Assembly (NCBI GenBank): GCA_035516965.1
Contig: DATIZR010000028.1
Span: 1 to 41,745 of the forward strand
Length of the DNA: 41,745 nucleotides
Direction: 5' to 3'
DNA from: Nitrospirota bacterium
GTDB lineage: Bacteria; Nitrospirota; UBA9217
In this document: in pieces, positions 1 to 41,745 of the stretch
Layout: each line of letters opens with the position of its first letter
How positions within the stretch are numbered: position 1 is the first letter of the stretch
Program-made: the position numbers and the translations under genes
Notes under the pieces: model-generated
The model's database searches: none
What the model saw: only the letters and a program-made list of their open reading frames with translations
Told to the model about the DNA's origin: nothing

Positions 1-1404
1 GTAACCATCGCGAACGGGACCGCTGCGGGCACGCTGATCAACAACTCAGCAACAATCAGCAACCCGGGAAACATCGGAGGGACGCCTACAGCACCAACGA
101 TCACGGTCTCGGTCTCACAGGTACCGTCGACTGGAAACAAATCGCTCTACCTGTATGACAGCACATCCACACCGGCCTACAAACTTTCGCGAACGCCGGT
201 CCCGACGAACCCCGTGCCGGGGAATATTGCACTTGCTTCAGGCGCAACTCAGACATGGACGCTGAGTCCCGTACTCCAGTCCCAGGAGACCCTCGCCACC
301 TCGATCAGCAACACGATTCCCGTCACGCTCTACCTGACGAGCACCGCCGCCACGACCGTCGCGGTTTCCCTGGCATGCTCTTCCGGCGGCACGTCGATCT
401 CGAGCGGCAGCCTCAGCATCGCCGCCCTGGGAACGCAGACGGCCGAGGTATTCAGCCTGTCGCTGAACGGAGTGAATCAGACCTGCCCTACGGGCAGTTC
501 CTGGAAACTCGGCGTAAAGAACAATACGGCGGGAACCGTCAGGGTCTACCCTGCCTATGGTTCCAGCCGATCCCTCATCAACCTGCCGTGCCAGAACGTC
601 ATCACGGTCATGAGCGTCAACGCGTACAGCACGGCCTATCCCGGCACAACGGTACCCGCCTACTTCAGCCCCGGCACCACGATCTACACACGCGCGACCG
701 TAAGCGACCCCTTCGGGAGCTACGACATTACCTCGGCAACGGTCACGATCAAGAACACCAATAACACGGTCGTGGTGAACAATGCCGTCATGACCCAGGT
801 GTTCGACTCGGGAGCGGCGACCAAGGTCTTTGAATACGCGTACACCACCCTCCCATCCTCGGGGCCCAACGGGTCGTGGACGTTTACCGTAACCGCGCAG
901 GAAGGCCTGCTCACGGAAATCCCGGTGCCTCCCTCGGACAACAGGACCGGTACGTTCCCCGTGGTAGCCCTGTTCCCGAGCCTCGTGGTCGTGAAATCGG
1001 TCGTGGTCAGCTCGGATCCCATCAACGGCACGAGCAACCCCAAGGCCATCCCCGGAGCGGTGATGCTCTATACGATCACCGTCACGAACAGCGGCTCGGG
1101 CACTGCGGACAGCAGCTCCATAGCGATGACCGATCCGATACCTGCCAATACCACGATGTACATCGACCCGACTCCTTCCAACTCAGTGACCTTCTCATGC
1201 AGTGCCGCGCCCGCTTGCGGGCTGACATGGAACTACGCAACGAATGTAACGTACTCGAACCAGGCCGGCGGCGGACCGCCGTTCACGTATACGCCATCGA
1301 CCGGCTATGACCCGAACATCAAAGGCGTCCAGATCATCCCGACGGGGGTTCTGAACGGCGGCAACGCCAATTTTACCGTGACCTACAAGGTGCAGGTGAA
1401 TTGA
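1..1404 (+). CDS. DUF11 surface protein, C-terminal part (5'-truncated by window edge)
   Basis: Frame 1 is open from the first base, so the gene starts outside the window; 467 residues are visible. A start inside the window, such as GTG at 214, is unlikely because the upstream codons continue the same Thr/Ser/Asn-rich composition. The visible N-terminal part carries an AGTLINNSATIS module. A middle beta-rich, Ig-like stretch follows (about residues 200-310). A DUF11 repeat lies at about residues 325-467, with the signature SDPINGTSNPKAIPGAV and a following 'tNsGsgtad' segment. DUF11 domains are known from secreted or cell-surface proteins, often as adhesive stalks. There is no anchor at the C-terminus, so the protein is probably secreted or held by partners. 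Downstream genes on the same strand share these modules, which suggests one operon. The exact function is unknown. Confidence 0.85.
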   Translation, partial: VTIANGTAAGTLINNSATISNPGNIGGTPTAPTITVSVSQVPSTGNKSLYLYDSTSTPAYKLSRTPVPTNPVPGNIALASGATQTWTLSPVLQSQETLATSISNTIPVTLYLTSTAATTVAVSLACSSGGTSISSGSLSIAALGTQTAEVFSLSLNGVNQTCPTGSSWKLGVKNNTAGTVRVYPAYGSSRSLINLPCQNVITVMSVNAYSTAYPGTTVPAYFSPGTTIYTRATVSDPFGSYDITSATVTIKNTNNTVVVNNAVMTQVFDSGAATKVFEYAYTTLPSSGPNGSWTFTVTAQEGLLTEIPVPPSDNRTGTFPVVALFPSLVVVKSVVVSSDPINGTSNPKAIPGAVMLYTITVTNSGSGTADSSSIAMTDPIPANTTMYIDPTPSNSVTFSCSAAPACGLTWNYATNVTYSNQAGGGPPFTYTPSTGYDPNIKGVQIIPTGVLNGGNANFTVTYKVQVN

Positions 1405-1447
1405 ACACGGTGTCCATATGGAAAAAATACTAAAGGAGGGATACAAG

Positions 1448-1939
1448 ATGAAAACAGTTGTGCAGGCGGCAATAGTAGTTCTACTTCTCATGCCCGCGGC
1501 GGCCTTCGCCCAGAAAAGCGCGATCCAGCTGAAATCAGCGGCGGAAGTCGATGTCATGGAGAAGAACGCGAAGGGCGAAATGGAGACGAAGCGGAAGGAC
1601 GTTTCCCAGGTAAAGGTCATCCCCGGCGACGTCGTCATCTTCACCACGACGTACACGAATACGGGAAAAGATCCGGCAACAGGCGTGGTCGTCACCAACC
1701 CCGTTCCCGAGCACATGGTCTACGTGGCAGGGTCAGCGGAGGGAAAGGACTGCCGCATCGAATTCTCGGCGGACAACGGCAAGACCTTCGCTTCCGTGGA
1801 CAAGCTCACGGTGACCGCGAAGGACGGCAAGGTGCGCAGCGCCGGCGCGGAGGACATCACGAACATCAGATGGACCCTGCTCAAGCCCCTGGCTCCAGGC
1901 GCAGCAGGCAGCGCTGCGTTCCGCGCAAGGCTCAAATAA
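1448..1939 (+). CDS. Small secreted DUF11-like protein
   Basis: A 163-residue protein. The ATG at 1448 is chosen because a very strong Shine-Dalgarno AAAGGAGGG (1432-1440) lies 7 bases before it and the product then begins with a clean signal peptide (MKTVVQ, a hydrophobic run, then AAAFAQ with cleavage near residue 22). An in-frame ATG at 1418 would add ten residues and bury the SD. The mature protein is a single beta-sandwich-like unit with DUF11 hallmarks: 'IPGDVVIFTTTYTNTGKDPATGV', then 'TNPVPEHMVYV', and a closing 'RWTLLKPLAPGAAGSAAFRARLK'. It has one Cys, so no disulfide within the chain. It follows the truncated DUF11 gene by 43 bases. It may be a minor subunit, chaperone or capping protein of the surface system; that is inference. 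Confidence 0.85.
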   Translation: MKTVVQAAIVVLLLMPAAAFAQKSAIQLKSAAEVDVMEKNAKGEMETKRKDVSQVKVIPGDVVIFTTTYTNTGKDPATGVVVTNPVPEHMVYVAGSAEGKDCRIEFSADNGKTFASVDKLTVTAKDGKVRSAGAEDITNIRWTLLKPLAPGAAGSAAFRARLK

Positions 1940-1986
1940 GGGTTGTCTGAAAAATAACAACCGATATTGAAATGGAGGATTACGCC

Positions 1987-2148
1987 ATGGAAAAGAGAAC
2001 AGAGAACGCGAGGAGGTGGAGGCCCAATCATATTTATGAGAACGATCCCTGAACAATAAAACGAAGGAGGACAGACATGAACGATTTCGAACACAAGGAA
2101 CGGAATACGAGAACGATTCTCAACTATAAAAAAAGGAGACAGACATGA
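1987..2148 (+). other. Two possible leader mini-ORFs ahead of the second DUF11 gene
   Basis: Two short frames sit between the small DUF11 gene and the next one. One (1987-2052) would encode 21 residues starting MEKRTENARR. The other (2077-2148) would encode 23 residues starting MNDFEHKERN and is preceded by an AAGGAGG at 2064-2070. The stop codon of the second overlaps the ATG of the next gene (ATGA at 2145-2148), which is the classical arrangement for translational coupling. Neither peptide is recognisable. They could be true leader peptides, or by-products of duplicated ribosome-binding regions (see the repeat entry). Confidence 0.3.
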
Positions 2149-2155
2149 GAACGAT
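2036..2155 (+). repeat. Duplicated translation-initiation segments
   Basis: The sequence ATGAGAACGAT, or a one-to-two-base variant of it, occurs at 2036-2046, 2077-2085 (two bases shorter), 2107-2117 (ACG for ATG) and 2145-2155. The copies at 2077 and 2145 are both preceded by a purine-rich SD followed by ACAGACATGA. The spacing is 30-41 bases. The pattern looks like decayed tandem copies of a ribosome-binding/start region, of which the last is the start of the 359-residue DUF11 gene. Confidence 0.55.
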
Positions 2156-3224
2156 GCATTTGAATAAGCTGGCGATCGTCCTTTGTATAGCAGCCTTCGC
2201 CCTCATCATGCCGCAGCTGGCCCAGGCGGCGGGGACGGCAGCCAACACGACGATCAGCAATACCGCGACCGTGAGCTATGTGGTCAGCGGCGTCACCCAG
2301 AGCGCAGTGAGCGGGTCCACGTCCTTCAAAGTGGACATCAAGGTCAACCAGACCGTGAAGAATATCACGGGCTCCAACATCGTGGCAGGCCAGACAGGCA
2401 CGACCGCCGTCATGGTATTTACCGTTACGAACAACGGCAATGCGACCCAGAACTACGCTCTTTCAGCCGTTGCGCTGGGGAATACCATGAACAATATCAG
2501 GTTCTACAAGGACAACAACAATAACGGCCTGGTGGATGGCGGTGATACGCTGTATGCCGATGCAACCACCTTCGGCAGTCTCGCCTCCGACGCGACCTAC
2601 ACGGTGCTGCTCGTAGCGGATGCTCCTGCAACCGGCTGGACCCAGACGAACGGGAGCACGGCGCCTTATGCACTGGTTGCTCAGACCACGAACGCCGGCA
2701 CGACAACGGTAACGACCCAGCCGGGCGGCGCTGCCGGAAGCGGAACGGCCGTTGTGTTTGCCGATGCTGCCGGTACGTCTGACGCCCTTCATGACGGTCA
2801 GCACTCAGCGACCGGGACGTATACCGTATCAACGGCAACCATAGCCGTAACGAAGACGTCGGTCGTGTACTCCGATCCGATCAACGGGACCTCGAGCCCC
2901 AAGGCGATTCCCGGGGCAGTCCTTACCTACACCGTGCAGGTCTCGAACACGGGCTCCCAGCCGGCGACGAGCGTGGCCATCTCGGACAATCTGAATACGG
3001 AAATCACCAACGGGCACATCGCTTTTAATACGGCTTTTCTCGATGGCAGCAACAACTGCGGCGCGGGGTTAGGAGTCGTCGTGAATGCTGTGTGCAAAAC
3101 GAACACCAACGATGGAGACGGCGTCGACTTCGGCATAACCGGTGCTAATACCGTGACCGTGTCAGGCCTCACCATTCCTGCCAGCAGCAGCGCGACCATC
3201 AAGTACCAGGTGGTCATCCAGTAG
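2145..3224 (+). CDS. Secreted DUF11 domain protein
   Basis: A 359-residue protein with an N-terminal signal peptide: MRTMHLNK, a hydrophobic stretch, then a cleavage site near AQAAG at about residue 29. The ATG at 2145 has AAAAGGAG directly upstream; an internal ATG at 2154 is also possible and would only shorten the n-region. After cleavage comes an 'ANTTISNTATVSYVVSG' module that matches the N-termini of the neighbouring cluster proteins. A middle Ig-like part includes an acidic 'DNNNNGLVDGGD' loop (about residues 122-133) that resembles a calcium-binding dockerin-like loop. A C-terminal DUF11 repeat has SDPINGTSSPKAIPGAV, nearly identical to the first gene's. There is no membrane anchor. 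It is likely exported to the surface with the other cluster proteins; the role is inferred, possibly a structural or adhesive subunit. Confidence 0.88.
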   Translation: MRTMHLNKLAIVLCIAAFALIMPQLAQAAGTAANTTISNTATVSYVVSGVTQSAVSGSTSFKVDIKVNQTVKNITGSNIVAGQTGTTAVMVFTVTNNGNATQNYALSAVALGNTMNNIRFYKDNNNNGLVDGGDTLYADATTFGSLASDATYTVLLVADAPATGWTQTNGSTAPYALVAQTTNAGTTTVTTQPGGAAGSGTAVVFADAAGTSDALHDGQHSATGTYTVSTATIAVTKTSVVYSDPINGTSSPKAIPGAVLTYTVQVSNTGSQPATSVAISDNLNTEITNGHIAFNTAFLDGSNNCGAGLGVVVNAVCKTNTNDGDGVDFGITGANTVTVSGLTIPASSSATIKYQVVIQ

Positions 3225-3234
3225 GAGGCTTAGC

Positions 3235-3263
3235 GCTCCCTGCCCTTTTCCGGGGCAGGGAGC
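3235..3263 (+). terminator. Intercistronic GC-rich hairpin without U-tract
   Basis: A perfect 11-bp stem (GCTCCCTGCCC at 3235-3245 pairing with GGGCAGGGAGC at 3253-3263) with a 7-base loop lies 10 bases after the DUF11 stop and 13 bases before the next start. No T-run follows, so it is not a standard intrinsic terminator. It may protect the upstream mRNA from 3' decay or reduce read-through and translation of the large downstream gene, since the only purine-rich ribosome-binding candidate lies in its 3' arm. Confidence 0.6.
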
Positions 3264-3276
3264 ATGATGTCTATCC

Positions 3277-6200
3277 ATGCGGGGCCGGCTTCTGAAATAC
3301 AGGGCAGCACTGGCGGCGCTTATAGCCCGAACAGGCGCAGTGCGCCCTGAATCGGGAGCGGCCCCCCGTTTTTCATCCGCACTCATTTTCTTATTCGTCT
3401 TTATACTTGCATTTACTTCTCTGCTCCATTCCAACGCCGGCGCAGCAACCCCTGCCGGCACGGTCATCAACAATGTCGCGACGGTCACGTTCATGTATGG
3501 GTCCCTGGGCGGCCCGCTAACGGCCAATTCCAACATGACATCGGTTACCACCATCGCGTCACGAACCACGGCAACAATCGAACTCATGCAGTATGCTCCT
3601 TCCGCGCCCGGCGCCCAGAATGTCGTGGTCGGGCCGACCGCGTACAGCACCAGCGGTGCGTCAGCCGGCCCCTTTGTCCCTGAGGCGCCGCCGATGGCCG
3701 CCGGAGGCGCGCCGATCAATCTCGCAAACCCGCTCCCCCTGGTCCCGGTGACACTGTACCACGCTGGCGAGCCCGTGTTCATCCGCTTGACCGACCATGA
3801 CCAAAACCTCAACCCCGCAGTTGCGGACACGGTGATCGTCACGATCCGGGACAACGCGACCGGCGACAGCGAGGTGCTCCGGATCACGGAGACAGGTCCG
3901 AACACCGGCGTGTTCACCGGATATATCCAGACAGGTCCTGGACCCTCCGCGAGCGGAAACGGCACCCTGAACGTAACTACGGCCTCGATGGTGACCGCCT
4001 CCTACACCGACGTCGCCGACAACACGGATGCCCATTCCGCATGGGCGCTGGTCGACCCTCTCGGCCTGGTCTTCGACAGCATGACGGGCCAGCCGGTGAA
4101 TGGGGCGACAGTCACGATCATCGACTCGGCAACCAATCTGCCGGCGACCGTGTTCGGCGATGACGGTGTTTCATCCTTCCCGTCGAGCGTCATCTCGGGA
4201 GGCTCCGCCGCGGACAGCAGCGGCAAGGCGTATGTGTTTACGCCGGGGGGGTTCCGCTTCCCGTTCATCAGGCCCGGCCAGTACCGCCTGACCGTCACGC
4301 CGCCCAATGGATACCGGGCGCCGTCGGGCGTTCCCACATCGTTCATCCAGACTTTGCCGGGAGGCCCCTTCGCGATCGTGCCAGGTTCGCGGGGCGACGC
4401 ATTTATCGTGAATGCGGGCCCGGCCGTCCGCATCGATGTTCCCATCGACCCTGTTTCGGGAGGTCTGTGGCTTATGAAGACAGCCGGCAAGGCCACCGCG
4501 GCAACCGGCGATTTCGTCCCCTACACGCTCATTCTGGAGAATACCGTCTCCTCCGCAATCGCGCCTGCTGTGTCCGTTGTTGACCGGCTCGCTCCGGGGT
4601 TCCGGTATCAGAAGGGATCGGCCCGTATAAACGGCGTGCTGCTCGCCGACCCTGCTGTCTCCCCCGACGGCCGCGGCCTCACCTTTGCGGTCGGAGACCT
4701 CGCTCCGTCAGCCACGGCAACGATCACCTATGTGACCGGGGTCACGGCAGGAGCCAGGCCCGGGACGGCGATCAACATGGCCTCTGCCGTCAGTTCCCTG
4801 GGGGCCTCCTCGAATATTGCGACAGCAACGGTCCAGATCGTCGAGGACCTCTTCCATAGCACGGCTACCATTGCCGGCCGCGTGGTCATAGACGGATGCG
4901 GCGACCCGGCGCTCCCGGGAGACGGCCTGGCCGGCGTCAGGATCTACCTCGAGGACGGCACGTCGGTCGTGAGCGACAAGAACGGACAGTTCCATTTCCC
5001 TGCCGTAAAACCCGGGTCCCACGTGGTGCAGCTCGACACAGTGACCGTCCCGGAAGAGTATGAGGTCGGGCTCTGCGAGGACAACACGGCCTTCTCCAAC
5101 CGGGCTTTCTCGCAGTTCGTCGACCTCCAGGGCGGCACGCTCTGGCGCGCCGATTTTCATCTTGTACCGAAGCCGGACACCACGGGCGAGATCGGCATCG
5201 AGCTCCGCTCGGCCCTGAAGACGGGCGGCACCGGCACGCGCGCCGAGGCCGGCAAGGAAGTCATCTCCTACGCGGTCCCGCTCCATGCGGGTTCAGTGCC
5301 GGCACGGGACCTGCGCGTGACCGTCATGCTGCCGGAGGGAGCAACCTACCTTCCAGCGACCAGCGCGCTGAACGCCTCTCCCGTCGACGACCCGCAGATC
5401 ACGGGGGGGGCGGTCACGTTCAGGATACCCGAGGCAACCGCAGGCTGGGAAGGAACGATCCGGTTCGAAGCGCTGGTCCCGGTCGGGGGCCCCGCCGGAG
5501 AACTGACCACGCGGGCCGTGCTCATGGCGGACACGCCAAGGGCCAGGAACGTGCGCACACCTGTCGTGGAAACGACGATCAATCGCGTCATGATCGAACA
5601 GCATCAATCCGTGCCCGACATCGTGCTCCGTCCCCGCTTCGCTTCGCTCAGCGCTGCGCTTACGGAGGCGGACAGGAAACAGCTCGACAGCATCGCCAAG
5701 AACATGGACCGCATCGTCGTGGAGCGCATCACGGTGACCGGTCACACCGATTCTCTGCCGATCCTCCACGGCGGCAGGAAAAAATTCGCGGACAATTACG
5801 TCCTGTCGCGCGCGCGCGCCGAGACTATCGCAGCGTATCTTGCAAAGGCCCTCGGACTCCCGGACGACCGGGTCACGATCATCGGGAAGGGACCCGATGA
5901 GCCCGTGGCGACGAACAAGACCACAAAGGGACGCACGCTGAATCGCCGCGTCGAGCTGCAGGTCGAAACGAAACAGATCATCTATACCGCGGAGCTGCAT
6001 GGCAACAATGACAGCAGCGGCATGAAAGTTGTTGCCACCCGGGGCCTGCCGGCCGGCCGGGCTTGGAAGTCCGCGGCCCCCGGTGTTGACCCGCCCGCGA
6101 TGGACCCGAAGACGATGCCGGAATACGATGCCGCATGGCTCGAGACCGCACAGCCCGGAACGGCGTGGCTCTGGCCTGCTGAGGGACGTCTTCCCGTGAT

Positions 6201-9200
6201 CGCAAACACAAAGATCGCGATCAAGCATGATCCGGGCTCGCGCGTCAGGCTCCTGCAAAACGGGGCTGAGGTGGAGGGAATCTACTTCGAGGGAACCGCA
6301 AGAAAGGCGGACAACACGCTGGCGGTCAGCGTCTGGAAGGGCATCCATCTCTTTGACGGGGACAACCGGTTCGAGGCCGTCCTGCTCGATGCGTCCGGTG
6401 CGGAAACGGGCCGCGTAGAGCGTATCATCCATTATTCCGGCCGGCCGGTACGGGCGGAGCTCGTGCCCGAACGCTCCCGCCTGATCGCCGACGGCAGAAC
6501 TCCGTCGGTGATCGCCGTCCGTCTGTTCGACAAGGACAGCCGTCCTGCGCTGGAGGGAATCCGGGAAGACTACGTGGTGGACCCGCCCTATCTGCCGCAG
6601 AAGCGGGTCCAGGAACTCCAACAGTCTCCCCTCACGGCCGCGGCCACGGACCGGTTGAAGTATGAAGTGGGCGAAAACGGCATCGCGCTCATCGAACTCG
6701 CCCCCACGACCCAGACCGGCCAGGCGGTCCTGCGGTTGACCTTCGAGAATAGCACCCAGGAACTGCGCGTCTGGCTCAAACCCGAAGTCCGCGACTGGAT
6801 CCTCGTGGGCCTTGCAGAAGGCACCGCGGGGTACAACCGGGTGACGGGCAACATGGAGACCATGGCCAACTCGGGGGCAGAAGACCGGTACTATAACGAC
6901 GGCAGGGTGGCGTTCTATGCCAAGGGCCAGATCAAGGGTGAGTGGCTGCTGACGGCGGCCTACGAAAGCTCAGCGGCGAACGCGACGGGCAACCGGAGCA
7001 TGTACCAGACCATCGATCCCAACAAGTACTACACGCTCTACGGCGATTCCACGGATACGCACTACGACGCGGCGAGCGCCAAACGCATCTACATCAAGCT
7101 CGAGCGCGACCAGTTCTACGCGCTCTTCGGCGATTACGACACCGGACTCACGGTCACCGAGCTCTCCCGGTACAGCAGGAACTTCACGGGGTTCAAGTCC
7201 GAGTTGAAGAGCGACAAGGCGGACGCCACCGTGTTCGCGAGCGAGACGAACCAGGCCTTCGTCCGGGACGAGATCCCCGGCGACGGAACGTCCGGCCTGT
7301 ACCGGCTTTCGCGCAGGAACATCGTCATCAACTCGGAAACGATCGTTATCGAGACCCGTGACCGTTTCCACAGTGAGGTGATCCTCTCCACCCAGCAGCT
7401 CAGCCGTTATCTTGACTACACGATCGACTACGACTCGGGCACGCTATTCTTCAAGTCGCCGGTCTTCAACCGGGACAGCAACTTTAACCCCATTTACATC
7501 GTGGCAGCCTACGAGTCATTCGACGCATCGGACCTGTCCTATAATTATGGAGGCCGGGGCGCGGTCCGGCTCATGGACAACCGCGTCGAAGTTGGCGGCA
7601 CGTACATCCACGAGGGTCAGGTCGGGGGAGCCTCGGACCTGATCGGGACCGATGCGACCGTGAAATTGAGCGAGACGACAAAAGCCAGGGCCGAGATCGC
7701 CGAGACGAGAAACAACGATCCCCTGGCCGGCGGTACGGCCTCCGCGTATCTTACGGAAGTGACCCACCAGTCTGCCCGGTTCGACGGTAAGGTCTACGTG
7801 CGCGAGGAGGAGCAGGGCTTCGGCCTGGGACAGCAGAATGTGAGTGAATCCGGAACGCGCAAGATGGGCGTCGATCTCGCCTACCGCTTCACGGAAGCGG
7901 CCAGCCTCAGGAGCTCGGCCTTCCGGCAGGAGACCCTGAGCACCGGCGCCGTCCGCGACGTCGGCGAGCTTCAGGGCAGGTACGCCGCCTCGGGCTCGGA
8001 ATACTTCGCCGGGCTGCGGCATGCCGAGGATTCCTTCAGCACCGGCATGGTCGAGGAGTCGGACCAGATATTCGGAGGGATCCGGTACCGCGCGAATGAC
8101 CGCCTGACCCTGCGACTCCAGCACGATGAGACGGTTGGCGGCCGCGGCGAGAACGCCGATTACCCCACGCGGACGACCATGGGAGCCGACTACAGGCTGA
8201 ATACGAGCTCGACCCTCTTCGTCGACGAGGAACTCACCAGGGGCGACGATCGGAGCACGGCGACGACGCGGGTGGGTCTGCGATCCTCGCCCTGGACGGG
8301 CGCACAGATCGGTTCGACCATGGAGCAGCAGGCGACCGAATCCGGGACCCGGCTCTTTTCCACCACGGGGCTCAAACAGAGCTGGCAGATCAGCAAGGAA
8401 TGGAGCGTTGATGCCGGGCTCGACAGGTCGTCTACGATCCATCATTCGGAAACGTTCCTGCCGAACCCCAACGTGCCGCCCGCTTCAGGAGGCGAAGACT
8501 TTACGGCCGTGACGCTCGGCGCGGGATACCGCCAGGAACACTGGTCCTGGACCGGCAGGATCGAACACCGCGTCTCGGACCTTGAACGGAGGATCGGAAT
8601 GTTCACGGGTGCCAACGGCGAGCTGATGCCGGGATGGGGATTGGCCGGAGCGTTCCAGGGATTCCGGACCGACGGAATAACGGGATCCAGCAAAAAGAAC
8701 GAGGACCTGCGTCTGGGCTTCGCCTACCGCCCGCCCCAGGCCCGATGGATCATCCTCGACCGCCTTGATCTCATTGTTGAAGAGCAGGAGGACTTCGTGT
8801 CCGCAGCGTACAACAACCGCCGCGTGGTCAACAACCTGAGTGCAAACTACAAGGTTCCCAACATGGGGCAGGTCTCACTGCAGTACGGAGCAAAGTACGT
8901 CGGAGAAACCATAGACAGCCAGGACTTCCATGGCTATACGGACCTGATCGGTCTGGAGGGCCGTTACGACATCACCAAGCGCTTGGATGTGGGTCTCCGC
9001 GGCAGCACGCTCCGCTCGTGGAGTGCCGACCAGAAGCAGTATGGAAGCGCCCTCTCGGTGGGCGTGACCTTAAGCACCAACCTGTGGATGAGCATCGGAT
9101 ATAACATGACCGGATATAGGGACCGTGATTTTTCGAAATCCGAGTTCACCGCCGCCGGCCCGTTCATCAAACTGCGGCTCAAGTTCGACCAGGCAACGGT

Positions 9201-9234
9201 GCGGGAAGCCGCCAAGTGGGCCACCGGACAGTAG
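3277..9234 (+). CDS. Large outer-membrane protein: DUF11, SdrD B-like, OmpA-like and beta-barrel domains
   Basis: A 1985-residue protein. The ATG at 3277 is the only good in-frame start. A long basic n-region precedes a hydrophobic signal core at about residues 34-50, ending NAGA. Domains in order: a 'PAGTVINNVATVTF' module just after cleavage; an Ig-like unit at about 159-223 with 'LTDHDQNLNPAVADTV' and 'ITETGPNTGVFTG'; a carboxypeptidase-regulatory-like unit; DUF11 at about 398-498; an SdrD B-like unit at about 532-587 ('IAGRVVIDGCGD', 'SDKNGQFHFPAVKPG'); a second DUF11-like unit at about 660-750; an OmpA C-like domain at about 772-898 with 'TGHTDSLPI' and the diaminopimelate-binding 'NRRVEL'; a further beta-rich segment; then from about 1172 to the end an aromatic-rich alternating beta-strand region typical of a large outer-membrane barrel. 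It probably anchors or exports the DUF11 proteins encoded upstream; that part is inference. Confidence 0.88.
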   Translation: MRGRLLKYRAALAALIARTGAVRPESGAAPRFSSALIFLFVFILAFTSLLHSNAGAATPAGTVINNVATVTFMYGSLGGPLTANSNMTSVTTIASRTTATIELMQYAPSAPGAQNVVVGPTAYSTSGASAGPFVPEAPPMAAGGAPINLANPLPLVPVTLYHAGEPVFIRLTDHDQNLNPAVADTVIVTIRDNATGDSEVLRITETGPNTGVFTGYIQTGPGPSASGNGTLNVTTASMVTASYTDVADNTDAHSAWALVDPLGLVFDSMTGQPVNGATVTIIDSATNLPATVFGDDGVSSFPSSVISGGSAADSSGKAYVFTPGGFRFPFIRPGQYRLTVTPPNGYRAPSGVPTSFIQTLPGGPFAIVPGSRGDAFIVNAGPAVRIDVPIDPVSGGLWLMKTAGKATAATGDFVPYTLILENTVSSAIAPAVSVVDRLAPGFRYQKGSARINGVLLADPAVSPDGRGLTFAVGDLAPSATATITYVTGVTAGARPGTAINMASAVSSLGASSNIATATVQIVEDLFHSTATIAGRVVIDGCGDPALPGDGLAGVRIYLEDGTSVVSDKNGQFHFPAVKPGSHVVQLDTVTVPEEYEVGLCEDNTAFSNRAFSQFVDLQGGTLWRADFHLVPKPDTTGEIGIELRSALKTGGTGTRAEAGKEVISYAVPLHAGSVPARDLRVTVMLPEGATYLPATSALNASPVDDPQITGGAVTFRIPEATAGWEGTIRFEALVPVGGPAGELTTRAVLMADTPRARNVRTPVVETTINRVMIEQHQSVPDIVLRPRFASLSAALTEADRKQLDSIAKNMDRIVVERITVTGHTDSLPILHGGRKKFADNYVLSRARAETIAAYLAKALGLPDDRVTIIGKGPDEPVATNKTTKGRTLNRRVELQVETKQIIYTAELHGNNDSSGMKVVATRGLPAGRAWKSAAPGVDPPAMDPKTMPEYDAAWLETAQPGTAWLWPAEGRLPVIANTKIAIKHDPGSRVRLLQNGAEVEGIYFEGTARKADNTLAVSVWKGIHLFDGDNRFEAVLLDASGAETGRVERIIHYSGRPVRAELVPERSRLIADGRTPSVIAVRLFDKDSRPALEGIREDYVVDPPYLPQKRVQELQQSPLTAAATDRLKYEVGENGIALIELAPTTQTGQAVLRLTFENSTQELRVWLKPEVRDWILVGLAEGTAGYNRVTGNMETMANSGAEDRYYNDGRVAFYAKGQIKGEWLLTAAYESSAANATGNRSMYQTIDPNKYYTLYGDSTDTHYDAASAKRIYIKLERDQFYALFGDYDTGLTVTELSRYSRNFTGFKSELKSDKADATVFASETNQAFVRDEIPGDGTSGLYRLSRRNIVINSETIVIETRDRFHSEVILSTQQLSRYLDYTIDYDSGTLFFKSPVFNRDSNFNPIYIVAAYESFDASDLSYNYGGRGAVRLMDNRVEVGGTYIHEGQVGGASDLIGTDATVKLSETTKARAEIAETRNNDPLAGGTASAYLTEVTHQSARFDGKVYVREEEQGFGLGQQNVSESGTRKMGVDLAYRFTEAASLRSSAFRQETLSTGAVRDVGELQGRYAASGSEYFAGLRHAEDSFSTGMVEESDQIFGGIRYRANDRLTLRLQHDETVGGRGENADYPTRTTMGADYRLNTSSTLFVDEELTRGDDRSTATTRVGLRSSPWTGAQIGSTMEQQATESGTRLFSTTGLKQSWQISKEWSVDAGLDRSSTIHHSETFLPNPNVPPASGGEDFTAVTLGAGYRQEHWSWTGRIEHRVSDLERRIGMFTGANGELMPGWGLAGAFQGFRTDGITGSSKKNEDLRLGFAYRPPQARWIILDRLDLIVEEQEDFVSAAYNNRRVVNNLSANYKVPNMGQVSLQYGAKYVGETIDSQDFHGYTDLIGLEGRYDITKRLDVGLRGSTLRSWSADQKQYGSALSVGVTLSTNLWMSIGYNMTGYRDRDFSKSEFTAAGPFIKLRLKFDQATVREAAKWATGQ

Positions 9235-9281
9235 TGCAGGATGGATTGCCGTAGTACCCTGAAAATACCCCATCAAATATA

Positions 9282-9311
9282 TTGACAATTAAAGTTTGTT
9301 TATGGTATTTT
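9282..9311 (+). promoter_or_regulatory. Sigma-70-like promoter of the receiver-GGDEF gene
   Basis: TTGACA at 9282-9287 and TATTTT at 9306-9311 are separated by 18 bases in an AT-rich island between the outer-membrane gene and the regulator gene. The resulting leader would be about 110 bases long. Confidence 0.5.
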
Positions 9312-9429
9312 TTATGTGTTTCTATTCGCCCCGTGCGCTTTTGAACAGCCTGCCCCCGTCGCCAACACCGCGTTCTTCCGAAGTGACGATGGGAGTGAGG
9401 AATTCGCTGGGGCTTCATGAGCCGATCAC

Positions 9430-10722
9430 ATGCAAAAGCAAACTATCCTGCTTATACAATCTACACTGACGCGGGGAAATGACACCCAGCGCCTCCTTGA
9501 GGGGAACGGCTACAAGGTTTTCGTGAGCGGTTCTGTCCTTACTGCGCTCACAATAACTCGGCAGGAAGTCATCGATCTGATCCTCCTCGATGTTGCGCTC
9601 CCCGACATCGAGGGCCTTGATCTCTGCCATCGGTTCAGGAAGCGGCCTGATACACGCTCCATTCCGATCATCCTGATCACCGCGCGGGGGTATACGCCGG
9701 AGCATATGGCAGACAAAGCGTATGGTCCCGACGATTATCTGGCGAAACCGTACACCGGAAGCGAACTCAGGAACCGCATCGCGTGTGTGCTCAACGGAAA
9801 GACGGTCGCTGTGGAGCAGGATGTGAAACAGCGCCTGAGACCGATGCCGACCGTTGATGCCACACAACAGGGTTCGAACGGGGCAACAATCCAGTTCCCG
9901 GAGCCGCGTCCGGCCCTGATCACCGTGATGCAGCAGACACCCAAGCCGAATCTGAAACTCGTTCCGAATGCGCCGCCGGCCCACCGTTCTCAGCCTGCAT
10001 CAGCAGCGGCACGGAAACGGGAATTGACACCCGAACAAAACGTGAAGCCCGGCCCCTTTCTTCATGCAGTGCCTCCGGCTGACTTGATGCTGATCTCCAA
10101 ACAGGGCCCGGAAGACATTCGAAAACCTGAACCGGCGCCCTCTCACGGACGAGGATCGAATCCGGAAAAACAGTCAGAGTTACATCAGGATAATCGGTCG
10201 CCTCCGATTCTTTCGTTCGCTGGCACGGGAGATACTGTCGACGATCCCGCGACGGGACTGTTCGGGCGTCCACAATTCGAGGCGATGTTTTCTAAGGAGT
10301 TCAAGAGGGCCGTACGCTTTCAACAGCAGATGAGCTGCATGCTGATCAACCTGGACGGTCAGAAGATGATGCGCAGGGCCGACGAAGGCCTGGTTAAGGC
10401 GATCATCGGGCTTGTTCAGAAAACGATACGGGAAGTGGATACCGCTGCGTGGTGGTCTGGAGAAGCCTTCATCGTGCTGCTTCCGAACACGATCCGCAAC
10501 GATGCACTCCAGGCCGCGGCACGGATCCTCGAGGCCGTGGCGAACCACCCGTTTACGTGGCCCGACGCAACGAACGTCACTATGAGCATCGGAGTCGTGG
10601 GTCTGCCCGACCATAAGATCGACAGCGAACAAAAGATGATCGATGCTGCCGATGCGGTCTGCCGGCGGGCCCAGGAGCTGATGGTGCCGCCGCCAATCGA
10701 CATGTCATCCATGAAACGCTGA
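9430..10722 (+). CDS. Response regulator receiver protein with degenerate GGDEF domain
   Basis: A 430-residue cytoplasmic protein. Residues 5-118 form a CheY-like receiver with the phospho-acceptor position Asp54 (ILLDVALPDIEG), Thr84 (ILITAR) and Lys106 (LAKPY). The usual N-terminal acidic pair is missing: the first strand reads ILLIQSTL instead of ILIVDD. A Pro/Gln/Lys-rich linker (about 120-265) leads to a GGDEF fold (about 273-420) with 'DPATGLFGRPQFEAMF' at its start. The signature is SGEAF (343-347) instead of GGDEF/GGEEF, so the catalytic Glu is Ala. The inhibitory RxxD site is kept as R334-E-V-D337 at the correct spacing. The protein is therefore probably not a cyclase but may bind c-di-GMP. 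It has its own promoter and no adjacent kinase gene. No strong SD precedes the ATG. Confidence 0.85.
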   Translation: MQKQTILLIQSTLTRGNDTQRLLEGNGYKVFVSGSVLTALTITRQEVIDLILLDVALPDIEGLDLCHRFRKRPDTRSIPIILITARGYTPEHMADKAYGPDDYLAKPYTGSELRNRIACVLNGKTVAVEQDVKQRLRPMPTVDATQQGSNGATIQFPEPRPALITVMQQTPKPNLKLVPNAPPAHRSQPASAAARKRELTPEQNVKPGPFLHAVPPADLMLISKQGPEDIRKPEPAPSHGRGSNPEKQSELHQDNRSPPILSFAGTGDTVDDPATGLFGRPQFEAMFSKEFKRAVRFQQQMSCMLINLDGQKMMRRADEGLVKAIIGLVQKTIREVDTAAWWSGEAFIVLLPNTIRNDALQAAARILEAVANHPFTWPDATNVTMSIGVVGLPDHKIDSEQKMIDAADAVCRRAQELMVPPPIDMSSMKR

Positions 10723-10899
10723 TCGCCCGGGCCTCCTCCCGCCTTGAGAACGAACGCAAATGATCCCCGTCTTCCTGTACCTGGATCCCTTCCTGCAGTC
10801 TTTCTCGGTCGAACTCACCGTTGGACATTCATAAAGAATGCTGGGCTATTCACGTGACAACACGGGAACGGCTGTCAGACCCGCATGTCCTGCCGTCCT
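10723..10899. other. Convergent intergenic region
   Basis: 177 bases lie between the 3' ends of the receiver-GGDEF gene and ribD. I see no gene, no convincing hairpin with a T-run and no repeat here. Confidence 0.5.
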
Positions 10900-12012
10900 T
10901 TACTCAGCTCTCGTTCCTGGATACCGCGTGTAGCCTTCGATCATCAGGTCGTCGCCGACCTTGCTGCAGGAAAGGTCCCTGAGCCTTACCGCATGAGCAA
11001 GCCTCAGGGGCGACGAACCGCCGACCGAGCAGATCGAATCGCTCCCGGTCATGAGTATCGGGGCTACGAACAGGACGACCTTATCCACGATGCCCGCCTT
11101 CAACGCCGAAGCATTGACCTCGGACCCGCCTTCGATGAGAATGCTCATGATGCCCATCCTGCCCAGCTTCCGCATGAGATCCCGCAGGTCCACGCGGCCG
11201 TTCTTGCTCCTGGCCCGGATAACTTCCGCGCCGGACTTTCGCAGCTTGCCGATCTTGCGTGTCGATCCGGAGAGCGTCGCAAGAACCGTTCTGGCCGGAG
11301 ACTTCTGGGTCAGCACGCGGGCATTCAGCGGGATGCGGAGCGAGCTGTCGACGATGACGCGGACCGGGTCTTTCCCGCCCGGGACCCTGGTAGTGAGCGA
11401 TGGATCATCGCTCAGGACGGTATTGATCCCGACCAGAATGGCATCATGAGAATCGCGAAGCTTGTGTCCTTCCTTGCGGGCCTGCTCTCCGGTGATCCAT
11501 TTCGATTCTCCTGACGAGGTCGCGATCTTGCCATCCAGGGTCTGGGCCAGCTTGAGTGTCACAAAGGGCATGCGCGACGACACATGCTTGACAAAGGCCT
11601 CGTTCAGTTTTTTTGCCTCGGACTCAAGCACGCCCGTCGTAACCTGGATGCCCTCTTTCCTGAGCCGCCGGATGCCGTCTCCGGATACGTTCGGATTGGG
11701 ATCGATCATCGCCACGACGACCCGCTTGATCCCCGTTTCAACAACGAGCGGACAACAGGGGGGCGTTCGCTTGTTCGTATGCGAGCACGGTTCGAGCGTG
11801 ACATACAAGGTCGAGCCTTTTGCCGAAGAGCCGGCTCTCATGAGCGCGTTCGCCTCGGCATGGGGTTCGCCCGCCTTCCGGTGATAGCCCGAGGCGATCA
11901 CCCTGCCGTTCTTGACGATTACGGCGCCGACCATGGGATTCGGACTGGTCCGTCCCCTGGCCTTCTCGGCAATCCGGAGCGCCATGCGCATGTATTTTTC
12001 GTCGGGAATCAT
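10900..12012 (-). CDS. ribD: Riboflavin biosynthesis deaminase/reductase RibD
   Basis: A bifunctional cytoplasmic enzyme of riboflavin synthesis. It deaminates 2,5-diamino-6-ribosylamino-4(3H)-pyrimidinone 5'-phosphate and then reduces the ribosyl side chain with NADPH. The protein has 370 residues. The N-terminal deaminase zinc site is visible as H51-A-E53 and C76...C86 (PCSH and TPPC); the family opening 'RTSPNPMVGAVIV' is at 21-33. The reductase domain starts near residue 145 with 'VTLKLAQTLDGKIA' and ends with 'LIEGGSEVNASAL'. Two ATGs lie in tandem at 12015 and 12012; the AGAGG before them is too close to the first, so 12012 is preferred. The frame is open further upstream, but that extension lacks family similarity. 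The gene stands alone, without ribE, ribBA or ribH, and I see no FMN riboswitch upstream. Confidence 0.95.
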   Translation of the reverse strand: MIPDEKYMRMALRIAEKARGRTSPNPMVGAVIVKNGRVIASGYHRKAGEPHAEANALMRAGSSAKGSTLYVTLEPCSHTNKRTPPCCPLVVETGIKRVVVAMIDPNPNVSGDGIRRLRKEGIQVTTGVLESEAKKLNEAFVKHVSSRMPFVTLKLAQTLDGKIATSSGESKWITGEQARKEGHKLRDSHDAILVGINTVLSDDPSLTTRVPGGKDPVRVIVDSSLRIPLNARVLTQKSPARTVLATLSGSTRKIGKLRKSGAEVIRARSKNGRVDLRDLMRKLGRMGIMSILIEGGSEVNASALKAGIVDKVVLFVAPILMTGSDSICSVGGSSPLRLAHAVRLRDLSCSKVGDDLMIEGYTRYPGTRAE

Positions 12013-12036
12013 CATGACCTCTCTGAACCGCACACC

Positions 12037-12045
12037 AGTATACCA
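12037..12045 (-). promoter_or_regulatory. Extended -10 promoter element of ribD
   Basis: On the minus strand TGGTATACT (TG-N-TATACT) lies about 22 bases before the ribD start. No clear -35 accompanies it. The same class of element occurs before several other genes in the window. Confidence 0.4.
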
Positions 12046-12162
12046 TAAGCCGGGACGGCTGTAAAAGAGCGGACAGAGAAATGGACTTTGAGATCCCCTC
12101 CCTCTGCCCTTGGGATGTACGGTGCGCGAAGGTCGGTGGCTGCCGTAATTCGTTCCGGAGTG

Positions 12163-12171
12163 TGCTATCAT
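12163..12171 (+). promoter_or_regulatory. Extended -10 promoter element of the PEBP gene
   Basis: TGCTATCAT (TG-N-TATCAT) lies 34 bases before the proposed ATG at 12205. No good -35 is present, as expected for extended -10 promoters. Confidence 0.4.
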
Positions 12172-12204
12172 TCAGGTAAGAAGGAAAAAGGAGAACGGGA
12201 ACCC

Positions 12205-12738
12205 ATGCGGGCGACCGACATCGCATTCGTGCTTCAGCTTCTCGCTGTTCACCTTACGGCAGGCACCCTGCCCACGGAGGGTATCGCAATGGAACCGCTT
12301 ACGATCACGAGCCCGGCCTTCAGGACCGGAGAGCTCATCCCGTCAAAGTTCACCTGTGACGGCCAGGATGTGAACCCCGCCCTGGCCATAGGCAATGTCC
12401 CTGCGGGGACGAAGTCCCTGGCGCTCATCATGGATGATCCTGACGCTCCGAACGGCACCTGGGTCCACTGGGTCCTTTGGAACATTGACCCGGCGATGCG
12501 GGAAATCAAGGAGAACAGCGTGCCAGCCGGCGCGAAGCCGGGGACCAATGATTTCCGGAAGACCTCGTACGGCGGCCCCTGTCCTCCTCCGGGAACGCAC
12601 CGTTATTTCTTCAAAATGTATGCATTGGATACCATGCTGGACCTCGGCTCCGGCGCAACGAAGGCGGCTCTGGAGAAGGCGATGAAGGGCCACGTCCTCG
12701 CGCAGGGGGAACTGATGGGCCGGTACAAGCGGAGATAA
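12205..12738 (+). CDS. YbhB/YbcL-type phosphatidylethanolamine-binding (PEBP) family protein
   Basis: A bacterial homologue of Raf kinase inhibitor/PEBP, a single beta-sandwich that binds anionic ligands; the physiological role in bacteria is not settled. The PEBP signatures are 'SLALIMDDPDAPNGTWVHWVLWNI' and 'GGPCPPPGTHRYFFKMYALD'. The family opening 'ITSPAFRTGELIPSKFTCDG' begins just after residue 30. From the ATG at 12205 (AAGGAG 11 bases upstream) the product is 177 residues with a weak signal-peptide-like start (IAFVLQLLAVHLTAG), implying export. An in-frame ATG at 12289 has a better-spaced SD (GGAGGG) and would give a 149-residue cytoplasmic form. Both starts could be used. It is convergent with ppdK. 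Confidence 0.88.
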   Translation: MRATDIAFVLQLLAVHLTAGTLPTEGIAMEPLTITSPAFRTGELIPSKFTCDGQDVNPALAIGNVPAGTKSLALIMDDPDAPNGTWVHWVLWNIDPAMREIKENSVPAGAKPGTNDFRKTSYGGPCPPPGTHRYFFKMYALDTMLDLGSGATKAALEKAMKGHVLAQGELMGRYKRR

Positions 12739-12813
12739 CCGCTTCCCCGGACGCCATTGCCTATCAGGGGCTCGTCCGCTCGTTGAATTCCTTGCGGCCG
12801 CAGTTTTTCTCCA

Positions 12814-12839
12814 TTCGCGTCTGTCCGCGTCTGATCCGG
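12814..12839. repeat. Fragment of dispersed intergenic repeat
   Basis: The segment contains CGCGTCTG twice (12816-12823 and 12826-12833) followed by ATCCGG. It resembles the 'tccgtgttcatccgtgg' family seen elsewhere in the window. It lies in the 3' spacer between the PEBP gene and ppdK. Confidence 0.35.
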
Positions 12840-12884
12840 TTTTTCGCCGCGCCCCTTCGCCTCCGTGGCACATCCTTTTCATGA

Positions 12885-12916
12885 ACAAAAAAAGGGCGGC
12901 TTATTCAGCCGCCCTT
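12885..12916 (-). terminator. Intrinsic terminator of ppdK
   Basis: A perfect 10-bp stem (AAGGGCGGCT at 12892-12901 with AGCCGCCCTT at 12907-12916) and a 5-base loop. On the minus strand it is followed by an uninterrupted run of T residues. It lies 24 bases after the ppdK stop. Confidence 0.9.
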
Positions 12917-12940
12917 CGATCCATTTCCTGCACGCATCGC

Positions 12941-15625
12941 TTACTTCGATACCGATCCGCCCACTCCCTTTTCCTTGAGCTTGGCATGGGCCGCCGCGAG
13001 CCGCGCAATCGGCACGCGGAAGGGGGAGCAACTCACATAGTTGAGCCCGGTCTTGTAGCAGAACTCGACGCTGACCGGATCGCCGCCATGTTCGCCGCAG
13101 ATGCCGACCTTGAGGTTGGGCCTGGTCTTGCGGCCTTTCTCGACGCCCATTCTGACAAGGACGCCCACGCCTTCCTGGTCCAGGGTCTGGAAGGGGTCCT
13201 TCTCGAGGATATTGTTCTCCGTGTAGTAGCCGATGAATTTGCCGGCATCGTCGCGGCTGAAGCCGAAGGTGGTCTGGGTCAGGTCATTCGTGCCGAAAGA
13301 GAAGAACTCGGCCTCCTTCGCGATCTCGTCGGCGATGACGGCCGCGCGAGGCAGCTCGATCATGGTGCCGATCAGATACTCTACCCTCACGCCCTTCTTC
13401 TCCATCACCTCTTCGGCGGTCTTCTTGATCAGTTCCTTCTGGTTCTGGAGCTCCTTCTTGATGCCCACGAGCGGCACCATGATCTCGGGTACCACCTTCT
13501 TGCCCTTCTTGACGACCTCGCAGGCCGCCTCGATGATGGCCCGCGTCTGCATGCGCGTGATCTCCGGAAAGACGATGCCGAGGCGGCAGCCGCGGTGGCC
13601 GAGCATGGGGTTCAGCTCATGGAGCGCCTCGACGCGCTGGAGCAGCTTCTCCTTCTTCGTGATCGACGCTTGGGGCGCCTTCTTGGCCTGCATCACCGCG
13701 ACTTCGACCATGAGGTCCTCGCGCTTCGGCAGGAATTCATGGAGCGGCGGGTCGAGGAGGCGCACGGTGACCGGGTACCCGTCCATGGTCTCGAAGAGGC
13801 CCTTGAAATCCGAACGCTGCATGGGCAGGAGCTTGGCCAGCGCCTTCTCGCGCGCTTCCGTGGTATCGGCGAGGATCATCTGCTGCACGATGGGCAGGCG
13901 CTCCTCGGCGAAGAACATGTGCTCCGTGCGGCAGAGCCCGATGCCCTCGGCGCCGAACTGGCGTGCCATCTTGGCGTCGCGCGGGATGTCCGCGTTCGCC
14001 CGGACGCCCATGGTCCTGATCCCGTCGACCCATTGCATGAGCGTTCCGAAGTCGCCGCTCACCTCGGGGTCCTTGGTCGGCACCTTGCCGAGAATGACGC
14101 GGCCCGTGCCGCCGTCGATCGTGATGTAATCGCCCACCTTGACCGTGTGTTTCCCGACGGTGAATCTCTCGGCCTTGAGGTCGACCTTGACGGACTCGCA
14201 GCCGGCCACGCAGGGCTTGCCCATGCCGCGGGCCACGACCGCCGCGTGGGAGGTCATGCCGCCGCGTGCCGTCAGGATGCCCTTTGCCGCGTCCATACCG
14301 TGAATGTCGTCGGGCGTCGTTTCAGGCCTGACCAGGATGACCGGGCGCTTCTTGGCCCACTTCACGGCCTCGTCTGCAGTGAAGACCGCCGTCCCGGAAG
14401 CGGCGCCGGGAGACGCGGGTAGGCCCTTGGCGATCACCGTTATCTTCGCCTTGGGATCGATGATCGGATGGAGCAGCTGGTCCAGCGAGGCGGGCTCGAC
14501 GCGGAGCACGGCCTCCTCCTTGGAGATGAGGCCCTCGCTCACCATGTCAACAGCGATCTTGATCGCCGCCTGGGCGGTGCGCTTTCCCGTGCGGGTCTGG
14601 AGCATGAAGAGCTTGCCTTCCTGCACGGTGAACTCAAAGTCCTGCACATCACGGTAGTGCTTCTCGAGCCGTGACGTGATGTCCCGGAGCTGCCGGTATA
14701 CCTGGGGCATCTCCTTCTCGAGGTCAGCGATCGGGTGGGGCGTCCGGATGCCGGCCACCACGTCCTCGCCCTGGGCGTTCGTCAGGTACTCGCCGTAGAA
14801 CTCCTTGGCGCCCGTGGAAGGGTCCCGCGTGAAGCCCACGCCCGTCGCCGACGTATCGCCCATGTTGCCGAACACCATGGCCTGAACGTTCACGGCCGTT
14901 CCGAGATTTCCCGGGATGTCGTTCAGCTTGCGGTAGGTGATGGCGCGCGGATTGTTCCATGAGCCGAAGACCGCGTCCCTGGCCATCATGAGCTGCTCCC
15001 AGGGATCCTGCGGGAACTCGCGCTTCGTAATCTGCTTCACCTTTGTTTTGAACTTGTCGACGAGCCCCTTCAGGTCCTCGGCGTTCAGATCGATGTCGAG
15101 GCTCACCCGCTTCTTTTTCTTGACTTCGTGGATGATGTGCTCGAACTGGTCCTTCTCGATGCCCATCACCACGTTCCCGAACATCTGGATGAACCGGCGG
15201 TAGGCGTCCCAGGCAAACCGCTCGTTGCCGGTCCTTCGGATCAGACCCTGGATGGTCTGGTTGTTCAAGCCCAGGTTCAGAACCGTGTCCATCATGCCCG
15301 GCATGGAGAACTTCGAGCCCGAGCGTACCGACACCAGCAGCGGGCGGGCGGTGTCGCCGAACAGGAAGCTTCCGCTCAGCGCGTTCTCGACCTTCTTCAT
15401 GTACTCGCGCATTTCCCCGTCAAGGCCGTTGGGCACCTTCTTGCCCAGCTCATAGAAGAGGTTGCAGACCTCGGTGGTGATCGTAAAGCCCGGAGGCACG
15501 GGAACTCCGGCGTTGGTCATCTCCGCGAGGCCGGCGCCTTTCCCGCCGAGCTGGTCTTTCATCGCCCCCGTCCCGTCAGCTTTTCCGCTGCCGAAAAAAT
15601 ATACGTATTTCTTCGCCGTAGCCAT
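12941..15625 (-). CDS. ppdK: Pyruvate, phosphate dikinase
   Basis: An 894-residue cytoplasmic enzyme that interconverts pyruvate + ATP + Pi and PEP + AMP + PPi, at the pyruvate/PEP node of gluconeogenesis or PPi-linked glycolysis. It is full length for the family. The N-terminal ATP-grasp domain starts 'KYVYFFGSGKADG' and includes 'LGGKGAGLAEM'. The swivelling phosphohistidine domain carries the catalytic His460 in 'GGMTSHAAVVARGMGKP'. The C-terminal PEP/pyruvate barrel includes 'GIGLCRTEHMFF', 'GHRGCRLGI' and 'SFGTNDLTQTTFGFSRDD'. The start is supported by GGGAGGG upstream on the minus strand. The gene follows glyS in the same direction after 135 bases and ends at a strong terminator. The glyQ-glyS-ppdK order also occurs in Geobacter-like bacteria. 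Confidence 0.97.
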   Translation of the reverse strand: MATAKKYVYFFGSGKADGTGAMKDQLGGKGAGLAEMTNAGVPVPPGFTITTEVCNLFYELGKKVPNGLDGEMREYMKKVENALSGSFLFGDTARPLLVSVRSGSKFSMPGMMDTVLNLGLNNQTIQGLIRRTGNERFAWDAYRRFIQMFGNVVMGIEKDQFEHIIHEVKKKKRVSLDIDLNAEDLKGLVDKFKTKVKQITKREFPQDPWEQLMMARDAVFGSWNNPRAITYRKLNDIPGNLGTAVNVQAMVFGNMGDTSATGVGFTRDPSTGAKEFYGEYLTNAQGEDVVAGIRTPHPIADLEKEMPQVYRQLRDITSRLEKHYRDVQDFEFTVQEGKLFMLQTRTGKRTAQAAIKIAVDMVSEGLISKEEAVLRVEPASLDQLLHPIIDPKAKITVIAKGLPASPGAASGTAVFTADEAVKWAKKRPVILVRPETTPDDIHGMDAAKGILTARGGMTSHAAVVARGMGKPCVAGCESVKVDLKAERFTVGKHTVKVGDYITIDGGTGRVILGKVPTKDPEVSGDFGTLMQWVDGIRTMGVRANADIPRDAKMARQFGAEGIGLCRTEHMFFAEERLPIVQQMILADTTEAREKALAKLLPMQRSDFKGLFETMDGYPVTVRLLDPPLHEFLPKREDLMVEVAVMQAKKAPQASITKKEKLLQRVEALHELNPMLGHRGCRLGIVFPEITRMQTRAIIEAACEVVKKGKKVVPEIMVPLVGIKKELQNQKELIKKTAEEVMEKKGVRVEYLIGTMIELPRAAVIADEIAKEAEFFSFGTNDLTQTTFGFSRDDAGKFIGYYTENNILEKDPFQTLDQEGVGVLVRMGVEKGRKTRPNLKVGICGEHGGDPVSVEFCYKTGLNYVSCSPFRVPIARLAAAHAKLKEKGVGGSVSK

Positions 15626-15726
15626 GTGACTGTCCCTCCCTGGAAATAGTTAGCAACCGCAGACGAACTCAGCAAGACAGAAAATCAACAAAGCTTCCTG
15701 GGAATCCCTTTTGTCGACATCCCTGC

Positions 15727-15749
15727 TTATCCGTGTTCATCCATGATTA
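15727..15749. repeat. Dispersed repeat copy between glyS and ppdK
   Basis: TTATCCGTGTTCATCCATG followed by ATTA matches the copies at 18051-18073 and 18099-18119 with few differences. It lies in the spacer just after the glyS stop. Confidence 0.6.
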
Positions 15750-15760
15750 CCATAGATGAT

Positions 15761-17839
15761 CTATTTTTCTTCCGTGCTCAACACGAGCCGTGAGAAATCG
15801 GCGATCCCCGAGAACAGGCCCGTGATGCCCGCGAGGAGCGCCAGGCGGTTGTTCTTCACGTCAGCGTCCTTGTCCATGACCATCACCGTGTCAAAGAAGG
15901 AGTCAACGTGCCTGCGGAGCGATGCGATGTCCGTCAGGGCGCCGCGAAAATCAAGATCCGCCGTCTTCTCCTTCACCTGGTCCCTGATCTGCATGAACGC
16001 CTCGTAGAGCGCTTTCTCCGCATCGAGCTTGAGCAGGCTCTTCTTGACGGCGCCCTCGAAGGGCCTGGGAAGAATATTCCCGGCGCGCTTGAGCGCCGTG
16101 ACGAGGGGCTGATAATCTTCCGACGTCCTGAGCGCATCGAGGGCCCTCACCTTCTCGCGCCCGATTAGAGGGTCGTCAAAATCAACGGATAAGGCGGCAT
16201 CCACGACGTCTGAGCGGAATCCCTCGGAAGCAAGCAGGCCGGCCAGCCGCTGACGAATGAAGTCGAGCGTGTCCGCCGCGATCTTTACCGCATCCTGTTT
16301 TTTCGCGCCATATGCTCTTATCGACTCGCCAACAAGTCCCTTGAGCGACAGCCGGAGTCCGCGATCGAACAGCATGTTCAGGATCGCAACGGACTGTCGG
16401 CGCAGCCCATAGGGGTCCATGGACCCGCTCGGTATGAGCCCCGCGGAGAAGCAGCCGGTGATCGTGTCGATCCGGTCGGCAATGCCGACGCAGACGCCTT
16501 CCAGCGATGAAGGCAACCGGTCCCCTGCGGAGCGCGGAAGATAATGCTCCAGGATCGCTTCCGCCGTGCGCGGGTCCTCGTCCGAACGCAGCGCATACTC
16601 CCTGCCCATCACGCCCTGAAGCTTGGGGAACTCCCCGACAACGCCGGTCAACAGGTCCGCCTTGCAGAGATGAGCAGCCCGCTGGGCGACTGCGTGGTCG
16701 GCCTTGAACAGGCGGGCAAGGTACACCGCCAGCGTCATGATGCGCTCCGTCTTGTCATAGAGCGTGCCGAGCTTTTCCTGGTAGGTGACCTTCTTCAGCC
16801 CCTCGACGCGGTCCTCGAGCGAATGCTGCAGGTCATGGTCGAAGAAGTATGCCGCATCGGAAAGACGGGCTGCGAGCACGCGTTCGTTCCCGGCACGGAC
16901 TACCTCCATATCCTCGGCGCGCGTGTTGCTGATCGTGATGAAGCAGGGCAGCAGGCTGCCCTGTCCGTCGATAACGCTGAAATACCGCTGGTGTTCGCGC
17001 ATCGCGGTGATCAGGACATCCTTCGGCACCCGGAGATAGTCCTTATTGAAGCCCCCCATGACGGCAACGGGATATTCCACGAGATTCGCCACCTCGTCGA
17101 GGAGGCCCGGATCGTCGAGCACGGCACCGCCCTTTGATTCTGCGAGCTCCCTGACCTGCTTCATGATGCGCTGTTTTCGCACTTCCGGATCGATCACTAT
17201 GTAGTTCGGCTCGGTCTGCAGCTGGTAGGACTTGAAATCCTTAACGAGGAACGCGCCCGGGCTCATGAACCGGTGGCCGCGCGAGACGTTGCCGGACTTG
17301 ATCCCGTTCAGCTGAAAATCTATTATCGAACCGCCCCAGAGGGCAAGGACCCAGTGGATCGGTCGTGCGAACCGGATGTCCTTGTCCATCCAGCGCATGC
17401 TCTTGGGGAACGGGATTGAGAGAATGAACCCCGGCAGCGCCTGCCTGAGCCAGTCCGCCGTGTCTCCGCCCTTCTCATCGATCCGTGCGGCCAGGTATTC
17501 ACCCTTGTCCGTCGTTTTTACGGAAAGGGACTCCACGGGGACGCCGTTCTTCTCGGCAAAGACCTGGGCGGCCCTGGTCGGCCTGCCCTCGGCGTCAAAA
17601 GCGATCTTCCGGGGAGGCCCCACGACCTCTCTTGAGACGTCATCCTGCTGCTCACCGAGTTCGGGAGCGTACAGGACGAGACGGCGCGGCGTGCCGTATG
17701 CCTTGATCTCTCCGCCCGGAGATACGCGGCCCGAAGCAAGAAGCGCGGCAAAGAGCTCTTTCATCTTCAGGAGGGCCGGCTCGATGAACCGCGACGGGAT
17801 CTCCTCGGTGCCGATCTCTAATAAGAATTCTTTAGCCAA
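15761..17839 (-). CDS. glyS: Glycine--tRNA ligase beta subunit
   Basis: A 692-residue beta subunit of the bacterial alpha2beta2 glycyl-tRNA synthetase, which charges tRNA-Gly. The opening 'EFLLEIGTEEIPSRFI' is the family hallmark. The HD-like region includes 'SDAAYFFDHDLQHSLEDRVEGLKKVTYQEKLGTL', and 'GVCVGIADRIDTITGCFSAGLIPSGSMDPYGLRRQ' is the conserved central motif. The C-terminal anticodon-binding DALR-like part ends 'NRLALLAGITGLFSGIADFSRLVLS'. The start ATG at 17839 has GGAG 6 bases upstream. It is read after glyQ, but the two are separated by an unusually long 289-base repeat-containing spacer. Confidence 0.97.
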   Translation of the reverse strand: MAKEFLLEIGTEEIPSRFIEPALLKMKELFAALLASGRVSPGGEIKAYGTPRRLVLYAPELGEQQDDVSREVVGPPRKIAFDAEGRPTRAAQVFAEKNGVPVESLSVKTTDKGEYLAARIDEKGGDTADWLRQALPGFILSIPFPKSMRWMDKDIRFARPIHWVLALWGGSIIDFQLNGIKSGNVSRGHRFMSPGAFLVKDFKSYQLQTEPNYIVIDPEVRKQRIMKQVRELAESKGGAVLDDPGLLDEVANLVEYPVAVMGGFNKDYLRVPKDVLITAMREHQRYFSVIDGQGSLLPCFITISNTRAEDMEVVRAGNERVLAARLSDAAYFFDHDLQHSLEDRVEGLKKVTYQEKLGTLYDKTERIMTLAVYLARLFKADHAVAQRAAHLCKADLLTGVVGEFPKLQGVMGREYALRSDEDPRTAEAILEHYLPRSAGDRLPSSLEGVCVGIADRIDTITGCFSAGLIPSGSMDPYGLRRQSVAILNMLFDRGLRLSLKGLVGESIRAYGAKKQDAVKIAADTLDFIRQRLAGLLASEGFRSDVVDAALSVDFDDPLIGREKVRALDALRTSEDYQPLVTALKRAGNILPRPFEGAVKKSLLKLDAEKALYEAFMQIRDQVKEKTADLDFRGALTDIASLRRHVDSFFDTVMVMDKDADVKNNRLALLAGITGLFSGIADFSRLVLSTEEK

Positions 17840-17865
17840 GATAACTCCAGATCAATAGCTACGGA

Positions 17866-18119
17866 AACCACGGATGAACACGGCAAGGCGAAAACCGATT
17901 TATAATCACAGATGAACACAGGTTAACACAGATTTTAAAAAGACATACGATAAGTCAGGAACAAACGTTATTTATCATTACAGGTCAACACGGATTAACA
18001 AAGGAGACGGTATAAAGAACCACTAACATGTCACATCTGATCTATTGCTTTTATCCGTGTTCATCTGTGGTAAAAAAAATTTATGATTCATTTCTTTAAC
18101 CGTGTTCATCCGTGGTTAT
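17866..18119. repeat. Cluster of dispersed repeats forming a perfect 18-bp inverted repeat
   Basis: The spacer between glyQ and glyS holds five related elements. AACCACGGATGAACACGG (17866-17883), a double copy at 17905-17934 and one at 17982-18000 point one way. TATCCGTGTTCATCTGTGG (within 18051-18073) and CCGTGTTCATCCGTGGTT (18100-18117) point the other way. The outermost copies are perfect 18-base reverse complements 216 bases apart. The remaining sequence is AT-rich and has no credible gene. Confidence 0.75.
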
Positions 18120-18128
18120 ACCCGTTCT

Positions 18129-18998
18129 TTATTTCTTCAGCATCGGGAAGCCCTTCGCCTCCCGGTCGGCCAGGTACGCGTGAGCGCAGAGCCGGGCCAG
18201 CTTCCGCACGCGCCCAATGTAGCCCGTTCGCTCGGTCACGCTGATCGCGCCCGCTGCATCGAGCAGGTTGAAGGTATGCGAGCATTTCAAACAGTAGTCA
18301 TACGCCGGGAACACCACACCCGCCTTGATCAGCTTCTCGCTTTCCTTTTCATAGGACTCAAACTGCCGGAAGAGCATCTCGCGGTCAGAGAGCTCGAAGT
18401 TGTATTTGGAGAACTGCACCTCGGTGTCGTGATGCACATCGCCGTACTTCACATTCCTGGTCCATGCGAGGTCGTAGACGTTGTTGACGCCCTGGAGATA
18501 CATGGCAAGCCGCTCGATGCCGTAGGTAAGCTCGGCAGAGATGGGTTTCAGATCAATGCCGCCGACCTGCTGGAAATAGGTGAACTGCGTGACCTCCATG
18601 CCGTTCAGCCAGACCTCCCAGCCGAGCCCCCAGGCGCCGAGGGTCGGCGATTCCCAGTCGTCCTCCACAAAACGGATGTCGTGCTTCATTGGGTTGATCC
18701 CGAGCTGCAACAGGCTATCGAGGTAGAGATCCTGGACATTCTCGGGATGGGGCTTCAGGATGACCTGGAACTGGTAGTAGTGCTGCATCCGGTTCGGGTT
18801 TTCTCCGTAGCGTCCGTCGGTCGGCCTGCGGGAGGGCTGCACATACGCTGCACTCCAGGGCTCGGGCCCGAGGACTCTCAGAAACGTTGCGGGATGGAAG
18901 GTGCCCGCACCAACCTCCGTATCATAGGGCTGGTGGATGACACATCCCCTCGAGGCCCAGTAATTCTGCAGGGTGAGTATAAGATCCTGAAATGTCAA
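18129..18998 (-). CDS. glyQ: Glycine--tRNA ligase alpha subunit
   Basis: A 289-residue alpha (catalytic) subunit of glycyl-tRNA synthetase, a class II synthetase that activates glycine and transfers it to tRNA-Gly with GlyS. The sequence '[37 protein letters not shown]' and the '[19 protein letters not shown]' motif are diagnostic. The start codon is TTG at 18998 (minus strand), since no ATG fits: TTG-ACA-TTT-CAG gives MTFQ, the expected N-terminus, and AGAGG lies 7 bases upstream. A consensus promoter about 60-90 bases upstream drives it, probably together with glyS and ppdK. Confidence 0.97.
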
Positions 18999-19059
18999 AT
19001 GATTGCCTCTGTCCGGAATGCCGCGAGAAAATAGAAATGTGCGAAAAAAACAGAGTGTT

Positions 19060-19087
19060 ATTATACAAAAATGCCTGTTCTTGTCAA
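19060..19087 (-). promoter_or_regulatory. Consensus sigma-70 promoter of glyQ
   Basis: On the minus strand TTGACA (19082-19087) and TATAAT (19060-19065) are both exact consensus hexamers, separated by 16 bases. The predicted start of transcription is near 19053, giving a leader of about 55 bases before the TTG start of glyQ. Confidence 0.8.
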
Positions 19088-19161
19088 GAAAATATAATGT
19101 TATTTAAAGGACTTATGGGGATGTATCTGGTGAGGAGAAGGCGGGGAAAAACGGAATGGGT

Positions 19162-21366
19162 CTATACCTGCCACATCATTGCTTCGAAGTCATCGGTCGG
19201 AACCTTGAACTGGATGAATCCCCGATACGGCCACTTCTCGACCTCGGAGCCCGAGCGTTCCACGGTGACAAAGATCTGAACATCGTCATTCGGCTTCACC
19301 CCCAGCATTTCGAATGGTACAGCCAGCTCGATGATCTCGTTGGCGGCGACGGTGTTGACCTGACCAACTGGCGTCCTTGTCCCGTTTTCTCCCCGATGGA
19401 AAGCCGCCGTCACGCGCCGCTCCTGAGGAACGACCCTGATCTCGATATCGTAGCCCTTGGGGTTCAGAAAATTGACGAAGAATGCCAGGTCGGACACCTT
19501 CTCGTCCCTGAGGCTCCCGCTGGGATCGAGGCGGATGAACAGGTTCTTCAGGTCGAACCCGTAGTAGATGTGCGTGATGATCGAAGCGCCGCGGTGCATG
19601 GCGCCTCCCCCCTGGCTTACATCGTAGAACCCCGCCGGCAGCCATTCGAAATAGTTCGTTACCTGGCCGTCGATGACGGGCGAGATGAAGGCCGTCAGTT
19701 CAACCGTCGGCAGCGCATGCCGGTCCTCGCGCAGGATCGATATCTGCAGTTCGTCGGGAATGTCCCTGCCGATGAGGCGATAGACGTTCATGAGATGGGT
19801 CCTGAACAGGAGGTCGAACTCCTCATCGTTCTCCGAATAATGATCGTCGCCGTACCACCAGCACCAGTCGCTCCCTTCGGCAATGTATATCTCCTCCCAG
19901 GCGCTGGCTGTTTTCACCGGATCGCCGTCCTGCGATGCATACTCGGCGAGGGCCTGTCGCGTCTGGGTCAGAAGGTCCCATGCCCGGTTGTCCTCCTCGT
20001 GACCGATCCAGATCCGGTAATTGGCGTTGATCCAGGACCCCGCATGCAGCCGTTCGATCACGTCCTGGGCCGGGTGCTCCTTCAGGTACTCATTGACGCT
20101 GACGCACTTGAGCCCTTCCTCGCGGCTCAGCTTCTCGTAGAGATACAGGAAAAAATCCCTGCCATCGTTCTGGTAATACTCCCAGGCGTTCTCGCCGTCG
20201 AGGATGATCGAGACCAGGTGCGGCGCGTTGCTGACGCTGCGACGCACGCGGTGCAGACGATCTATGAGATCGTGGACCGCGTTCTTGTAGTCCCATTTCG
20301 AGTACACGAAGCCGACCAGGTCCGACAGGGTGTGATCGCGGAAGATGACAGAGACGCGCTGGTCGCCTTTCCCGGCAAGATAGGGCCTGTAGAGCACCTC
20401 CGGGTTCTTCATGATTCCGGCAAAGTCCCTCTCGATGTGGACGCCCAGGGAGCGGGCAAGGACCCCCTCATCGGTCCCGATCCATTTGATCCCTGCGCCC
20501 GCGATCAACGGCACCACTTCCTCCGCCACGGACCCTTCGGAGGGCCACATCCCGGCCGGCCGGGAACCGAACAGCTTCTCGTGATACTCGATTGCGCGTT
20601 CGATCTGGGCGCGGGCGTCCTCGGGATGGGCGAAGCGGTTGACCGGCAGGTGAATATCGGGGGTCGCGATCTTTGCCAGGTCCGTATCATAGAGGAGCGG
20701 AAGGATCGGGTGATAAAAGGGCGTCGTCGTAAGTTCGATCCGGCCCATGTCGGCAAGTTTCCGGTACTCTCCGATGATGAGCGCCATAACCTCGCGCTGT
20801 TTCTGCACGAGGAGTGCCTTCTCGTTCTCGGTGAAGCCCGAGCCTTTCTGGATCAGGTCTTTCAGCAGCGGGTCGTTCTGCTTGAAGAGCGGGTCGAACC
20901 AGGTCAGGTTGAACCAGACTTGGAGATCGCGATAGTCCTGGACCGTGTAGTAGCGGGTCGCGTTCTGAAGGTCGTTGGGAGAAACACTCTGTCCCCGGCG
21001 GTCGAGCAGGTCCCAATAGGCCGGATAGGGCCTTATCATGGTGTCCCAGTTCGCCATGAAAGAGTTCTTGAGCAGGAAGAGCTTGTCTTCAGGAGCGAGG
21101 TCGGCGGCCGGCTTGAGGGTAAGGAGGAGAAACTTGTCCGTCGCGTTGTTCTCGACGTAGTCCCTGATCTGTTTCAGGAGGGACGGCACCAGATTGAAGG
21201 TCTGATGGATGGCCGGGAAATCGGTCAGGAGCGCCGGCATGTCGTAGTAGTCCTTGATCCCGTGTAACCGGACCCAGGGGAGGATGTAGGAGCCGGTGAT
21301 GTCGTCCTTATAGTACGGCTGGTGCATGTGCCAGACAAAGGCTATGGATAGTGGTTGGTCGGACAT
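19162..21366 (-). CDS. Glycoside hydrolase family 57 alpha-glucanase
   Basis: A 734-residue GH57 enzyme acting on alpha-1,4 (or alpha-1,6) glucans such as glycogen or starch. GH57 motifs are visible: HMHQP (residues 13-17); 'GMWPSEGSVAEE' with the probable nucleophile Glu277; 'WIGTDEG' with the probable acid/base Asp299; and 'ILDGENAWEYY'. After the (beta/alpha)7 barrel and a helical part ('DWCWWYGDDHYSENDEEFD') comes a C-terminal beta domain (about 560-734) with 'LFIRLDPSG' and 'ELAVPFEMLGVKPND', resembling glucodextranase-type C-terminal domains. The ATG at 21366 places HxHQP at the usual distance; a TTG 18 codons upstream is possible, and neither has a good SD. There is no signal peptide, so it is likely cytoplasmic glycogen metabolism. 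The precise specificity is not determinable here. Confidence 0.9.
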   Translation of the reverse strand: MSDQPLSIAFVWHMHQPYYKDDITGSYILPWVRLHGIKDYYDMPALLTDFPAIHQTFNLVPSLLKQIRDYVENNATDKFLLLTLKPAADLAPEDKLFLLKNSFMANWDTMIRPYPAYWDLLDRRGQSVSPNDLQNATRYYTVQDYRDLQVWFNLTWFDPLFKQNDPLLKDLIQKGSGFTENEKALLVQKQREVMALIIGEYRKLADMGRIELTTTPFYHPILPLLYDTDLAKIATPDIHLPVNRFAHPEDARAQIERAIEYHEKLFGSRPAGMWPSEGSVAEEVVPLIAGAGIKWIGTDEGVLARSLGVHIERDFAGIMKNPEVLYRPYLAGKGDQRVSVIFRDHTLSDLVGFVYSKWDYKNAVHDLIDRLHRVRRSVSNAPHLVSIILDGENAWEYYQNDGRDFFLYLYEKLSREEGLKCVSVNEYLKEHPAQDVIERLHAGSWINANYRIWIGHEEDNRAWDLLTQTRQALAEYASQDGDPVKTASAWEEIYIAEGSDWCWWYGDDHYSENDEEFDLLFRTHLMNVYRLIGRDIPDELQISILREDRHALPTVELTAFISPVIDGQVTNYFEWLPAGFYDVSQGGGAMHRGASIITHIYYGFDLKNLFIRLDPSGSLRDEKVSDLAFFVNFLNPKGYDIEIRVVPQERRVTAAFHRGENGTRTPVGQVNTVAANEIIELAVPFEMLGVKPNDDVQIFVTVERSGSEVEKWPYRGFIQFKVPTDDFEAMMWQV

Positions 21367-21508
21367 AGTAACGAGGGGAACGAAGTATTGAAAGAGAACC
21401 GCTGTACCAGCATCAGACAACGTTCCGGGGCCGGCGGCTCCTGGTCAGAAAAACATTCCTTCACGGAGTTCAGTATGAGATGAGATACGGCCTGGCATAA
21501 TCCGGCAA

Positions 21509-21835
21509 TCAGTTCGATTTGTAATAGTACACTATCTCCCCGGGACGCGCAAGCCCCAGTTTATCCCGCGCGATACGCTCAATGCAGGCCGGGTCGGTTT
21601 TCAGGTTCTGGACCTCTCGTTGAAGCTTTGCATTGTCCTGTCTCAGTCGCGCGATATCCCCCGCAAGGGCCTCGTGCTGCGCCTTCATCCGGTAGTACTT
21701 GACCAGTCCCATTTCTCCGAAGACAAGGGACACGAGGAGATAGCCAGCCGCGATGACTCCCGCCGCGATCAGGAGTTTTATTCTGATCGCCGACCGGGAG
21801 CCCCGCGCCGCCTTTATGTGGTTACGTTTCCGCAT
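21509..21835 (-). CDS. ftsB: Cell-division protein FtsB/DivIC-like
   Basis: A 108-residue single-pass membrane protein of the septum formation initiator family, part of the FtsQ-FtsB-FtsL divisome subcomplex. There is a basic N-terminus (MRKRNHIKAARG), one transmembrane segment at about residues 17-37, then a coiled coil at about 46-80 ('HEALAGDIARLRQDNAKLQREVQNLK'). The C-terminal 'IERIARDKLGLARPGEIVYYYK' is characteristic of the family. The ATG at 21835 is chosen because it gives the normal family length; the frame is open for 33 more codons upstream, but that part is not FtsB-like and overlaps a terminator. There is no strong SD. It lies upstream of the GH57 gene and downstream of the micro-protein terminator. 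Confidence 0.85.
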   Translation of the reverse strand: MRKRNHIKAARGSRSAIRIKLLIAAGVIAAGYLLVSLVFGEMGLVKYYRMKAQHEALAGDIARLRQDNAKLQREVQNLKTDPACIERIARDKLGLARPGEIVYYYKSN

Positions 21836-21919
21836 GGAATGGAAAGGGTTATGGTCCCTGCTGCAGAGATGCTCTCCAGCTGCCTCCGGACACGCCCCCT
21901 GGCAACGGTCTGCAGGTCG

Positions 21920-21953
21920 AAAAAACAAAACCACGAAGACCTGTTCTTCGTGG
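21920..21953 (-). terminator. Intrinsic terminator after micro-protein 1
   Basis: A perfect 9-bp stem (CCACGAAGA at 21931-21939 with TCTTCGTGG at 21945-21953) and a 5-base loop. On the minus strand it is followed by TTTTGTTTTTT. It lies 57 bases after the stop of the 18-residue polybasic peptide. Confidence 0.85.
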
Positions 21954-22009
21954 CAGAGGTGCGCGGCTTGCGTTCATGGGGAATGATGCCCGCCCGATGG
22001 CAGTCCGGA

Positions 22010-22066
22010 TTATTTCTTCTTGGTGGTCTTTTTCGCCTTCTTTGCCGGAGCCTTCTTTGTCGCCAT
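22010..22066 (-). CDS. Lysine-rich micro-protein 1 (18 residues)
   Basis: A tiny frame encoding 18 residues, ten of them Lys, of the pattern MATKKAPAKK...KKTTKKK. It is credible as a gene because AAAGGGGGTG, close to the ideal SD, sits 8 bases before the ATG, and a strong intrinsic terminator follows. A paralogous frame with the same leader lies immediately upstream. An in-frame ATG eight codons earlier would add MKGGEPH, in which the SD bases become codons; the short form is preferred. The composition resembles the Lys/Ala/Thr tails of histone H1-like or HU-tail proteins, so nucleic-acid binding is plausible but unproven. There are no domains or membrane segments. Confidence 0.6.
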   Translation of the reverse strand: MATKKAPAKKAKKTTKKK

Positions 22067-22170
22067 GTGTGGTTCACCCCCTTTCATCATGAGAACGGAT
22101 GGGATCAACGTATGGTACGATACCCCGACGGAATCAATGAAACGGGTTCATACAGGAGACGATGAAAGGT

Positions 22171-22200
22171 AAAATTCGCCGGGGGCTTCACACCCCCGGC
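22171..22200 (-). terminator. Intrinsic terminator after micro-protein 2
   Basis: An 8-bp all-G/C stem (GCCGGGGG at 22178-22185 with CCCCCGGC at 22193-22200) and a 7-base loop. On the minus strand it is followed by GAATTTTACC. It lies 30 bases after the stop of the 20-residue peptide. The T-run is short, so termination may be partial. Confidence 0.65.
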
Positions 22201-22230
22201 GGGCCCCCACTGAGGGGACACACTACAAAA

Positions 22231-22293
22231 CTACTTCTTTTTGGTTGCTTTCTTCTTGGTTGCTTTCTTCTTGGCCTTCTTCTTGGCTGCCAT
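22231..22293 (-). CDS. Lysine-rich micro-protein 2 (20 residues)
   Basis: A 20-residue frame, MAAKKKAKKK followed by two ATKKK units, with 13 Lys. AAAGGGGGTGG lies 7 bases before the ATG, and the block GAAAGGGGGTGRAC is shared with micro-protein 1, so the two are tandem paralogues including their ribosome-binding regions. An upstream in-frame ATG (MPKGGGQI-M) is conserved in position with the other copy. The gene starts 50 bases after the HEPN gene's stop, in the same direction, and is followed by its own hairpin. It is probably a nucleic-acid-binding or charge-neutralising peptide; the function is unknown. Confidence 0.6.
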   Translation of the reverse strand: MAAKKKAKKKATKKKATKKK

Positions 22294-22343
22294 TATTTGT
22301 CCACCCCCTTTCGGCATACCGCATTCAGACTGAGCGGCCTTAT

Positions 22344-22826
22344 TTATCTTGAAACAAGCTGAGGAACATCGTTCAGCAGTGACATCTGCGAGAATTTTTC
22401 TCTGATACGGCCATTCACCAGCGCATTGAATTCTTCCGCATCCTTGATCGCCTGGTTTGCTTCATACCGGGTGATGATCCTGCCCGGTTCTTCCATGAAG
22501 TTCTGGTATTTTCTGCGCATCCGGTCGAACTTGTTGATCATGCTTTTGTACTGGTCGCCCAGAAGTATGCCGGAGGCGGTCACCACCGTCTTATGGGTAT
22601 CCCTGCGGGAGCTTTTTGGCCTGAAACCCTCGGACAGGATCAGCGCCCTTGCGGACCTTGCCATCGCCTGGTACGCAGCGGCGAATGCCCACTCTTCATC
22701 CTTGTCCTGGAGGAGCCGGCTCGTGGAGAGATCCCGCTCCGCCCGGGTGACGAGTGAAATCACTTCGGCCACTTCAGCCGTCCGCTCCTCGACGATCCCC
22801 ATTTCTTTGAGGGTGCTATAGTTCAT
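22344..22826 (-). CDS. HEPN domain protein (partner of nucleotidyltransferase)
   Basis: A 160-residue all-helical protein resembling HEPN domains of MNT-HEPN pairs: 'EEWAFAAAYQAMARSARALILSEGFRPKS' matches the usual 'a.. aYhA. .a. .all. .G..p' pattern, and 'QAIKDAEEFNALV' the last helix. Many HEPN toxins are RNases with an R(x4-6)H motif between the last helices. Here the corresponding region reads FDRMRRKYQNFMEEPG, with no His at that spacing, so RNase activity is doubtful. The ATG at 22826 overlaps the end of the nucleotidyltransferase gene by 11 bases, which suggests translational coupling. This type is often called a toxin-antitoxin pair, but this copy may have been converted to another use. 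Confidence 0.75.
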   Translation of the reverse strand: MNYSTLKEMGIVEERTAEVAEVISLVTRAERDLSTSRLLQDKDEEWAFAAAYQAMARSARALILSEGFRPKSSRRDTHKTVVTASGILLGDQYKSMINKFDRMRRKYQNFMEEPGRIITRYEANQAIKDAEEFNALVNGRIREKFSQMSLLNDVPQLVSR

Positions 22827-23382
22827 CTTCTTTGCCTACCAGGAATATTTTCTTGCCTTTCAATATCTCCCGGATGAACGGGTCCCGTGATTCTTTTCGC
22901 TTGCGGTATTCCTGCTCGTCAAAGACCAGGTAATCGATTTCCCGCTTCAGCTTTTCCTCCAGCCCCATCACCATGTCGTTCAGTTCCGTGATGTTGGCCT
23001 GTCCGATGACCATCAGGTTGATGTTGCTGTCTTCTTTCTCGGTTCCCTTTGCATAGGACCCATAGATGAGCGCCGCCCGGACGCCCTTCAGCCTCGAGAG
23101 GGATGCCTTCATCGCGCCCTGGGCCCCCGTCGTCTTGAAGATCAGCCCCTTCATTTCCGAGAAGATCGGCGATCCCTTGTTCACGAAATAGTATTTCTGT
23201 ACGCCCCGGTTCTCTTTCGCCAAGAGCCCGATCTTCACGAGGTTGTCAAGTTCTCTCTTGATCCCGGCTGCATCCTTGCCGATATGCCGGGCGATTTCCC
23301 TCAGGTAGAACTTGTCATCCGGATTGTTAAAGAACAGGCCTAAAAGCTCCGCTCTTGTAGAAGAGAAGAGTTTTGTAAGCAC
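22816..23382 (-). CDS. Winged-helix nucleotidyltransferase with atypical NxN active site
   Basis: A 188-residue protein. GTG at 23382 is the start: AGGAG lies 8 bases upstream, a consensus promoter just before it would leave a short leader, and the product then opens 'LTKLFSSTRAELLGLFFNN' as in homologues. The N-terminal winged helix (about residues 1-75) has 'FYLREIARHIGKDAAGIKRELDNLVKIGLL'. The nucleotidyltransferase fold follows with 'ALIYGSYAKGTEKEDSNINLMVIG'. In active members this reads GS...SDIDL, and the two Asp bind metal. Here both are Asn (codons AAC and AAC). The fold appears intact, so this is probably a DNA-binding, non-catalytic antitoxin or regulator. It is read before the HEPN gene with which it overlaps. 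Confidence 0.82.
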   Translation of the reverse strand: MLTKLFSSTRAELLGLFFNNPDDKFYLREIARHIGKDAAGIKRELDNLVKIGLLAKENRGVQKYYFVNKGSPIFSEMKGLIFKTTGAQGAMKASLSRLKGVRAALIYGSYAKGTEKEDSNINLMVIGQANITELNDMVMGLEEKLKREIDYLVFDEQEYRKRKESRDPFIREILKGKKIFLVGKEDEL

Positions 23383-23403
23383 GTTTCGTTCTCCTCGTGG
23401 ACA

Positions 23404-23433
23404 AATATACAACGATAGTGTATCTTTTGTCAA
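23404..23433 (-). promoter_or_regulatory. Promoter of the nucleotidyltransferase-HEPN pair
   Basis: On the minus strand TTGACA (23428-23433) and TATATT (23404-23409) are separated by 18 bases, 21 bases or so before the GTG start at 23382. The leader would be very short but contains the AGGAG. Confidence 0.75.
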
Positions 23434-23484
23434 CATAAAAAAATAAGAAATTATCTTTCGTGTAGTTAGACAATTTGTCAACAT
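23426..23484 (-). repeat. Direct repeat ATGTTGACAAA, possible operator
   Basis: On the minus strand the 11-mer ATGTTGACAAA occurs at 23474-23484 and again at 23426-23436, 48 bases apart. The downstream copy contains the -35 box. The upstream copy is part of the near-palindrome GACAAATTGTC (23469-23479). This is a reasonable binding site pair for the winged-helix protein encoded just downstream, which is inference. Confidence 0.45.
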
Positions 23485-23854
23485 GCTCTAATCGCATTTT
23501 TTAAATGGTCACAAAAATAAAATTAATATATCCAAAATAACCATTTTTACTTGTTGAGCGCTGTTCTCCGGCGATGACAAAAATTCCGCGCTCTCCGGTG
23601 TCCGCACTCAGTGAAGCAGCATGTCCTCGCGATCATTTCGTCAGTTTTCCCCTGCAAACAGGCATGCACGTGTGCAAAACGCGAATACTTCATTCCGGAC
23701 CGCAGACGCTGAAAATCGTCCAGCGGCAAGAAATCGGAGCACGTCTTCCTCATGCCCATGCTCGTTCCCGGTTGTAATTTGTCATCATCGCCCCCGGCTC
23801 CGTTTCCGTTCAAACATTCTCCGCTGATTTCTCTTCCTCTCAACTAGCATCTTA
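23485..23854. other. Long intergenic region between divergent transcription units
   Basis: The first 70 bases are very AT-rich and the remaining 300 GC-balanced. I see no gene I can support: short frames exist on both strands but have no ribosome-binding site and no recognisable product. It may contain a decayed gene. Confidence 0.4.
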
Positions 23855-23863
23855 TGGTATATT
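23855..23863 (+). promoter_or_regulatory. Extended -10 promoter element of the helicase gene
   Basis: TGGTATATT (TG-N-TATATT) lies about 50 bases before the helicase ATG. There is no convincing -35. Confidence 0.4.
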
Positions 23864-23912
23864 ACTACGATCGGATACATTGACATATTGTCCTCACCTC
23901 GATTGGAGATGT

Positions 23913-25172
23913 ATGAACTTTAGCGAACTGGACTTACCCTACGAAGTGCGTCAGGGCATTGAGAAGTCGGGATTCACCGCATGCACGCCGGTGCAGGAGG
24001 AGGTAATCCCGCGCGCTGTCCGCGGAGAAGATATTGCGGCGCAGGCGCAGACCGGCACGGGCAAGACCGCTGCTTTCCTGATTTCGCTCTTTTCGCGCAT
24101 GACGCGCAATCCCGTCCAGGATTGCAGTGAATCGCCGCAGGCCCTCATCATCGCTCCAACCCGCGAACTGGCCGACCAGATATTTCATGAGGCGGAACGA
24201 CTGGGGCAGTTCACCGGCTTCCGATTCCTTGCCGTGTACGGCGGGGTCGACTACCAGAAGCAGATGGATATTCTCCAGAAAGGCGTCGATGTCCTGATAG
24301 GGACGCCGGGCAGGCTGATCGATTATTTCAAACAGCACGTCTACAGCCTGAAAAAGACGCGCTACCTCATCATCGACGAGGCCGATCGCATGTTCGACAT
24401 GGGCTTTATCGACGACCTGCGGTATCTCATCAAGAAGATGCCGCCCTATGCCAAACGGCAGTCCATGCTCTTTTCCGCGACGCTCTCCTACCGCGTCATG
24501 GAACTGGCCTATGAGCACATGAACCTGCCTGAGAAGATATCGATCACGCCCGAAAAAGTCACCGTGGAGCGCGTCGAGCAGGTCCTGTACCACGTGGGCA
24601 AGCACGAGAAACTGTCGCTGCTGCTCGGGATCCTGAAAAAAGAAGCGCCCGAACGGGCGCTCATCTTCGTAAACACGCGCCGCGCCGCCGACATGGTAGT
24701 TGAGCGCCTGAACCGCAATGGCTGGAACGTAGCGGCCATCACGGGCGACATCATCCAGAAGAAGCGGCTCAGGCTGCTTGCGGATTTCAAGGACGGAACG
24801 CTGCCGGTCCTCGTGGCCACCGATGTGGCGAGCCGCGGCATCCACGTTGAAGGGGTGACCCACGTGATCAACTACGACCTCCCCCAGGACGCGGAGGACT
24901 ATGTGCACCGGATCGGCCGCACCGGCCGCGCCGGAGCCAGCGGCAGAGCCGTCAGCCTGGCCGACGAGGAATACGTCTACTCGCTGGAGGAAATAGAAAA
25001 GTACATCGGGATGAAGATACCCGTCGAATGGGCCGACGCGAGCCTCTATGTCCGGGAGATCAGAAGAACCCAGGAAGAGAAGGCCCAGAGCGACAAACTG
25101 CGCGCCGCCCTTCCGCCGCAGCCGAACCGGAACAGACGACGCTCCCCTCCCCGAGCCAGCCAGCGGTCCTGA
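23913..25172 (+). CDS. rhlB: DEAD-box ATP-dependent RNA helicase, RhlB-like
   Basis: A 419-residue cytoplasmic RNA helicase that unwinds RNA duplexes and commonly works with RNase E/degradosome. Motifs in order: Q-motif region 'FTACTPVQEEVIP' (21-33); Walker A 'AQTGTGKT' (45-52); PTREL (82-86); TPGR (131-134); DEAD (155-158); SAT (188-190); and the C-terminal 'VATDVASRGIHVEGVTHVINYDLP' and 'HRIGRTGRAGASG'. 'MLFSATLSYRVMELAYEHMN', 'DIIQKKRLRLL' and the final 'EKYIGMKIPV' resemble E. coli RhlB more than RhlE or DeaD. A short basic tail (NRNRRRSPPRASQRS) may bind RNA. The ATG at 23913 has GGAG 6 bases upstream; an upstream ATG at 23880 lacks one. It is followed by fadD after 104 bases. Confidence 0.92.
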   Translation: MNFSELDLPYEVRQGIEKSGFTACTPVQEEVIPRAVRGEDIAAQAQTGTGKTAAFLISLFSRMTRNPVQDCSESPQALIIAPTRELADQIFHEAERLGQFTGFRFLAVYGGVDYQKQMDILQKGVDVLIGTPGRLIDYFKQHVYSLKKTRYLIIDEADRMFDMGFIDDLRYLIKKMPPYAKRQSMLFSATLSYRVMELAYEHMNLPEKISITPEKVTVERVEQVLYHVGKHEKLSLLLGILKKEAPERALIFVNTRRAADMVVERLNRNGWNVAAITGDIIQKKRLRLLADFKDGTLPVLVATDVASRGIHVEGVTHVINYDLPQDAEDYVHRIGRTGRAGASGRAVSLADEEYVYSLEEIEKYIGMKIPVEWADASLYVREIRRTQEEKAQSDKLRAALPPQPNRNRRRSPPRASQRS

Positions 25173-25181
25173 GCACAACCG

Positions 25182-25190
25182 TGCTATACT
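25182..25190 (+). promoter_or_regulatory. Extended -10 promoter element of fadD
   Basis: TGCTATACT (TG-N-TATACT) lies 10 bases after the helicase stop and about 87 bases before the fadD ATG. No strong -35. Confidence 0.4.
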
Positions 25191-25276
25191 TGAAGTAAGA
25201 GAATCAGGACTTCTTTGGTCCTTCATGGGCCGTGCACCTCTCTGCCGCCGAACTGATTCTTCCGGAGGAGGTGTTT

Positions 25277-26974
25277 ATGACATTCATCATGCAACCCACC
25301 GAACGTCCCTGGACCAGGTTTTACGAAGCAGGTGTCGCGTCGAGCCTGACCTATCCCCGTATAACGCTTGGCGGTGCCCTTTCGGAGACCGCGCGGAAAT
25401 TCCCCGACCAGACAGCGCTCCTCTTCTACGGCAGGAAGCTTTCCTATGCGGAACTCGACCGGCTTGCGAACCGCTTCGCCCGCGCGCTGGCGCGCCTTGG
25501 CGTGAAAAAAGGCGACCGGGTAGCGCTCATGCTTCCGAACACGCCGCACATGGTCATCGCCTATTATGGCACGCTCAGGACCGGCGCCGTCGCCGTGCCG
25601 ACCAACCCGCTCTATCACGAGCATGAACTCGAGGTGCAGCTCCGGGACAGCGGCGCTGAGACGCTCGTCGCGCTCGATCTGTTCTACCCGGTCATCTCCC
25701 ATGCCCTGCCTCGGACGCCGGTCAAACAGCTGCTCCTGGGCAGTGTGAAGGATTTCCTCCCCTTTCCGAAAAACCTTCTGTACCCGATCAAGGCACGGTT
25801 GGACAAACAATGGGTCAGCGTCAGGCGGGCTGGAGGGGTCCTCGATTTTGTCGGGACAATGCAGCGCGAGCCTGATACGCCGTTCGAGGCCGACGTGCAA
25901 CATGACGATGTCGCGCTGCTGCAGTACACCGGCGGCACAACAGGTATCCCCAAGGGCACGATCCTGACGCACCGTAACCTGATCGTGAACGCAGTCCAGA
26001 GCAGGGCATGGCTCACGCTCCGCGACGAGGAGAAGACCGCCATTCTTGCCGTGATCCCCTTCTTTCATGTCTATGGCATGACCACGGCGATGAACCTGGG
26101 CGTGCTGATCGGCGCAGAACTGATACTCCTGCCCAAGTTCCATACGAAAGAGGTCATCCGGGTCATCGAGAAGGAGCGCCCGAAGATATTCCCCGGGATC
26201 CAGGCCATGTATCTTGCGATCGGCCATTATCCCGGCATCGAGAAGCACGACCTGTCGTCCCTCAAGGTCGCCATTAGCGGCGCGGGGCCGCTCATGCGCG
26301 AAGTACAGGAGCGGTTCGAACAGGTCACCGGAGGCAGGATCATCGAAGGCTATGGGCTGTCCGAGGCCTCTCCCGTGACCCATGCCAACCCGCTCTTTGG
26401 CAGCAGGAAGGTCGGCAGCATCGGACTCCCCTGGCCGGACACGGATGCGCGCATCGTGGACCTGGAGACCGGAGTGAAAAACCTGCAACCGGGAGAGGTT
26501 GGTGAACTGGTGGTCAGAGGCCCGCAGGTGATGCAGGGTTACTGGAACAAGCCGGAAGAAACGGCACAGGCCCTGCGCAACGGCTGGCTCCACACCGGCG
26601 ACATCGCCAGGATGGACGAGGACGGTTACTTCTACATCGTCGACCGGATCAAGGACATGATCAAGACCGTGGGTGAGAATGTCTATCCCCGCGAGGTGGA
26701 GGAGGTCCTGTATACGTACCCGAAGGTGAAGGAAGCAGTCGTGATCGGCGTCCCGCAGGAGTTCCTGGGCGAGGAGATCAAGGCATTCATCGTGCTCAAG
26801 GACGGCGTGACCGCGAATGCCGAGGAGATCATCGCATACTGCCGGGAGCAGCTTTCGAAGTTCAAGGTGCCGAAAGAGGTCGAGTTCCGGAAGGAGCTTC
26901 CGAAGACGCTCGTGGGCAAGGTCCTGAGACGGGTGCTCAAGGACCAGGAACTGAAGAAAATAGAAAAGGCATAG
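25277..26974 (+). CDS. fadD: Long-chain fatty acid--CoA ligase
   Basis: A 565-residue acyl-adenylate-forming enzyme that activates fatty acids to acyl-CoA with ATP, probably at the inner membrane face. The P-loop-like 'YTGGTTGIPKGTILTHRN' begins at residue 217. The A5 motif is 'GYGLSEASPVTH', and the hinge and A8 region is 'TGDIARMDEDGYFYIVDRIKDMI'. The C-terminal catalytic Lys is in 'LPKTLVGKVLRRVL'. The ATG at 25277 is chosen because GGAGGAGGTG lies 5 bases upstream; the frame is open 15 codons earlier but without an SD. It begins a run of fatty-acid genes (thiolase, fadJ), so beta-oxidation of medium or long chains is its likely role. Aryl or branched acids cannot be excluded. Confidence 0.92.
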   Translation: MTFIMQPTERPWTRFYEAGVASSLTYPRITLGGALSETARKFPDQTALLFYGRKLSYAELDRLANRFARALARLGVKKGDRVALMLPNTPHMVIAYYGTLRTGAVAVPTNPLYHEHELEVQLRDSGAETLVALDLFYPVISHALPRTPVKQLLLGSVKDFLPFPKNLLYPIKARLDKQWVSVRRAGGVLDFVGTMQREPDTPFEADVQHDDVALLQYTGGTTGIPKGTILTHRNLIVNAVQSRAWLTLRDEEKTAILAVIPFFHVYGMTTAMNLGVLIGAELILLPKFHTKEVIRVIEKERPKIFPGIQAMYLAIGHYPGIEKHDLSSLKVAISGAGPLMREVQERFEQVTGGRIIEGYGLSEASPVTHANPLFGSRKVGSIGLPWPDTDARIVDLETGVKNLQPGEVGELVVRGPQVMQGYWNKPEETAQALRNGWLHTGDIARMDEDGYFYIVDRIKDMIKTVGENVYPREVEEVLYTYPKVKEAVVIGVPQEFLGEEIKAFIVLKDGVTANAEEIIAYCREQLSKFKVPKEVEFRKELPKTLVGKVLRRVLKDQELKKIEKA

Positions 26975-26976
26975 CA

Positions 26977-27083
26977 CGGGGGACGCGGATATCCGCAGAG
27001 AGAGGCTGATCAGAGGAAAGGTGCAGTGAACCGGCTTTGGGATTGTTCGATCGGCGCTCGTCTGTGTTCATCCGCGTCCCCCG
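26977..27083. repeat. 14-bp inverted repeat in the fadD-thiolase spacer
   Basis: CGGGGGACGCGGAT (26977-26990) and its exact reverse complement ATCCGCGTCCCCCG (27070-27083) flank an 79-base interval. The right arm is preceded by CTGTGTTC, so it belongs to the same 'tgttcatccgtg' family as the glyQ-glyS spacer. The element fills nearly the whole spacer. Confidence 0.65.
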
Positions 27084-27101
27084 CTCGAGCTTGAGGTCAA
27101 C

Positions 27102-28385
27102 ATGAAAGAAGTGGTCATCATAGACGGTTTCCGCACCCCTTACGCCAAGGCCGGCACGGCATTCAAGGATGTCCACCCGGTCGACCTGGGAGCAGCAGTT
27201 GCGAAGGAGGTTATAGCCAGGACCGGCATCGACTCTGCGCTGATCGACGAGGTGATCGTCGGGAATGCCGGCATGCCCGCCGACGCTGCGAACATAGCCC
27301 GCGTCATCGCGCTCCGCGCCGGCATCCCCGAACGGACCCCCGCCTACAGCGTCCAGCGGAACTGCGCTTCCGGGATGCAGGCCGTGGCAAGCGCGTACGC
27401 CCAGATCCTGGCCGGCATGAGCGGGATCGTGCTGGCAGGCGGCGTGGAATCCATGTCTTCCTACGATTATTACATGTCCCGCAGGCTCCGGGACGCGATC
27501 ACCGCCGTGCGGCGCGGCAGGACGGCGGGCTCGCGGATCAAGGCAGTCCTCTCCCTCAGGCCGAAGGATTTTCTGCCGGTCATAGGCCTCATCCAGGGGT
27601 TGACCGACCCGATCTCCGGGCTGATCATGGGTGAGACCGCGGAAGTCCTCGTCCGCGACTTCGGCATCACGCGCACGGAGCAGGATGAGTATGCCCTCAC
27701 GAGCCATCAGCGGTGGACGGCCGCGAACGCCGCGGGGAAATTCAGGAACGAGGTGGTCCCGTTCTACGTGCCGCCGAAATTCGAAGCGGTTGAGGAGGAC
27801 ATCGGCCCGCGAAAGAACCAGACCCGGGAGGCGCTCGCGAAGCTGCCCCCCTACTTCGACAAGCGGACCGGGACCGTCACGGCGGGCAATTCATCGCCGA
27901 TCACCGACGGCGCGGCAGCGGCGATCGTCATGATCGCCGACAGGGCGGCAGCGCTGGGATACAGGCCCCTCGGTCATATCAGGGCCGTGGCGTTCGCGGG
28001 CTTCGACCCTTCGCGCATGGGCATCAGCCCGCTCTATGCCACGCACAAGGTGTTGAAGCTCGCCGGAATGACCATGAAGGACATCGAGCTGATCGAACTG
28101 AACGAGGCCTTCGCCGCGCAGGTGATCGCTGTCGAGCGGGCGGCCGTGTCGCGGGAGTATTTCGCACGCCATCTGCCGGGCGAAGAGCCGATCGGCGAGT
28201 TCCGCCGCGACATCATGAACGTGAACGGCGGCGCCATCGCGGTAGGGCATCCGGTGGGCTCGTCGGGGCTCAGGATCATCATCACGCTCCTCAAGGAGAT
28301 GGAGCGCCGGGGCCTCGGGACCGGCCTTGCCACACTCTGCATCGGCGGCGGCCAGGGCGGAGCCATGATCTTGGAGAGAAAGTAA
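27102..28385 (+). CDS. fadA: Acetyl-CoA acyltransferase (thiolase)
   Basis: A 427-residue thiolase that cleaves 3-ketoacyl-CoA with CoA to acetyl-CoA and a shortened acyl-CoA, the last beta-oxidation step. The acylated Cys88 is in 'QRNCASGMQA'. The C-terminal motifs are 'NEAFAAQ', 'NVNGGAIAVGHPVGSSG' and the second catalytic Cys in 'LCIGGGQGGA'. The middle loop 'DPISGLIMGETAEVL' is typical of degradative thiolases. The start ATG at 27102 has GAGG a few bases upstream. It could alternatively be an acetyl-CoA acetyltransferase, but placement between fadD and fadJ favours the degradative role (FadA/FadI type). Confidence 0.93.
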   Translation: MKEVVIIDGFRTPYAKAGTAFKDVHPVDLGAAVAKEVIARTGIDSALIDEVIVGNAGMPADAANIARVIALRAGIPERTPAYSVQRNCASGMQAVASAYAQILAGMSGIVLAGGVESMSSYDYYMSRRLRDAITAVRRGRTAGSRIKAVLSLRPKDFLPVIGLIQGLTDPISGLIMGETAEVLVRDFGITRTEQDEYALTSHQRWTAANAAGKFRNEVVPFYVPPKFEAVEEDIGPRKNQTREALAKLPPYFDKRTGTVTAGNSSPITDGAAAAIVMIADRAAALGYRPLGHIRAVAFAGFDPSRMGISPLYATHKVLKLAGMTMKDIELIELNEAFAAQVIAVERAAVSREYFARHLPGEEPIGEFRRDIMNVNGGAIAVGHPVGSSGLRIIITLLKEMERRGLGTGLATLCIGGGQGGAMILERK

Positions 28386-28409
28386 GTGCAAACCGAGAAC
28401 GGAATCCAA

Positions 28410-28486
28410 CCGCGAAGCCGCCAAGAATGCGAAGGAAATCTAAGATGCTTTTATTCCCCTTCTTGGCGACCTTCCCGCCTTCGCGG
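28410..28486. repeat. Hyphenated inverted repeat in the thiolase-fadJ spacer
   Basis: CCGCGAAG (28410-28417) and CGCCAAGAA (28419-28427) pair with TTCTTGGCG (28460-28468) and CTTCGCGG (28479-28486). This is a second dispersed family ('cgccaagaacgcgaagg'), distinct from the one in the glyQ-glyS spacer. Confidence 0.6.
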
Positions 28487-28534
28487 GGAGGCTTCGGGGT
28501 TCAATGTTTGTATGATATATAAGGAATAGGGTAC

Positions 28535-30670
28535 ATGTCAGCCTTCAGCTATGAAATAGACAAAGACGGCATCGCGGTGCTCTCGTTCGACCTTCCCGGC
28601 GAAAAAGTGAATAAGCTGATGATGGCGGTCATGGACGAACTGGACCGGCTGCTCGATGAGCTCGCGCACAAGGACGGGGTCCGGGCCATGGTTATCCGGA
28701 GCGGCAAGGACGGGCACTTTATCGTCGGCGCCGACATCGCCGAGATCAGGGACATCAGGGATAGCGCGTCAGGCGAAGAACTCGCCCGGAGAGGCCAGGC
28801 GGTGTTCGCGAAGCTCGAAGCCCTGACCTTTCCGACCGTTGCCGCGGTGCACGGCCCCTGCATGGGCGGCGGACTGGAGCTCGCCCTCGCCTGCACGTAC
28901 CGGGTCATCAGCAATGACCAGAGAACCGCCCTCGCCCTTCCCGAAGTGAAGCTCGGCATCATCCCCGGCTTCGGCGGGACGCAGCGGCTGCCGAGGCTGG
29001 TCGGGATCGCGAATGCCCTCGACATGATCCTGACGGGCAAGCCAACGCACGCACGGAAGGCAAGGCAGATCGGGCTTGCCGACGAGGTGACCTATAAGGA
29101 GATGCTGCTGGAGCGCTCGCTCTCCCTGGCACGGAAGGCTATGGGCTTGCCGAGGCCGTCTGGAGTACGGTCAAGGCAACGGATGTTCGCCGGATTAACT
29201 GAAGGAAATCCCCTGACAAGGGCCATCATCTTCCGGACCGCCGAGAAGAACGTTCTCGCTGAGACGCGGGGCAACTACCCCGCCCCGCTCGCAGCGCTCG
29301 ACGCCGTCCGATACGGATTCTCGCATACGCGGGAAGAAGGCTACCGCCATGAAGCCGAACTGCTCGGCAGGCTGGCCCCGACCGGGGTCTCGAAAAACCT
29401 GATCTCCGTCTTTTACCTGAACGAACTGCTCAAGAAGGATCACCATCCCGTCCTTCCGGACATCACCCATGCGGTCGTCATCGGCGCGGGTGTGATGGGC
29501 GGCGGCATCGCCCAACTCCTCGCGGAAAAAGGGCTCTCCGTCCGGATGAAGGATATTGATACCCGGGCGCTCGCGGCGGGGTTCAGGGAGGCCTGGGGGA
29601 TATTCGGAAAACGCCGGGACAAGGGGATATTGACGCCGATCCAGGCACGGGACGGTTTCGACCGCATCACGGCCACGATCGATTATACGGGGTTCCGGAA
29701 CGCCGGGATCGCGATCGAGGCTGTCGTCGAGAACATGGACGTCAAGAAAGCGGTGCTCCGCGAACTTGAAGCTGCTGCGGGCGAGTCCCTGATATATGCT
29801 TCGAACACCTCTTCTCTCGCCATCTCCGAGCTTGCCACGGCATCGAGTCATCCGGACAGGGTCGTGGGCATGCACTTCTTCAACCCCGTCGAAAAAATGC
29901 CCCTCGTCGAGATCGTTCGCGGCAGACAGACTTCCGACGAGACCATCAGTGCGATCGCAACGCTCTCCCGGCGGCTCGGCAAGCTGCCCGTGATCTTGAA
30001 CGACGGCCCGGGCTTCCTGGTGAACCGCATCCTGATGCCTTACCTCGGCGAAGCAGTCGTCATGCTGGAGCAGGGCGGCAGGATCGAAGAGATCGATGGC
30101 GCGCTCCTGCGGTTCGGCATGCCCATGGGCGCTTTTATCCTGCTCGACGAGATCGGGATCGATATCGCTTACAAGGTCTCCGAGATCCTGCACCAGGGGT
30201 TGGGCGAGCGGGCAAAGCCATCGGGCCTTCTGGCGCGGTTATATAAGGAAGGCCGTCTCGGAAAGAAGAGCGGCAGGGGATTTTATCAGTACCGGGGCGG
30301 TAAACGCGGGAACCCTGACGGCTCCCTTTCGGGCGGGCTCCCGGGTCCGTCTGAGATCGGCACGATCGGGCCCGAAGATATCGTTGACCGGGCAGTCCTG
30401 CTCATGGTAAAAGAAGCTGTCCTCTGCCTCGAAGATAGGATCATCAGCCGCCCCAATCTGCTCGACGCCGCGCTCGTCTTCGGGATCGGCTTCCCGCCGT
30501 TCCGGGGAGGGCTGCTCAGGTATGCGGATACGCTCGGTGCGGCGAACATTGTGTCTAAACTCGAGGGATTCGTCAACCGGTTCGGCGAGCGTTTCATTCC
30601 GCCGGCATCTCTCCGGGAAATGGCAAAGACCGGGCAGGGATTTTATTCCAACGAACGGAGCCCCGCCTGA
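28535..30670 (+). CDS. fadJ: Fused enoyl-CoA hydratase / 3-hydroxyacyl-CoA dehydrogenase
   Basis: A 711-residue multifunctional beta-oxidation enzyme, the alpha subunit of the trifunctional complex with the adjacent thiolase. The N-terminal crotonase domain (about 1-190) has the two catalytic glutamates E115 ('CMGGGLELALAC') and E137 ('LPEVKLGIIPGFGGTQRLPR'). The NAD-binding 3-hydroxyacyl-CoA dehydrogenase follows with 'VVIGAGVMGGGIAQLLAEKG' at about 311-330, 'YASNTSSLAISELA' and the catalytic His near 447 in 'GMHFFNPVEKMPLVEIVRG'. The C-terminal helical domains include 'LNDGPGFLVNRILMPYLGEA' and 'GIGFPPFRGGLLRYAD'. The SD AAGGAATAGGG precedes the ATG. There is no acyl-CoA dehydrogenase in the set, so that step must be encoded elsewhere. 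Confidence 0.95.
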   Translation: MSAFSYEIDKDGIAVLSFDLPGEKVNKLMMAVMDELDRLLDELAHKDGVRAMVIRSGKDGHFIVGADIAEIRDIRDSASGEELARRGQAVFAKLEALTFPTVAAVHGPCMGGGLELALACTYRVISNDQRTALALPEVKLGIIPGFGGTQRLPRLVGIANALDMILTGKPTHARKARQIGLADEVTYKEMLLERSLSLARKAMGLPRPSGVRSRQRMFAGLTEGNPLTRAIIFRTAEKNVLAETRGNYPAPLAALDAVRYGFSHTREEGYRHEAELLGRLAPTGVSKNLISVFYLNELLKKDHHPVLPDITHAVVIGAGVMGGGIAQLLAEKGLSVRMKDIDTRALAAGFREAWGIFGKRRDKGILTPIQARDGFDRITATIDYTGFRNAGIAIEAVVENMDVKKAVLRELEAAAGESLIYASNTSSLAISELATASSHPDRVVGMHFFNPVEKMPLVEIVRGRQTSDETISAIATLSRRLGKLPVILNDGPGFLVNRILMPYLGEAVVMLEQGGRIEEIDGALLRFGMPMGAFILLDEIGIDIAYKVSEILHQGLGERAKPSGLLARLYKEGRLGKKSGRGFYQYRGGKRGNPDGSLSGGLPGPSEIGTIGPEDIVDRAVLLMVKEAVLCLEDRIISRPNLLDAALVFGIGFPPFRGGLLRYADTLGAANIVSKLEGFVNRFGERFIPPASLREMAKTGQGFYSNERSPA

Positions 30671-30678
30671 ACAAGACC

Positions 30679-32028
30679 ATGACCATGCTCCAGAGAACCC
30701 GCCATGCCGCGCGTGCGGCGCTCCTGATCCTTACGCTCTTGTCCCTCTCCCTGATTGCGGGCTGCGACTATGTCGGTTTCTATTCGCGCCAGACGGCCTG
30801 GCGTGCCATGTACGAGAACCAGCCGCGCATGTCCTTCATCCAGCGCTTTGCCCCCGGCGATTCGATCCTCGTGAGCGGCAGTATTGCAAACGTGGAAGAG
30901 TGGCGAGGCCCGCTCCTGCTTGCTGCGGTCAGCAGCCAGTACCGGGAGAACGAGATCGTGGCGCTCACCACGGTCCGCAATCCCCGGGACGGATATACCC
31001 TGTTCCTGCCCAAGGGGGATTACGCGCTCTTCCTGTTCGCCGACCTGAACGGGAACGGGCTGTTCGAACGCAATGAACTCGTGGGCCAGGCTTCGGTCAT
31101 CGTGGATTCGGCCGGCAGCAGGGCCGACGGCGTGCTCACACCCCCCCCGATCGTTGTGGACTATACCCAGCCGGGGAAGACCGTCTTCCGCATGCGCGTC
31201 CGAGTGCAGGCCGCGAGCTACGTCTATCCCTCCCTGGATGATGACTTCTTCGACCCCCGTTTCGGGAACGAAGGGCTCTACAACCCCGCGTCGCTCATGG
31301 CGCATACGCAAGGGTTCCTGTTCGGCCTCGAAGACTATGACGTGAATAAAACCACGGTCCTCTTCGTGCACGGCATCGGGGGAACGCCCCGCGACTGGAA
31401 GTTCTATGCGGAAGGCCTGGACCGGCGCCGGTTCCAGCCCTTTTTTTTGTACTATCCTTCGGGCATGCCTCTGGACAAGATCAGTTCCCTGCTCGCGCAG
31501 GTGATCTCGTCCCTCGACAGGAGCAGCCGGAAAAGCAGCCACCGGATCGTGCTTGCGGCGCACAGCATGGGCGGTCTCATAGCGCTCTCGGCCATCCAGA
31601 AGCTTGCCGCGGAGGGGCTGCCCTCTTCCCTCGCGCTGTATTGTTCCCTCTCGACCCCCTACGACGGGAGCGAATCGGCGCGGAAAGGCGTGGAGACCGC
31701 CCCGCTCGTGGTTCCCGTATGGCAGGACATAGCCATGGGCAGCGAGTTCCTGAAAAAACAGCAGTCACAGCCCTTTCCCCAGCACCTCCCGTTCTACCTG
31801 TTCTTCACTTATAATGATCCGTCCGCGTTCAAGCTCGGGGAGAGCGGCGACGGGTCGGTCACACTCCGGTCCCAGCTCACCCCGGCCATGCAGGGCGCGG
31901 CAACCAAAATAATGGGATTTAATGAAAGCCACGAAGGTTTGCTGAACAGCAAGGCCGGGCGCGACGCATTTCTGCAGCTGTTGGACAGAGTGCCCCTCCC
32001 GGAAACCGGGACCGGCACGCATCAGTAA
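30679..32028 (+). CDS. Lipoprotein alpha/beta hydrolase (esterase/lipase-like)
   Basis: A 449-residue predicted lipoprotein. Residues 1-28 are a lipoprotein signal ending LIAG|C29. The N-terminal part (about 30-215) is beta-rich with an acidic 'FADLNGNGLFERNE' loop that could bind calcium, and has no family I can name. The C-terminal part is an alpha/beta hydrolase: 'TTVLFVHGIGGTPRDWKFY' (oxyanion strand), nucleophile Ser296 in 'AAHSMGG', and likely acid and His near 'GDGSVTLRSQL' and 'NESHEGLL'. This order resembles PGAP1-like and lipase families. It starts 8 bases after fadJ, so it is cotranscribed. Release of fatty acids for the adjacent beta-oxidation enzymes is plausible inference. The ATG at 30679 or 30685 could be used. 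Confidence 0.85.
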   Translation: MTMLQRTRHAARAALLILTLLSLSLIAGCDYVGFYSRQTAWRAMYENQPRMSFIQRFAPGDSILVSGSIANVEEWRGPLLLAAVSSQYRENEIVALTTVRNPRDGYTLFLPKGDYALFLFADLNGNGLFERNELVGQASVIVDSAGSRADGVLTPPPIVVDYTQPGKTVFRMRVRVQAASYVYPSLDDDFFDPRFGNEGLYNPASLMAHTQGFLFGLEDYDVNKTTVLFVHGIGGTPRDWKFYAEGLDRRRFQPFFLYYPSGMPLDKISSLLAQVISSLDRSSRKSSHRIVLAAHSMGGLIALSAIQKLAAEGLPSSLALYCSLSTPYDGSESARKGVETAPLVVPVWQDIAMGSEFLKKQQSQPFPQHLPFYLFFTYNDPSAFKLGESGDGSVTLRSQLTPAMQGAATKIMGFNESHEGLLNSKAGRDAFLQLLDRVPLPETGTGTHQ

Positions 32029-32220
32029 TTCCTGCGAGGGGACTTGATTTCCCGCGATGAAAGGCAGCAGCCTGACGCCGCACGCAGTCATGAGTGTATT
32101 CTTTTGGGTGAACGGTTATTGCGAACGGATTGAGGGGGAGGGGGAATGTCTGGCGCGGGATGGAATGACAGGGATGGCAGCTGTCGCAAAGTCTCCGGCA
32201 CGGGTGAGCAGCCATGATAC
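32029..32220. other. Convergent intergenic region
   Basis: 192 bases between the lipoprotein gene and the TPR gene. I see no convincing terminator hairpin, repeat or small gene. Confidence 0.45.
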
Positions 32221-32808
32221 CTACGAAGCGCTCTTTTTCCTCCGGATCATCTGCACGGCCTTGCCCCCGTCCCGTTTGAGCCAGAACACACAGAAGACCG
32301 CCGAGGCGATCACGACGGTGGCAAGGGCATTGTCCCCTCGCTTGATCATCATCGAGGCGCCGGCGATCATGATGACCATGAACCCGAGCGGTATGAAGAC
32401 CCTCGACAAGACCTCCCGGAGCAGCTGCATTTTCCTGAAGCACGTCCTTGCCTCTTCCTTCCTGCCCATTTTCTCATAGAGGTTTCCCAGATTGAACCAC
32501 AGCTGATTGTTCTGGCTGTCGTGTTTCGCGGTGCGTTCGTAATATGCGATAGCCCGCCGGGGGTCGATCTCTTCGAGCTGCGAGGCCAGGCGGAACCAGA
32601 GCGTGAACCGGTTCCCCGACTTGGCGTAATGCTCCTCTGCCTGGCCGGCCCTGCCCGTTTCCTCGAGAATGACCGCCTTCAGGAACTGGCCCCGCTCGAA
32701 ATCGGGGTGGGCCGCGAGCAGTTCATCGACGGCTTTCTCGGCTGCAGGATATTCTTTCTTCTCGTAATAGGCGATGGTCAGTTGGAACTGCTTGGCGATG
32801 GCCTGCAT
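32221..32808 (-). CDS. TPR-repeat protein with two C-terminal membrane segments
   Basis: A 195-residue protein. The ATG at 32808 has CAGGAGGG 5-6 bases upstream. TPR-like helical pairs cover about residues 6-127, including 'IAYYEKKEYPAAEKAVDELLAAHPDF' and 'QLWFNLGNLYEKMGRKEEARTCFRKM'. Two hydrophobic segments follow at about 134-154 and 160-177, with a short basic tail (RRKKSAS). The TPR domain would face the cytoplasm if the two segments form a hairpin in the inner membrane. It is probably a scaffold for protein interactions; I do not recognise a specific family. It has its own likely promoter and no operon partner. Confidence 0.85.
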   Translation of the reverse strand: MQAIAKQFQLTIAYYEKKEYPAAEKAVDELLAAHPDFERGQFLKAVILEETGRAGQAEEHYAKSGNRFTLWFRLASQLEEIDPRRAIAYYERTAKHDSQNNQLWFNLGNLYEKMGRKEEARTCFRKMQLLREVLSRVFIPLGFMVIMIAGASMMIKRGDNALATVVIASAVFCVFWLKRDGGKAVQMIRRKKSAS

Positions 32809-32856
32809 GGAGCCCTCCTGGCGCAATGTTGCACGGGCCGGCGTGCCCGCTGACTG

Positions 32857-32885
32857 AACATACAATAAGTTCCGGGAAAAGGCAA
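32857..32885 (-). promoter_or_regulatory. Possible promoter of the TPR gene
   Basis: On the minus strand TTGCCT (32880-32885) and TATGTT (32857-32862) are spaced by 17 bases, about 50 bases before the ATG. Each hexamer matches consensus at four of six positions. Confidence 0.35.
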
Positions 32886-32996
32886 GGAAAGAGACGGCAA
32901 AAAGAGACGGCAAAGACAAGGTGTTGGTACGATCGATCAGGGCAGTGAATCCCCCGGGGATTCTTCCGTCCGACCGGACGGCCGCTACACGGGCCT

Positions 32997-33770
32997 TCAG
33001 GACCCGCACGCGGTTGCGGGAAGATGGATGGAATCGGTGAAGACGTCCTTCGTTTCTTTCTGGTAGTAGGGGCACTTCTGTTCGCGGCATCCATGGGGGT
33101 GCTTTCCGCTGTGCCTGCAGACGAGCCCGGACCTTGAGACCGGGAGCACGATGCCGAAGCGGTCCGCGAAGATCGTGACCGCGGTGTCGAGAGCGGCGCG
33201 GACATAGGCCTTGCAGCAGCTCGGCCCCGTGAGGTCTGCGATGGCCCGGGAAACACTGATCACGGCGTCCATCACGATCCTCTGTTCCGCATCGGAGCCG
33301 CACCGGCTCTTGAGGAAGACCGAGAAGCAGGCGCCTATTGCCGGCGATATCCCGCAGATGCCGGTGAGCCCGCAGTAGCCGCCCACGGCCTGTTTCGCCG
33401 TCCTGGTGAAGATCTCCCTTATCTCCTCATCCGTGATCCTGGCATAGGGAGAATTCCTGAGGGCGGCGGACAGGGCGCCCGCGGCAATAAAGGCGTGCTC
33501 GCACCCCAGCATGGGAAGGGCGGGATGGTTCAGCATCAGCTCGGCGATCCTGACCGGGTCCTTTTCACGGGTGCTGAAGACGGCGTCCTCGATCATCTGC
33601 ATTGCATCCATGCTGTGGCAGGCATCGCAGATGAAATGTCCCTCGGGACATCTGATGTGGCCTTCCGATGTCTTCCGGCAATAGGTGCAGACAAGGGGCT
33701 CGCTCCTGTCGAGATACAGGAGCGTCGAGCCGCAGATCATGCAATTTTCTGTAGTCTGCTTCCGTTTCAT
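32997..33770 (-). CDS. DUF5714 Cys-rich protein
   Basis: A 257-residue cytoplasmic protein with 17 or so Cys. The N-terminus holds zinc-ribbon-like pairs: 'CMICGS' (10-15), 'CTYCRK', then 'CPEGHFICDACHSMDAM'. The body includes 'GCEHAFIAAG', 'GGYCGLTGICGISPAIGACFSVFLKSRCG' and 'GPSCCKAYV', and the end has 'CRHSGKHPHGCREQKCPYY'. This matches what is known as the DUF5714 family, found in archaea and bacteria, sometimes attached to radical SAM enzymes. The Cys spacing suggests metal or Fe-S binding. The function is unknown. The -10 box lies only 6 bases before the ATG at 33770 and no SD is visible, so the transcript is probably leaderless. It is divergent from the oxidase genes. Confidence 0.8.
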   Translation of the reverse strand: MKRKQTTENCMICGSTLLYLDRSEPLVCTYCRKTSEGHIRCPEGHFICDACHSMDAMQMIEDAVFSTREKDPVRIAELMLNHPALPMLGCEHAFIAAGALSAALRNSPYARITDEEIREIFTRTAKQAVGGYCGLTGICGISPAIGACFSVFLKSRCGSDAEQRIVMDAVISVSRAIADLTGPSCCKAYVRAALDTAVTIFADRFGIVLPVSRSGLVCRHSGKHPHGCREQKCPYYQKETKDVFTDSIHLPATACGS

Positions 33771-33776
33771 GGAGCC

Positions 33777-33805
33777 ATTATACCCATAACCATGTCAAGA
33801 GACAA
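33777..33805 (-). promoter_or_regulatory. Promoter giving a leaderless DUF5714 mRNA
   Basis: On the minus strand TTGTCT (33800-33805), 17 bases, then exact TATAAT (33777-33782). Only GGCTCC separates the -10 from the ATG, so transcription would begin at or next to the start codon. Confidence 0.65.
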
Positions 33806-33854
33806 GCCGGATCCCTGTTCGCAATGATTCTGTGGCTGTTTCTGTGGCTGTTGC

Positions 33855-33883
33855 TTGACATTTTCCCCTTTTACGCATATCTT
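33855..33883 (+). promoter_or_regulatory. Promoter of the SCO-cytochrome oxidase operon
   Basis: TTGACA (33855-33860), a 17-base spacer and TATCTT (33878-33883), about 62 bases before the SCO start. It points away from the DUF5714 promoter 50 bases upstream. Confidence 0.6.
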
Positions 33884-33944
33884 AAGGAAGAATCCGCCTT
33901 GCTGGGAACCCTCTTGGGAGCCTCATGCCTTCCGGTGATCGCCG

Positions 33945-34733
33945 ATGAAAAAGTTCTGCTTCCTGCTCATCTTCGCGCTGGTGCCTACAGGCGTTTTCGC
34001 CCATGGCTCGAGCGCGTCGAAAGCCGACATCTCCCTGGACGAAAAGCCGGGACAGTATGTATCCGGCGATGCTTCGTTCGTCGACGAGAACGGGCGCAGC
34101 CTCAGCCTCCGGGATCGCATCGACAAACCGACGATCATCGCCCCGGTATACCTCGGCTGCAGGCATGAATGCCCCATGCTCCTGGGAGGCCTGGCACAGG
34201 CCCTCGGCAAGATGGAGCTGCTGAAGCCCGGCAGGGACTTCCAGGTGATGACGCTCAGCTTCGACGAAAAGGACACCCCCGCCGTTGCCCGGGACGCGAA
34301 GAAGAATTACCTGAAGGCCATCGGGCGCCCCTTCCCCGGCGAGGCCTGGTCCTTCCTGACCGGCAGGGAGACCGACATCCGGAAGTTCACCGACTCCGTC
34401 GGCTTCCGATTTCAGCGGGACAGCGAGCATGATTTCTCCCATCCCGTGGCGCTCATCGTGATCGCTCCAGGAGGAAAGATCGTGCGCTACCTCGAAGGCG
34501 TCTCCTTCCTGCCCTTCGAGGTCACCATGGCGCTGACCGAGGCCTCGGAAGGCAGGGTCGGGTCCTCCGCGCGCAAGGCGCTGCTGTACTGCTTCAGCTA
34601 CGATCCGCTCAAGAAGTCCTATGTGTTCAACATCCTGAAAGTGACCGGGACCGCCATGGTCCTGTTCGTCGGATCGTTCCTTGTGTATCTGATACATACA
34701 ACAAGGAAGAAACGCGGCGCGCTGAAGGGGTAG
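33945..34733 (+). CDS. sco1: SCO1/SenC copper chaperone
   Basis: A 262-residue membrane-anchored thioredoxin-like protein needed to load or reduce the CuA site of cytochrome oxidase subunit II. It has a signal peptide (MKKFCFLLIFALVPTGVFA). The copper ligands are visible: C72-x3-C76 in 'YLGCRHECPMLL' and H166 in 'DFSHPVALIVI'. A single transmembrane helix at about 230-252 near the C-terminus ('GTAMVLFVGSFLVYLI') with a basic tail anchors it with the domain outside. It is followed by ctaD after 100 bases. A match to the CuA-bearing ctaC of the same cluster is the natural partner. No strong SD precedes the ATG. Confidence 0.93.
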   Translation: MKKFCFLLIFALVPTGVFAHGSSASKADISLDEKPGQYVSGDASFVDENGRSLSLRDRIDKPTIIAPVYLGCRHECPMLLGGLAQALGKMELLKPGRDFQVMTLSFDEKDTPAVARDAKKNYLKAIGRPFPGEAWSFLTGRETDIRKFTDSVGFRFQRDSEHDFSHPVALIVIAPGGKIVRYLEGVSFLPFEVTMALTEASEGRVGSSARKALLYCFSYDPLKKSYVFNILKVTGTAMVLFVGSFLVYLIHTTRKKRGALKG

Positions 34734-34833
34734 CCGCCAACGTTCGCTTACGGGACTTCATCGAGCGTTCTTACCCGGCGCAGACCGCGGAGCCAACGGC
34801 TACCCTTGCAAGTGCAAGAGGAGATCAAACACG

Positions 34834-36423
34834 ATGACGGAAGCAAGCTTCTATCAGACTCCCGGCAAGTACCCCGGCATCTTCGGCTGGCTGTTCACCA
34901 CAGACCACAAGCGGATCGGCCTTTTGTATCTCGCTTCGTCGCTCTCCTTCTTCGCCGTCGGCGTGTCGCTGGGGCTCACCATGCGCCTTGAGCTCATCCG
35001 CTCGGGCATGCACTTCTACAGTGCACAGACCTACAACGCCATCTTCACCCTGCACGGGGTGATCATGATCTTCCTTTTCATCATCCCCGGCATCCCGTCG
35101 TCACTCGGCAACTTCGTGATGCCGCTCCAGATTGGCGCCCGGGACGTGGCGTTCCCGAAGATCAACATCCTTTCGTGGTGGCTCTTCATCATCGGCGGGG
35201 CCTGCGCAGTCACGTCCCTCTTTACCGGCGGTGGACCTCCGGACACGGGCTGGACCTTCTACGTTCCCTACAGCATCCGGACGGGCACGAACATCTCGCT
35301 GGCCGTGTTCGGCGTATTCTTGATCGGCCTGTCGTCCACGCTCACGGGCATGAACTTCCTGACCACGATCCACCGGCTCCGGGCGCCCGGCATGACGTGG
35401 AGGCGCATGACCCTGTTCACCTGGTCCATCTACGCAACGTCCTGGATCCAGCTGCTGGCCACGCCGGTCCTGGCCATCACGCTGCTCCTGATCATCCTCG
35501 AGCGCTTCTTCGGAGTGGGCTTCTTCGACCCGGCAAAAGGCGGCGACCCGATCCTCTTCCAGCACATGTTCTGGATCTACTCGCACCCGGCGGTCTACAT
35601 CATGATCCTGCCCGCCATGGGCGCGGTCACCGACATCATCCCCGTATTTGCCCGCAGGAACATCTTCGGGTACTCGTTCATTGCCGCGTCAAGCCTGGCC
35701 ATTGCGTTCGTGGGCTACCTCGTCTGGGGCCACCACATGTTCACGAGCGGCATGAGCGACACTTCCCGGGTCATCTTCTCGTTCCTCACCTTCATCGTTG
35801 CCGTACCCAGCGGGGTCAAGATCTTCAACTGGATCGCGAGTCTCTACAAAGGCTCGATCAGGATGAATGCGCCGCTTCTCTACACGCTCGCATTCATCTT
35901 CCTGTTCTCCATCGGCGGCCTGACCGGCCTGGTGCAGGGAGCCCTTGCCACGAGCCTGCACGTCCACGGCACCTATTTCATCGTGGGCCACTTCCATTAT
36001 GTAATGTTCGGCGGGGCCGCGTTCGGCTTTTTCGCGGGCCTCCACTACTGGTTTCCCAAAATCACCGGCAGGCTGTACGAGGAGCACTTGGCAAAGCTGG
36101 CCTGCTTTTTCCTGTTCATCGGCTTCAACATGCTCTACTTTTCCATGTTCGTCCTCGGCTGGGAAGGCATGCCGCGGCGCTACTACGACTACCTCCCGAA
36201 ATTCAACGGGCCGAACCTGGTTTCCACCATCGGTTCCTGGATCCTGGCCATGGGCCTCATCATCATGTTCTATAACCTGATCCGCTCGATCTTCGCCGGC
36301 AAAGAGGCCGGGGACAACCCCTGGGAAGCGGCGTCGCTGGAATGGCAGACGTCGTCGCCGCCGCCCACGGAAAACTTCGCTGAGCAGCCCGTGGTCACAA
36401 AGGGGCCGTACACGTTTACCTGA
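34834..36423 (+). CDS. ctaD: Cytochrome c oxidase subunit I, A2 type
   Basis: A 529-residue catalytic subunit of a heme-copper oxidase with about 12 transmembrane helices; it reduces O2 and pumps protons. Low-spin heme ligands are H74 and H388. The CuB ligands are H251 (cross-linked to Y255 in the HPAVY motif), H300 and H301; H386 binds the high-spin heme. The K-channel Lys is K329. The loop reads Y249-S250-H-P-A-V-Y: the D-channel Glu of A1 enzymes is replaced by the Tyr-Ser pair that marks A2 oxidases. D104 and N93 of the D-channel entrance are kept. It follows a GAGGAG SD. It assembles with CtaE, CtaF and CtaC, and heme from CtaB. Confidence 0.97.
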   Translation: MTEASFYQTPGKYPGIFGWLFTTDHKRIGLLYLASSLSFFAVGVSLGLTMRLELIRSGMHFYSAQTYNAIFTLHGVIMIFLFIIPGIPSSLGNFVMPLQIGARDVAFPKINILSWWLFIIGGACAVTSLFTGGGPPDTGWTFYVPYSIRTGTNISLAVFGVFLIGLSSTLTGMNFLTTIHRLRAPGMTWRRMTLFTWSIYATSWIQLLATPVLAITLLLIILERFFGVGFFDPAKGGDPILFQHMFWIYSHPAVYIMILPAMGAVTDIIPVFARRNIFGYSFIAASSLAIAFVGYLVWGHHMFTSGMSDTSRVIFSFLTFIVAVPSGVKIFNWIASLYKGSIRMNAPLLYTLAFIFLFSIGGLTGLVQGALATSLHVHGTYFIVGHFHYVMFGGAAFGFFAGLHYWFPKITGRLYEEHLAKLACFFLFIGFNMLYFSMFVLGWEGMPRRYYDYLPKFNGPNLVSTIGSWILAMGLIIMFYNLIRSIFAGKEAGDNPWEAASLEWQTSSPPPTENFAEQPVVTKGPYTFT

Positions 36424-36476
36424 CGGGGCTCCCGGTTTACGCATGTATTGAACATCGTCTCACCATACGACATCCT

Positions 36477-37088
36477 ATGACTGAACTTGCCCATTCCCAA
36501 CACCGAGACTACGCCGGCGCCAAGCTCGGCATGTGGTTCTTCCTGTTCACGGAGATCCTGCTCTTCGGCGGCATGTTCCTTGTCTACGCCGAATACCGCC
36601 AGCTGAACACGGCGGATTTCCACGAAGCGGGCCGCGAGATGAACGTCCTCATCGGGGCCATCAATACCATCATTCTCCTGACCAGCAGCCTTACCATGGT
36701 CCTGGCGATCTCGGCGATCAAGAGAGGAAAGAAAGCCGCTTCGCTCCTGCTCCAGGCGGCCACCGTCCTGCTGGGCATCGGGTTCCTGGTGAACAAATAT
36801 TTCGAGTGGAGCGATCATATCCGACACGGCTTCTACCCGGACTCCCCGCAGCTCCTGGCCATGAGCCACGGCAAGATCCTCTTCTTCGGTTTGTACTACG
36901 TCATGACGGGCATTCACGCACTGCACGTCATTATCGGCATGAGCGTCATTACGTTCATCCTGGTGCTGACGCTTCGCGGCGCCGTGACAAGCGCCGATTA
37001 CGTGAAACTGGAGAACGCGGGGCTCTTCTGGCACCTCGTCGATGTCATCTGGATCTACCTGTTCCCGCTGTTCTATCTGATCCTGTAA
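36477..37088 (+). CDS. ctaE: Cytochrome c oxidase subunit III
   Basis: A 203-residue membrane protein with five transmembrane helices, short as in bacterial caa3 enzymes. The family marks are 'GMWFFLFTEILLFGGMF' near the N-terminus, 'FFGLYYVMTGIHALHVIIG' and the closing 'LFWHLVDVIWIYLFPLFYL'. Subunit III stabilises subunit I and supports proton uptake. It begins 53 bases after ctaD with no clear SD, so translation may depend on coupling or a weak site. It is followed by ctaF after 19 bases. Confidence 0.95.
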   Translation: MTELAHSQHRDYAGAKLGMWFFLFTEILLFGGMFLVYAEYRQLNTADFHEAGREMNVLIGAINTIILLTSSLTMVLAISAIKRGKKAASLLLQAATVLLGIGFLVNKYFEWSDHIRHGFYPDSPQLLAMSHGKILFFGLYYVMTGIHALHVIIGMSVITFILVLTLRGAVTSADYVKLENAGLFWHLVDVIWIYLFPLFYLIL

Positions 37089-37107
37089 AGTCTTTTTCCG
37101 GGGGCGC

Positions 37108-37392
37108 ATGGAAGAGAGTAAGAATCATATCGCCGGCACAAAAACCTACATCTTCGTCTGGATCGCCCTGCTATGCCTCACGGGTCTCACCATCAAGGCC
37201 GCGCAGATGAAGATGGGCGAATGGAGCATGGTCGCCAACATCGCGATCGCTTCGGCAAAAGCGAGCCTCGTGCTCTTGTTCTTCATGCACCTGAAGTACG
37301 AGCGGCGGCTGTTCAAGCTGCTGCTCTTCGTGCCGCTGTTGACGATCACGGTCATCATCGGGCTGACGTTCTTCGATATCTGGTACCGATGA
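37108..37392 (+). CDS. ctaF: Cytochrome c oxidase subunit IV
   Basis: A 94-residue protein with three transmembrane helices (about 13-30, 42-60 and 68-90) matching the bacterial subunit IV (prokaryotic cytochrome c oxidase subunit IV) family. 'SLVLLFFMHLKYERRLFKLLLFVPL' is the signature region. GGGGGC precedes the ATG. The small subunit is thought to stabilise the complex. It follows ctaE and precedes an AT-rich spacer before ctaC. Confidence 0.9.
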   Translation: MEESKNHIAGTKTYIFVWIALLCLTGLTIKAAQMKMGEWSMVANIAIASAKASLVLLFFMHLKYERRLFKLLLFVPLLTITVIIGLTFFDIWYR

Positions 37393-37506
37393 GGCGATTT
37401 TGGATGAAGAGTTACTATTTACTAATTTGACCCTGAAGTATCGTGAATTTTTTTTGATGCTCATTCCTAAATTTTAATTTCTAATTCTTGACTGCAAAAG
37501 GTGTCT
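37393..37506. other. AT-rich spacer between ctaF and ctaC
   Basis: About 110 bases with a clear excess of A and T against GC-rich flanking genes. It includes AATTTTTTTT and a TAATTTCTAATTCTTGAC stretch. I see no gene. It may be the remnant of a dispersed element or hold a weak second promoter. Confidence 0.45.
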
Positions 37507-38463
37507 ATGGTGACCGGCTGGCCGAATCTTTCCAATCCTGCTGACGACACGTTCTTCTTTATCCTCGGCATTTCCCTGACCCTGCTGGCCCTGAACACGG
37601 GCGTCATGATCTATTTCGTGATCCGCTACAGCAGGAAGCGCCATCCGCAGGCTGAGGAGGTGAAGGAGAACACTCCGCTCGAGATCATCTGGACCGTGAT
37701 ACCCACCCTCCTCGTCCTTGCAATCTTTTACGTGGGCTGGAAGGGCTTCGTGTACATGCGCACGGCCCCACCCGACGCCATGGTCGTCAAGGTCATTGCC
37801 CGGCAGTGGTCTTGGACCTTCGACTACGCCAATGGCAAGGAGACCAATGTGCTGAAGGTTCCCGTCGGGAAGCCGATCAAGCTCCTGATCACCTCGGCCG
37901 ACGTGCTCCACAGCCTCTTCATCCCCGCGTACCACATCAAGGAAGACGCCGTGCCGGGCAGGGAGACGCACCTCTGGTTCCTCCCTGACGAGCCCGGCTC
38001 CTATGACCTCTTCTGCACCGAGTACTGCGGCGTCGGACACTCGGACATGATCACGAAGGTCGAGGTCATGCAACAGAAGGACTTTGATCAATGGTATACG
38101 GGAGAACAAGAGGCCGCCCCGTCTGAAAAGAAGAAGCCCGGAGCAAGGACGCCCGAAAAGAAAGAAGCGGCGGTGAAAGGCGTTGAACTGATCCAGGTCA
38201 AGGGCTGCGTCGCGTGCCATACCACGGACGGATCGCCGAAGATCGGCCCCACCTTCAAGGGCGTCTTCGGCAAAAAAGAAATCGTGATCCACGATGGAAA
38301 AGAGCGGGAGATCGTCGTGGACGAAGCATTCATCAAGCAGACGCTCATGCACCCGGAAATAGACCGGGTCAAGGGCTTTCCTCCGATCATGCCGTCTCAA
38401 CACGGGCTGTTGACTGACAAAGAGATGGATGCGATCGTCGATTACCTCAAGAGCCTGAAATGA
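37507..38463 (+). CDS. ctaC: Cytochrome c oxidase subunit II fused to cytochrome c (caa3 type)
   Basis: A 318-residue subunit II. The ATG at 37507 has AAAAGGTG at the right spacing; a GTG two codons earlier is possible. Two transmembrane helices (about 14-40 and 59-78) precede the periplasmic cupredoxin domain with the CuA ligands H135, C170, E172, C174, H178 and M181 ('CTEYCGVGHSDM') and the aromatic electron entry 'RQWSWTFDY'. A charged linker (about 200-222, EKKK-rich) leads to a C-terminal cytochrome c domain with the heme site C234-VA-C237-H238 and the likely axial Met295 in 'FPPIMPSQ'. The fusion defines a caa3 oxidase, which accepts electrons from soluble cytochromes or quinol-cytochrome c complexes. 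Its position after subunits I, III and IV is unusual. Confidence 0.97.
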   Translation: MVTGWPNLSNPADDTFFFILGISLTLLALNTGVMIYFVIRYSRKRHPQAEEVKENTPLEIIWTVIPTLLVLAIFYVGWKGFVYMRTAPPDAMVVKVIARQWSWTFDYANGKETNVLKVPVGKPIKLLITSADVLHSLFIPAYHIKEDAVPGRETHLWFLPDEPGSYDLFCTEYCGVGHSDMITKVEVMQQKDFDQWYTGEQEAAPSEKKKPGARTPEKKEAAVKGVELIQVKGCVACHTTDGSPKIGPTFKGVFGKKEIVIHDGKEREIVVDEAFIKQTLMHPEIDRVKGFPPIMPSQHGLLTDKEMDAIVDYLKSLK

Positions 38464-39335
38464 GAAGGGTTGCATTCTTTCGCGCTGTTGCGGGTCTCTC
38501 CCGTCCGCGGATAGCATTGGTGAGCGCCTGCTCTGCGTTTGCCGGTCATGTGCTTGCGCCCGGCCGGTCCCTGCTGCATGGCGCCGGGTGCGTTCTTGCC
38601 GTGCTCATCCTCGCGGCTGGCGCCTCAGCCCTGAACCAGTTCCAGGAGCGTTCTGTCGACGCCCGGATGGAGCGGACGAGAAGCCGCCCGCTTCCCGCGG
38701 GCCTCATGACACCCGCACACGCCCTGGGTGCGGCGATCATCCTCAACGTCGCGGGACTGTTCCTGCTCTTCGTCTCAGGCGGAACAACCCCCTTCCTTCT
38801 GGGCATTCTGGCGCTCCTCTGGTACAACGGCATCTACACGCTGCTCAAACGCGTCACCGCCTTTGCCGCGGTGCCGGGCGCCGTCGTCGGCATGATCCCT
38901 CCGGCCATCGGGTGGACGGCGGCCGGCGGATCGCCTGCTGATCCGCGCCTCTTCGCGATTTGCTTCCTGTTCTTCATGTGGCAGGTCCCCCATTTCTGGC
39001 TCCAGGTCCTGCACCACGGTCAGGAGTATGAGCGGGCCGGGCTGCCGTCGCTCAGCGGGGTGCTGCGGCCGGAGCAGATCGGCCGCGTGACGTTCATCTG
39101 GATCTGTGCCGCTGCTGCGTCGGGACTCCTGCTTCCCCTCTTTGGCGCGCTGCAGTCTCCGGGCCTCTCCCTGCTGCTGGTTCCCGCGGCCCTCGTCATG
39201 AGCGTCAGGGCCCTCGGCCTCGTGACTTCCCGGTCGCCGGAACGGGCGCTGCCCGTGTTCAAAATGATCAATGCCTATATTCTGTTCGTCCTTTTTCTCC
39301 TGTCGATCGAGGGACTCTCGCTCTTCCTGCCATGA
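38460..39335 (+). CDS. ctaB: Protoheme IX farnesyltransferase (heme O synthase)
   Basis: A 291-residue UbiA-family membrane prenyltransferase that adds farnesyl to heme b to make heme O, the precursor of heme A for the caa3 enzyme. It overlaps ctaC by four bases (ATGA at 38460-38463). The first Asp-rich prenyl-diphosphate motif is present in variant form: 'NQFQERSVDARMERTRSRPLP' (the usual NxxxDxxxD reads NQFQERSVD). The second is around 'WYNGIYTLLKRVT' (120-133). There are about seven to nine hydrophobic segments. No heme A synthase (ctaA) is in the window, so the final oxidation must be encoded elsewhere or the enzyme uses heme O. Confidence 0.93.
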   Translation: MRRVAFFRAVAGLSRPRIALVSACSAFAGHVLAPGRSLLHGAGCVLAVLILAAGASALNQFQERSVDARMERTRSRPLPAGLMTPAHALGAAIILNVAGLFLLFVSGGTTPFLLGILALLWYNGIYTLLKRVTAFAAVPGAVVGMIPPAIGWTAAGGSPADPRLFAICFLFFMWQVPHFWLQVLHHGQEYERAGLPSLSGVLRPEQIGRVTFIWICAAAASGLLLPLFGALQSPGLSLLLVPAALVMSVRALGLVTSRSPERALPVFKMINAYILFVLFLLSIEGLSLFLP

Positions 39336-39724
39336 AAGACGATGCACCGAAAGCTCACGAACTCAAGGAGCTCCTGATCGAGCTCTCCCCCCTGATCGAG
39401 GAATACACATCGCAGACCTGCCCGGCGTGCGGGGACGTCTGCTGCAAACAGAAGCGCTCCCTGCCCGAGCCGGAGGATGTTCGTTTTGCCTCGGCTCTCG
39501 GCATGCCGCTTCCGGACCGCGATCCTTTGCGACCGCCTGACGGTCCCTGCCAGTTCATGGGCCCCCGCGGCTGCGTCACCGAGCGGTGGCTCCGGCCCTG
39601 GCGGTGCACGTGGTATTTCTGCGATCCGCTGCTCCGCGCGCTGGATGAGGGGCCACGGAAGAAAGCCCGGGCGGTCTCCGCCCTCGTTCAGCGCATCGTG
39701 GATATCCGCGCAGGATGGCCATGA
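39332..39724 (+). CDS. Cys-rich hypothetical protein (YkgJ-like cluster?)
   Basis: A 130-residue protein overlapping ctaB by four bases (ATGA), so probably cotranslated. It has nine Cys: 'CPACGDVCCKQK' (30-41), then 'CQFMGPRGCVTERWLRPWRCTWYFC' at about 73-97. The spacing of grouped Cys recalls the YkgJ-type cysteine-cluster proteins, which may bind Zn or Fe-S, but I cannot confirm that. No signal peptide or membrane segment is visible. Its place between heme O synthase and cydA suggests a role linked to oxidase assembly or redox sensing, which is inference. Confidence 0.75.
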   Translation: MKDDAPKAHELKELLIELSPLIEEYTSQTCPACGDVCCKQKRSLPEPEDVRFASALGMPLPDRDPLRPPDGPCQFMGPRGCVTERWLRPWRCTWYFCDPLLRALDEGPRKKARAVSALVQRIVDIRAGWP

Positions 39725-39791
39725 TCCCCGCCGCTTCCCGGATCAGGAGCGCCTTTTGCGAGCGGGCTATTTCCCTTCCGGGCGCTCCCCG

Positions 39792-39800
39792 TGCTATGAT
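39792..39800 (+). promoter_or_regulatory. Extended -10 promoter element of cydA
   Basis: TGCTATGAT (TG-N-TATGAT) lies about 40 bases before the cydA ATG, so the bd oxidase can be expressed apart from the caa3 operon. Confidence 0.4.
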
Positions 39801-39838
39801 ATAGGATATGACCACATCGAACAGCGAGGGACTTTAGC

Positions 39839-41224
39839 ATGGATACGGTCCTGCTCTCACGAATCCAGTTCGCGGTCACGACCCTGTTCCACATACTCTT
39901 TCCCACCTTGACCATTGGCCTGTCCGTCTTTCTCGTGGTCGTAGAGGGTCTCTGGCTCAGGACCCGGGAAGAGCTCTACTACCGCATGTACCGGTACTGG
40001 GTGAGCTTCTTTGCCGTCAATTTCGGCGTGGGCGTCGTTACGGGCATTGTCCTTGAATTTGAATTCGGCACCAACTTCTCCCGCTTCTCCCAGGCCGCCG
40101 GAAACGTCATCTCCCCGCTCCTCGCCTTCGAAGTGATGACCGCTTTCTTTCTGGAATCGGGCTTTCTCGGCATCATGCTGTTCGGATGGAAGCGGGTGAG
40201 CCGCCAGATGCATTTTTTCGCGACCTGCCTCGTGGCCCTGGGAACGATCATTTCCTCCTTCTGGATCCTTGCCGCAAATTCCTGGATGCAGACCCCGGCG
40301 GGCTTTACCGTGATGAACGGAAAGTTCGTGGTCACTGATTTTCAAGCGGCCATCTTCAATCCCTCCACGGGTACGCGCATGTTCCATATGACCATGGCCG
40401 GCCTCGAGACCTCTGCTTTCGTGGTTGCCGGCGTCAGCGCCTATTACCTGCTCATGGGGCGGCATGCCGCGTTATTCCGGCGCTCCCTGTCCCTCGCGCT
40501 TATGATGGCCGCCCTGTTCGCTCCGCTCCAGATGCTGCTTGGGGACCGGAGCGGCCTGAAGGTATTTCAACATCAGCCGGCAAAACTCGCTGCCCTGGAA
40601 GCCCATTGGGAGACGAACATCGGGAACGGAGCGCCCTTTGCCATCATGGCCCTTCCCGACCCGCGTGAGGAGAGAAACCTTTTCGAGCTGGCAATACCGC
40701 GCGGCCTCAGCCTGCTGACCACGCATTCCCTGGACGGCCGCGTGCCCGGCCTGAAGGAATTCCCGCGCGAGAACCGGCCGAACGTCTTGCTCCTGTTCGT
40801 GATGTTCCGCGTCATGATCGCGATCGGCACGCTCCTGCTCCTGGTCATAATCTGGGCGTTCTTTCTCTGGAGAAAGGGGATCCTCTTCGAATACCGGCCG
40901 TTCCTCTGGACACTTTTGATCATCCATCCTCTCGGGTTTCTTGCCGTCGAAAGCGGGTGGATCACGACAGAGGCAGGACGTCAGCCCTGGCTCGTCTACA
41001 ACCTGATGAGGACAACAGAGGGCATCTCGCCCGTGCCCCCGGGCAATGTCCTCTGGTCGCTCAGCCTCTTTCTGGTCATCTTTGCGGCCATCGGGTCCAT
41101 CTATTCCTATTACGTCATGAAGATGATCAGGCAGGGTCCCGATCTGTTCAGCCCGATCCCTGCAGCTCAATTACCAACAGACATGCGGCCGCTCAAGGAG
41201 CATGAGGGTACGAAGAAGGTTTAA
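39839..41224 (+). CDS. cydA: Cytochrome bd-type ubiquinol oxidase subunit I
   Basis: A 461-residue membrane subunit of the high-affinity quinol oxidase. Heme ligands by family knowledge are H18 (heme b595), H183 and M326 (heme b558); all are visible. E98 and E106 in 'SPLLAFEVMTAFFLESGF' match the conserved proton-path glutamates. The quinol-binding Q-loop holds 'GDRSGLKVFQHQPAKLAALEAHW' and is short, as in the cyanide-insensitive (CioA-like) group. GRQPW is at 380-384. The start has GAGGGAC upstream. cydB follows after 263 bases, which is a longer gap than usual for this pair. Confidence 0.95.
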   Translation: MDTVLLSRIQFAVTTLFHILFPTLTIGLSVFLVVVEGLWLRTREELYYRMYRYWVSFFAVNFGVGVVTGIVLEFEFGTNFSRFSQAAGNVISPLLAFEVMTAFFLESGFLGIMLFGWKRVSRQMHFFATCLVALGTIISSFWILAANSWMQTPAGFTVMNGKFVVTDFQAAIFNPSTGTRMFHMTMAGLETSAFVVAGVSAYYLLMGRHAALFRRSLSLALMMAALFAPLQMLLGDRSGLKVFQHQPAKLAALEAHWETNIGNGAPFAIMALPDPREERNLFELAIPRGLSLLTTHSLDGRVPGLKEFPRENRPNVLLLFVMFRVMIAIGTLLLLVIIWAFFLWRKGILFEYRPFLWTLLIIHPLGFLAVESGWITTEAGRQPWLVYNLMRTTEGISPVPPGNVLWSLSLFLVIFAAIGSIYSYYVMKMIRQGPDLFSPIPAAQLPTDMRPLKEHEGTKKV

Positions 41225-41487
41225 TAAGAGGCAAGGACGAAAGAGAGGGACCCTAATATGCGAAGAGCGCCAAGGATCACTGAAACCGAATGTTTAGGAT
41301 TTTGACACTGATACCGGCTGATTTATTTATGATTGACTCGGATAAGATCTTGCCGTATCAGTGAAAATCATATTTCTATCCGATTTTGATCTGTGTCTTC
41401 ATTATTTTTTGTACGAGAGTTTCCAGCTCCTGACTGTTTTCAACTTGTGTACGAAAGAACCAATTTTTTTTAGAATGGGAATCAAGC
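41225..41487. other. cydA-cydB spacer
   Basis: 263 bases, AT-richer than the flanking genes, with no supported gene. It holds the imperfect inverted repeat listed next and several T-rich runs just before cydB. Confidence 0.5.
41298..41369. repeat. Imperfect inverted repeat in the cydA-cydB spacer
   Basis: GATTTTGACACTGATACCGGC (41298-41318) is the near reverse complement of GCCGTATCAGTGAAAATC (41352-41369), differing by a two-base and a one-base insertion. Spacing between arms is 33 bases. It may fold as an RNA stem between the two cistrons. Confidence 0.6.
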
Positions 41488-41745
41488 ATGGACATCGTCG
41501 ACATCTGGATAGCCTTGCTCGGCCTGACCATCATTCTCTATGTGGTCCTGGACGGGTTCGGGCTCGGGATCGCGCTCCTGTTCCCGGTCATGAAGAGCGA
41601 GGATGAGCGTGATCGATTGATCGAGAGCATTGCTCCGGTCTGGGACGCGAACCAGACATGGCTCGTCTTCGGCGGGGGCGGGCTCTTTGTGGCCTTTCCC
41701 CTGCTCTACGGCGTTCTGTCGAGCGCCCTGTACATACCGCTCTTT
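41488..41745 (+). CDS. cydB: Cytochrome bd oxidase subunit II, N-terminal part (3'-truncated by window edge)
   Basis: The ATG at 41488 opens a frame that runs to the right edge, giving 86 residues. The N-terminus is a transmembrane helix with 'YVVLDGFGLGIALLFPV', then 'RDRLIESIAPVWDANQTWLVFGGGGLFVAFP', which is the CydB family opening; the Gly-run after TWLV is characteristic of the CioB-like group. The usual DGFDLG reads DGFGLG here, with the second Asp replaced. CydB partners CydA and stabilises its hemes. The preceding bases give only a weak SD (GAATGGGA). Confidence 0.9.
   Translation, partial: MDIVDIWIALLGLTIILYVVLDGFGLGIALLFPVMKSEDERDRLIESIAPVWDANQTWLVFGGGGLFVAFPLLYGVLSSALYIPLF

Follow-up and report, generated by a model that had tools for sequence, protein, structure and literature searches.

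A four-gene DUF11 cassette of a Nitrospirota bacterium as a candidate outer-membrane-anchored surface fibre

The four genes at the left end of the DNA analysed here probably encode the parts of a surface fibre anchored in the outer membrane, in which subunits would be joined head to tail by donor-strand complementation and the joints probably sealed by spontaneous inter-subunit isopeptide bonds. In the proposed joint, the acceptor would be a C-terminal DUF11/CLIPPER domain left open by the lack of its last strand and holding a Lys and a catalytic Asp, and the donor would be the start of the next subunit after its signal peptide, that is, the missing strand with a reactive Asn, which would insert into its neighbour. 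The displaced strand, the truncated acceptors, the kept Lys and Asp, the donor Asn and the gene association are read directly from the sequences, and from them we infer binding between subunits, the covalent bond, polymer length, localisation and export route.

The gene cassette and its feature list

The window is the whole stretch of 41,745 nucleotides that was analysed (base 1-41745 of contig C28, in a genome of 3.8 Mb and 120 contigs). All four genes described in an earlier note are real and were recovered as open reading frames on the + strand at 1-1404, 1418-1939, 2145-3224 and 3277-9234 (P0001 to P0004). Signal-peptide-like starts were found in P0002, P0003 and P0004; P0001 has no start and is 5'-incomplete, because the window begins at base 1 of the contig. 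The last 594 bases of another contig, C86, correspond in frame to the first 594 bases of P0001 with 96% identity, and the upstream part on C86 (1157 aa) opens like a signal peptide, has a long N-terminal region that Pfam does not match, and also contains two DUF11 domains and an SdrD_B-like stretch. Strain variation within a metagenome assembly is compatible with the 4% mismatch, and the C86 part may be a second copy of the gene instead of the start of P0001. The features, all on the + strand, are as follows:

1..1404, +: P0001, truncated by the contig start; distal acceptor-only protein and probable tip (C86 upstream part without N-terminal donor module)
22..75, +: 'AAGTLINNSATI' in P0001, tail strand (Asn15) of an internal complete DUF11 domain, by continuity with C86
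982-1401, +: P0001 acceptor domain, ending 'FTVTYKVQVN*' (Lys332 at 994-996, Asp378 at 1132-1134)
1418..1939, +: P0002, small secreted single DUF11 domain with acceptor-like truncation and no donor strand; Asn94 (1697-1699) replaces the catalytic Asp
2145..3224, +: P0003, proposed two-ended shaft subunit with a donor at the N-terminus and an acceptor at the C-terminus
2232..2336, +: P0003 N-terminal donor strand/hairpin 'GTAANTTISNTATVSYVVSGVTQSAVSGSTSFKVD' (Asn39 at 2259-2261)
2841..3221, +: P0003 C-terminal acceptor DUF11 without last strand (Lys237 at 2853-2855, Asp281 at 2985-2987), ending 'ATIKYQVVIQ*'
3277..9234, +: P0004, predicted 1985-residue outer-membrane anchor, donor-only
3445..3549, +: P0004 mature N-terminal donor strand 'ATPAGTVINNVATVTF...' (Asn66 at 3472-3474)
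4468..4860, +: P0004 internal complete DUF11/CLIPPER domain with its own triad (Lys401, Asp436, Asn500), in contrast to the truncated acceptors
4918..5034, +: P0004 carboxypeptidase-regulatory-like domain (CarboxypepD_reg, PF13620, E 3e-10)
5638..5946, +: P0004 OmpA-type peptidoglycan-binding domain, residues 788-890 (PF00691, E 1e-13)
6772..9201, +: P0004 C-terminal region of about 800 residues, probable beta-barrel, without Pfam match in the window protein
9430..10722, +: response regulator with GGDEF domain (Pfam), immediately downstream of P0004

The small secreted protein placed by the earlier note between the larger ones is P0002, with a signal-peptide-like start and one DUF11 domain, and the outer-membrane partner it proposed is P0004, in which DUF11, CarboxypepD_reg and OmpA domains precede a C-terminal region consistent with a beta-barrel. 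The matches of P0002 (E 9e-9) and P0004 (E 5e-7) to PF01345 were over the Pfam cut-off, and those of P0001 and P0003 were under it and over the TIGR01451 cut-off. In the C-terminal region of P0004 a crude amphipathicity count gave 32 strands, at a setting under which the part of an usher known to be a barrel counts 24. Compared with known barrels, this region had one weak porin-like match (BBP2_2, E 0.012) in 1 of 10 members, and the PDB matches obtained in its search covered the preceding Ig region only. As the region is unusually large, P0004 could also be an exporter. The OmpA domain is not essential to the system, since the P0004 homologue of Rhodanobacter has no counterpart to it (a gap in the blast alignment). 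A lectin-like domain suspected by eye in the N-terminus of P0001 had no support from Pfam, NCBIfam or the PDB and was discarded.

Response regulators flank several of the relatives' loci by sequence inspection. Together with the GGDEF response regulator downstream of P0004, they make control of the cassette by c-di-GMP plausible.

The displaced strand and the divided isopeptide residues

The earlier note had described an N-terminal 'GTxINNxATV' module shared by three of the proteins. We found it as AAGTLINNSATI in P0001, AANTTISNTATV in P0003 and PAGTVINNVATV in P0004, and its N-terminal position did not hold for P0001, where the C86 upstream part makes it internal, as the tail of a complete DUF11 domain. 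On the profile comparisons that follow, the module is the last strand of the DUF11 (CLIPPER) immunoglobulin-like domain and no separate domain. We built a 131-position DUF11 domain model from these loci, of which the final 36 positions spell AAAGELTNTAVATFDTGAKSNTATATVTV and a few further residues, and 'GTxINNxATV' matches this tail. In a profile-profile comparison, 62 N-terminal modules matched 105 internal DUF11 tails in the expected register (probability 71.5%, E 3.6e-5) and matched neither the DUF11 head (0.3%) nor its middle (1.1%); the N-termini of the P0002 family match the head instead (95%). With the DUF11-tail model, scores above 10 bits were obtained for 13 of 36 N-termini of outer-membrane proteins and 5 of 51 of secreted proteins, for none of 1740 shuffled copies of both classes, and 10 bits was reached by none of 33 P0002-like N-termini. 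The start of the module lies 9 residues (median) past the hydrophobic core of the signal peptide, so that it should lie at the free N-terminus of the mature protein; P0003 and P0004 thereby carry the last DUF11 strand alone at their predicted mature N-termini.

Of 84 C-terminal DUF11 domains of secreted cassette proteins (47 loci), 83 end at model position 90-94 of 131, and 82 are followed by at most 4 residues; 161 of 175 internal DUF11 domains run past model position 96. The C-terminal domains of P0001, P0002 and P0003 stop right before the strand that is found at the N-terminus of P0003 and P0004, and the end of P0003, '...SSSATIKYQVVIQ*', is the penultimate strand of a DUF11 domain. The near-identical blocks noted before in the first and third proteins, SDPINGTSNPKAIPGAV in P0001 and SDPINGTSSPKAIPGAV in P0003, are indeed there: this SDPINGT block is the start of the truncated C-terminal DUF11 domain in both, and it recurs in homologues. 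Neither an LPXTG-type C-terminal sorting signal nor a hydrophobic anchor was found in the cassette subunits, whose chains stop directly after strand F (e.g. 'ATIKYQVVIQ*').

Across the locus set, which was picked via P0004 homologues and comprises loci with a P0004-like protein or its cassette, three classes of protein were distinguished: acceptor-only (P0001-like large proteins and the P0002 family), donor plus acceptor (P0003 and 350-residue 'A' proteins, the latter in relatives and absent from the window) and donor-only (P0004). These are exactly the kinds of part that a linear chain requires, namely one tip, shaft subunits and one base.

DUF11 (PF01345) was renamed 'CLIPPER' in a 2025 survey, and PDB 9IFR, the CLIPPER domain of a Gram-negative OmpA-anchored adhesin, holds an autocatalytic isopeptide bond formed by Lys715-Asp748-Asn806 (PMC12617251). 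A profile of 7 complete DUF11 domains from cassette loci matched 9IFR (E 6e-6), which phmmer with a single DUF11 domain did not retrieve, and the invariant K, D and N of the complete domains align to Lys715-Asp748-Asn806. The triad Asn sits in the very strand that is missing from the cassette C-termini and carried at the N-termini. The truncated acceptor domains, which have no Asn of their own, kept the Lys in 63 of 64 and the Asp in 62 of 64 cases, the latter compared with 76% of internal domains (p 6e-5). The donor module has the Asn in 59 of 62 sequences, including 22 of 22 outer-membrane proteins, at a position where the regular expression used allowed only N, S or G. In the window the residues are K332/D378 (P0001) and K237/D281 (P0003) in the acceptors and N39 (P0003) and N66 (P0004) in the donors. 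A Lys-Asp-Asn triad within one domain is found in P0004 (K401/D436/N500) and not in the C-terminal domains. Not all internal DUF11 domains form the isopeptide bond and some members have no triad (PMC12617251), so its absence is compatible with membership of the family.

The chemistry is lost in the P0002 family (Lys in 11 of 33, Asp in 5 of 33), and the 350-residue A protein of Rhodanobacter has lost both Lys and Asp. Given this A protein and three donors without Asn, not every joint would be covalent. The Lys/Asp/Asn pattern would be read most simply as neighbouring subunits bonding in trans through an isopeptide bond.

Conservation of the cassette and alternative readings

Homologues of P0004 share 55-60% identity within the same family and about 25% elsewhere in the phylum. 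Only one full named relative came from the genome collection, the gammaproteobacterium Rhodanobacter spathiphylli, in which A - P0002 - P0003 - P0004 are syntenic and P0004 is 38-42% identical. With a profile built on the C-terminal region of P0004, matches were obtained in 29 of 396 genomes from the window's phylum and in 40 of 274 from Rhodanobacter's class, many of the searched genomes being fragmented assemblies; viral contigs yielded no relative. Most strong P0004 matches with upstream sequence are immediately preceded by a truncated DUF11 protein, with a P0002-family gene lying about 1.1-3.3 kb upstream, rates that are conditional on P0004 through the choice of loci. In a test unconditional on P0004, covering 61 genomes, the P0002 family was present in 7 of 7 genomes with the P0004 barrel and 0 of 54 without it (p 2e-9). 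DUF11 matches were confined to the cassette locus in 4 of 6 scanned genomes, counting C86 as the 5' part of P0001. The earlier note would have given up its idea if homologues of the large protein usually stood alone, or if the module were just a general trait of DUF11 domains, unaccompanied by a conserved genomic association. The association is conserved, by a gene order kept in the window's phylum as well as in Rhodanobacter's class and by P0002/P0004 co-occurrence; the module is indeed a DUF11 feature, yet one displaced to the N-terminus.

One unrelated archaic chaperone-usher operon adjoins the Rhodanobacter cassette. Its chaperone and usher matched none of the ORFs at the other loci, and a chaperone-usher link was dropped because these genes are unique to the Rhodanobacter locus.

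The earlier suggestion of mutual recognition or polymerisation between the outer-membrane protein and the secreted proteins is strongly supported at its core by the logic of the sequences and by the synteny seen in two distant groups; what has to be revised is the pairing, since the module would pair with a strand-less C-terminal DUF11 domain and not with itself. Having only an acceptor, P0001 would be the distal tip and probably adhesive. P0003, with both ends, would form the shaft, presumably in repeats, a short P0001-P0003-P0004 chain being a possible alternative to repeated P0003. P0004, with only a donor, a peptidoglycan-binding OmpA domain and a large barrel, would end the chain at the membrane, and P0002, a chemically decayed acceptor, would probably be a cap (or tip), or a chaperone keeping donor strands shielded until assembly. 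The N-terminal regions of the tip proteins are variable, with P-domain matches in two relatives, an observation that we counted toward an adhesive role of the tip. Two AlphaFold2 runs of natural Rhodanobacter read-through sequences (P0003 acceptor into P0004 donor, with the stop as a residue and alignments of 6-7 sequences) gave a partly confident acceptor and, in both designs, a donor with pLDDT below 50, a result that speaks neither for nor against insertion of the strand. A Foldseek search with the first model returned weak but consistent matches to CnaA-like and collagen-adhesin folds, with low scores because most of the model is disordered.

The strand exchange may be real and yet leave the subunits unbonded, Lys and Asp being structural leftovers of the CLIPPER fold. 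The acceptors of the P0002 family, truncated with Lys in only 11 and Asp in only 5 of 33, show that truncation and bond are separable, and the Rhodanobacter A protein has neither residue; near-invariant Lys and Asp in domains without Asn are nevertheless hard to explain unless an Asn comes in trans, and the Asp exceeds its level in internal domains (p 6e-5), for which reason we consider a purely non-covalent fibre unlikely. It is quite improbable that each N-terminal strand folds into the C-terminal domain of its own chain, giving stapled monomers and no fibre: P0003 and the A proteins do hold both halves, but P0004 has a donor without a C-terminal acceptor, P0001 and P0002 have acceptors without a donor, and such unpaired halves would be useless.

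DUF11 is a common stalk module of adhesins (PMC12617251), and the cassette might thus be a set of independent surface proteins clustered for co-regulation, with truncation and strand as by-products of domain duplication with a shifted boundary; the exact and recurrent truncation point, the kept Lys and Asp, the displacement of the Asn strand to mature N-termini and a conserved order of the genes make this highly improbable. Finally, P0004 might mainly serve as a pore that secretes the small DUF11 proteins, with the strand acting as a secretion signal and not in assembly, as its very large probable barrel (about 800 aa, a crude estimate of about 30 strands) and the secreted subunits encoded beside it would allow, but P0004 itself carries the strand too and the cargo carries complementary acceptor domains, which leaves this reading barely credible. 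Export and assembly by P0004 are not mutually exclusive.

Comparison with known systems

We lean towards regarding the predicted fibre as an undescribed class of Gram-negative appendage, assembling itself covalently without sortase or chaperone-usher through natural split isopeptide joints, on an outer-membrane anchor that bears a donor and is possibly the exporter. We found no description of this DUF11 fibre system in the open-access literature. If the reading is true, bacteria would be building a covalent fibre with what nature offers in place of the engineered SpyTag/SpyCatcher, a function would be found for many unnamed 'DUF11 domain' proteins, there would be an explanation of how some Gram-negatives could form shear-resistant fibres in the absence of sortase, and a ready set of self-coupling protein pairs would be at hand.

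The CLIPPER domain of PDB 9IFR belongs to the same family as the cassette domains and has its Lys/Asp/Asn triad at the same positions. CLIPPER has been described only as a complete, intramolecular stalk domain, whereas here it is split over two proteins, so that the bond would be intermolecular. In A. silvestris B9T28_05395, a DUF11 stalk and an OmpA-like domain lie in one large protein (PMC12617251). Compared with such single-chain, OmpA-anchored fibrillar adhesins, the stalk of the cassette would come from several proteins, and its base protein ends in a large, probable barrel.

Chaperone-usher pili (type 1, P and archaic Csu) resemble the cassette in their incomplete Ig-like subunits, N-terminal donor strand, acceptor-only tip and outer-membrane base. 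Both marks of a chaperone-usher-type subunit, an N-terminal donor strand and an incomplete Ig-like domain, are thus found here at the level of sequence, in another domain family. The cassette further differs from these pili in that no PapD-like chaperone or usher lies at the loci except in the unrelated archaic operon of Rhodanobacter, its joints are predicted to be covalent and its anchor belongs to the chain.

Sortase pili and SpyTag/SpyCatcher share a Lys-Asn/Asp chemistry in Ig-like domains, and splitting such a domain yields a self-coupling pair. Natural Gram-positive pili are joined by sortase and SpyTag/SpyCatcher is engineered, whereas in the cassette a naturally split domain would make the joint.

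The archaeal thread of Saci_0406 combines donor-strand complementation with a proposed intermolecular isopeptide bond, from Asn57 to the N-terminal alpha-amino group of subunit n+2, in a homopolymer without an outer membrane (PMC9715654). The bond predicted for the cassette differs in its residues, being a Lys-Asn bond between neighbours inside a split CnaA-like domain. TasA is Gram-positive and unrelated in sequence to the cassette, and we know of no isopeptide triad or barrel anchor in its fibres. Published work on TasA fibres of Bacillus describes donor-strand exchange of secreted beta-sandwich subunits (PMC9674648). Donor-strand fibres and isopeptide domains are both known kinds already, and it is their combination in this cassette that may well be a new class of appendage.

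The 5' part of P0001

P0001, the large acceptor-only protein proposed as the tip, is cut by the contig start. Its first 594 nucleotides (window 1-594) overlap, in frame and at 96% identity, positions 9192-9785 of L107 (G000:C86:6000-15784), a locus of the same genome, where contig C86 ends. The C86 end probably supplies the 5' part that P0001 lacks, with strain variation accounting for the mismatches; the alternative reading of the overlap is a second copy.

Variation among subunits and barrel proteins

Shaft-type proteins, which carry both donor strand and acceptor, reach about 900 residues at five loci (L049, L051, L052, L073 and L075), versus 350-420, with extra internal DUF11 domains, so that subunit length is widely variable. 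A proprotein-convertase P-domain lies near the N-terminus of the acceptor-only large proteins of two relatives (L068 11469-13874 and L069 4080-6359), which suggests that tip modules are exchangeable.

In a variant architecture (L035, L050, L074 and L076), a DUF11 protein of 2000-3100 amino acids, ending in an 'ETEIFWRRG'-like sequence, adjoins a separate protein that bears the C-terminal barrel region of the outer-membrane anchor P0004 without DUF11 or donor strand. A P0004-type C-terminal region also occurs at G508:C2:461293-463992, as part of an 11,777-residue open reading frame, among the longest seen.

Genes flanking the cassette

L107 5189-5743, - strand: type IV pilin-like/pseudopilin protein (FTLIEVIVVAGIIAVLAGILVP), on C86 just upstream of the P0001 start
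Window 9430-10722: REC-GGDEF response regulator, directly following the cassette

Response regulators likewise flank the cassette in several relatives. No archaic-type chaperone-usher operon was seen at the other loci compared, and in Rhodanobacter spathiphylli (L007 537-6326) the cassette is directly preceded by such an operon, which comprises subunits, chaperone and usher.
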